Source of the DNA: Apostichopus japonicus
Taxonomy: Eukaryota > Echinodermata > Holothuroidea > Aspidochirotida > Stichopodidae
Assembly: GCF_037975245.1 (NCBI RefSeq)
Contig: NC_092567.1
Coordinates: 26,022,376-26,086,375, forward strand
Length of the DNA stretch: 64,000 nt
Reading direction: 5' to 3'
This document shows positions 1-64,000 of this stretch, one piece after another. Numbering within the stretch: position 1 is the first letter of the stretch; every line of letters begins with the position of its first letter. The notes beneath the pieces were generated by a model. It saw only the letters and a list, made by a program, of their open reading frames with translations. It had not been told where the DNA came from and did no database searches. A program made the translations under genes and the position numbers.

Positions 1-960
1 GTGGTATATTCACATAAACAGTATAGGGGTATTTATGTTCTTTTAAAGAATATCAGTGATGATTTTAACGTTGATTGTGCTCACTGTTTTAGTTCTATCG
101 GTCAGCTATGTAATATCAATAATAGTCTGACTGGATTTTGCCAGAAATAGAATAAACTATACATGCTCAAAGCAAAGAAAATGTTCCCCAACTTCATGCC
201 TGCGTTGAAGTGCACTGTATAATTCTGCTAAATGGGTGGAATAATTCATAATAAACCTCATAATACACAACTGATGTTTCCTTGTTTGAAGACAGGAAAT
301 TTGACATTTTTTGTAAGGCCTAGAAGATTAAAATGACGTTTGCAAAAGTGGTTGAACTTAACCTACTCAAAACTGCAACTACACTAGAAGCTATCGTGCA
401 GCTACTGAAGTTATGTGTACTGTAAGTAACACAGTAGGCCTAGTAGTAGTAGTACTAGCCTGTAGTATAGGCTAAATGTGAAGTTAACATACACCACCAT
501 AAAAATTACAACTTGACTATGAAAGACCTAACTTAGGCTTGAGATATATATTCGATAATGTTTTTATAAAACTGCAATACCATTATACCTTTAACTCTGT
601 ATTCACACGATTGCGATGTGCTGTGTAACAACTGCACATGTACATGGGCTAGCCTATACTTATGTAGCCTAACTAGTTCCAGTACAAGAGTAAAGTACGC
701 AATGTAGTGCGATTACTTAGCAGGTGGAAAACTAGTCCTAAAATCACACATTAATAGCTCACGTTAGGCTACAGACGCTTATGACTAAAACGACATAGTT
801 TTACGTTAAGAAAGAGGCGTACTTCGTCGTGAAAGTCACAACTGTTACAACATCAGCTTGTATTATTTCAACAATTAAATAAATTTCTACCATATTATTT
901 ACCCAGGTTTTTAATTATTTGCCCATTTTGCGAAATAAGAACGAAAATACAAGCAAATAA
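1..960. other. Gene-free AT-rich stretch
   Basis: No open frame, splice-consistent exon or RNA gene is recognisable. The stretch is AT-rich with scattered taggcct motifs that recur elsewhere in the window. It may be intron of a minus-strand gene that leaves the window on the left, because a possible first-exon donor lies just to its right. Confidence 0.4.
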
Positions 961-980
961 AGTAGGAAGAAAGCATTCGT

Positions 981-1095
981 ACTCACAGAAGTTTTTCCAC
1001 TCTTTTGTCTATCGAACCGGAAGTAAAGTGAGATTGTAACAAGAGATTTATGCACCCATGTAGCAGCTAACAGTCAATTTCCAACGATTACGTGA
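981..1095 (-). promoter_or_regulatory. Possible first exon and promoter of a gene leaving the window leftwards
   Basis: Read on the minus strand, an ETS-type ACTTCCGG box (about 1020-1013) is followed some 30 bases later by a strong donor GTGAGT (986-981). A TGACTCA AP-1-like box lies upstream near 1092-1098. There is no acceptor before the block, as expected for a 5' UTR exon. No coding sequence can be assigned. The call rests on motif spacing only. Confidence 0.22.
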
Positions 1096-1673
1096 GTCAG
1101 CTATCTGGCTTGTGAACTTTCTTTTCCGTTAATGATCGAGTAGGGTAATACAGGGGGACACATGAGAGGGATTAGAAAGGTAACAAAGAAAGAAAAACAG
1201 GCAGATTTGTTTTGTCCCGTATTTAGGTTTGCAATCTGATACATACCGAAGTGATGCATAGATTATCTTGGTGTACTTCAGTTTTCAAGTTTCTGTTTTT
1301 GTCATATGGTGAAGGGGTATTTATTGGAGGGATCGGGGTAGGGGAGGGGTATATGTTACTGATTCTCACACTTAATCGTGGCGGGTATAGGAACAGATAC
1401 ATGGGATGCGCTAGTCTGATTGGACAAATTGGTACATTTAATAAAGAGGACGAAATATACACCAACTATACTGAATTCAGGCATAATGCAGGTATACATG
1501 CGTCAATCCTGGTTGGGGGGGGGGGTGAAATGTCCCCATCACTTTTTTAAATAGGGGAACACAATATAAAATGGCCCTACTTGTGCACATTTTAAAACCA
1601 CTTTCCTATACTGGATTATAATTTGTTACAACTCTAATATTCCTCCCTATGTAAAATTCTTAAAGATCGCGAG

Positions 1674-2304
1674 CAAGGGCGGCGGAAGCACTTTTAATCT
1701 GGGGGGGCACCGACATCAAAGGGCACTTTGCAGAAATTTGATTCGACTGATTCAGCCTTATATTAAGTACCCTTTATAACTCTTATTGTATTATCTTATT
1801 TGCGTATACACATCACTCCATCAACGCCCCCCCCCCCCCTCCAAGGAAAATATGCATAATAGCAGTAGCACTGCAATATCCAAAGTTTTCTTTTGAGACA
1901 AAATGAGGTTAAATCATGCTAGTTGCTAATGTAGGAATCTTCCGAATTAGAATTTATTTCTTGTCAATATCTTAACATTTTTTTCCATTCGAAATAGCTT
2001 GAGTTTGACCCACATAAATTCATTAAAAGTCAGGGGCGTGGCCAGGATTTGCAAAGTTGTATGAACGACTATCTGAGCGGAGCGCCACCATCGGTTGGCG
2101 CGGAGCGTACAAGAAAATTTTTGGTTTTACAAACCCCTCAGATGGCTGGAAATGGCCCTTCTCGAGCGTTCATTCTGGTTCCCTGGCCTCTTGCTAACTT
2201 GAGACACCTCAATTTTTATGTAGAAAAAGGGCACATTTTTAACCTGAGGAAAAGTGGGGGGGGGGGCACGTTCCCCCTGTGCCCCCCCGGTTCCGCCGCC
2301 CTTG
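1674..2304. mobile_element. hAT-like MITE, 631 bp, 8-bp TSD, carrying a second MITE inside
   Basis: Terminal inverted repeats CAAGGGCGGCGGAA at the left and its reverse complement at the right are flanked by a perfect 8-bp duplication ATCGCGAG (1666-1673 and 2305-2312). An 8-bp duplication is typical of hAT transposons. The inner part from 2031 starts with CAGGGGCGTGGCCAGG, also hAT-type. About 100 bases of it are clearly similar to the element at 15042-15322, so the structure is nested or composite. No transposase frame is present. Confidence 0.75.
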
Positions 2305-2883
2305 ATCGCGAGTTCAGTCAGTCGACAGGAACTGTATGATTTCTGTACATGAATGATGGATTTGTACCGCATGCGCTGTCCAAAATGGCTCATTTGGCTA
2401 TGCCACAAGCACGAGATACGTGTCCCATCTAACACACACACAATACGTACGCATACACAGTGTATGAGTGATATATGCTACGACAAGTTCGTATGTATTC
2501 TGTTGTATAGCTGTAGGGTGTTAAAAAATGGTAAGTTTGAAATGTTTTACTTTAATTTTAAGGTTAATTGGGTGGTAGAATATGTGCAGTGAGCCTGCTT
2601 GCGAACGTGGTGACAAGGTGTTGGCCCAATAAGGTGCGCTTGGGATCTTCCGGCCCTGACCCACTGGGTAGCTATTGATCATTATAGGCCTGAATCATGC
2701 AATGACCAGCTTCCATTGTCACGGGGAAACCAGTGCACACGGTTATTTTCCGAAACTTGATGCAACATCAAGTTACGAAATAGTGGGCTACCTAACATGA
2801 ATTTAGAGGGGGGGGGGGGGGTGGTATAGATGCATGGTCACAGCAAGAAAGAAATTACACAAAATTCAATGGTATTCCAATTC

Positions 2884-3173
2884 TACGGTGGCGTAATAGC
2901 AACATAGGGGGAAAAGGGAGTATTCAAATCTCAAAACGTGGGACTTTTTATCTCAAAATGAGGACTTTTTACCTCAATTTTTTTTTTCAATAAAAAGTAA
3001 ACATTTTGAGATGAAAAGTCAAAATTTTGTCATTAAAAGTCAAAATTTAAGATAAAAAGTCTTAAAGTCCTCTCTCGTCATTCCAACTTACTTTTACACA
3101 GGATAAGAAGTCAAAATGTTGAGATTTGAAGACACTTTTGTTCTTTCCTATATGTCCTTATTGGGCCACCGTA
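2884..3173. mobile_element. MITE with TACGGTGGC termini
   Basis: The ends form an imperfect inverted repeat of about 27 bases: TACGGTGGC then acatagg at the left, and cctatatgtcc then GCCACCGTA at the right. They are flanked by caatt on both sides. The interior consists of the block aaaagtcaaaattt repeated in both orientations (2935-3080), so the whole element could fold on itself. There is no coding capacity. The family is not recognised. Confidence 0.55.
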
Positions 3174-13099
<9,926 letters not shown>

Positions 13100-14495
13100 T
13101 ATTTCTAGTTTCCTTTCTTAATCTACCTTTGGGAACGTAAAGGGAAAATAACGGCAATATGTCAATATAAGGTAAGAAATATCGTAACAAGTGTTATTAT
13201 TTTAAATATAAAAAAATAATACAAAAATATTTCCCTCTTTGATCCTGACATTTTAGTGAGAAATGTGAAATATATCGTATCTAACTCCTGGCTCCCATTT
13301 TAAGTATCGCAACAGTAATGTACTACGTAAGTGTGCCTATGCAGGGTCGGCGGGAAGAGGAATATTTAAATGTCGATAACTTTGGTCTGAATCAATAAAG
13401 TCCTTTTGGTAAGTAGCGACCGATCACTTCGTCGGATAATTCATCAACTATCTTAATTAAGCCTGACCCATATATCTCCGTGCGTCCCTTTGGACCTACC
13501 CAAAGGTTTGCTTTATATAATCTAAACAGATCATCATTAATTTAGCATTTAAAGGAACATTCCAGTTATTTAGAAAGCGTTATAGGTAAATACTTTGAAA
13601 ACCGAAAAGCTATGAAAAACATTACTATAGCATTCAACTGGTAATGTTATTGCATGTCCCTTGGACTTTGACATCTCAAGACTATACTTATGACTGAATC
13701 CATCCTTTATTTGACGTATTATTCAGTCATATTAACAATATACATATTCATTTATACATATTCATTTATACAAATTCATTTATACATATTCATTTCTATA
13801 CAGACTTACCTCTGCCCAAAATCCTACAAACTAAGGCGACAAGGTATATATCTTCTTACGAACACAATACTGACTTTATTTTACGATCTCTAATATAGCT
13901 ATGAAGCGTTTAGCTGAAAGTGAATCTATAGAATAAAACTAATGTGTAGATATCATCGAGATCTAATCGAGAACTAATCGAGATCAAATGGGTGACTTGT
14001 CCATGACAAGTTAATGAACTGTACAAAGGCGGTTTCATACATTGAGGGTTCTTTTGATATGTTGCAATAACCATTTACATACTAAATAGAGACACCATAC
14101 CTAGAATTCATTTGAGTAAGAGGAAGCGTTGATTAAGTCATGGTTTCGGAGTTTTATTATTGCAATTTTCTGCTCTCCCATTCCCACTCCCTATCTCTCT
14201 GTTTGTCCCTCTATCTCTCTCCCTGTTTGATTTCCTTGAAATAATTTCATATTTTCTTTGCAAGAGAACCATAAGCTGGCGTCACCATCGTGATTTCATT
14301 CTAGGCGCAATTATCTGGATACATGAGTTATGCAATCATGCAGTCATGCGAACATGACCATGATTCGGTCATGGGTGTCTATCGGCAATAGGGCGTTTGG
14401 TGCTTTTTTTGGCCATTTATCTATCGTGGGTTTGGCTAATAGTGTATATGTGGATCACATCTTAGGGCGAAGGTTGGATGAGGAGAAAGGCTGAT
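13100..14495. other. Intergenic stretch, nothing recognised
   Basis: This lies upstream of the R-SNARE start codon. It contains AT-rich DNA and a short run of ttcatttata repeats near 13748-13800. No coding exon is supported. The promoter and any 5' UTR exon of the R-SNARE gene should be in the first part, but no core promoter motif stands out. Confidence 0.4.
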
Positions 14496-14499
14496 ATTG

Positions 14500-14665
14500 T
14501 GTATACCACAGTATCTGTCGGGGGTATAGGACGGATGGTGTGTGGACCACCGTATCTGTCGGGAAGGAAGGGCTTATTGTGTGTGGACCACAGTGCCTGT
14601 CGGGAGGTAGGGCTGATGGTGTGTGGACCACAGTGTATGTCGGGCGCTAAGGCCTGATGATTGGG
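14500..14665. repeat. About 41-bp minisatellite
   Basis: Four diverged copies of a unit containing tgtcgggag and gtgtgtggaccac. The minus-strand open frame here is repeat-derived. Confidence 0.75.
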
Positions 14666-15041
14666 GGGGGGGGGTTGGTGGCTGAAATTCCAACTGGATG
14701 GGTTTTGAAGACAGAAAATTTCGACTGCTGCCTTGTTTTTTTGGCGGGGCGGGCTATTGCTCACTCACATGAACAATCTGCATATCACCTTCGCCAAGGA
14801 CCAATATAGTTCTTAGAAATAAGTATAAAAAATATACTGTAGAAACATACAGTCAGTGGTTGCGGTTCTCACGTAGGCCTATATATAAATTCGATATGGA
14901 CAAATTCGGTGGCGATATACTCCAACCCGTATTAACTTATAATCTGATAGTTAACTCTGCTCTAAGATGAATATACAAAGTTCGCAGATAAAACAACTAC
15001 AACCGTAACTAAAATTAGTAGTGTTTTCGTGACAGCCATAT

Positions 15042-15322
15042 AAGGCGCGTAGCCAGGAATTTGCCAAGGGATGGCGAAACTGTAGATTCGGCATTGCAAA
15101 CTATCTAAGCGTAGCGCCACCATGTTTGGCGCGAAGCGTACAAGAAAATTTTGGCTGAAAATGCCTCCCAGATCGCTGGAAATGGCACTTCCCAAAGCCT
15201 TGTTAGTTGCATCTTAGCATTTTCTCTTTTGAAAATACTAGCGATATCATAAGAAACATTAAAATATAAATAAAAAATGGGGGCGAAGGGGGCAGACGCC
15301 CCCCCCCTTGGCTACGCGCCTG
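15042..15322. mobile_element. hAT-like MITE, 281 bp, 8-bp TSD
   Basis: Termini AAGGCGCGTAGCCA and TGGCTACGCGCCTG form a 13-bp inverted repeat. They are flanked by a perfect 8-bp duplication AGCCATAT (15034-15041 and 15323-15330). The interior shares a block containing gcgccaccat and gcgtacaagaaaattt with the element at 2031-2304. It has no coding capacity. Confidence 0.8.
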
Positions 15323-17229
15323 AGCCATATGCATATAAAATAGCTATAAAGGGCGCTAATATTCAATTTTAGTTAGTCTGACTCTACCAATGGGAAACCG
15401 TAGCCGGGAAATATCCCTGTGACGGGAAGGATGCAGTTAAGGAACATACTAACTACCGCCCACATGTTACATACACCAAATTATAAACCCAATAATTTTT
15501 AAAGTGCAACCTTCGATGTGATATAATCGAGAGGTTTCTCAACATCATGGATTTCTCGGCCACTTGAATAATAATAATAATAATAACATGTTTTGGCAAC
15601 CTGAGGCTCTTTGATGCCGAACTGGAAAGACAAATTCAGTCTCTTTGTGTGAAAATATTAAAACAATGATTACTAATTATCGACTCTATTTTTGACTGAT
15701 ATATTTGTGATTACACACTATTAATAAAAATGCTTCAAAGTGAATATCTACCCTGCGTGGGCGAGGTGGGCGAAGTGGGCGAGGTGGGGACGTAGAGTGA
15801 GGGGCTATATGTTGCTTGCACTCTGTGAATAAGCTGGTACTCAATTTGAAGCACAGTTAACATCTAGTATTCTAGTGACTGGACCTAAAACTTGACGAGA
15901 GCAAATGGGCTTCAAAATATAGAACAGAACTTTGGTGAAAATATTAAATATAGAATTCAACTGTATAGAAATTCGTTCATATACCGCGCAGCAATGTTTA
16001 TACAATTTGATAGTTTAGAACCTTTATTATAGTTTCGGTAATGACTGTTTCATCATTTTATGTTTAAACCATTTAACAATCTTATTTCTTTCACTTACCA
16101 TTTACCATATCATTTTTTAATCTTAACAAGAACTGTTTTTTTTTATGTACGTCTATTTATAAATATTTTATATTTATACTGGTTTAAAATAAATCGAAAA
16201 TCGAAAAAGAAAACTTACATATCAGTTTGGCATTCTGGGACTATGTCTCCGTCAATGAAAATCCATCCTGATTGTTCAAGACTCTATTGACTGCATAAAG
16301 TATATATGGGACATGAATTGCCTCCTTGGTGAAGTTGATGGAACAAGAATAATGATAATAAATATACGTCCTGTTTGTTTTTGATCTTGTGATGGTAAAG
16401 AAAACCTACACAAAGAGATCGAAGTTGATGTTACTTCTGAATATCCGTGTTTGATCTATAAACTGGATGCACAAAACACATTATTGAAGACGAAACATAC
16501 AGATTTAACATTTTCCACCGAAAACGCAAAACTAATAATATCGCTTTGTTTTGTTGTTGTATAAAAGACAGATTGATTTTACATGCACAGGTTTAACACA
16601 CAGTCTAGGAGCTGCACTCTTGAAACTCAAATACCAAATGGATTTGTTTACAAATTTGTGGTTGTTTGAACCATGGAGGTAAAGTTTGAACAAGCTTACT
16701 CGTTTCCTATATCGGAAATAGCTGTTCCTGTCCTTCATTCTAAGGTGCTAACGAAAACAGCTTTTAGTTCCAGCAGTCATAGACTGGAAGTATAGTCTAC
16801 ATTAATGACAGGGAGTGTATAATCAGGGAGCTGCTACTCTAACATGCTCCCTGGTATAACAGTAGCGTGTGTAAGTTGGAAGGGGGTAAGGGCTACTAGC
16901 GGGCTATGGACCCACCTCTCTGGTCAGTAAGACATCGTTTCCAGTCGGTGGATTTCTACATTCGGTCGGGTATGTCTAGGCCTATATAGTTTGTTTGATT
17001 TTTATTTTATTCGCACTCAGATTGTTCAAAATACAAAAAAAAGCAAAAATACAAAGATATAATAAACAAATAGGACGGAATTGAAAAGAACAAAAAGAGT
17101 AACAGGAGCTAAACCCATTGGGCAGACTGAACGTCGGCACATTTCCAATGGGGCCCTATAGACGAAAAATTGCACTTTCAATGGTAAATAATAATGAAAC
17201 CAATAAATAAGACTCAAAAAACGTACATA
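15323..17229. other. Intergenic stretch, nothing recognised
   Basis: AT-rich DNA with a short (AAT)n run near 15570 and a small gggcgaggt repeat near 15765. No exon, RNA gene or element boundary can be supported. Confidence 0.4.
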
Positions 17230-17530
17230 TTACACAAAATACTGAAAAGCGCCCCCTCTCCTCACACCCTAACTTACATGAGATGATTCCTTAACTCAGC
17301 TTTAACAAGATGAGAAGGTTTGATGGATTTGAACATGATTTAGAAGAGCATTCCAAACCTGAATTGCCGTGAAGTAGAAAGTAGAGCTAACTCCACACTT
17401 AGAATCAATAACATAGAAATTGTGATGTCTTGAACGATGTCTTGAAGTATATGAAACCATGAAGAATGGTGCATGCATGTGTACATAACAAGACATAGAA
17501 GTTTGGAATCCCTTTGAAATCATGCGCCCG
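17230..17530 (-). mobile_element. Non-LTR retrotransposon (LINE) C-terminal relic
   Basis: The minus-strand frame reads FYFTAIQVWNALLNHVQIHQ. This fits the F-x(n)-WN-x-LP-type block at the C-terminus of many LINE reverse transcriptases. A frameshift follows, and the neighbouring frame then reads LVKAELRNHLM before a stop. Only the last part of the polyprotein remains and it is disabled. Confidence 0.5.
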
Positions 17531-18599
17531 TAACTGAGGCGATATGTAGGGCTAAGATAACGGAAAAACTACGAGGAAAAGGTATTTAGTAAAACGATTA
17601 ACTATTAATATGAGTGGCGTTTCAATATACTCTTCAGCTAAACTGAAGTAATAGAATATTTAATATCTGAAAAAAGAGGTGAATATATGATAAACAATTA
17701 ATTATCATTAGTTATTCGTTAATTATTCATTAATTAAGATATGTTGGGTGAAAAAAATATCTAGTTAGGTTATGTTGCTCAGTTGTAATCATGATGTTCG
17801 AATCGTGATTTTCAAGGATTATCAAATAACCTTAAAATAGACATGACCTTATTATTTCGGATGACATTGCGAAATGAAGATTCCCCTTTTCAATTCAACC
17901 ATGCACATAGGAAGCCGTGAAGCAAGTGAAATGTGGAACTTGGCTAACAAATTCATACAGTACAAATTCGTGTCAATGGGATGTGTGGGGGTGTGTTTAT
18001 CGGTGTGTTTATCGTTGTGTTATGATTATACGATCAACGTGACTATATTATCTTCAAATGAAAAAGTAGCAAAGGTCCCCAAATTGGTATATGTCATAAT
18101 CATCATCAGATGTCACGTGGTATATCATTGGAGTACTATGCACAGCTCTGTGTTGACTATAACCCCCATGTGATCACTGTAATTAATGTTATGTTGACAA
18201 CGGCTTCCACTTTTCATCCCTCGACAAGAGGTGCAGCGGAGCCGGGAGGCACGTTCAGTTTTGTGAAAAACCTCAGAATTAATAACTTAGAAATGCCCCT
18301 GTGTTAATGAAAAGTACCCAATTTATATGTTTGTAGTTTTAACAAAGCGATCCCTTTGTTATATTAAAGGTGCCCATTTGTTGAGAAGTTAAGTAAATAA
18401 GGTACTTAAACTGTGCTCTTTTGTTGGGAAATAATCGGACATATAAATAACAAAAGTTGAAAGACAATTAAATAAGAGCATTTACGGTACAGACGGTCCA
18501 TTTCATCAGGAAGTTTTGAAGTGATTTTGTGGTTTGCCCCTTCAAATAAAATTTCCTCAAACCACATACCGCCCCTCGAGGTTTCTCCAGGCACCATCC

Positions 18600-19135
18600 C
18601 TCCCCTCACAATGACCAAACAATGTTGAACCCTCTACCGCCGTCGCTGTCCACGACACAATGCTTGAAGCTTTATTCAGCAGGACAACATGCATTGTAAC
18701 ATGTAGTAGGCTCTTTGTTTTGCCGATTTGCTGGTTCCTATGTAACTGACCATGCTTACATTGTGTACTTTTGAAAATGCAATATTTTCTCATTGACCAT
18801 GGGTACAGTCCCAAGTGTATCCAACAGTACAATGTCATATATCTGATCTCTTGTAGAGTTTGCGGCATCCAGTATGTTGGCGAAACCAAAACCACCCTCC
18901 AGAAGCGTTTTTATGGTCACAGATCCACAGTCAGCACCATGAAGACTGAGACCCCAGTTGGAGAACACTTTAACCTTCCCAACCATACAATTAATGACAT
19001 GTCCCTCAGGGGATTGAACCCCTAGGTAGCCGTCCTGACCCACTGAGTACGAATCAGCAGAGAGAGGCTGTGGATGCAATGCCTTCGCTCCGTTCAACCT
19101 CATGGGCTCAACATTCAGGAAGGACATGACTAACT
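18600..19135 (+). mobile_element. Penelope-like element relic: GIY-YIG endonuclease
   Basis: The frame at 18771-19025 contains VIYLISCRVCGIQYVGET, then TLQKRF-GHRS and VGEHFN, with a final NHTINDM block. This is the GIY-YIG domain pattern carried C-terminally by Penelope-like retroelements. After stops, the same frame continues with ERLWMQCLRSVQPHGLN, the usual end of such proteins. Upstream residues (RFAGSYVTDHAY) also fit but are broken. The internal stops and the lack of a reverse transcriptase make it a dead 3' fragment. Confidence 0.7.
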
Positions 19136-21840
19136 TTTTCTTCTGTCCCCCCTCCTTCTCGTGTAGTAGTGTATAAATAGAGGTAGTGAGAGCGTTTAAA
19201 ACAGGGCTCCTCTCCTCCCCACCCGTCTACCCAGGCTCACCTACCCCCAGAGAAATAATAGCATCATTCATCATACAACCACAATCCACTTCATACCAGT
19301 TTATTCCTTGAACACCAGGAGGTCTCAATAGGCGGTCCTTGGGCCAAATCTCGAGAAAATCTCAGTTGGCCCGCGACAAAGTACATACATACCAGTGCCA
19401 CACCATGCCACAACATACCACACCATAGGTATATGCACATGAACTTTCTGCTACCTCTTCACTTTCACTTCATCCTAATAACTTCCTCTATCAACTGGTT
19501 ATGCCTCAAGCCGCACCATTACTCTGACGTCACTCGTCAGATACACTACGGAAGCCTAATAGTGCCATGCAAATAAAAAATTATTAATTTGTTATTCCAT
19601 ATTATTAATCTGTTATTACGAGTTTGTTTTGTTTTGTAGTTTAGCAACACGTGATGATTCAAAGTTCCTGGATGGTTACGTCACTTTTCAAACCATGGGA
19701 AATGTTAACCTGACTCAAAGATTAAACATCATCAATTCCTATACAACACTTCCATATCATTCTTTTACTAAACCTACAGTCAACAAATGTGCAATTAAGC
19801 AAGCCCGGTAGATTTCATTTTAAATTCATTTATTTGTTTTATCGCCAATTGTGAACAATCTGATGGATTTTGATGGATTTCATTACCCGCCGATGGTAGC
19901 TCCCCCCGACCCCACCCCTCCCTACCTCTATTGATGCAGTTGACGTCTAAACTGAAGTTTTAAGTTGGAGGACTCTCTAAAATGGATCCTTCACGATCCC
20001 ACAGCCACACGCCTTGTCCGAGAAAAATTGCTCCACCTACGTAACGTCCATCAAGTTACATACCACTTTACAAAAACCAGTTGAGGGATATTTGGAATTT
20101 GGCCCCTGTCCACTTGAATATGGTCACGTGACTAGTACAGAACGACATGATGGAGCGAGGTGGGGTGTGAGGGAAGGGGGATGGATATCTTCATCATAGC
20201 ATGGAACTTGTTTGAAATTGTTTGTTTTTTAAATTTATTTGTAGTAGTGAAGTGCTATGAACAAGCAAACTACTGCATCCACATGTGGCGATGAAACAGT
20301 TAAGTCGCTTCCCACACTGTAGGATAACAATGGATTGAATGGAAAACACTGGAAGCTAAGTTCAAGAACTTCTCAATTCTTCTTCTCAAGGGTTCCAAGA
20401 ATGTAGTCATCAGGTGAAAGTGAAAACAAGCTGGGCTAATCGAAAAGTGAGTAAGTTTCGACTTCATACCGTTTCTTATAGCCATTGATATAGCTTATAT
20501 GCTAGAAAGTCTGTAATGGTCACATTTGGTCCTTTAAGTAAGTAAGTAAAACTTTATTGCTCCATAAAATCGGAAATTTCGATACTCGCACATTATAAGA
20601 AATACAAAAATATATATAAAACTATATTCAAAATTTGTTTTATCTATAACATATGCTATTTTCACATGACATGCTAGGAGATACAGTAAATAACTTGAAG
20701 TGCTCATGTTGTGGTTACTGGGAGATACTTTGGTAATAGTTTCAAATTAAGAAGGATTAACTTGATTTAAAGCAAAGTAAAATTTTCGTTCAAGAAATTC
20801 TTTGAAAAGAAATTGTTAAAGAAAAAGAATATAACAAAACGACAGACAATGAATTTACAGGAAAATTTTGTTTCTTAATTTTATTGTTCTGATTTACACT
20901 TTTATTTACAAGTTCTGATTTACACTTTTTATGCATTCATTGATATATTGAAAGAATTGTATTGTACTGGCTTCAGATCAGCAACTGACATACATTGAAT
21001 GGAAGCTGTGGGAGAGGGGTGTGGGAGGGGGATGTAGGGGAGGGGTGGGGAGAGGGGTGGGGGATTGTCAGCTGAATCATGTGTTGTTTGGGTCTTAGTA
21101 ATCATTATGTTACCACATAATCCATACTAGTCAATGACCTGTACACGATGCTACTTGAAAGCTACTAAGCATTAGCAAGGAGGTGCATTACTGTTTTAAA
21201 CTCTATATCTGAAGTATTGTTGATTGCAGTATGAAACATCTTCTTATTTTTTAAATATTTAATACACCCTTTGTGCAAAATTAACATAAATCAAGAAAAC
21301 CTCATGGTTGGGTTATTTTCTTCCAGCAATCATCTAATGTGCTTACAGACTTGTTCATCACATTCTAAACTGTTTCAGTGGAAGTGTCAAACACAATCGA
21401 GTTAAATACTCAAGTTAAGCTAAACTAGGTTCTTTTAACCGCAATATTATTCATATTGCTTCATTCATAAAGCTGAGTTTTGCAGTGGAAGTAAAATTCA
21501 TACAGAGCTAACAGTGAAACGCTCAATGTAAGGTGATTCATATAGGTTCTTTCATAGTTGCATTTATAATCATATGCATATGACTTCAATGATAAGTTTC
21601 AAGATGCAAATTGCCTTTAATAGCAAGAACAATTTATAAAACCAAGGTGATACAGGACTCATGCAGCTACCATTTCAGTTAAGACTAAATGATACACATG
21701 ACAAACATGGCCATTTAACCATGTAATAAAAACATGACCCACATTGAAGTTGTCAAAGCTGATGGTTTCTGGTCACTTGTATTGAGAGGTTAGTACTAAA
21801 ACCAGCTATGATGATGATCTCACATAAAATGGAGATTCCT
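19136..21840. other. Intergenic stretch, nothing recognised
   Basis: This lies between the Penelope relic and the repeat downstream of PIFO. It is AT-rich with G-rich runs near 21005-21065. Small open frames (near 19629-19811 and 20014-20199) have no splice partners or recognisable domains. Confidence 0.4.
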
Positions 21841-21842
21841 CA

Positions 21843-22320
21843 TGCTATGTGTCAGGAGCTGTATGTGTCCAGTGGTATTTATTGTTACTTGTTTCAGTAG
21901 TATAAACTGAGATAAGCTTCACTATACGTGTCCAGTGGTATTTATTACAATGTTTCATTGTTTCAGTAGTATAAACTATGTGTCAGTAGCTGTACGTGTC
22001 CAGTGGTATTAATTGTTACATTGTTTCAGTAGTATAAACTGAGATAAGCTTCACTATACGTGTCCAGTGGTATTTATTACAATGTTTCATTGTTTCAGTA
22101 GTATAAACTATGTGTCAGTAGCTGTACGTGTCAAGTGGTATTAATTGTTACATTGTTTCAGTAATATAAACTGAGATAAGCTTCACTATACGTGTCCAGT
22201 GGTATTTATTACAATGTTTCATTGTTTCAGTAGTATAAACTATGTGTCAGTAGCTGTACGTGTCCAGTAGTATTTATTGTTACATTGTTTCAGTAATATA
22301 AACTGAGATAAGCTTCCCGG
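21843..22320 (-). repeat. 131-bp tandem repeat that duplicates the PIFO C-terminal codons and stop
   Basis: About 3.5 units, each made of two related half-units. Each full unit carries a copy of the minus-strand sequence encoding EAYLSLYY plus the stop codon. Copies lie near 21903, 22032, 22162 and the genuine one at 22290-22316. Several half-units also carry AATAAA on the minus strand (tttatt on plus), so the array supplies several candidate polyadenylation signals for PIFO. The array starts inside the coding exon. Confidence 0.8.
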
Positions 22321-25300
22321 ATTGCAAACTTCCTCTTCTCTTTGTACGTCATCATTCTGCTCTTCTCTGTTGTTCCTTTACAATCTTCTGGAAGTAAAAC
22401 AGATTCATCTGGCTGGATTTTGAGATGTTGAGGTCCTCCGAATGTCCCGTGATAACCAACCTTTCTGTTTCTTTCAACGTCATGTTCGTAGGTACCAGCC
22501 CTGGAAGTGGAAATGGGAGTCAACTTATTAGGAGCGTTTAATAACATAACTTCAAAAAATACAACAACGAAAAGTGAATAAAGAACAAAAAAGGAGTGAA
22601 GAAAAGAAAGGAGAGGAAACATGGAAACTTTCAAAGAAAAACAGTGGATAATATAGTTAACAATGAAAATGTAGAACATCTCTCATAAAAACTGACAGAA
22701 GTGAGTCAACTACTGTATACCCATCCATTAGCATATATGGGGAGGGGTGGGGGGGGGGGAGTTGTTGATAAAATGTACATGTACTAAATGATTGAAAACT
22801 GTTAAAATCAGTTGATAGAACTTAAAACCTTGTCTAATGTTTGCCTTCTGACTAAGAAGGTGAACTTAAAAAGTGCAACAAAAAAATAAATCAAACTTAC
22901 CCTGGAGTTATTTCAGGATCGATGGTGTTTTTATGAAATCTCTTAGCACCAACATGGAAAGGCTTCTTAGCAGGAGTGAATGTGCTTGGTAAGTTGATGT
23001 CATCCTGATGTTTTGTTGGACATAGTGTTATTGTCTGAAAAAACAACGAAAAGGAACAATTTAAGATTCGACATTGAATTTCCAATACGCTCTGGCTTTC
23101 TTCTGTAAATAATTTAACGATGTTGAAAGGGATAATTAGCCCCCATTCCCTATTTATATTTATGATCATAATTAATTGACAGGGTAAGTTGTTTAAAAAG
23201 TTTAATATACAATGGAGATCACTGTGATGAAAAGATGAAATTTCACACCTCAGTCTGGGTTGGTTCTCAAAAGTGCATTAAATCTCTAACTGCATATGTG
23301 GTACCACAGTTCTTAACACACATATCAAAGCTGATAAGCTAAATAGAGGTTTTAATCAGCCCAATTAACTGCATCCAATATTTGATCAAAGTATTTTGGA
23401 AGTAACGTAGTTCTGGTTTTCCTTGTTCCTTTGACTAATGCTCATTGTATGACCCTAAGAACCAGACTTCATTTGAATTACATACTTGGTATGGTCTTGA
23501 ATTTGAGTGTTAAGCTCCCAACACGAGCACAACATAATTTTGATCTAGTAGCTATACAAACTATTAAAATGCCTCAAGAATGGTTACGAATAAGTAACGA
23601 ATAAGTAAATCCACAAGGGTCAATAGGAGTAGAGCTTAACTATGCCAAAATACAAGAAGAGATTTGCTCCAAGTGTACCTGGAATTCTTTCCTGAATCTT
23701 GGTCCTGTCCTTGCACCCATTGTGTAACCTTTGGAGCTGGTAACCTGACTTTCAATGTTGTATAAAGATGTTGTTTTCTGTAAGGTAAAGGAGAGTGTAA
23801 TGCTGGTAAAATCATAAAAATCTTTTTTATAGGTAATATCGTTAAATTTAGAAAATACAAAATGTTAAAATATTTAAAACGATATGTGGAAAGATACTTG
23901 GTCCAGTTGAAACATTTTAAGAACGTTCTTACTATTAAAGCAGGTTTTGTGTTTAGATGCCTGGGCAGTAATTTCATCACGTAAGACTGCAATTGAACAC
24001 ACAAAGGCAACTGCTTTAATTTTACAGAAATTTAGGAAAAATGTGGTTGCCATGGGAAGTTGGGAACTGAGGTCAAAGGTCATAATGGTTAAGGTCAAAT
24101 GTATATAGTTTTAGAGAAATTTTGTGTCAAAAACTTCTCCTAAATGTCTGGACTGATTTTCTTCAAACCTTGGTAGGAAGGTACCCTAGGGTGAGTCGTT
24201 GTGTCTCGCAGACCCCGGCAGCCAAAGGTCAGAGTAAGTGAAAATCATTTTTTTCTGGAGAACCTTCACAGGTGTCATGGTAATGTCAAGTAGTACTTTC
24301 CTCTTATTGCCAGATTGCTCAGCTAATAATAAATTTGTTAATTTGCAATCCGGGTTTGCTGGCAATGAGATATATGCAACTCTGTCAATTGCCCTATTGT
24401 TTAAGATGTGCTCATTAATGTGATTTGATCCTCAAAATTATGTTGCTCAGATACTATGATTAGTAAAACCTCACGAATGTAAAAATGTTCTTGAAATATC
24501 TCAAACATTTTTTTATGTTACTATATATTCATTTTCTTCTTTTATTTGAAATGAAGGTCGATTATTCAAGTTCAAAGAATAATTCATCCAGTATCACATG
24601 GCAAAATGGTCAAATTGCTAGACAAGTGTTAAGAACCATTTAAGTATTTTATAATAGAAAGATCTGAGTCTTCGAAACTGCTACACAAAATTTTGACACA
24701 AAATTATTCCCTGTAATTAGTGAACAGCAATGTAATGTAGCATAAAAAAGAATTGGAAAAATTTAAGAAACCTAATTTCAAAATCTGTTTTAATAATCAA
24801 GCAACTTCTGCCCCACCAAAAGACTTGGTGGAACTTTTTCTTTTGCTACATTTTGTCACTACTTTGATGAGAAGGAGAATCTGTTCTGATATTTAAAAGC
24901 CTATACAGACTAGTTACTGAGTGAGACGTCCTAATTATTATGCCCATTTACACAGCATATACTGTACGTATGAATGCGTGTATTAGCTGGATGACATGAG
25001 AAGCTCTTAGATTGAAAGTTTTCTAATATTTCTTAAAATGTTCTATTCATAGCTGAGCAGTAAAGAACTGTAGGGGCAATGACAGGACTTTATGAAAGGG
25101 ACTAACAAATGATATATTACACACATCCATAACGTACAACATAAAATACACCATATTCAATTATAGTAATGCCAAACAAATGCCTTTTGAACTCCTCCTA
25201 GTCCCACTCACATTTTGAAAGTTGAAAAACAAAACAAACAAAAACTATGAAGTAAACAAGTAAGACGGTGAGACAAGAATGAGAAACTTACCTCAGCATT

Positions 25301-25700
25301 ATTGTATGTTCCTGGTGCTCTGTTTGGAGAAGTTTCTCTGTAAAGCTGAGCTCCAAGTCTGTCCGAGGGCAGTTGAGTCGGGCAAAGAGGTCTATCTGTA
25401 GTTGTGCCAAATGACACATTATTTTGCCTCTTCTTTCCAAGGAGGGCTGACGATAAAATGAGATGAAAGTAAGGCTTGACAATTGTTTTCCCTTAACAGT
25501 ACACTATAGTGGAAAGTATGTGATAACAATTGGTAGTAAATATGTATAACAGTATGCAATACAAACCACTGCAGCTGCAATACACATTTGGAGAAACCTA
25601 CTGTACAAAGCAAAACGGATAACGAAAAGAAAAAGCGTTTCCAGATTATTCACCGATACTTACCTTCCAAGTTTGGCAGAGTTTCCACTGTCGACGTCAT
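22290..25700 (-). CDS. PIFO: Protein pitchfork (PIFO, CIMAP3), complete, 5 exons, 211 aa
   Basis: Exons are 25700-25664, 25446-25292, 23777-23679, 23034-22901 and 22500-22290, with AG/GT boundaries and matching phases. The start codon at 25700 gives MTSTVETLPNLE. Recognition rests on SKGYTMGART (residues about 79-88), which matches the KGYTLGAR block of vertebrate pitchfork, and on the C-terminus REAYLSLYY (203-211), which matches its AYLSLYY end. The early VSFGT block and PGAGTY (about 140) also fit. The length compares with about 190 residues in human. Pitchfork accumulates at the basal body and cilium and has been linked to Aurora A activation during cilium disassembly; it belongs to the group of small SHIPPO/CIMAP-type ciliary microtubule-associated proteins. 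The gene is head-to-head with GTF2H1, with about 1.1 kb between start codons. The coding exon runs straight into the downstream tandem repeat. Confidence 0.88.
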
Positions 25701-26828
25701 CTCAGTAAGGTGCCTAGGCCTAGGCTACTTGAAGAAATGGTTGGCCAATAGAGTATTAACGCACACCTGTCCGAATGAGATGCCTCTGTAATAACACCTG
25801 CTGTAAATTAGTTACAGAAGTTGATTTCTTGTTTAGCTAAGTTAGTATTGTTCACTTCTGTATTTAAAATTGTTTAAGACTCTCCGTTTGGAGACATGTA
25901 CGATTTAAATAAGGCTTGGAAACATTAGTTTAGGTCTGTAAGAAGCTCTGTCTGATAGTGATCTGTCTGATAGTGAGTTACCAATCAATGTTTACGATAT
26001 TACTAGTTGCTGTGCACATGTTACATCGCGAAAGTAGATGTTTGCTTATGATTGTTGCTATGGTTTTAACTGATGGCAGCAGTCGCATTTGCTCAGTCTG
26101 TGTTAGATATAGGTCAATACGTCGTTGATACAGAGTCAACGTTATGCGCAGCAAATGTCCGTTAGGATAGGGTAAAATAATAGAAGTTATATGGAAATTC
26201 GGTCTAGCCTACACTATTCTGAAAACAGATGCACACATGTACACGGGCTGACGGAGGACCGGTGTCCTGTACGAACAGATCATGCTACAGTGTAGTGTTA
26301 TAACATAGTACGTCATGCCTATTTCACATACATCATTATACGAGCGGTACTAACTTGGTCGTTTTAAGATGCCGGCAGGTTGCTGAAAATGGATCAAGTA
26401 GGACTATTTATAACATTACTAAATATTGCTAGCAGAAATTAGGCCTAGGCTAGCTGAAGTAAGTTTCAAGCGTAACCCAAACAAAGTTCCACTCGCAGTG
26501 TCGTTCTTGACGTTTGATGAATGAGGTTGTCATTGGGTTTGGGTTTAGCCTAGGCCTATATTTGCATTGCAACAATCAAAGCATGCATAGGCCTAGGCCT
26601 AGAATTAGTTTATGTTGTTTGAATGTTTGTAACGATAGATCACATATCAACCTTTGTTTGACTATCAGCAAGAAAACTGACAGCTAAGAATCAAGTTCTA
26701 GGGTATTCTGGAGTTGCTCCCAAGACGGTAACCCATTAACTTAAACTGTTTTATTCTTTCTCTTTAGAGTCCATGAATCAGATCATCAGTATCTTTTCAA
26801 TGATATATTTCATGTACTTTTCTTTCAG
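25701..26828. promoter_or_regulatory. Shared divergent promoter region of PIFO and GTF2H1
   Basis: The two genes are transcribed away from this 1.1-kb interval. The splice acceptor at 26821-26828, just before the GTF2H1 start codon, implies at least one non-coding GTF2H1 exon inside it. CCGGCAG|GTTGCT near 26370-26383 is a possible donor. The interval has several taggcctaggcct motifs. No TATA box is evident. Functional bidirectionality is an inference from geometry. Confidence 0.45.
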
Positions 26829-26838
26829 AAATAAAAAC

Positions 26839-29800
26839 ATGGCAACGTCATCTGAAGAAGTCCTTCTGGTTTTGAATGAAGTCCGGCACCTAAAGAGAGA
26901 TGGCAGCCTTTACTTAATGACTGAGAGGTTGGCCTGGCAGGATGACGGCAAAGATGTATTCAGCGTTAGTCATTTCTATGCAGACATAAAACGTTCGTAA
27001 TATTTGCCCTTCATTGATATATTAAGAACCAATGGTCTTTTCAGTTGGTGTTTAACGGATTGTCTAACTTAAAGGCTTAGGCTTGGTTCAGCGGTTAAAG
27101 TGTCCGCCTCACAATCCTTAGATTCCAGGATCAAAATTCCGCCAGTAGCCAAATTCTCTTGGCCTATTCAAAAATCGCTGCAGTGCGGTGGTGATGTGCC
27201 GAGTCTTCTGTGGATTTGGTATTTCTGGTTTGTGAACTTTGGGACAAGGGGTTTGTTTCTGTTCTTCACTTGGTTTCAAAAGAACTTTGTTTGTCATGGC
27301 TGCACTGCAGTCATTTCAAATGTGGTGCCTTTGCCTACCTCAGTATTTGAGAAAGTGGTCAGATGCTAGGGGCGTATAATCTCGTTCGCCGAATGGGGAC
27401 ATTAAATGGTCCTCCCGGGAGCAGGTATGGGAGCAAATTCACACCCCTGCCTCGTTATCCTCTGAACACTTATGGAAAAGAAAAGGCCTGAAATAAGCCG
27501 GTGTTCATCCACTTTCTAACACGGATATGGTCTCAAAAAAATTCTGGAATGCTTCCTGATCCTTGGGTCTCTAAACTAAACTTATACTGATGAAAATGTT
27601 TCGACATTGCTCATGGAAAACCCCATTTCAATATCTTTCCCCTTACTCAGATATCATTGATTGAGTGTAGCCTATTGTGACTAGCTAAACTTACAACTAC
27701 TCCCGAAATATAGATCACTAAATTATAACCTTCTTGTCAGCTGAAGTGCCCTGATGATGTGATCCATTCTGCTATTGCCAGATGCATTTAATTACCACAA
27801 ATTTTGAAAAAATTCATATCTTAGCGATACAAAATTCCATGAGGATGCGATTTTCACATGAAGATTGAAAACATTTTCAGCAATTTTGAATTGAGCAATC
27901 AACTTCAGCATCCTATATATTCTATTCCCTGCATAATTTTTCATCAAAGATTCAGTCTCACCAAATTTCAAAACAACACTTAAATTGCAAATTAGTCTAC
28001 TCCTATTTTCTGAAGTTCTTCTGGCTTCGAAAGAGTTGTAAGCTTCAACTATTCATCTCAGATTTGTGCATGTATCATATTTTACGCACATTCTTACACT
28101 GTCCTTTGTGCAAAATGTAGTTGGTTGAATTTAAAGCATACCTTTACTGGAATAACTGAAATTATTCTGTACCCTCTAAACATGCATCATTTCTGCAGAT
28201 ATACTTCAAGCAGCTCTTAAATAGAAGTTTAACCGAGGTGAGCTCTTTTGTTGTGAAGTACTGTACTTTATCAAATGACCTAGTTGGACTTTTGCTATAT
28301 TTTGTGATACAGAACAGAAGATCAGTCCAGACGGTAGCTCCAAAATACAATTACAGATTCTCTTACATCGAGGTAATAGCTCCAAATTCCAGTTTGTGAA
28401 CCATGATGGCCCACCCTCGCAACTCAAAGATAGAGATGCTGCCAAAGAGCTGCTTCAACAACTGTTACCACGTTTTAGGAGCAGGGCAAATAAAGAACTG
28501 GAACAGAAAAATAAGTAAGTTTGGGAGAAACTTTTCAATAAGCCATTTGCAGCTATGTATTCAAGGTCCTTTCATGTGACATCAAGGTGCACATGTGAGT
28601 GGACACGAGGCTTGATCCAGTGATACCATCGTAAGCTGACTTCTCCATGATTGGATGATACCATGTGTGCTGGTAAAGACGAAAGATGAAGTGTCTGGAA
28701 ATATTATCAGCTACTTTAGTCTGTGAACATCACACCTTGCTTGATAAAGTTTGGCAGGAATGCTCATAGGTTTGTATCTGCTCTAAATGTAAGTTACTCG
28801 TGCATTGGCAACAGCCATATGATTGTAAGCAAGAAGATGTCATAGTCAGGTTGGCACATATCTCTTACATTACTACAGGAAATCTCACACTGCTAGCCTA
28901 CACTGTCTTCAAGTTGTGTAAAAGTAAGTTGGCCTGACGTTTCGATCCTAGCTGGATCTTCTTCAAAGGCTAAATGACAAGTCACAGTAACAGAAGGGAC
29001 AAAAACATGCACAGAATACAGACAGGTTAATGAGCATGGTGAACACAAAGAGATAGATGTATGGGGATTAGTAGACATCTATCTCTTTGTGTTCACCATG
29101 CTCATTAACCTGTCTGTATTCTGTGCGTGTTTTTGTCCCTTCTGTTACTGTTACTTGTCATTTAGCCTTTGAAGAAGATCCTGCCAGGATCGAAACAGGC
29201 CAACTTACTTTTACACATTCTCCTACACAGGCTCTCTAGTGGATAAGCAGTTTGCTAACAGTTTTATTTTATTCTGACTTCAAGTTGTGTATTTGTTTTG
29301 TCCGCAGGATGCTGCAGAATGATCCGGAATTGTTTCAGTTGTACAAAGATCTTGTCGTTAGTGGTGTCATGACTGCCGACCAATTCTGGGACAGCCGTAA
29401 AAATGTAAGTTTCTACTGTCAAAACAAAAACTGTGGAAGTATTTCTCATGCAATTTTGAATTGTAGGTCTTCCTGTAAGCCAAAGGAATGTTTTGCCTGA
29501 TTTACTGTATGTATATCTCCATCAGTTGGCTCGTATTGACTTACAATGGAGTGATATGTTGTTACTGTTAGTGTTATACAATTTAGCATTTATCTCTGTC
29601 ATATGATGAGCTAGAAATGGAACAATGTTACCTGGACTTTTCTGTTGCCTTTAGTTTGTGCTCTAAGGCATTTGTAGTGATGAACTGCTGCAATTTAGTT
29701 GCCTTAGTCACCAATCATCACAAATCCCTGCGTTTTTTCCTCTTTCAGAATAATTCTATAAGTAAAGACGCTGGAGATTGTCCAGGTCAGGGAACTGGGG

Positions 29801-32800
29801 TTTCAGCAGCTTTCCTATCAGAGATTCAGCCCCAGGCTGATGGTTGTAATGGAGTCAAGTACAACCTCACACCAGATATAATTGAAGCCATATTTAGAAT
29901 ATACCCAGCAGGTAAGCAGGTACATTCTCTATAAGAGGGTTTTATTGATAGATGGCCAGCAGAGCAAATCCAACCTTCCAAAGATTTTCAGTCTGACCCA
30001 TGGAGAAAAAAAAGAGCAAATCAACTGACAATATTGCTCTTACAGTAGATATGTGGACTCCTAAGGCCTTAATCTTGATCTGATCAACTAGCTTACCCTA
30101 CACATTGCTCCTTCTATGGGTATTATGTATACTGTTTGCCGTGAGCAAAGCACCAAATTCATTGACAAACACAGTGTTAGAAGAGAAAAATAGGCCTCAA
30201 AGTTTTCATTTTCGTCCTATTTAAGTCATTTTTGTCAACAAATTTTTCGATTTGAACTTATAGTTGAGACTCTTTTCCTGCTTTTACAGTAAAAAAGAAA
30301 CATTTGGAGAATGTTCCCAACAACCTGTCAGAGAAAGAATTTTGGACCCGTTTTTTCCAGTCTCAGTATTTCCATCGTGATCGAATCAATACAGGAAGCA
30401 AGGACCTCTTCACAGAAAGTGCCAAACTGGATGAAAAAGGTGCGACTAGAAGATTCACATCTTTCTAAATCTTGCAATCTTCCACCAGGCTAAACACTTG
30501 CAATAATGTCAGACTCGTGGTATGAATATGCAACAGAATGTCAGACTCGTGATACGAATATGCAACAGAATGTCAGACTCGTGGTATGAATATGCAACAG
30601 AATGTCAGACTTGTGGTATGCATATGCAACAGAATGTCAGACTCTTGGTATGCATATGCAACAGAATGTCAGACTCCTAGTATGAGTATGCAACAGAATG
30701 TCAGACTTGTGGTATGCATATGCAACAGAATGTCAGACTCTTGGTATGCATATGCAACAGAATGTCAGACTCCTGGTATAAGTATGCAACAGAATGTCAG
30801 ACTTGTGGTATGAATATGCAACAGAATGTCAGACTCGTGATACGAATATGCAACAGAATGTCAGACTCGTGGTATGCATATGCAACAGAATGTCAGACTT
30901 GTGGTATGCATATGCAACAGAATGTCAGACTCTTGGTATGCATATGCAACAGAATGTCAGACTCCTGGTATGAGTATGCAACAGAATGTCAGACTCGTGG
31001 TATGAATATGCAACAGAATGTCAGACTCGTGATACGAATATGCAGCAGAATGTCAGACTCGTGGTATGCATATGCAACAGAATGTCAGACTTGTGGTATG
31101 CATATGCAACAGAATGTCAGACTCTTGGTATGCATATGCAACAGAATGTCAGACTCCTGGTATGAGTATGCAACAGAATGTCAGACTTGTGGTATGAATA
31201 TGCAACAGAATGTCAGACTTGTGGTACGAGTATGCAACAGAATGTCAGACTTGTGGTATGAATATGCAACAGAATGTCAGACTCATGGTATGAATATGCA
31301 ACAGAGTGTCAGACTTGTGGTATGAATATGCAACAGAGTGTCAGACTTGTGGTATGAATATGCAACAGAGTGTCAGACTAGTGGTAGGAGGATGCAACAG
31401 AGTGTCAGACTCCTGGTATGAATATGCAACAGAATGTCAGACAGGTGGTATGAATATGCAACAGAATGTCAGACAGGTGGTATGAATATGCAACAGAATG
31501 TCAGACTCGTGATACGAATATGCAACAGAGTGTCAGACTCGTGGTATGAATATGCAACAGAATGTCAGACTCGTATGAATATGCAATAGAATGTCAGACT
31601 CGTGGTATGAGTATGCAACAGAATGTCAGACTTGTGGTATGAATATGCAACAGAATGTCAGACTTGTGGTACGAGTATGCAACAGAATGTCAGACTCGTG
31701 GTATGAATATGCAACAGAATGTCAGACTCGTGGTATGAATATGCAACAGAATGTCAGCCTCGTGGTATGAATATGCAACAGAGTGTCAGACTTGTGGTAC
31801 GAGTATGCTACAGAGTGTCAGACTCGTGGTATGAATATGCAACAGAGTGTCAGACTTGTGGTATGAATATGCAACAGAATGTCAGACTTGTGGTATGAAT
31901 ATGCAACAGAGTGTCAGACTAGTGGTAGGAGGATGCAACAGAGTGTCAGACTCCTGGTATGAATATGCAACAGAATGTCAGACAGGTGGTATGAATATGC
32001 AACAGAATGTCAGACAGGTGGTATGAATATGCAACAGAATGTCAGACTCGTGATACGAATATGCAACAGAGTGTCAGACTCCTGGTATGAATATGCAACA
32101 GTTACAGAATGTCAGACTCGTATGAATATGCAATAAAATGTCAGACTTGTGGTACAAGTATGCAACAGAATGTCAGACTCGTGGGTGGGTTCTTTAAAAT
32201 GGTTAGTTACAAGTTTATTTGGATTCATTTGGTTTGAATAAATGACCAGTCAAACTGCTTTCAATAGTGTTTAGTATAGGAAAAAAGTCCTCTTTTTTTA
32301 AAGCTGTTGCACTTTTCAAAGACTTAAACTGGCTGTTCAGAGGGTTTATGGTGTCATCATTAAGTGAACATGGACAATCCTCAGGCAAAATGATATTCCT
32401 GATGCCACCATCTTTGAGATTCCCTTACATATCATGTTAAACTCATATTATACTACATACAGACAAGGGAAGATGTGTGTTATAGTAATTACTTATATTT
32501 ATCTTTATTTCCAGGGATGAAGGAGGAAGCAGCAAAAGCTGCCCTGAATCCATTTCTTGACATTCAAGCTCTGACAGACAAATCGTTAGATGATGTGAGT
32601 ATAGGGACTCGTAGTCCAAAAAAGCTACATGAAGTCAGCTTAGAGGTATCCTTATAACAATTAATGTTTCTATGGACTGCCAGAGAAGACATTGGTTGGA
32701 GCAACTGGCCAGAATGAAACAAAATATGACTCTACATCGGGGAATAATTTAGTGTTCAAACGTTGTATAGTAGTATGGAAGGTTCTGTAATATCTCTCTT

Positions 32801-35800
32801 CTATAATGTCAGGTTCTTGTGTAAAAGAAATTGCTATACAAATTTGGTCTTGTATAGCAATTTGACCATTTTACATAGCATTTTGCATAGCATTTAATAG
32901 CATTTTGTGATTTTACAAGGGATAAATGATTCCCTGGACATACGTAGAGTATGCAATGCTCAGGTTAAGCTGAAAGGATTCTCATGGCTATGGCCTAAAG
33001 GGCCTGCATACACGATTGGTGCAAGACTTTGGTCCATTTATTTCATGGACCCCCAGGTTGCCTATCAAGAACCCCTTTCTATTAAGGGGTCTGTGGTGTG
33101 CTGTTAAACCACAGATAGATATAGTTCTCAATCTAGGTCAGATATTATTTTCAATCTCAATTTCTTCAATTTTGGAATTGTTTGGACAAACTTTTGATTT
33201 AGCTATTCAGTTTTTATCCATGTTCCAGGACTACATTCACATTAATGCCGGTGTATGTGTTGAGTCTGCCTAGTGTTTTGTTTTGTCTGTTTGTGATATG
33301 CAGTTCATTTGAGACATTCAGGGAAGGTTAATGTAAGGCAGTAGAATGTGAGCCTTCATATATCATACTAAAGCAAGTTCAAGAAATGAAAAAACCTGTT
33401 TAAATTCAATTCAATTTTTTTTTCAACGGTTACTCCAACAGGGGTATGGAGCCAAGACTGATTATGGTCGTGGTTCTGCGGATCAGGTCAACTCGTCCAT
33501 TGTCAAACGATTCAACCTCCATAATACTAGAGTCTTGACTGCTTCAGAGAATGCTGAGTAAGTTACCATATACCCCCCCCCCCCATACAACCTTAATCAT
33601 TTACTTTTGTTGTTTTTAATCCAGTCCGTTCTTATTGTTCAAATTTCCAAGCCACTCTTATCAATCTACTTCTTTACATCATGTTTTTGATTTATTTATC
33701 TCTTTTCCTTGCACTTCATTTAGTTTTGTTTTATTTCATTCTGTTTCATTTCACTTCCTTCTGTGTCATACCATTAAAAGGGAAATATTCCAAATATGAC
33801 AACGCTGTAAGATAAACTGGTACAATGAGCCAAGTGTAAATTGCTAAGTCATTAAGTCATTGAGGCAACAGTTAACAAAGCAGTGAATAGTGTTAGTGTG
33901 AGACCCGTTGTGTTTCAAACTAAAACAAGATATTAACATTTAACATGGTGACATTTTTAGATTGCGCAGCAAGTATCCTTTCAGTTCATTTGATTGATTT
34001 ATTTTTGTTTGTGTTTTCGAGGTCCTTCGTCTTTTGATTTCTGTTTAACCTATAGATACATGTTCGGTGAATTGTTAGTGGTATAAGACTTCTCGGTGAC
34101 CTAACAAAGTTGTGAGTTACAACCTTTTGCTTCCATCCTGTCTAGGATACCTCACTGATATTCCTTCCGTTTGTCTCTTCTAATTTCCAGCAGTACAAGT
34201 AGTTCAGCCACCAATGCTCTTTCTAAACTGATTCCAAACTCATCTCTTGCCGACAAGGATACATCTCATACCAACCACGTAAATAACCACAACGGTCCCT
34301 CCACTTCAACCAGTGCCCCCTCATCCAGCAAACGTGCCCGCCTCCAGGAGGCCATCTCATACAAGGACTTAAAGTCTCATTCAACGGGAATGGGTGTCTC
34401 GCTAAAACTGCAGAGGACGGAGGGGTACTACCATGGTCCCATGCCGGCTCAGGCTGGCAACATGGTGTCCCCCGAAGAAATCCTGAGAGCTGTCCACGTA
34501 GTACAGAGGGATATGCATGAATATCGCAGCAATCAATCCAAGGTAAGGTATTTATAAACTAGCGATGCAATGTGTAAAGCTTAATGTTGTATTCTGTATC
34601 GTGTGGCTTAATGTTGTATTCTGTATCGTGTGGCTTAATGTTGTATTCTGTATCGTGTGGCTTAATGCTGTATTCTGTACAGATCACTGGAATATCCCTT
34701 CATATGTACAGATCACTGGAATATCCCTTCATATGTGCAGATCACTGGAATATCCCTTCAGATGTACAGATCACTGGAATATCCCTTCAGATGTACAAAT
34801 CACTGGAATATTCATTCAGATGTACAAATCACTGGCATATCCCTTCAGATGTACAGATCACTGGCATATCCCTTCATATGTACAGATCACTGGAATATCC
34901 CTTCAGATGTACATATCACTGGAATATCCCTTCAGATGTACAGATCACTGGCATATCCCTTCAGATGTACAGATCACTGGAATATCCCTTCAAATGTACA
35001 AATCACTGGAATATCCCTTCAGATGTACAGATCACTGGAATATCCCTTCAGATGTACAAATCACTGGAATATCCCTTCTGATGTACAGATCACTGGCATA
35101 TCCCTTCAGATGTACAAATCACTGGAATATCCCTTCAGATGTACAGATCACTGGAATATTCATTCAGATGTACAAATCACTGGCATATCCCTTCAGATGT
35201 ACAGGTCACTGGAATATCCCTTCATATGTACAGATCACTGGAATATCCCTTCAGATGTACAGATCACTGGAATATCCCTTCAGATGTACAAATCACTGGA
35301 ATATTCATTCAGATGTACAAATCACTGGCATATCCCTTCATATGTACAGATCACTGGAATATCCCTTCATATGTACAGATCACTGGCATATCCCTTCAGA
35401 TGTACAGATCACTGGAATATCCCTTCAGATGTACAGATCACTGGAATATCCCTTCAAATGTACAAATCACTGGAATATCCCTTCAGATGTACAGATCACT
35501 GGAATATCCCTTCAGATGAACAGATCACTGGAATATCCCTTCAGATGTACAGATCACTGGAATATCCCTTCAGATGTACAAATCACTGGAACATCCCTTC
35601 AGATGTACAAATCACTGGCATATCCCTTCAGATGTACAGATCACTGGAATATCCCTTCATATATACAGATCATATGCATATCCCTTCAGATGTACAAATC
35701 ACTGGAATATCCCTTCATATGTACAGATCACTGGAATATCCGTTCAGATGTACAGATCATACGTCTTTGAGGATGTGAACAGTCAACATAAGTCACTGGA

Positions 35801-38355
35801 ATATCCCTTATATGTACAAATCACTTGAATATCCCTTCAGATGTACAGATCACTGGAATATCCCTTCAGATGTACAGATCACTGGAATATCCCTTCAGAT
35901 GTACAGATCACTGGAATATCCCTTCAGATGTACAGATCATACGTCTTTGAGGATGTGAACAGTCAACTTAAGTAACTGGAATATCCCTTCAGATGTAAAG
36001 ATCATTGGTATATCCCTTCAGATGTAAAGATCATTGGTAATCCCTTCAGATGTACAGATCACTGGAATATTCATTCAGATGTACAAATCACTGGAATATT
36101 CCTTCAGATGTACAGGTCATACGTCTTTAATATTCATGCATCAATTCTTCCTCAACAGCTTCCATCGAGACAGACGGCTGCTTCAGTTCTCAGCGAGCTC
36201 TCGCCCGGTGGTGCGCTTATGGGAGGAAGCTCTCAACAGCCTATGCATAGTAAGTATTACTCATATATTATCACGGCAAGATGCTCTCCTCACGGTAAGA
36301 TGTTTAGGAATCAACTCTTGTGTGTCATCTGGGTAGATTGATTGCTATGTATGTAATAGTATTGCTGTGAAGAAGTAAATGTGTTGCTATGTATGTAGTA
36401 GTATTGCTATGTATAACAGTAGTATTGCTACGTAGTAGTATTATGTATTGCTATGTATGTAGTAGTATTGCTATGTATAACAGTAGTATTGCTACGTAGT
36501 AGTATTATGTATTGCTATGTATGTAGTAGTATTGCTATGTAGTAGTATTATGTATTGCTATGTATGTAGTAGTATTGCTATGTAGAACAGTAGCATTGTA
36601 CTGTTGACTCTGTTGATGTAAAGTTTAGTTGAAAAATTAAACTAATACCTAAACATTGATCTCTTTACAATGAAAATAATTTGAGGTACCTGCTATATCT
36701 AACAGTGAAAGAACTGTGATTGTGGGTTGTAAGAATTAATTTTGTGGGTACAAGATCTGCTTGTGTGGGTTATTAGAATTGATTTGTGGATTGTGAGAAT
36801 TGGCTGTGTTCGTTATAAGATATGTGTTGGTTTAAAGAATTGATTGTGAATTGTAAGAACTGCTTGTGTTATAGGAATTGAGTGGGTTGTTAGAATTGAT
36901 ATGTGGGTTTAAGAATTGACCGTGTGGGTTATGGTAATGGCTCAAGAATTGATTGTGAGTTGTACGAATGAACTGTGATGTTAATAAGAATTGAGTGGGT
37001 TGTAAGAATTGTGTGGGATTAAAGAATTCACTGTGTGGGTTATAAGAATGGTGATGGTCGAAGCATTAAATGTGGGTTTAAAGAATTAATTGTGTAATTG
37101 AGTGGGTTGTAAGAATTAATTGTGTAATTGAGTGGGTTGTAAGAATTAATTGTGTGGGATTAAAGAATTCACTGTGTGGGTTATAAGAATGGTGATGGTT
37201 GAAGCATTAAATGTGGGTTTAAAGAATTAATTGTGTGGGTTTAAAGAATTCACTGTGTGGGTTATAAGAATGGTGATGGTTGAAGCATTAAATGTGGGTT
37301 TAAAGAATTAATTGTGTAATTGAGTGGGTTGTAAGAATTAATTGTGTAATTGAGTGGGATTAAAGAATTAATTGTGTGGGTTTAAAGAATTCACTGTGTG
37401 GGTTATAAGAATGGTGATGGTCGAAGCATTAAATGTGGGTTTAAAGAATTGTGTGGTTTAAAGAATTGACTCTCTGGGTTATAAGAGTTGTGTGGGATAG
37501 GAGAATGAATAATATGGGTTGTAAATATTATGTCGGTTCATTTCATACTTCATAAAATAATCAGCTCATGTGACCAGGAATTTCTAGGCAAGTTAGAAGG
37601 AGCAATAAGTATAATATTGAAGAATTCTTTTCATATTTTCAGCTCTCTATGGCAATGACTTGCAGCAGGAGATCAGCAGAATGTATGTTGCTCTATCAGA
37701 ACTACTTAGACATTTTTGGAGTTGTTTTCCGGTCAGCAACAAAACCCTTGAAGAGAAACTTTTACGCATGAATGATACTTTACAACAATTTCAGTCTAAG
37801 AAGTTAATTCCTTTCAAAGAGAGTCTGGCCAGGCAACACCTACAACCAAACGTAAGAACTTGTTAAAGACAGCTGTCACCCTTTTGCTAATGTTACAGGA
37901 ATTCTTAGTGAAAAATAAATATTTAAAAATGGAAATCTTCAATTTTTGAAAGGATCACTTCCAAGTACCAAGAAAAAGGTCACTTTAAGATCCTTAAGTT
38001 AACATTGTCTCTACCCAGAAATGAGGTATAGATAGTCAACAGAACAGTCCAATTTCGTTGAAAAAGAACCTTTTGGGGTTAAAAATATAAGGACAAAATA
38101 TGCGTGTAAACCGTCGGGGAAGACCGAGGCCAATATTTTTAAGGAAATTGAAGAATAATCACTGTAATCTGAGCTGTTATGAAGGGATTTTAAGTTCAGT
38201 GCCTTCTATGTGACAAGTCAACTTAACAAATGACTTTATCCCTTTGTCTCCTTTTCCTGATGTAGCTCACAGATCATTTAGATGATTTGCTGGACACAGC
38301 CTTCAGGAAGTTTGCAAGCTGGCACTCCAAAAAGACAGGAAGGGGCTTGACGTGA
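26839..38355 (+). CDS. GTF2H1: General transcription factor IIH subunit 1 (TFIIH p62), complete CDS, 11 coding exons, 567 aa
   Basis: Coding exons are 26839-26992, 28313-28514, 29308-29404, 29749-29911, 30290-30439, 32515-32594, 33442-33557, 34191-34542, 36159-36249, 37643-37851 and 38266-38355 (TGA). All phases agree. The protein starts [10 protein letters not shown], as in human p62 (548 aa), so the upstream in-frame ATGs before the acceptor at 26828 are rejected. Domains: PH/PTB-like fold (1 to about 108), BSD1 (about 119-151, [11 protein letters not shown]), BSD2 (about 190-245, [15 protein letters not shown]), an acidic/Ser-rich linker, [13 protein letters not shown] and YYHGP (about 365-405), SPGGALM (about 455), [10 protein letters not shown] (about 485) and a helical C-terminus. 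p62 is a core TFIIH subunit that acts in promoter opening and nucleotide excision repair, contacting activators and XPC/TFIIE through its PH domain. The first coding donor (GTTCGT) is weak. Introns 5 and 8 are filled with minisatellites, and intron 2 holds a foldback element. Confidence 0.96.
27075..27510 (+). mobile_element. tRNA-derived SINE in GTF2H1 intron 1
   Basis: The left end, from GGCTTGGTTCAGCGGTTAAA, resembles a tRNA D-arm/A box. After a typical interval, CCAGGATCAAAATTCC resembles a mutated B box. The rest (gcagtgcggtggtgatgtgc and downstream to about 27510) is tRNA-unrelated body. TSDs were not resolved. An open frame over the body is not a gene. Confidence 0.45.
27740..28020 (-). 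repeat. Dispersed repeat, related to 59885-60110
   Basis: The reverse complement contains TTTTTCAAAATTTGTGGTA followed by AATGCATCTGGCAA and GAATG. The block at 59985-60035 has the same order with few changes. Two diverged copies in opposite orientation therefore exist in this window. The element type is unknown. Confidence 0.5.
28921..29277. mobile_element. Foldback Penelope-like insertion in GTF2H1 intron 2, 14-bp TSD
   Basis: Two arms of about 140 bases (about 28916-29059 and 29076-29216) are near-perfect inverted repeats separated by 16 bases. The right arm continues into a tail ending near 29277. The direct repeat CTTCAAGTTGTGTA occurs at 28907-28920 and 29278-29291, which marks a target-site duplication. 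The arms carry TTTGAAGAAGATCC, a loop and GGATCGAAACGTC, the motif set seen at Penelope-like element ends. The insertion point lies 16 bases before the acceptor AG of GTF2H1 exon 3. Confidence 0.7.
30505..32190. repeat. 32-bp minisatellite in GTF2H1 intron 5, about 52 copies
   Basis: The unit consists of tatgcaacagaatgtcagac followed by tcgtggtatgaa. Variants alternate in blocks (tcgtgatacgaa, ttgtggtatgca, tcctggtatgag), giving a visible higher-order pattern of about six units that is repeated between 30505 and 31200. The array lies wholly between coding exons 30290-30439 and 32515-32594. The 203-codon frame across it is an artefact. Confidence 0.97.
32828..32863. repeat. Perfect 14-bp inverted repeat (hairpin) in GTF2H1 intron 6
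   Basis: AAATTGCTATACAA (828-841 of this kilobase) and TTGTATAGCAATTT (850-863) flank an 8-base loop. It is followed by several partial tagcattt repeats. The function is unknown; it may be the remnant of a small element. Confidence 0.7.
34583..34678. repeat. 27-bp tandem repeat, about 3.5 copies
   Basis: The unit is gtgtggcttaatgttgtat plus tctgtatc. It lies immediately before the 29-bp array in GTF2H1 intron 8. Confidence 0.9.
34679..36120. repeat. 29-bp minisatellite in GTF2H1 intron 8, about 49 copies
   Basis: The unit is gtacagatcactggaatat plus cccttcagat. It is interrupted twice by an extra segment (catacgtctttgaggatg) near 35760 and 35940. It ends about 40 bases before the acceptor of coding exon 36159-36249. 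The frame of 401 codons is produced by the repeat and is not a gene. Confidence 0.97.
36340..36598. repeat. Short tandem repeat rich in tattgctatgtatgtagtag
   Basis: Irregular units of about 27-60 bases built on attgctatgtatgtagtagt and attgctacgtagtagtatta, in GTF2H1 intron 9. Confidence 0.85.
36715..37535. repeat. Irregular repeat of gtgggttataagaatt motifs
   Basis: Many copies of a 15-20 base word (gtgtgggtt/ttaaagaatt and variants) are arranged in larger blocks of about 100 bases, with gtgatggttgaagcattaa repeated four times. It fills most of the rest of GTF2H1 intron 9. Confidence 0.85.
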
Positions 38356-39507
38356 CGACAAGATGCTCCCATGAACTTTGGGAAATTCAGTGGGTTTTCT
38401 TTTCTTCTCACAAGCATCGCAGGATCCTTGTGGAGCATCCAGGGAGAAGTGAATGGTACAGCAGCAGCCAAGATAAAGGAAGTACATCTCCATAGTAACC
38501 TTCTCATTTGCATAAGAAAGAAGAACTTTAATGGACAAAGAGGTCTGATAGCAAATTATTTCCAGTGCCAAGCTTTGTAGATCTTTGTGGAATCTGGTAG
38601 CAAGGAGGGAACCCTTATTGATCCTGTTACTATACCCATCTTCTGTTTTCATACCAGGGGACGTTCCTTCTTTCTAGGCCAGAAGAGCTTTTTAGCTCTA
38701 CTGTAGAGAAAAATGGTTTTGTGCAAAAATGGAACTGAAAGTCTTCTTTTGCAAAGATAGATACCATGGAGATTTCTTGAACTAAAGATAAGAATTGAAT
38801 ATTGTCGTTGACTTGAAATCAACTATTGCGGACTTATGGCATCGATGTCTACAGTAATCTAAGGAAGACTACTTAAATGTTACAATTTCAGGGAAATACA
38901 TCGCTTTGGAGGTGTAGACTCTACAGGAACTGATTAATTTATCTAGTAGTACCACATAGCTATGCAAAATGGGCAAGATTTTACACATGTATACAAATAT
39001 ATGTATAGCAGGGTTTTTGCACAGGACCATATTATTATCAGTACTTTATCGGTAGCAAAATTCATAACCATCAGAACTGAGCACTTGCATAATATCCTTG
39101 AGAAAAGGATGGGTGGAATTGCACCTGGTGTTGGCAGTACTGTGAAAGTAAAAAATGAAATAAAAAATTCAATCTTCCATTTACAAATCCCAAATGGGTG
39201 GGTTTCATTACCATTTAGTCCTTGCTGTGTCATGCACTTTGCTGTCAACATTTCTCGTTGGTTGGGTCACCGTGGGATCGCTAACTTCAAGGGAAGGGAT
39301 GTGTTGATGTATTTTTATTTTGCAGGCTAATCCTAAGCTAACACCATATATTTTTCCTCTCAGTGGTAAGACTTACTGACAGAATAATTTTCTGTAAAAT
39401 AGTTTTCTGTACCTCATGAAAGCAACTTGTGTAATGAAAGATGAAGAAATGTATATCTGTAGTAAATTAAACATTGCTTTTTGTCTTGTATTTGCACCAT
39501 CTGAGAT
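38356..39507 (+). other. Probable 3' UTR of GTF2H1 and flank
   Basis: After the TGA there is no splice-consistent exon. Candidate polyadenylation signals on the plus strand are AATAAA near 39160 and ATTAAA near 39467. The frames at 38962-39330 and 38278-38652 have no recognisable domains. Confidence 0.4.
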
Positions 39508-39975
39508 CAGGGGTGTGCCCACGTTGGGCAGCCCCGCCCAGCACTAAAATTGACCGCCCAGCACTGTCTTAAAAATCGTGAATCCCGCCCAGCACTATTT
39601 TGATCTAAAATACCAACATTCCTAATATATTCAACATAAATTGGGCCTAGCCTATGCCAAAATTATACAGACTAATAATGCATCAGTTACGCATGCGAGA
39701 AACATTACTAACGGCTCTCAATCGGTCCCTTGTAAAATCTCTTTGAAACAAACTAATAACTTTTACCAGGTTATTAAAAAATGTTAATTGTTAGCAAAAC
39801 TAGTACTTGTGTATGTGCTAAAAAAGCTACACAAGTGCCAGCATTTGGCATCTGAGCACCTTCAAATATGGAAAAAATTTGCAAAGGGGAGGGGGACACC
39901 CACTCCCCCTTAGACCCCTCCCCCAGGACGGCGATCAGTATACCCGGCACTCAGGAAATCCTAGGCACATCCCTG
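39508..39975. mobile_element. hAT-like MITE, about 468 bp
   Basis: The termini CAGGGGTGTGCC and GGCACATCCCTG form a 12-bp inverted repeat with one mismatch; CAGGGG is a typical hAT end. The interior has repeated cgcccagcac blocks near the left end and a C-rich block near the right. No clean target-site duplication is seen, so it is probably an old copy. Confidence 0.55.
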
Positions 39976-40904
39976 TAGATGATAAGATTTTTGATGCAAT
40001 TATGAAGAAGTCTATGCATTATGATGAAGCATATGACCACACAGTGAAGTCTAAGCAATGTCTCCAGTCAATGTTATCCCCATGATCAAGGTATTGTTTA
40101 TGTTCAAAGTAATGTCTGAGGGGGAAGTAATGTACACAAAGTAATTTACTTGGTCAAAGTGGTTTCATCTTGGTCGAATCAATATTGCAAGTAAAATTTC
40201 CCGGTCATAGTGAATGGAATGTTCCTGGCCGAATCAATTGACTCCATCGAAGCAATCTCTCCGGTCAAAACAGTGTCCCAAGTCAAATGTAAAAACCGCA
40301 AAGTTACAACTTTGAATGAACATGCTCCCCTGTTTGGCACCCAATATGACAAGAAAGGGCAAAAATATATCAAAAGAAATTTGGGTAAGATAACAATTTC
40401 TTCTGAACAACCAAATATACTATTCTGTTTGACATTGAGAAAACACTTAACAATTGTTTATATTTCTTTTCAGAAGAAACTAAACTTTACAATTATTCGG
40501 AAAGTAAAATACAACCAATAACTCACTTGTTTGTGTCGGGTGCAGTTAAATCTTACCTTGTGTATACACGTACAAACATGGTGAAAAACAGCAATTAACG
40601 ATTATGCCCCGAGTTTTATTTCAAGCTGCGCCATTCTAGGGATCATAACTTCACAATACAAACAACCTAGACAGGGCAATATACTGATACTATGCAACAG
40701 TGTTTAAAGAATACATCTATGTTTATAAGATCTGAACTTTTGCTTATTCCAACCATGACCCAAGAATTATAGCACTTTTGATATGTGTACATTGACTGAA
40801 ATATGTTTGGAATTTACACCCTGACAGCCTTCCTCTTTCCTAAAGCATCAACAATTTTCATTTAGAGGCAATATTTCTATTTATCAAGCTTAAATAATGT
40901 AACA

Positions 40905-41215
40905 TGAAAAATAATACTTCACCTTTTATGCAGAATCACCAAACTTTTACAATAGTATGATTTTAATGTCATATATACATTAACAACAGAAAAATACTAG
41001 TTTTATGTATAATACCTTTTATGTGGAATTGAGCAGAATCACCAAACTTTTACAATAGTCTGATTTTAATGTTGTATCTCCATTTACAACAGAAAAATAC
41101 TAGTTTTATGTATAATACGTTTTATGTGGAATTGAGCAGAATCACTAAACTTTTACAATAGTATGATTTTAATGTCATATATACATTTACAACAGAAAAA
41201 TACTAGATTTTCACC
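40905..41215. repeat. About 125-bp tandem repeat, about 2.4 copies
   Basis: Units share agaatcaccaaacttttaca and gattttaatgt, then acaacagaaaaatactagtt. Confidence 0.85.
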
Positions 41216-41794
41216 AGAAGCTAGCAATAATGAAAGATACTAAATTACTGACAATCAGGCATATTTGGATCTTGGGCTTAAAACTTCAAAACTCTTTTCC
41301 AGTGTTTTTTATACGCTGTCCACATTCTCAAAACTTAATTTCATTAATTGTTCTCTTGGGCATATCAACTGCAAAAAAAAACATTTTATTCTCCCAACTG
41401 GAATGAATTTTTTTTATAATTCACTTAAGTTTACTCAATATAATAAAAAAAAAATTGTACCAAGAAATATAATGATCAAAACAAGATGAATAAGCACCAT
41501 ACATGTAACAATGTTATCAGACAAAGCAACTGTTTTATAATGTAGACAATTCATTGCAAATTGATTGAGCTGGTGAGAGACGGGTTCTTTGTAGTTTTAT
41601 CTGATACATCAGTTAGTATAAAACTGATCATTTACAGTGACATCTTTGAATCCGTACATCTTTGCAAATATGTAAAACAACCATTCAACATTTATGACAG
41701 GCAAACACCTAATCAGATGCAAAAAAGTTAAAATTTTATAACAAATTTCATAATTACAAAAAAAGCAAAAAAATACCAGCTGATTATGCACCAT

Positions 41795-42050
41795 ACATGT
41801 AACTATTTAGGAGACCAAACAACTGATTCATACAAACTAGATGGATCTTATTATGCACTGTACATGTAACTATTTAGGAGACCAAAAAACTGATTCATAC
41901 AAACTAGATGGATCTTATTATGCACTGTACATGTAACTATTTAGGAGACCAAAAAACTGATTCATACAAACTAGATGGATCTTATTATGCACTGTACATG
42001 TAACTATTTAGGAGACCAAAAAACTGATTCATACAAACTAGATGGATCGT
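41795..42050. repeat. 67-bp tandem repeat, about 4 copies
   Basis: Units share gtaactatttaggagacca and cagactagatggatc-like blocks (acaaactagatggatctta). The copies are almost identical, which implies recent expansion. Confidence 0.9.
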
Positions 42051-42484
42051 TGCAAAATGTTTGAACTGGTACAAAGTAACTGACTGTGACCTCATTTCTT
42101 GTATCTGAGCAAGGATTTTTTTACACAGAATCTACATTTTTGTTAAGCAAACATAAAACTTGATGCACGAAAAGCGGGGGAAAAATTGCCAAACTTGAAT
42201 ACACACACACACACATACGTACCAACATCACAGTGGAAACACAAATATTACTTTTAAAATGCTTCAATTTATTAAGTCTAGTTAACATTGTTATAACATG
42301 CTCATGACGTTGCTTTCAAAATACCGGTCCTCTTCAGAAAACTCAGGCTAATACGGAGCCCTCCATGTAACCCCAGCATTAATCTCCTGGGGCTATTTAA
42401 TACCAGTTGAACTTAAACATCATGATAATAACAAAATAATTCACTGTTGACTCCATAGCTAATCTCCCTGGGTTATGTAATACC

Positions 42485-42590
42485 ATCCTGCTAGGATCGA
42501 AACGTCAGGCCAACTTACTTTTACACATTCTATTACACAGGCTATCTAGTGGATAAGCAGTTTGCTAACAGTTTTATTTTATTTCTATAT
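42485..42590 (+). mobile_element. Truncated copy of the Penelope-like terminal sequence
   Basis: ATCCTGCTAGGATCGAAACG followed by the same 80-base tail as in 29190-29275 (gtggataagcagtttgctaa). It interrupts the second unit of a local tandem repeat (taatctcc and gggttatttaatacca), leaving taatacca on both sides as a likely target-site duplication. Confidence 0.65.
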
Positions 42591-43706
42591 AATACCAGTT
42601 AAACTTAACAATCCTGATAATAAAAAAATAATTCATTGTTATCTCCTTTGGCACAGAATTGTAAGATCCTGTAGAGAAAGGTAGTGGTAAACTGAACAAC
42701 CTTACACAGCCACCGTATGTAACAACAACAACAACAACGACAAAACTGTTATTTGAGTTGTGGGATAATTTTGCAAGTCATAGAGCAATTGCTGTAGTAA
42801 CAGTCTACAATGAAAGGGATTTACCAATATAACTACAAGGTAATAGACAATCATAGGGATATCATGAGAGCTGAGAATAATGAGTAATTAATGTCCTAAT
42901 TATAACAATACTACATTCAAACCATTCATCCTTTAATCACTCTGAAGGGTGGACTATTATTTTCTTACATGGGAGGGGGCTTAGATGTTCTGGGGGGGGG
43001 GGAGAGAATAACCCTTTGAGAGATTTTGGAAAAACGATTATGTTTGTATGCAAAAGGATTCTATATTTTGCAACTTTGTAAACTAATATTTGACTGTTTA
43101 AGTTGGACCGTAAGATGTTTTTAACTATAATTTTCTGTCAGCCAGTGAGCAGGGGGAGGGCAGAGGGGGCTCATTGTGCTAGTTTGATATTGATTGGAAT
43201 GGATGAATTAGGCTGCAATGGCCATGCATCAGTCTGAATTTCTTATGGGAACTCTTGATAACCTATTCAATATAGACATTAATTTGTTATTTTCTTATTT
43301 TGTTATTTAGAGACAAGAAATGTGGCGAATGATAATCAAAGCTACTTGCAATGAATGCAACATTCTTCAATTCACAGCTTGGGCTGACATCCCCTCCCTC
43401 CTTTAACCTAAACCATCCAATAAAATAGCACGTCCAAGGGCATTGAAATACTCGGATGTAACCTATGTCTATTCCTCTCAAAGATTAGTTGCACGGCTCA
43501 ATTCACGATGTGTACGGCTAGTCGTTGTATGGAATGACCAACTATTAGCACAAAACACAATATTTTTTATACTACAGAAAGACATATTGAGTTACCCCAT
43601 AACAGCAAGCTTTTCTCCACCTTGCTATGTTATTGTACCATCATTTACCACTTAAATCCAATTTCCAGTATTAAAAGCACTAAACATCTTTTTGAATTAA
43701 TTTTGT

Positions 43707-46700
43707 CTATGCTTGAGGGACATCCCCTGGCTGCTGAACATCTTCCACCACCTGCTGTTGTGCAGGTGGCTGGCCAGCCTGTTGCTGGGCAGCCTGTTGC
43801 TGGGCAGCCTGTTGCTGAGCAGCCTGTTGCTGGGCAGCCTGTTGCTGGGCAGCCTGTTGCTGGGCAGCCTGTTGCTGGGCAGCCTGTTGAGCAGCCTGTT
43901 GAGCAGCCTGTTGCTGGGCAGCCTGTTGCTGAGCAGCCTGTTGCTGGGCAGCCAGTTGCTGGGCAGCCTGTTGCTGGGCAATCTGTTGCTGGGCAGCCTG
44001 TTGCTGGGCAGCTACATCTGCTTGTCTCATTTCAGCCGCTTTCTTGACCTGTGCTGCTTGCTGTACTATTGCATCTTGAGCTTGTAGTAGTTTAGCTTGT
44101 TCAGCAGCTACTTCGGGTTGAACTTCTTGTTTGCCTTGCTGTTGAGCAGCCTGTTGAGCAGCTTGCTGGAGCTGAGCAGCCTGTTGCTGAGCAAGTTCTT
44201 CCTGTTGCCTTTGGGCTGCTTGAAGATCCTCAACCTTATTGATGGAGGCCTGCCAACAAGAAGAGAAAGACATTATTTACCTACGCTGTATGGACAACAG
44301 GTGGCAGAACCATGTGAAGCCTCATCCTTGTTAAAAGCAGACAAAAACAAGTTTAAGACAGGGTTTAATACACCTCTGGGCCCTTTTAAAGAACATATTA
44401 ACAGATAACCAGGACTGTTTAAGGAAAGTGCAAAGAAAGTCTGGGAGAAACAGATTAAATGAACTGCAAACAATTTCATGTTTTCACCATAACATGATCA
44501 AAATGTTCACAAACTTTTGAACTTACGATATTTGGATCAAATTTCATATTTTTCTCATCCATCTTCTTCATGATCTCATCAGCTGCTTCAGCCGCCACTT
44601 GTTTGACTCTCTCCTGCTAAAGAATGAAATATGATAAAAACAAGAATAATAATAGAGGGCACTAAACCTTGTTTGACTCTCTCCTGCTAAAGGATGAAAT
44701 ATGACAAAAACAAGAATTATAATAGAGGGCGCTAAACTTTGTTTGACTCTCTCCTGCTAAAGGATGAAATATGATCAACACAAGAATAATAATAGAGGGC
44801 GCTAAACCTTGTTTGACTCTCTCCTGCTAAGGGATGAAATATGATAAAAACAAGAATAATAATAGAGGGCGCTAAACCTTGACAATAATACACATTATGC
44901 AGTCCTGTGTTCAGGGTTTAATGGTCAAAAAGGACATCACAAGGTCCATATGACCAATTGGATGGAGAAATCCAAATCCATAGCGGGCAGATGTGGGGAT
45001 TCCCCTCCCCACCTTTTTTCTATTTTTGGCAAACCCACAAATTAACAGTAGCAATTTAACACTACTTTCCATTAAGAGAATTCAATTAAGAGCTTAATTT
45101 AAAGTCTAAATAAGCCTAAAAAACACATCATTTTATACCTTACATTACATTTGGGTGGGGGGGGGGTAGGAAACCCAGATCCACTACATGACATCAGGGC
45201 GACACCCACAGATGACAACTTTGCCTTTAACGGAACATGCCCAACATTTCACCGGATTGCGTAGATGAATATCACGAACAATAATGTTATTTACAGGGTG
45301 GAAACAAATAACCTAAACTCCTCATCTTTGACATTAATGGGATTATTAAATCCCTCTACTTATTCTTTGGTAGCTAGATGATACCACCAATGCAAAGGTT
45401 GACACTTAAAATGAAAATGTAAAATAACAACTGCTAGAACTGAAATATTGAACATTCTATAAAGCTAGTTCTTTGTCTCTGTGAATATTTGGAACCTAAA
45501 ATTCTGGAATTTACTCTGACCAACAAAGATTTAATTCTTGAGATTTTCTTGTTCTTCTTCTTTCACAACTAACAGATTGAGTGCTTCTACCCTGGTCAAT
45601 CATAGTTAACATTCAAATAATGTTTTCTTAAAAGTCATTTTTTTTATACTAGCTCTTGGCTTAGTATCTGATATTTATTCAATTTAGAACAAGTTCTTGT
45701 AATTTGATAAAAAGACACAGAAAAATTTAAACTTTATACTTTATGCTTTAAAGATATATTTATTTAGGAAGTGAAGAAATACAGAACAAGAAAAGTATCA
45801 ATTAGGTAACTCTTAAATAAGTAAATATTAGTATCTTATTATCAAATTGAGAATTACTAAATAGGAATAGGGAAGCTGTTGTCTCCACATAACTAGAAAT
45901 ATATATATATATATAATTGAAATCGTAGTGAGTTGGAAAATCCAGAACAGTAAAAAAACTTCCAGCCTCCACCGGGATTCGAACCCAGGCCTCCCGCTTT
46001 ATATGCGGACACCCTAACCACTAGGCTATGGACGCTGATTGTATGTCCAGAGGTTCGAAACCGGTAAGGATGGTCATAATTCCACTGTACAGTAGGTGTT
46101 TGTCACCTGCATCGAACAATACTAGTGTTGGTGACATATTTGCCTTACTCTAGAGATCAAACATAAAGCTAACTGACTCGAAATCATTTGCGATTCCTAA
46201 AGCTGGATATCGAAAGAGATACTTTGAACAGACTTTGTTAATGAAATGGAGGTAAACGACGAAGGTAAATGAATATTCAATTGAATTTGTAGTGAGTTGG
46301 AAATCCAGAACAGTGAAAAAACTTTCAGCCTCCACCGGGATTCAAACCCTGGCCTCCCGCTTTATATGTATAGATGTATATATATATGTATAGATCCTTT
46401 GACAGAAGGTGTAGGGGAGAATTACAGTTTTGTCTAGTAATTACAAAGCTTGTTCAAAATGATGTAATATCACAACCAGAAAGATTGCTAGAGAGATTGC
46501 TAAAGAAACCAGAGAGCAAGTGAAACTTCAAAATTAACAAGTCAAACTTGCGAGTAACTCTGTGAGTTACATCAGATAAACATTAAAACAAAATACTCAA
46601 GAACTTTGCTACAATACTATAGGCTTCAGTCAACAATCACAATACTTCTGTTGAAGTGATTATTAAAGCTAGCATGTAAATACAGCAAGTAGTTACTAGC

Positions 46701-49700
46701 AATTCAAACCACATTGCTGTATTAGGCATAATTCTACAGTGAAAACATTAGTCCTCAAGTTAGCTGATGAATACAGCAAACATCTTTTTGTTATTTCCAC
46801 ACCACATTGTCATATCAGGCTGAATTCTACAAAGAAACCTATCCACACAAATTCACTTAAAAGTGACCTTGGAGTTAGCAACTACAAGCAACGTGTTTTC
46901 ACAAGTACTTTCCTCCGACCACTGCTAAAATGCTTCCCTAAAATACAGCACAGAACATTGCTTCTTTCTATTTAAGTCTTCATAACAAACAAAAAACAAA
47001 CACACATGTTAACCAATTTGAAGTTATGAAGTAATAACGGTAAATCTAGGAGTACTTATATGCTTCAACAACAGCAAAATTTACCACCAAAATAAATCAC
47101 AAAATAGCACCAACTTGTTTTGGTTATGTTGACCTTTACATAACATTGGCAAACTTGAGGTCAGCAGGTAGCATACTTAAGTGAGCTCTGTTGGTCATGC
47201 AGAAGGTATACATTCTGTGTAACTTTTCCATGTAAATGTGTTTTAATACAATTATGCAATTAAAGTTGAGAAATTACAATTATCAAATACTGGTTGAAAA
47301 TTTTCAAATAAATTACCAATAACAACGGTGGGTAGTTAAAATGATATTACAATCAATGTAACAAAATAGATGCTAATTAATACAAAAAATCAGTTCAAAC
47401 TGCATTATAAAACAAAACAAAATTCGTTGCAACAATTATCGCCATTAAAAAGTAATTTGAAACCTTAGAAGATACTAATCATTAATCAAGTAACTAAACA
47501 GGGAAATAGCACCCACCAGGTTTGAGTAGCTCAACCACCCTCCCCCCCCCCTCCCCTCTTCCTCCCATTAAGGATTGAAACATTGGACACATGTCCAGCA
47601 GACAGTGACAGTGTGAAATTATTATTGACACATGCAAACGCTATTATAAGTTTACTATGAATGCAATGCAGGGTAGAGCTATTTTTAGTTTACTATTAAC
47701 ACAAAGCAGGAGTAGAGCTGCTTTCAGTTTATTAGTAACTAAAAGCAGGATAAAGCTTGCAGGATTTTTTCCAGTTCTCCCCTTGACAACCAGGTCTTAG
47801 TTTCTGTTTGTCCGACCAGAAAATTAGTTGTCGCAAAAAGTGTAGCAAAATAGCAAAGAATGACCAATACGTACACTGTAGGAGGGATGTGTATTGTTTG
47901 GTGAATAGAGGACCAATATGTACACTGTAGGAGGGATGTGTATTGTTTGGTGAATAGAGGACCAATACTTACACTGTAGGAGGGATGTGTATTGTTTGGT
48001 GAATAGAGGACCAATACGTACACTGTAGGAGGGATGTGTATTGTTTGGTGAATAGAGGACCAATACATACACTGTAGGAGGGATGTGTATTGTTTGGTGA
48101 ATAGAGGACCAATACCTACACTGTAGGAGCGATGTGTATTGTTTGGTGAATAGAGGACCAATACATACACTGTAGGAGGGATGTGTATTGTTTGGTGAAT
48201 AGAGGACCAATACCTACACTGTAGGAGGGATGTGTATTGTTTGGTGAATAGAGGACCAATACCTACACTGTAGGAGGGATGTGTATTGTTTGGTGAATAG
48301 AGGACCAATACCTACACTGTAGGAGGGATGTGTATTGTTTGGTGAATAGAGGACCAATACCTACACTGTAGGAGGGATGTGTATTGTTTGGTGAATAGAG
48401 GACCAATACCTACACTGTAGGAGGGATGTGTATTGTTTGGTGAATAGAGGACCAATACCTACACTGTAGGAGGGATATGTATTGTTTGGTAAATAGAGGA
48501 CCAATACTTACACTGTAGGAGAGATGTGTATTGTTTGGTGAATAGAGGACCAATACCTACACTGTAGGAGGGATGTGTATTGTTTGGTGAATAGAGGACC
48601 AATACGTACAGTGTAGGAGAGATGTGTATTGTTTGGTGAATAGAGGACCAATACCTACACTGTAGGAGGGATGTGTATTGTTTGGTGAATAGAGGACCAA
48701 TACCTACAATGTAGGAGGGATGTGTATTGTTTGGTGAATAGAGGACCAATACCTACACTGTAGGAGGGATGTGTATTGTTTGGTGAATAGAGGACCAATA
48801 CTTACACTGTAGGAGGGATGTGTATTGTTTGGTGAATAGAGGACCAATACCTACACTGTAGGAGGGATGTGTATTGTTTGGTGAATAGAGGACCAATACC
48901 TACACTGTAGGAGGGATGTGTATTGTTTGGTAAATAGAGGACCAATACCTACACTGTAGGAGAGATGTGTATTGTTTGGTAAATAGAGGACCAATACCTA
49001 CACTGTAGGAGGGGTGTGTATTGTTTGGTGAATAGAGGACCAATACGTACAGTGTAGGAGAGATGTGTATTGTTTGGTGAATAGAGGACCAATACCTACA
49101 CTGTAGGAGGGATGTGTATTGTTTGGTGAATAGAGGACCAATATGTACACTGTAGGAGGGATGTGTATTGTATGGTGAATAGAGGACCAATATGTACACT
49201 GTAGGAGGGATGTGTATTGTTTGGTGAATAGAGGACCAATATGTACACTGTAGGAGGGATGTGTATTGTTTGGTGAATAGAGGACCAATATGTACACTGT
49301 AGGAGGGATGTGTATTGTTTGGTGAATAGAGGACCAATATGTACACTGTAGGAGGGATGTGTATTGTATGGTGAATAGAGGACCAATATGTACACTGTAG
49401 GAGGGATGTGTATTGTATGGTGAATAGAGGACCAATATGTACACTGTAGGAGGGATGTGTATTGTTTGGTGAATAGAGGACCAATATGTACACTGTAGGA
49501 GGGATGTGTATTGTTTGGTGAATAGAGGACCAATACCTACACTGTAGGAGGGATGTGTATTGTTTGGTGAATAGAGGACCAATACTTACACTGTAGGAGG
49601 GAAATGTATTGTTTGGTGAATAGAGGACCAATATGTACACTGTAGGAGGGATGTGTATTGTTTGGTGAATAGAGGACCAATACCTACACTGTAGGAGGGA

Positions 49701-52700
49701 TGTGTATTGTTTGGTGAATAGAGGACCAATACATACACTGTAGGAGGGATGTGTATTGTTTGGTGAATAGAGGACCAATACCTACACTGTAGGAGGGATG
49801 TGTATTGTTTGGTGAATAGAGGACCAATACATACACTGTTGGAGGGATGTGTATTGTTTGGTGAATAGAGGACCAATACCTACACTGTAGGAGGGATGTG
49901 TATTGCTTGGTGAATAGAGGACCAATACATACACTGTAGGAGGGATGTGTATTGTTTGGTGAATAGAGGACCAATACCTACACTGTAGGAGGGATGTGTA
50001 TTGTTTGGTGAATAGAGGACCAATACATACACTGTTGGAGGGATGTGTATTGTTTGGTGAATAGAGGACCAATACCTACACTGTAGGAGGGATGTGTATT
50101 GTTTGGTGAATAGAGGACCAATACTTACACTGTAGGAGGGATGTGCATTGTTTGGTGAATAGAGGACCAATACGTACACTGTAGGAGGGATGTGTATTGT
50201 TTGGTGAATAGAGGACCAATACGTACACTGTAGGAGGGATGTGTATTGTTTGGTGAATAGAGGACCAATACCTACACTGTAGGAGGGATGTGCATTGTTT
50301 GGTGAATAGAGGACCAATACGTACACTGTAGGAGGGATGTGTATTGTTTGGTGAATAGAGGACCAATACCTACACTGTAGGAGGGATGTGTATTGTTTGG
50401 TGAATAGAGGACCAATACTTACACTGTAGGAGGGATGTGTATTGCTTGGTGAATAGAGGACCAATATGTACACTGTAGGAGGGATGTGTATTGTTTGGTG
50501 AATAGAGGACCAATACTTACACTGTAGGAGGGATGTGTATTGCTTGGTGAATAGAGGACCAATACATACACTGTAGGAGGGATGTGTATTGTTTGGTGAA
50601 TAGAGGACCAATACCTACACTGTAGGAGGGATGTGTATTGTTTGGTGAATAGAGGACCAATACCTACACTGTAGGAGGGATGTGTATTGTTTGGTGAATA
50701 GAGGACCAATACCTACACTGTAGGAGGGATGTGTATTGTTTGGTGAATAGAGGACCAATACTTACACTGTAGGAGGGATGTGTATTGCTTGGTGAATAGA
50801 GGACCAATACATACACTGTAGGAGGGATGTGTATTGTTTGGTGAATAGAGGACCAATACCTACACTGTAGGAGGAATGTGCATTGTTTGGTGAATAGAGG
50901 ACCAATACGTACACTGTAGGAGGGATGTGTATTGTTTGGTGAATAGAGGACCAATACGTACACTGTAGGAGGGATGTGTATTGTTTGGTGAATAGAGGAC
51001 CAATACTTACACTGTAGGAGGGATGTGTATTGCTTGGTGAATAGAGGACCAATACATACACTGTAGGAGGGATGTGTATTGCTTGGTGAATAGAGGACCA
51101 ATACATACACTGTAGGAGGGATGTGTATTGTTTGGTGAATAGAGGACCAATACCTACACTGTAGGAGGGATGTGTATTGTTTGGTGAATAGAGGACCAAT
51201 ACATACACTGTAGGAGGGATGTGTATTGTTTGGTGAATAGAGGACCAATATGTACACTGTAGGAGGGATGTGTATTGTTTGGTGAATAGAGGACCAATAC
51301 ATACACTGTTGGAGGGATGTGTATTGTTTGGTGAATAGAGGACCAATACCTACACTGTAGGAGGGATGTGTATTGCTTGGTGAATAGAGGACCAATATGT
51401 ACACTGTTGGAGGGATGTGTATTGTTTGGTGAATAGAGGACCAATACCTACACTGTAGGAGGGATGTGTATTGTTTGGTGAATAGAGGACCAATACTTAC
51501 ACTGTAGGAGGGATGTGCATTGTTTGGTGAATAGAGGACCAATATGTACACTGTAGGAGGGATGTGTATTGTTTGGTGAATAGAGGACCAATACATACAC
51601 TGTAGGAGGGATGTGTATTGTTTGGTGAATAGAGGACCAATATGTACACTGTAGGAGGGATGTGTATTGTTTGGTGAATAGAGGACCAATACGTACACTG
51701 TAGGAGGGATGTGTATTGTTTGGTGAATAGAGGACCAATACCTACACTGTAGGAGGGATGTGCATTGTTTGGTGAATAGAGGACCAATACCTACACTGTA
51801 GGAGGGATGTGTATTGTTTGGTGAATAGAGGACCAATACCTACACTGTAGGAGGGATGTGTATTGTTTGGTGAATAGAGGACCAATACGTACACTGTAGG
51901 AGGGATGTGTATTGTTTGGTGAATAGAGGACCAATACCTACACTGTAGGAGGGATGTGTATTGTTTGGTGAACAGAGGACCAATATGTACACTGTAGGAG
52001 GGATGTGTATTGTTTGGTGAATAGAGGACCAATACATACACTGTAGGAGGGATGTGCATTGTTTGGTGAATAGAGGACCAATATGTACACTGTAGGAGGG
52101 ATGTGTATTGTTTGGTGAATAGAGGACCAATACCTACACTGTAGGAGGGATGTGTATTGTTTGGTGAATAGAGGACCAATACTTACACTGTAGGAGGGAT
52201 GTGTATTGTTTGGTGAATAGAGGACCAATACCTACACTGTAGGAGGGATGTGTATTGTTTGGTGAATAGAGGACCAATATGTACACTGTAGGAGGGATGT
52301 GTATTGTTTGGTGAATAGAGGACCAATACCTACACTGTAGGAGGGATGTGTATTGTTTGGTGAATAGAGGACCAATATGTACACTGTAGGAGGGATGTGT
52401 ATTGTTTGGTGAATAGAGGACCAATATGTACACTGTAGGAGGGATATGTATTGTTTGGTGAATAGAGGACCAATACCTACACTGTAGGAGGGATGTGTAT
52501 TGTTTGGTGAATAGAGGACCAATATGTACACTGTAGGAGGGATGTGTATTGTTTGGTGAATAGAGGACCAATATGTACACTGTAGGAGGGATGTGTATTG
52601 TTTGGTGAATAGAGGACCAATACCTACACTGTAGGAGGGATGTGTATTGTTTGGTGAATAGAGGACCAATACCTACACTGTAGGAGGGATGTGTATTGTT

Positions 52701-55700
52701 TGGTGAATAGAGGACCAATACCTACACTGTAGGAGGGAAATGTATTGTTTGGTGAATAGAGGACCAATATGTACACTGTAGGAGGGATATGTATTGTTTG
52801 GTGAATAGAGGACCAATACCTACACTGTAGGAGGGATGTGTATTGTTTGGTGAATAGAGGACCAATACCTACACTGTAGGAGGGATGTGTATTGCTTGGT
52901 GAATAGAGGACCAATACCTACACTGTAGGAGGGATGTGTATTGTTTGGTGAATAGAGGACCAATACGTACAGTGTAGGAGGGATGTGTATTGTTTGGTGA
53001 ATAGAGGACCAATACCTACACTGTAGGAGGGATATGTATTGCTTGGTGAATAGAGGACCAATACCTACACTGTAGGAGGGATATGTATTGCTTGGTGAAT
53101 AGAGGACCATCTTAGGGACGGTGAAACTGCCTCCAGGGTCGATCATATTCCTACCAGTGATAACAAATAGTTTACTACTGTACCCTTTTTATTTATAAAT
53201 TCTCAATGTAATGGAATATGATATAAACAACGAGCCATCTGTCAGAAGACCTCCAAAGCTAATTCTGGTAATCCCAACAGAAAGTTGATCATCTTGGACG
53301 ACAATTACAAAATTTGCCCTGTAATGTTAACTGTACACAAGAAATCACTAAACACAGTCATTTTACATAGTATTCATCATCTGGATATCGACAAATCAAG
53401 CCATTCGTGTACATCTTTTCTGTTTAAAATAAAATGTATTATTTTGTACATAAACAGGTTGACAACAAATGGAGAGAAGACGAAAAATAAAAATATAACT
53501 TAAAAAAACCAAAGAACTAAAACACAAGATGTGACTAGAGTTTGTAAGCAGTGCAGCCAGAGGAGGTGAAAGGTATGACACAAAGCATTGGTTGAGAAGA
53601 TTAGTACAGAATGGTTAGATGAAGTCGAAGTATGCTTGAGACAAGTCTGTTATTATACAGTAGCAGTTCTCTGTGGTCTTCGATCATGGATCTATGCCAC
53701 GTTGTCCTGAAAATTAGGAGAAATTGAAGCAAGTGTTAGGCTAATGTTAGTACCATTGGCGAAGGTGACAGTGAGCAGGGTTCTAATACACTATCAAGTG
53801 ACTAAATCAACATATCTCTCAAATAAAATTTGTTCATTTCTCATACATATATTTTATATGCATCTACCAGAACAAAACTTTCCTATTATTGTGAACAATT
53901 CAAGAGGAAATTGCCCAAATACGTTGTAGAAGTCAGCCATTACCCATTCAATGATAGATACTACCCACAGACCAGTTCCGTTCTTATATTTTATTTTATG
54001 GATTCTCGATTTGCACTATTTTTTTCCATATCTTGACGGATATATCATTATTCGGTTCAATTTTCTGATATTGTTTTGAAATAGTTGCTAACTTTAATAA
54101 TGTACCTTGAATCAAACTCAGTGACCTCAGAAATGCCATGTAAATTATCTTGATGGTGTTATTTGACTCTGAAGCGTTGAAAACAGTTAGGTATCAATTC
54201 AAAATTAGGATGCTGAGAGGGCTGCAGCCATCGTACAGCCAGGCTGTGTAGGGGGCTGCAGCCATCCTGTAGCCAGGCTGTGTAGGGGGCTGCAGCCATC
54301 CTGTAGCCAGGCTGTGTAGGGGGCTGCAGCCATCCTGTAGCCAAGTTGCGTAGTGCTCTGCAGTTTTATACAATAGACACTGCAGGTCTGTAGAGGTGAT
54401 GCCTATTGTTTGATATTGATTCATCCTAGCTGAGCAGGATCTTGCAGCTGCTGCAGCTCTTCTGTTTGGCACGGTGCGTAAGTGATCTCGGTTAGTTATG
54501 TAATGCAATGTAAAGTATTTAATGACTATTTGAGGATAATTATGTTAATTTATCTAGAATATGTTAATTGGTTATAAGGACACCTCACAATACCAACAGT
54601 TAGTAACCATGAAGATTTGTTAATTTAATAGGTGTTATTGAAAGAGCATGTCTGACAAACCAGTATTTTCTAGATGATATTACTTTAGTAGGACATTAAA
54701 ACCAACGTTTATCCATTATGAATATACACAAGTAGTCTAAGGCTGTTTTGTTTTGGGGTTGGGGTGAGGATTGGTGGGATGAAGTGGGGTGGGGTGGGGA
54801 TGGGGTGTGGTGGAGTTAGGATAACAGGATGTGAGGAAGCAAGGTGGGCAGGAGACATTACATTACCAACACTGTCATCTGCTTTCAGATTGAGACAAAA
54901 CAACAACAGAAATCATTTAAAGCAAACAAATAAAACAAATAGGACAACATATTCAAAGTGAGAGAAAGATAGAGAAAGCATCTGACAACAAATGATCCAT
55001 CTACTAGTCTTTAGAAGTTACATCTTCCATTTTCCCATAAAAGATGTTTTGCTGAACTGAATGATGAAATGCTGTCCATTAGGGATGAAAGCATGAGATG
55101 GTTGTAGTGACCTTAAATACCTGATTCCCAATTCAAAAGTGTAAGATGAGGGCCTAAGTTACAGTCTGCTCATTTACGTGATAGATTACAAAACTTCACG
55201 ACTGGATTCCACATTAACTGTGTCAAGAAACATTTATGATTCACATAAACTATATCAAGAAACATTAATGATCCACATTAACTATTGCAAGAAACATGAA
55301 TCATCTTAAAGACAAAACTTAAAGAGTGTCATTTCAGTGATGAGTGAACAAAACACTTTACTGGCATAATAGAGTGGCAAACTCAACATGTGGACCACAA
55401 CAGTCATTTAAGGAGGCATAGAAACATGCAGTTTGCAGAGAAAGTACCCACTCGGCTGGGAGGGCCGGGAAGGGGATGAAAGGGGGATGAGAGGCACTCA
55501 AGCTAGAGGAAGTGCAGAGAAATGTCCTTGCTGTGATTTATTTGCAGAAATTTATTTTTATGAGGCAGATTTATCGGAGGCAGAATGGTAGAGGGTAAAG
55601 ACAGCTTTGAGAGGGTGGTGGCGTGATGGCTTGGAACAATTACTGTAAGGTGTAGAAAAAGCCCAAACCATCCAGATCAGATTTTAGCCTAGGCCAGAGG

Positions 55701-58700
55701 TCACTGATATGCTGTTAGTCTTGGTAGTAACATTTGCACAACATGTTGCAGAAATACTTTTGTGAAATAATTTTGTTACTAATAATCAAGTTCTTAGACA
55801 AAATTTTCCAGAGCAGTTTAAAATGGATACCGAGACCCAAGAGTCAAATTTAACACTGCCAGAGAGTAACTATCACCTGAAAAGACAACATTCCTATTTG
55901 AACTCTTTCACAGAATTAAGTACTTACATACTAAAGATAACACTACATCCTGGAAATGAGATTTTAAGATCGCATGCTCAACAGATTCTTTTTAGTCACT
56001 GTTCTCGTACATCATGTCTAGGACTTTGTGTTCCAAGCATTTTCAGAAGAAAGTAAAGGTTAAAATGATTTAACTATCTTTACAAGGAAAAGTCACTCTG
56101 GACAGAACCTAATTCCCTAATATCCAGTCTGATCTCTATAATAAACTTACAGTAGGATTGTGCTCATGTGATCAACCCTTACACTGTGTGAAAGAAAACA
56201 CAATAAAACTATCATCTGAAAAGAATCTTTCAATTCCCAAACGTTACCATGGAGATGAGATCCTGACGAACAAAGACCTCACATTAACCTGATCCCATTC
56301 TCCTGACATCAGGTCTAGGACTTAGTGTTCAGAGCATTTCAGTGGAGAGCAAACAGTTCAACACAAACTTTCAGCCATCTTTTCAAGTACAGTCACCATG
56401 GAGACAAACCTAAGTTCTGATGCTGGTCTCAATCCTCTTACATCAGGACTGTGGTCATGTGACTGCACCACCTGATGCAGTATGCATTTAGGAGCTCGAA
56501 GTGAGAATGAGTAGGATTAAAATGATAAATTAACAGGGCTTACCTGGTTCATGACAATAGGTTCACCAGCTCCCTGTTCTTTTCTTCTTTGCAAGTAATC
56601 TTCGTGTTCTTTCTGTAGCTTCTCCTTCTTTTCTTTTACAATTTCATCGTACATCACCCTATATTCTTCCAACTCTTCCTCCGTGAAGACATCTTTTTGT
56701 TGTAAATCCTACAGAATGAACAAAATATCAACCCTGTTTTAAGGAACATCAACAGCAATTCACAATTTTAAGACATTTTTCAAATTTCAGGAAAGAATTC
56801 TCCGTCATTGAAAATACCTCACTGTGAGGGCAATTGAGGAACAATCTATGATATAGGAGGATCTTCTTCAAAGGCAAGCTAAAAACGAAAATAGATGAAG
56901 GACATGTAAAAAACAAACACATGGACAGACAACTTCATTAAGCCAGAGTGGTTTGCCCATAATCTGTTGTGGCTTCAGTTTGCTTTTGAATAAAAATGAT
57001 ACCAAGATCAAAACATCTACACATGTATCAAGTCATCTAACTTATACATTAATCTACACATCATGTCATCTAACTTATACATTCATCTACACATCAAGCC
57101 ATCTAACTTATACATTAATCTACACATCATGTCATCTAACTTATACATTAATCTACACATCAAGTCATCTAACTTATACATTCATCTACACATCAAGGGT
57201 CATCTAACTTATACATTAATCTACACATCAAGCCATCTAACTTATACATTCATCTACACATCAAGCCATCTAACTTATACATTAATCTACACATCATGTC
57301 ATCTAACTTATACATTAATCTACACATCAAGTCATCTAACTTATACATTCATCTACACATCAAGGGTCATCTAACTTATACATTAATCTACACATCATGT
57401 CATCTAACTTATACATTCATCTACACATCAAGCCATCTAACTTATACATTAATCTACACATCATGTCATCTAACTTATACATTAATCTACACATCAAGCC
57501 ATCTAACTTATACATTCATCTACACATCAAGGGTCATCTAACTTATACATTAATCTACACATCAAGCCATCTAACTTATACATTAATCTACACATCAAGG
57601 GTCATCTAACTTATACATTAATCTGCACATCATGTCATCTAACTTATACATTAATCTACACATCAAGCCATCTAACTTATACATTAATCTACACATCAAG
57701 GGTCATCTAACTTATACATTCATCTACACATCAAGGGTCATCTAACTTATACATTAATCTACACATCAAGCCATCTAACTTATACATTAATCTACACATC
57801 AAGGGTCATCTAACTTATACATTAATCTGCACATCAAGCCATCTAACTTATACATTAATCTACACATCAAGCCATCTAACTTATACATTAATCTACACAT
57901 CAAGGGTCATCTAACTTATACATTAATCTACACATCAAGGGTCATCTAACTTATACATTAATCTACACATCAAGTCATCTAACTTATACATTCATCTACA
58001 CATCAAGGGTCATCTAACTTATACATTAATCTACACATCAAGCCATCTAACTTATACATTAATCTACACATCAAGGGTCATCTAACTTAAACATTAATCT
58101 ACACATCATGTCATCTAACTTATACATTCATCTACACATCATGTCATCTAACTTATACATTCATCTACACATCATGTCATCTAACTTATACATTCATCTA
58201 CACATCATGTCATCTAACTTATACATTAATCTACACATCAAGTCATCTAACTTATACAGTAATCCACACATCAAGCCATCTAACTTATACATTAATCCAC
58301 ACATCAAGTCATCTAACTTATACATTCATCTACACATCAAGCCATCTAACTTATACATTCATCTACACATCAAGCCATCTAACTTATACATTAATCTACA
58401 CATCAAGCCATCTAACTTATACATTAATCTACACATCAAGTCATCTAACTTATACATTCATCTACACATCAAGCCATCTAACTTATACATTCATCTACAC
58501 ATCAAGTCATCTAACTTATACATTAATCTACACATCAAGCCATCTAACTTATACATTCATCTACACATCAAGCCATCTAACTTATACATTCATCTACACA
58601 TCAAGCCATATATACATTAATATACACATCAAGCCATCTAACTTATACATTCATCTACACATCAAGCCATCTAACTTATACATTCATCTACACAGGCTTT

Positions 58701-61700
58701 TGGCAGTAGTTGAGCAGTGTTGTTACTGTGTTTTTTTTTTTCTCTCTTAGGTGAAAGGTATGTCAAAGTTTCTAGAAAAGATTGCCTTGACAACGATGCA
58801 GTCATCTTACCTCCCAGCCTTCATCCTTTTCAAAAGACTCCTTTTTTGTGGCTGTCAAGAATTCTTCTAAGGTCACTAGTTTGTTGTTATCTGTATCAAT
58901 CTGTAATAACCGCAAACAATGAAAACTTGATTTACGAGAGGTGTAAGATTGATGAAATACTTCCTATGTGGGAACATGAACTGTGCTGATATCAGGTTTC
59001 ATGATCCGAATTAGTTTCATGAACCAAGGATATAAGAAAAGGGGTGTGGTGAGCACCCCTTTCACGGACCCAAGGATAAGAAAAGAGATGTGGTGGGACC
59101 CCTCTTCATGGACCCAAGGATATAAGAAAAGGGGTGTCGAAAGACCCTATTTCATGGACCCAAGGATATCAGAATGGGATGTGTTGAGGAGGAAAGCTCA
59201 CATCATAAACATTTTAGGAATACAATTTGTGGTTTCCTAAGGCTTCCTGACAAACTGAATGCTATACTGTCTCTGAGAGGGGGAGTAGAGAAAGGGGGGT
59301 GGTGGGAGGAGGGATGGACTTTGCAGCAACATACAATTTTTTGAGTAGCATAATGTCAAATGCAATGAATTTCAACAGAACAGACATCAAAAGTCAAGAT
59401 AATATCTTCTTCAACTAATTCATAATTCAAATGGAATCTCTTTGTTACTACATTACCATCGGTGCCTACATATGAAATATGTTTGGTGCCCAATGTGATG
59501 TCTTTCATACTGAACACATTATGATATCACTACATACAATACGATACCTTTAGTACTGTATATGAAATGATACCCTTGGTGCCATATGTGATATGATATA
59601 TCTGATAATTTATGTGATGTCATCTCTTTTGCAGTCTATATTTGAAGCTATATAGAGTTTCTCTACCAATGCATGTAAACCTCGAAGCAAAGTTAGCATC
59701 CCGTCACAACCACTAAGAAAGGTTAACTTGAAGGGTTCATCACAGTTTGCAAACTAGGCATGAGAGATTGGCTTGTTAGTAAAAGATGGTTCTTATGCCA
59801 TTCGGCTTCCCTTGAGAAGCATGCAGGGGTAGTAAGATTCAACTGATCTTAGAAGAAGTTGATTTACATCACATTCTATCCTTAAAGGGATATTTCGGTG
59901 GCTGAATTTGATTGCTCAATAAAAATGCTGGAAATGTTCTGTATCTTTAGGTTGAAAGCACATAATTGTGTTGGCGAATAATTTTTCAAATTTGGTGGTA
60001 TTTTGTGAATGCATCTGGCAAATGAGTGAATGATGTCAATCTTTTTGTTTTTCTCTATCTTTAATATTGAAACTATATTCATTCATACTTAGTAAAGATT
60101 CCTAAATCCTATTGGTCCATTCAGGTCAGCTGACCGTGGTTAATCCTGTGAGTAATGCACGGTAAAATTACGGGGCATCACTTTAACAAATCTTTGGTTA
60201 TATGTAACCAAAAATGTTTTGTTTTATGATTTTTCCCCCACACAAATGGTATTGTATGAATGAACGGGGTTAATCAACGGTCTAGCGTGCGTTACTCACA
60301 TGATTAATGCACTCCGGGTGTTAATGCTATCGCTGGATGCACTCGGTCTCCGCCCTCGTGCATCGCTTGCATTATCCCCCGATCGTGCGTTGATTAACCC
60401 CTTATTCTATATATTTACCTACACAGGCATTTTATAGAAGTCAGTTTCTTTATGTTTAACTGTTTTATTTTTCGGCTCTCTCTCTTTGAAATGAAGATAC
60501 TAGTTTCCCATCTTTACCTCTTTCATGACATGTTCCCTCATACGATAAATTTCTTCAAATTTTTCTTTGGGGTCTGCATCAGTATCTTTATAAATCTCCT
60601 CCACCTGAATGAAGAAAATGCAACAACTGAAGAAGAAGAGCCTGGCTTGGACGGTTATAGAAATGAGGAATAAAGAGAGTACTGTAGCACGAAATGATGC
60701 AGAGTAGGGTTATCCTAAAGCAACATCAATTATGTTATTTTGTCCTTTTCTTGTCTTGTTTTTGCATGACAAAAGTTGCATTTCTTTTAAAGGTCATTTT
60801 TTGAGAAGATGGAAATCGAATAAACCTTGTAATTTCTTGTCATTTGGCCAAGAAAAAAATTAAATTTGTAAAGGAAATGGAAAATGGGCTGTAAACAACA
60901 AATTAAAGAATTTCCAAATCATCGCAAACCTTTAAGACCATGTTCACATTCTGCTCTATAAATTTCATGTATAATAAATTTCAGTCAAGAAATTTGAATA
61001 AATAAATTTGAATAAATTTCAGTTTCTAATGAGGAATTACACGAAATGCACAGAGACAGAAGTGCCCAAGTCGGGCGAAATGGTCAATTTATTGCCTCAA
61101 ATAGTTGAGTTTCTTGTCAAGACGACTTACTGGATGTAAGTGTAATTTGCACAAATTGAAATGTTGCTTGTTAGGAATTAGTAACACCTTCACCCTTGGC
61201 TACCAGTGATGCTGCTGATGACACTTCAATTCTCCCTACCTCTTTTTGGAGATTCTCCCTACCTCTTTTTGGACATGCTCCCTCATTCGAGCCACCTCTT
61301 CCATGATTTCTCGTTGATCTCTGTTGGTGTCTTTGAATATTCTACTGACCTAAAAACACATTCCTTGTCAATCAGTAGACGTGTGTAAACATCATCGAAA
61401 CCTCTCAAATTTACTCTTGTAAGCAACTAGTCACATGTTACTTCTCAAGCAACATTACCATTATGCACATCTCAGAACACCTACATTGTGTTTTTTCACT
61501 CAAAGTAATTTGATCCGTTCATCTACAGAAGTCTCCTTACCTCTATCAAGAACATCTCAATTGTCAACTAAATCGGCCTGGCCACAAACATCACTTCAGG
61601 TTCTTACATAGACCTATAATGTCTATGCAACATATCTTACTGTACATATGTTGTATGCTTAAACATTAGATATATTGAAATACACATTGTAAAGCATCAG

Positions 61701-63606
61701 GCTTCTCCATCAGACCCCCCCCCCCCCTCCCCCAGCACATCTGATATGTGACTAATGCAATGATACAACCTAACAGTATATTATGAGTTTCCACAAGTGT
61801 AGGACAAGAAATTTACATTGTGAATGCTATCCAACAAGAGGTTCATTAAAGTGAAATAAAGCCCTCAAATAATTGTCTACAGCAGAATGAAAATGTTTAG
61901 TATCGATAAGTATCCAAATAAACACTGTATACCCTAGCTTCTCAACCTTGGTTCCAGCCTACAGTATTTTTAAAATGAGCCATTCCATGAGACAAGTCTT
62001 TTTCAACATGTGAATCCAATTCTAGAAAGTACTTGTAAACATTTCTAAACAGAATTTATTGACAAACTAAGGCTCAAGTTAAACCGTGTAATTACAAAAT
62101 TAATATCAAACTAAATTATTTATGTCGCTGTTGCTAATGGCTGCTACATTCTATGAATATCCAAGACAACTTCTACCTCGACCTTAAAAACAAAAAAATT
62201 TGCCTTTCGATCTATCATATCCTATAATTTAAGCCTTGCAATAAGTCTTATCATTTCTAAAATAAATTGATTGAGAGACCAAGGTGACTTACCTCTTTGA
62301 TAAATAGAGCTTCTAATTCAAAAGAATCTAGTGAACCATCACCGTTTGTGTCGTGGAGCATAAAGAATGTCTTAGGGTTAAAGGTATCTTTCTCTAAATG
62401 GTCGGTCTTCTCCCAAACATCTTCAAGTTGAGCTTTGCTTCCCTGGGAAAAATAACATTGAAGAAGAATAATAGCTTCCCTGGGAATTAAACATATGGAG
62501 TCGATCGCAAAACTGCTTTGCAGTGTGGGCAAATTGCTATACAAGTTCAAAGATGCATTATAACAGTTTTTGTACTCAGAATCATAGTAATGTATAAGGA
62601 CAAAGTTCTGATCTTTCAACACTGCTACAAAATTAAACACTACATTTTCCCTGTATTTTTTTCTTTTCTAATGTCGCTTTGTGCGTAAGTGGGGCTTTCT
62701 ATAATTCACATATGAAAACAACTAGGCCAAATGTCAGAATAATGAAACATACTGTTTCATCCAGGGGAACCCTTAAAAACATCACATATTATAAAGCACA
62801 TAAAGAGGAATAATAATAATCTGTTAACTTTAAACTGTTTTAAACAAGTATGACAAATTTCATGTCAGCTTCTCAAAGTCTGAATTTTCTAAAAATGTTT
62901 TTTTGTAAACTGCTACAATTCATGCTTTCTAGCTGGGTCTCAACGCATCTTTGCAAGAATACTTGCCGATTGAAAAGGTTCTATAAATTATCACTTGACA
63001 GCAAATCCTTTTTCCTACAAGCTATCGACCTTAAAGGGTGTGAAGACTTGCCCAAAAAGAAACGTCTAATGCCTGTAATCTGACCTAGTTTCGAATGAGG
63101 TGTAACAGAAGTGTAAGACACCACCATCGATCCCAGAAAATACACACACAGCTTGCTACCATCAATAATTAGACACTAGTGTACAATCAGTACATACAGC
63201 TACGGTCAATACCAACAGCACAGTGTATAAACCATACAGCGATGGACATCTCAGGTGCAGCTAAAGATAACAAGGTATCACGTTTCATTACTGTCTGCAT
63301 TTTGTAGCGACACGAACAAAACATTACTTGCAAGCAACGGAAAGTTAACGTTTTCAGATAACCGCACGCGGTTTGGGGCGAGTCTTCAATGCCTTTAAAG
63401 ATTCATTCCTTCAAACTCACTGGATGTTTCATCTCTTTGTGGTTGTTCTTCGCTTTCTTCGCTTCCTCCCAATTTTTCACCGCTTCTGCTCGAGCCTTTT
63501 CGTCCAGCTTGTTCATCTGTTGGCGACGCCTAAGTTCTTTCTCCATCTCATATTTTTTGAAATCTGTTTTTCTTCTTTTGTCTGCTTCTTCTAAGTCAGA
63601 GGTTGC
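43707..63606 (-). CDS. NUCB1/NUCB2: Nucleobindin (calnuc/nesfatin family), 3' part, 7-8 visible coding exons
   Basis: Exons in transcript order are 63606-63421, 62442-62293, then 61349-61263 and/or 60604-60518 (homologous 87-bp exons), 58900-58811, 56708-56544, 44616-44527 and 44249-43707 (stop). All are phase 0. With one of the two 87-bp exons this gives 436 residues; the N-terminus lies beyond the window. Seen are a Lys/Arg/Glu-rich helix ([17 protein letters not shown]), the family signature HPGSK, EF-hand 1 loop [20 protein letters not shown]-hand 2 loop [21 protein letters not shown], a coiled coil, and a C-terminal tail of AAQQQ repeats. VTLEEFL matches the Galpha-binding motif described for calnuc. 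Nucleobindins are secretory-pathway and cytosolic Ca2+-binding proteins, Golgi-enriched, that bind Galpha and DNA. One gene before the vertebrate NUCB1/NUCB2 split is expected. A giant minisatellite fills the 12-kb intron before the penultimate exon. Confidence 0.93.
43757..44010 (-). repeat. 15-bp coding repeat encoding AAQQQ in the nucleobindin C-terminus
   Basis: About 16 copies of ctgttgctgggcagc (plus strand) with three shortened units. On the minus strand it encodes repeated AAQQQ, then [20 protein letters not shown] at the end. A Gln-rich C-terminus is normal for NUCB1. The length is likely polymorphic. Open frames on the other strand (Leu- or Val-rich) are shadows. Confidence 0.92.
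44600..44882 (-). repeat. 70-bp tandem repeat derived from a nucleobindin exon edge
   Basis: Four units of exactly 70 bp. Each contains the minus-strand acceptor CTTTAG and the first codons (CAGGAGAGAGTCAAACAA) of the exon at 44527-44616. Only the unit nearest the exon continues into the real coding sequence. The others are decoy acceptors at 44686, 44756 and 44826. Confidence 0.88.
44883..45914. other. Intron stretch of nucleobindin, nothing recognised
   Basis: AT-rich intron sequence with a G run near 45154. No exon-like segment is seen. Confidence 0.4.
45915..46036 (-). mobile_element. tRNA-derived SINE with an intact tRNA-like head
   Basis: On the minus strand, 46036-45964 is exactly 73 nt and folds as a tRNA. 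The acceptor arm is AGCGTCC/GGAGGCT, the anticodon arm TCCGC/GCGGG with loop ATATAAA (anticodon ATA), and the T arm CTGGG/CCCGG with loop TTCGAAT. The D arm is imperfect. A and B boxes (TAGTGGTTAGGG, GGTTCGAATCC) are present. It runs directly into a tail of about 50 bases (ttttttactgttctggatt, then ccaactcactac) that is repeated in the second copy at 46285-46365. That makes it a SINE rather than a working tRNA gene. Confidence 0.72.
46285..46366 (-). mobile_element. 5'-truncated copy of the same tRNA-derived SINE
   Basis: It has the same tail and the 3' half of the tRNA-like head, with CAAA in place of CGAA in the T loop. The copy stops abruptly at the anticodon stem where a TATATG microsatellite begins. 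Confidence 0.7.
46400..47861. other. Intron stretch of nucleobindin, nothing recognised
   Basis: AT-rich intron DNA with a CT-rich run near 47540-47565. Small open frames lack any support. Confidence 0.4.
47862..53110. repeat. Giant 49-bp minisatellite in a nucleobindin intron, about 107 copies
   Basis: The unit begins ggaccaata, has two variable bases, then tacactgtaggagggatgt, and ends gtattgtttggtgaataga. The copies are nearly uniform, and the array is uninterrupted for 5.25 kb. Within the unit, CCTAC-ACT-GTAGG is a small hairpin. In some blocks two-unit (98-bp) alternation is visible, for example 49680-50075. Because 49 is not a multiple of three, minus-strand frames cycle and remain open for up to 390 codons; these are not proteins. 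Confidence 0.98.
53111..54200. other. Intron stretch of nucleobindin, nothing recognised
   Basis: Single-copy-looking intron sequence after the minisatellite. No exon with family similarity is seen. Confidence 0.4.
54215..54348. repeat. 35-bp tandem repeat, about 4 copies
   Basis: The unit contains ggctgcagccatcctgtag and ccaggctgtgtaggg. It lies in the same nucleobindin intron. Confidence 0.9.
54349..56543. other. Intron stretch of nucleobindin, nothing recognised
   Basis: It contains a G-rich tract near 54755-54840 (gggtggggtgggga) and short atgattcacattaact repeats near 55230-55300. No coding exon is supported. Confidence 0.4.
56855..56935 (-). mobile_element. Possible degraded Penelope-like terminal fragment
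   Basis: aggatcttcttcaaaggc followed by a diverged version of the arm sequence seen at 28955-29020 (ending catggacagac versus catgcacagaatacagac). It is short and has no defined ends. Confidence 0.4.
57010..58698. repeat. 33/34-bp minisatellite in a nucleobindin intron, about 50 copies
   Basis: The unit contains taacttatacattaatctac and acatcaagccatc. Two length classes coexist: 33 bp (agccatc, agtcatc, tgtcatc) and 34 bp (agggtcatc). A second variable position is atta/attc before atctacac. The array ends about 110 bases before the donor of the exon at 58811-58900. Confidence 0.97.
59015..59172. repeat. About 50-bp tandem repeat, 3-4 copies
   Basis: Units contain catggacccaaggatata and agaaaaggggtgt. 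It lies in a nucleobindin intron. Confidence 0.85.
59885..60110 (+). repeat. Dispersed repeat, related to 27740-28020
   Basis: It shares the order tttttcaaatttggtggta, then gaatgcatctggcaaatgag, with the inverted copy in GTF2H1 intron 1. Confidence 0.5.
60265..60401. mobile_element. Small MITE with 14-bp perfect TIRs
   Basis: GGGGTTAATCAACG at the left and CGTTGATTAACCCC at the right enclose about 109 bases rich in CpG and TGCA words (gtgcgttactcac, ctcgtgcatcgcttgca). It is a CpG-rich island in an AT-rich intron. No target-site duplication was found. Confidence 0.65.
60518..60604 (-). CDS. NUCB1/NUCB2: Nucleobindin alternative exon, distal copy
   Basis: 29 codons, [20 protein letters not shown] then RMREHVMKE. 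Phase 0, with acceptor CAG and donor GTAAAG. It is closer to the vertebrate sequence at its end (RMREHVM) than the other copy. It encodes the linker between the two EF-hands. Confidence 0.85.
61263..61349 (-). CDS. NUCB1/NUCB2: Nucleobindin alternative exon, proximal copy
   Basis: 29 codons, [20 protein letters not shown] then RMREHVQKE. Same length, phase and position in the protein as the exon at 60518-60604, about half identical. The donor (GAG|GTAGGG) is duplicated 23 bases downstream by a small tandem duplication. Confidence 0.85.
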
Positions 63607-64000
63607 CTAAAGAAGTTGTTGCAAAGGATGTGTTTTAATGGGTTTGGTTTTCTATTTTATGATTTTTTTAACATAATATAAGTTATTAATCAAATACAAT
63701 ATGAATTCAATCTGAATAGGAATTTTAATTTAAGAAAACTTTCAATCTCTGGTTAAAATTCTTGTCAGTAATTATGAAGATATACGTTATGGTTTGGCTC
63801 TCCATTTAGAAGAATAATGATTATCACAATGCATTTTTGAAGGCACTGAAACAAACAAATGCACTATAGCAACTTAACCTTAACAAAATTAATTTTTGTT
63901 TATCAAAATGGCACTGGTTTCATTTTCATATCACTAGAAACATTCTCTGCATTACTATTCAAATATTTCTTCACCCTTTTAGCATTTACATTTTAATAGG

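Follow-up and report, generated by a model that had tools for sequence, protein, structure and literature searches.

A tandem-duplicated exon between the EF-hands of an Apostichopus japonicus nucleobindin gene, probably used as two alternative cassettes

The nucleobindin gene and its paired exons

The stretch of Apostichopus japonicus DNA analysed here (64,000 nucleotides; hereafter the window) carries part of a nucleobindin gene on its minus strand, with the 5' end of the gene lying beyond window position 64000. Six exons were delimited around a duplicated pair, all on the minus strand and given here in the order of transcription: an upstream exon, E-1 (63606-63421; 186 nt; its start was read by eye from the sequence), that ends in KHP; the exon directly upstream of the pair, E0 (62442-62293; 150 nt), which contains EF-hand 1 and ends in ALFIKE; the pair itself, exon A (61349-61263) and exon B (60604-60518), each of 87 nt or 29 codons; the exon directly downstream of the pair, E3 (58900-58811; 90 nt), with the EF-hand 2 loop and a G-alpha-binding-like segment; and the next one, E4 (56708-56544; 165 nt), ending in VMNQ. 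Exon A lies between the acceptor ...tgtgtttttag and the donor gtaggg, exon B between ...tcttcattcag and gtaaag. The identification as nucleobindin comes from human nucleobindin-1 (PDB 1snl), which is the best solved relative of both single-exon isoforms (E = 2.5e-30 for E0-B-E3 and 7.8e-30 for E0-A-E3) and is followed only at E = 3.5e-5 (B isoform) and 2e-5 (A isoform) by the next-best one. In either isoform two stretches match the Pfam EF-hand_1 model, and an 11-residue nucleobindin segment is present in the second EF-hand.

The two calcium-binding loops, of 12 residues each, were placed by translation and by the Pfam EF-hand_1 matches at 62352-62317 (EF-hand 1) and 58897-58862 (EF-hand 2), both on the minus strand, and are the same whichever exon is chosen. 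The VTLEEFL segment (58876-58856, minus strand), named as the G-alpha-binding motif in the original prediction, is identical to that of human nucleobindin-1. That prediction had described A and B as homologous 87-nt exons in the linker between the EF-hands, and their coordinates, lengths, bounding AG and GT dinucleotides, reading frames and 0-0 phase are all as it described them. The common phase itself, although correct, is weak evidence: the four delimited neighbours are likewise 0-0, so that equality between A and B says little. The position between the EF-hands also stands, but the pair encodes more than a linker, as it carries helix parts of both EF-hands. Going by general EF-hand geometry, we take each exon to comprise the end of the exiting helix of EF-hand 1, the linker and most of the incoming helix of EF-hand 2.

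Several further features were seen in the window. About 50 copies of a 33-bp repeat (57027-58694) occupy the intron after EF-hand 2, and a 49-bp repeat, with about 107 copies that are 96% alike, extends over 47862-53109. An open frame rich in Gln and Ala on the minus strand (43707-44276) is possibly a C-terminal exon of the nucleobindin gene. A tRNA-Tyr-like gene with the unusual anticodon ATA lies at 45963-46036 (ARAGORN; Rfam tRNA 55.3 bits). Another open frame (18750-19025) matches the GIY-YIG nuclease model of Pfam at 24.9 bits against a cut-off of 22.6, and is perhaps the remnant of a retroelement. The U2 spliceosomal RNA model is matched at 11115-11213 with 50.1 bits (cut-off 46); the match covers 99 bases as opposed to the 192 positions of the model and is probably a shortened copy.

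Exons A and B align without gaps over their full length, agreeing at 52 of 87 bases and 17 of 29 residues, the common KDT and RMREHV motifs among them, and each on its own makes an in-frame junction to the same upstream and downstream neighbours. In tblastn searches of the window with either exon as query the other one was recovered at E = 1.6e-8, and no convincing third copy was found by these searches, the next-best matches having E = 0.17 (query A) and 1.2 (query B). The 35 differences fall unevenly over codon positions 1, 2 and 3 (9, 9 and 17), and by a Nei-Gojobori-type count 13.8 of 15 synonymous sites differ as against 21.2 of 72 non-synonymous ones. When 35 differences were placed at random on A or on B, none of 20000 trials retained 17 identical residues (mean about 9 unchanged, maximum 16), and 87% of the products starting from A and 61.5% of those starting from B contained a stop codon. 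Possible splice-site demands on the bases of the end codons do not account for this: upon exclusion of these codons 15 of 27 residues are identical, and among 20000 random products each, none starting from A and one starting from B attained that value. With 17 of the 29 residues kept and synonymous sites saturated, the similarity goes well past what neutral drift would leave, and both copies have therefore been under constraint as protein-coding sequence ever since they arose. The flanking introns do not align beyond short words; the best match in the flanks (31 nt, 84%) consists of the exon end plus about three donor bases. Judged from these comparisons, A and B are an old tandem exon duplication, of which both copies have been retained as coding sequence, and homology, equal length, in-frame fit and coding constraint on the two copies are all supported.

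The age of the duplication may be approached through the human protein. Exon B shares 15 of its 29 residues with the corresponding human segment and exon A 13 of 29, next to the 17 of 29 shared between A and B, and the shared parts on either side are identical to human at 29 of 46 and 12 of 23 positions. The duplication thus appears old and might go back almost to the divergence from the vertebrate lineage, for which 29 residues offer a hint only. As the divergence between A and B nearly equals their divergence from human, the pair may even be very old and have been lost in the vertebrate line. The statement that vertebrate nucleobindins have a single such segment holds for human nucleobindin-1, the one vertebrate protein checked.

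Use of one exon, both or neither

All whole-exon combinations, i.e. A, B, both or neither, keep the reading frame, as the original prediction had noted for double inclusion. The match to human nucleobindin-1 distinguishes between them: it is unbroken with B alone (108.2 bits) or A alone (106.6 bits), splits into two pieces at 101.1 bits when both exons are included, and is again in two pieces, at 74.6 bits, when both are omitted. Furthermore, of nine residues in the helix before EF-hand 2 of the human protein, A retains seven and B eight. The retention in A suggests that this exon, too, can directly adjoin EF-hand 2, given that an A always placed before B would leave its helix free to change. 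The pair also shows the features used in a search of the Drosophila X chromosome, being neighbouring internal exons of similar length and the same phase, with matching splice sites and sequence similarity; that search predicted 65 internal exons, of which 26 were already annotated as mutually exclusive, and exons with these features that were annotated otherwise numbered 90 of 16180, in 6 of 1705 genes (PMC3228551). Surveys in human counsel more care: mutually exclusive use is absent from many exons that resemble a neighbour (PMC5740500), and true events of this kind are rare (PMC9741552). On balance, we regard one-at-a-time use of A and B as likely, with a moderate degree of confidence. An old tandem duplication of a single nucleobindin exon would thus have given rise to two alternative 29-codon cassettes, normally one per transcript, each of which would complete the same EF-hand pair, with B as the probable ancestral-like default.

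The best-surviving alternative, which we nevertheless hold to be unlikely, is that most transcripts contain both exons and that the stretch joining the two EF-hands is doubled in the protein. Such a product would be in frame, and the splice sites do not speak against it. In exon A the acceptor is poor (8 of 18 pyrimidines) and the donor fair (score 9.25); in exon B the acceptor is good (14 of 18) and the donor poor (6.59). The donor scores derive from a frequency table and are reliable in their ranking alone. The stronger sites are accordingly the A donor and the B acceptor; A-to-B splicing is therefore not disfavoured on site strength, which counts against exclusion, and either exon may need help in splicing, given that each has one poor site. 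Nor was an enforcing mechanism established. A frame shift upon double inclusion is absent (87 + 87 nt), steric hindrance from a donor-branch point distance below 50 nt is at odds with the 658-nt length of the A-B intron, and a U2/U12 incompatibility is not seen among the six donors (E-1, E0, A, B, E3 and E4), which by eye are all U2-like GT sites. Against double inclusion stand the broken and lower human match, the helix leading into EF-hand 2 that A has kept although it would be without contact to EF-hand 2, and the want of a convincing third copy or repeat series of the exon in the window. For one-at-a-time use, what remains is regulation by splicing factors; exclusion would come about through regulated splicing and not through frame, steric block or U2/U12 mismatch.

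RNA structure is among the other mechanisms to which 484 human clusters were left in one survey (PMC5740500), and pairings were sought here between the introns before A (I1), between A and B (I2) and after B (I3). The best values are -37.7 for I1-I2, -36.1 for I2-I3 and -49.7 for I1-I3, each below all of 10 shuffles. A run of G residues at 61727-61715 underlies the I1 partner in both pairings that involve I1, and among 2419 unrelated window stretches 39 (I1-I2) and 9 (I1-I3) pair equally well with it; the I2-I3 pairing is free of this run and 3 of 2419 stretches elsewhere are as good. A single middle-intron segment (61032-61081) can pair either with 61712-61761, looping out A, or with 60337-60386, looping out B. 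The joint value of this dual pairing (-36.1) is attained by 0 of 40 shuffles, and masking of the G-run reduces it to -28.6, a level attained by at least 6 of 40 shuffles. In addition, an imperfect stem is predicted to enclose exon A on the minus strand, its arms at 61486-61445 (upstream) and 61171-61133 (downstream) lying 92 and 96 nt from the exon; its value of -34.0 is matched by 1 of 2419 stretches elsewhere and reached anywhere by 2 of 40 shuffles, and the local fold has a z of -1.88, with 4 of 100 shuffles equally good. Hairpins at the acceptors have z values of -1.74 (A) and -1.21 (B), as compared to 1.01, -0.42, -1.14 and 0.27 for four other exons. The three introns contain one TGCATG (59825) and no TGTGTGT. 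We treat the predicted RNA pairing as a lead and not as evidence, a matter that one genome cannot decide.

The end of exon A and its donor are overlain by a 23-bp tandem repeat of 2.4 copies (61283-61229, minus strand), with exact 22-mers at 61273-61252 and 61250-61229. It creates a second, identical donor after 61240, 23 nt beyond the first and with the same score of 9.25. Use of this donor would add the 23 nt at 61262-61240 (minus strand) and extend exon A to 110 nt, throwing what follows out of frame and onto early stop codons, whether or not exon B is present; some of the transcripts with A may thus be unproductive. A further explanation builds on these two identical donors: exon A would act as a control of output, with second-donor splicing shifting the frame and marking the transcript for decay, and B would make the protein. 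We give it a slim chance, as A's own frame has been constrained over all 29 codons since the duplication, and the extra donor has a recent look owing to the identity of the repeat copies. The repeat event looks to be recent, or else an allele or an assembly error.

That A and B are independent cassettes, with none, one or both per transcript, would accord with the open frame of all four combinations, but the form with neither exon would bring the EF-hand loops much nearer to each other and has the lowest, two-piece human match described above; we accord this little probability. Least probable of all is that exon A is a duplicate in the course of loss, as might be read from its poor pyrimidine tract, its disturbed donor and its slightly fewer matches to the human segment, since its frame is open, its AG and GT are intact, its residues are retained well above neutral expectation and any loss would have to be recent.

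Predicted effect of the exon choice on the protein

The original prediction that the EF-hand loops are left untouched is correct in that both loops and VTLEEFL lie in the shared exons E0 and E3, but it overlooks the incoming helix of EF-hand 2, most of which is replaced by the swap between A and B. The segment has a net charge of 0 in A and -4 in B. Codon 27 of either exon specifies position -4 before the EF-hand 2 loop: this is Met in B (60526-60524, minus strand), as in human, and Gln in A (61271-61269, minus strand). A hydrophobic residue at loop position -4 is listed among the features of EF-hands (PMC9177970). Isolated EF-hand 2 scores 22.4 bits against Pfam EF-hand_1 with the B helix and 18.7 bits with the A helix, and the single change at -4 in the B helix likewise yields 18.7 bits, a small drop that concerns a profile score and no measured affinity; as human EF-hand 2 itself scores just 17.0 with the same model, the score gives a weak indication of binding. 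A third calcium site was considered within the exons, since each contains D-T-[D/N]-x-D plus a Glu at loop position 12, and was rejected as Pfam detects no EF-hand in either.

In Calnuc/NUCB2, binding of calcium by the EF-hands is reported to bury the overlapping G-alpha-binding motif (PMC10943482). Taken together with the lower score of EF-hand 2 in the A form, this leads to the proposal that the A form may require more calcium before the motif is switched off. A would supply a less acidic segment and a Gln in place of Met at the core position -4 of the EF-hand 2 helix, the latter altering how much calcium EF-hand 2 needs in order to shield VTLEEFL from G-alpha, and the exon swap would thereby tune calcium control of the G-alpha-binding segment. 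A joint reading that combines the above elements is offered tentatively and with considerable doubt: the splice choice might set the calcium threshold for a G-protein regulator that works independently of receptors, with intron pairing possibly looping out one exon. Under it, B would give a tightly packed EF-hand 2 that keeps the G-alpha-binding segment hidden during ordinary calcium signals, whereas A would weaken EF-hand 2 such that this segment stays available at higher calcium, and part of the A-B intron may pair with either outer intron, I1 or I3, looping out one of the two exons.

Comparison with known systems and significance

The closest counterpart by domain is human nucleobindin-1 (Calnuc, PDB 1snl), whose alignment with either single-exon isoform spans query residues 5-102 of 109; it differs in having one 31-residue segment where two 29-residue alternatives are present here. 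A precedent for exon substitution in an EF-hand region is presented by the alpha-actinins ACTN1 and ACTN4, where a tandem-duplicated exon pair swaps part of the region and alters calcium behaviour (PMC9741552; PMC9177970). In those proteins the calcium-binding residues themselves differ and only one form binds calcium, whereas in the sea cucumber gene the loops are shared and only the helix and linker are swapped; the function proposed here is read from sequence. Exons 4a and 4b of OGDH are similarly mutually exclusive, one of them with a calcium-responsive element, but they belong to a different protein, and exclusion in genes of that sort is ascribed to short introns with distant branch points (PMC9177970), unlike the 658-nt intron of the present pair.

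Splicing variation in nucleobindin transcripts has a parallel in mouse NUCB2, for which one skipped-exon event between two brain regions is reported; this event differs in being exon skipping, and the excerpted text makes no mention of a duplicated exon (PMC9031102). A silkworm table contains a nucleobindin-2-like 'isoform X1', the difference of which is unstated in that excerpt (PMC5700172), and nucleobindin-type precursors are reported from brittle stars and oyster, with no mention of alternative exons in the extracts concerned (PMC5627052; PMC8398477). Within the open-licence literature on nucleobindin we recognised no report of a duplicated or mutually exclusive exon pair. A pattern search covered prokaryote contigs (94 matches, 0 confirmed) and viral contigs (17 matches, 0 confirmed), with animals outside its scope. 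The pair is a new case of tandem-duplicated exon substitution, which is itself a known gene arrangement.

A review calls the role of Calnuc/NUCB2 in the regulation of cellular G-protein signalling undefined (PMC10943482). If A and B are used one at a time, nucleobindin would join the genes with swapped tandem exons, and the pair would constitute a natural experiment on how the helix preceding the EF-hand 2 loop controls calcium binding and the access of G-alpha.
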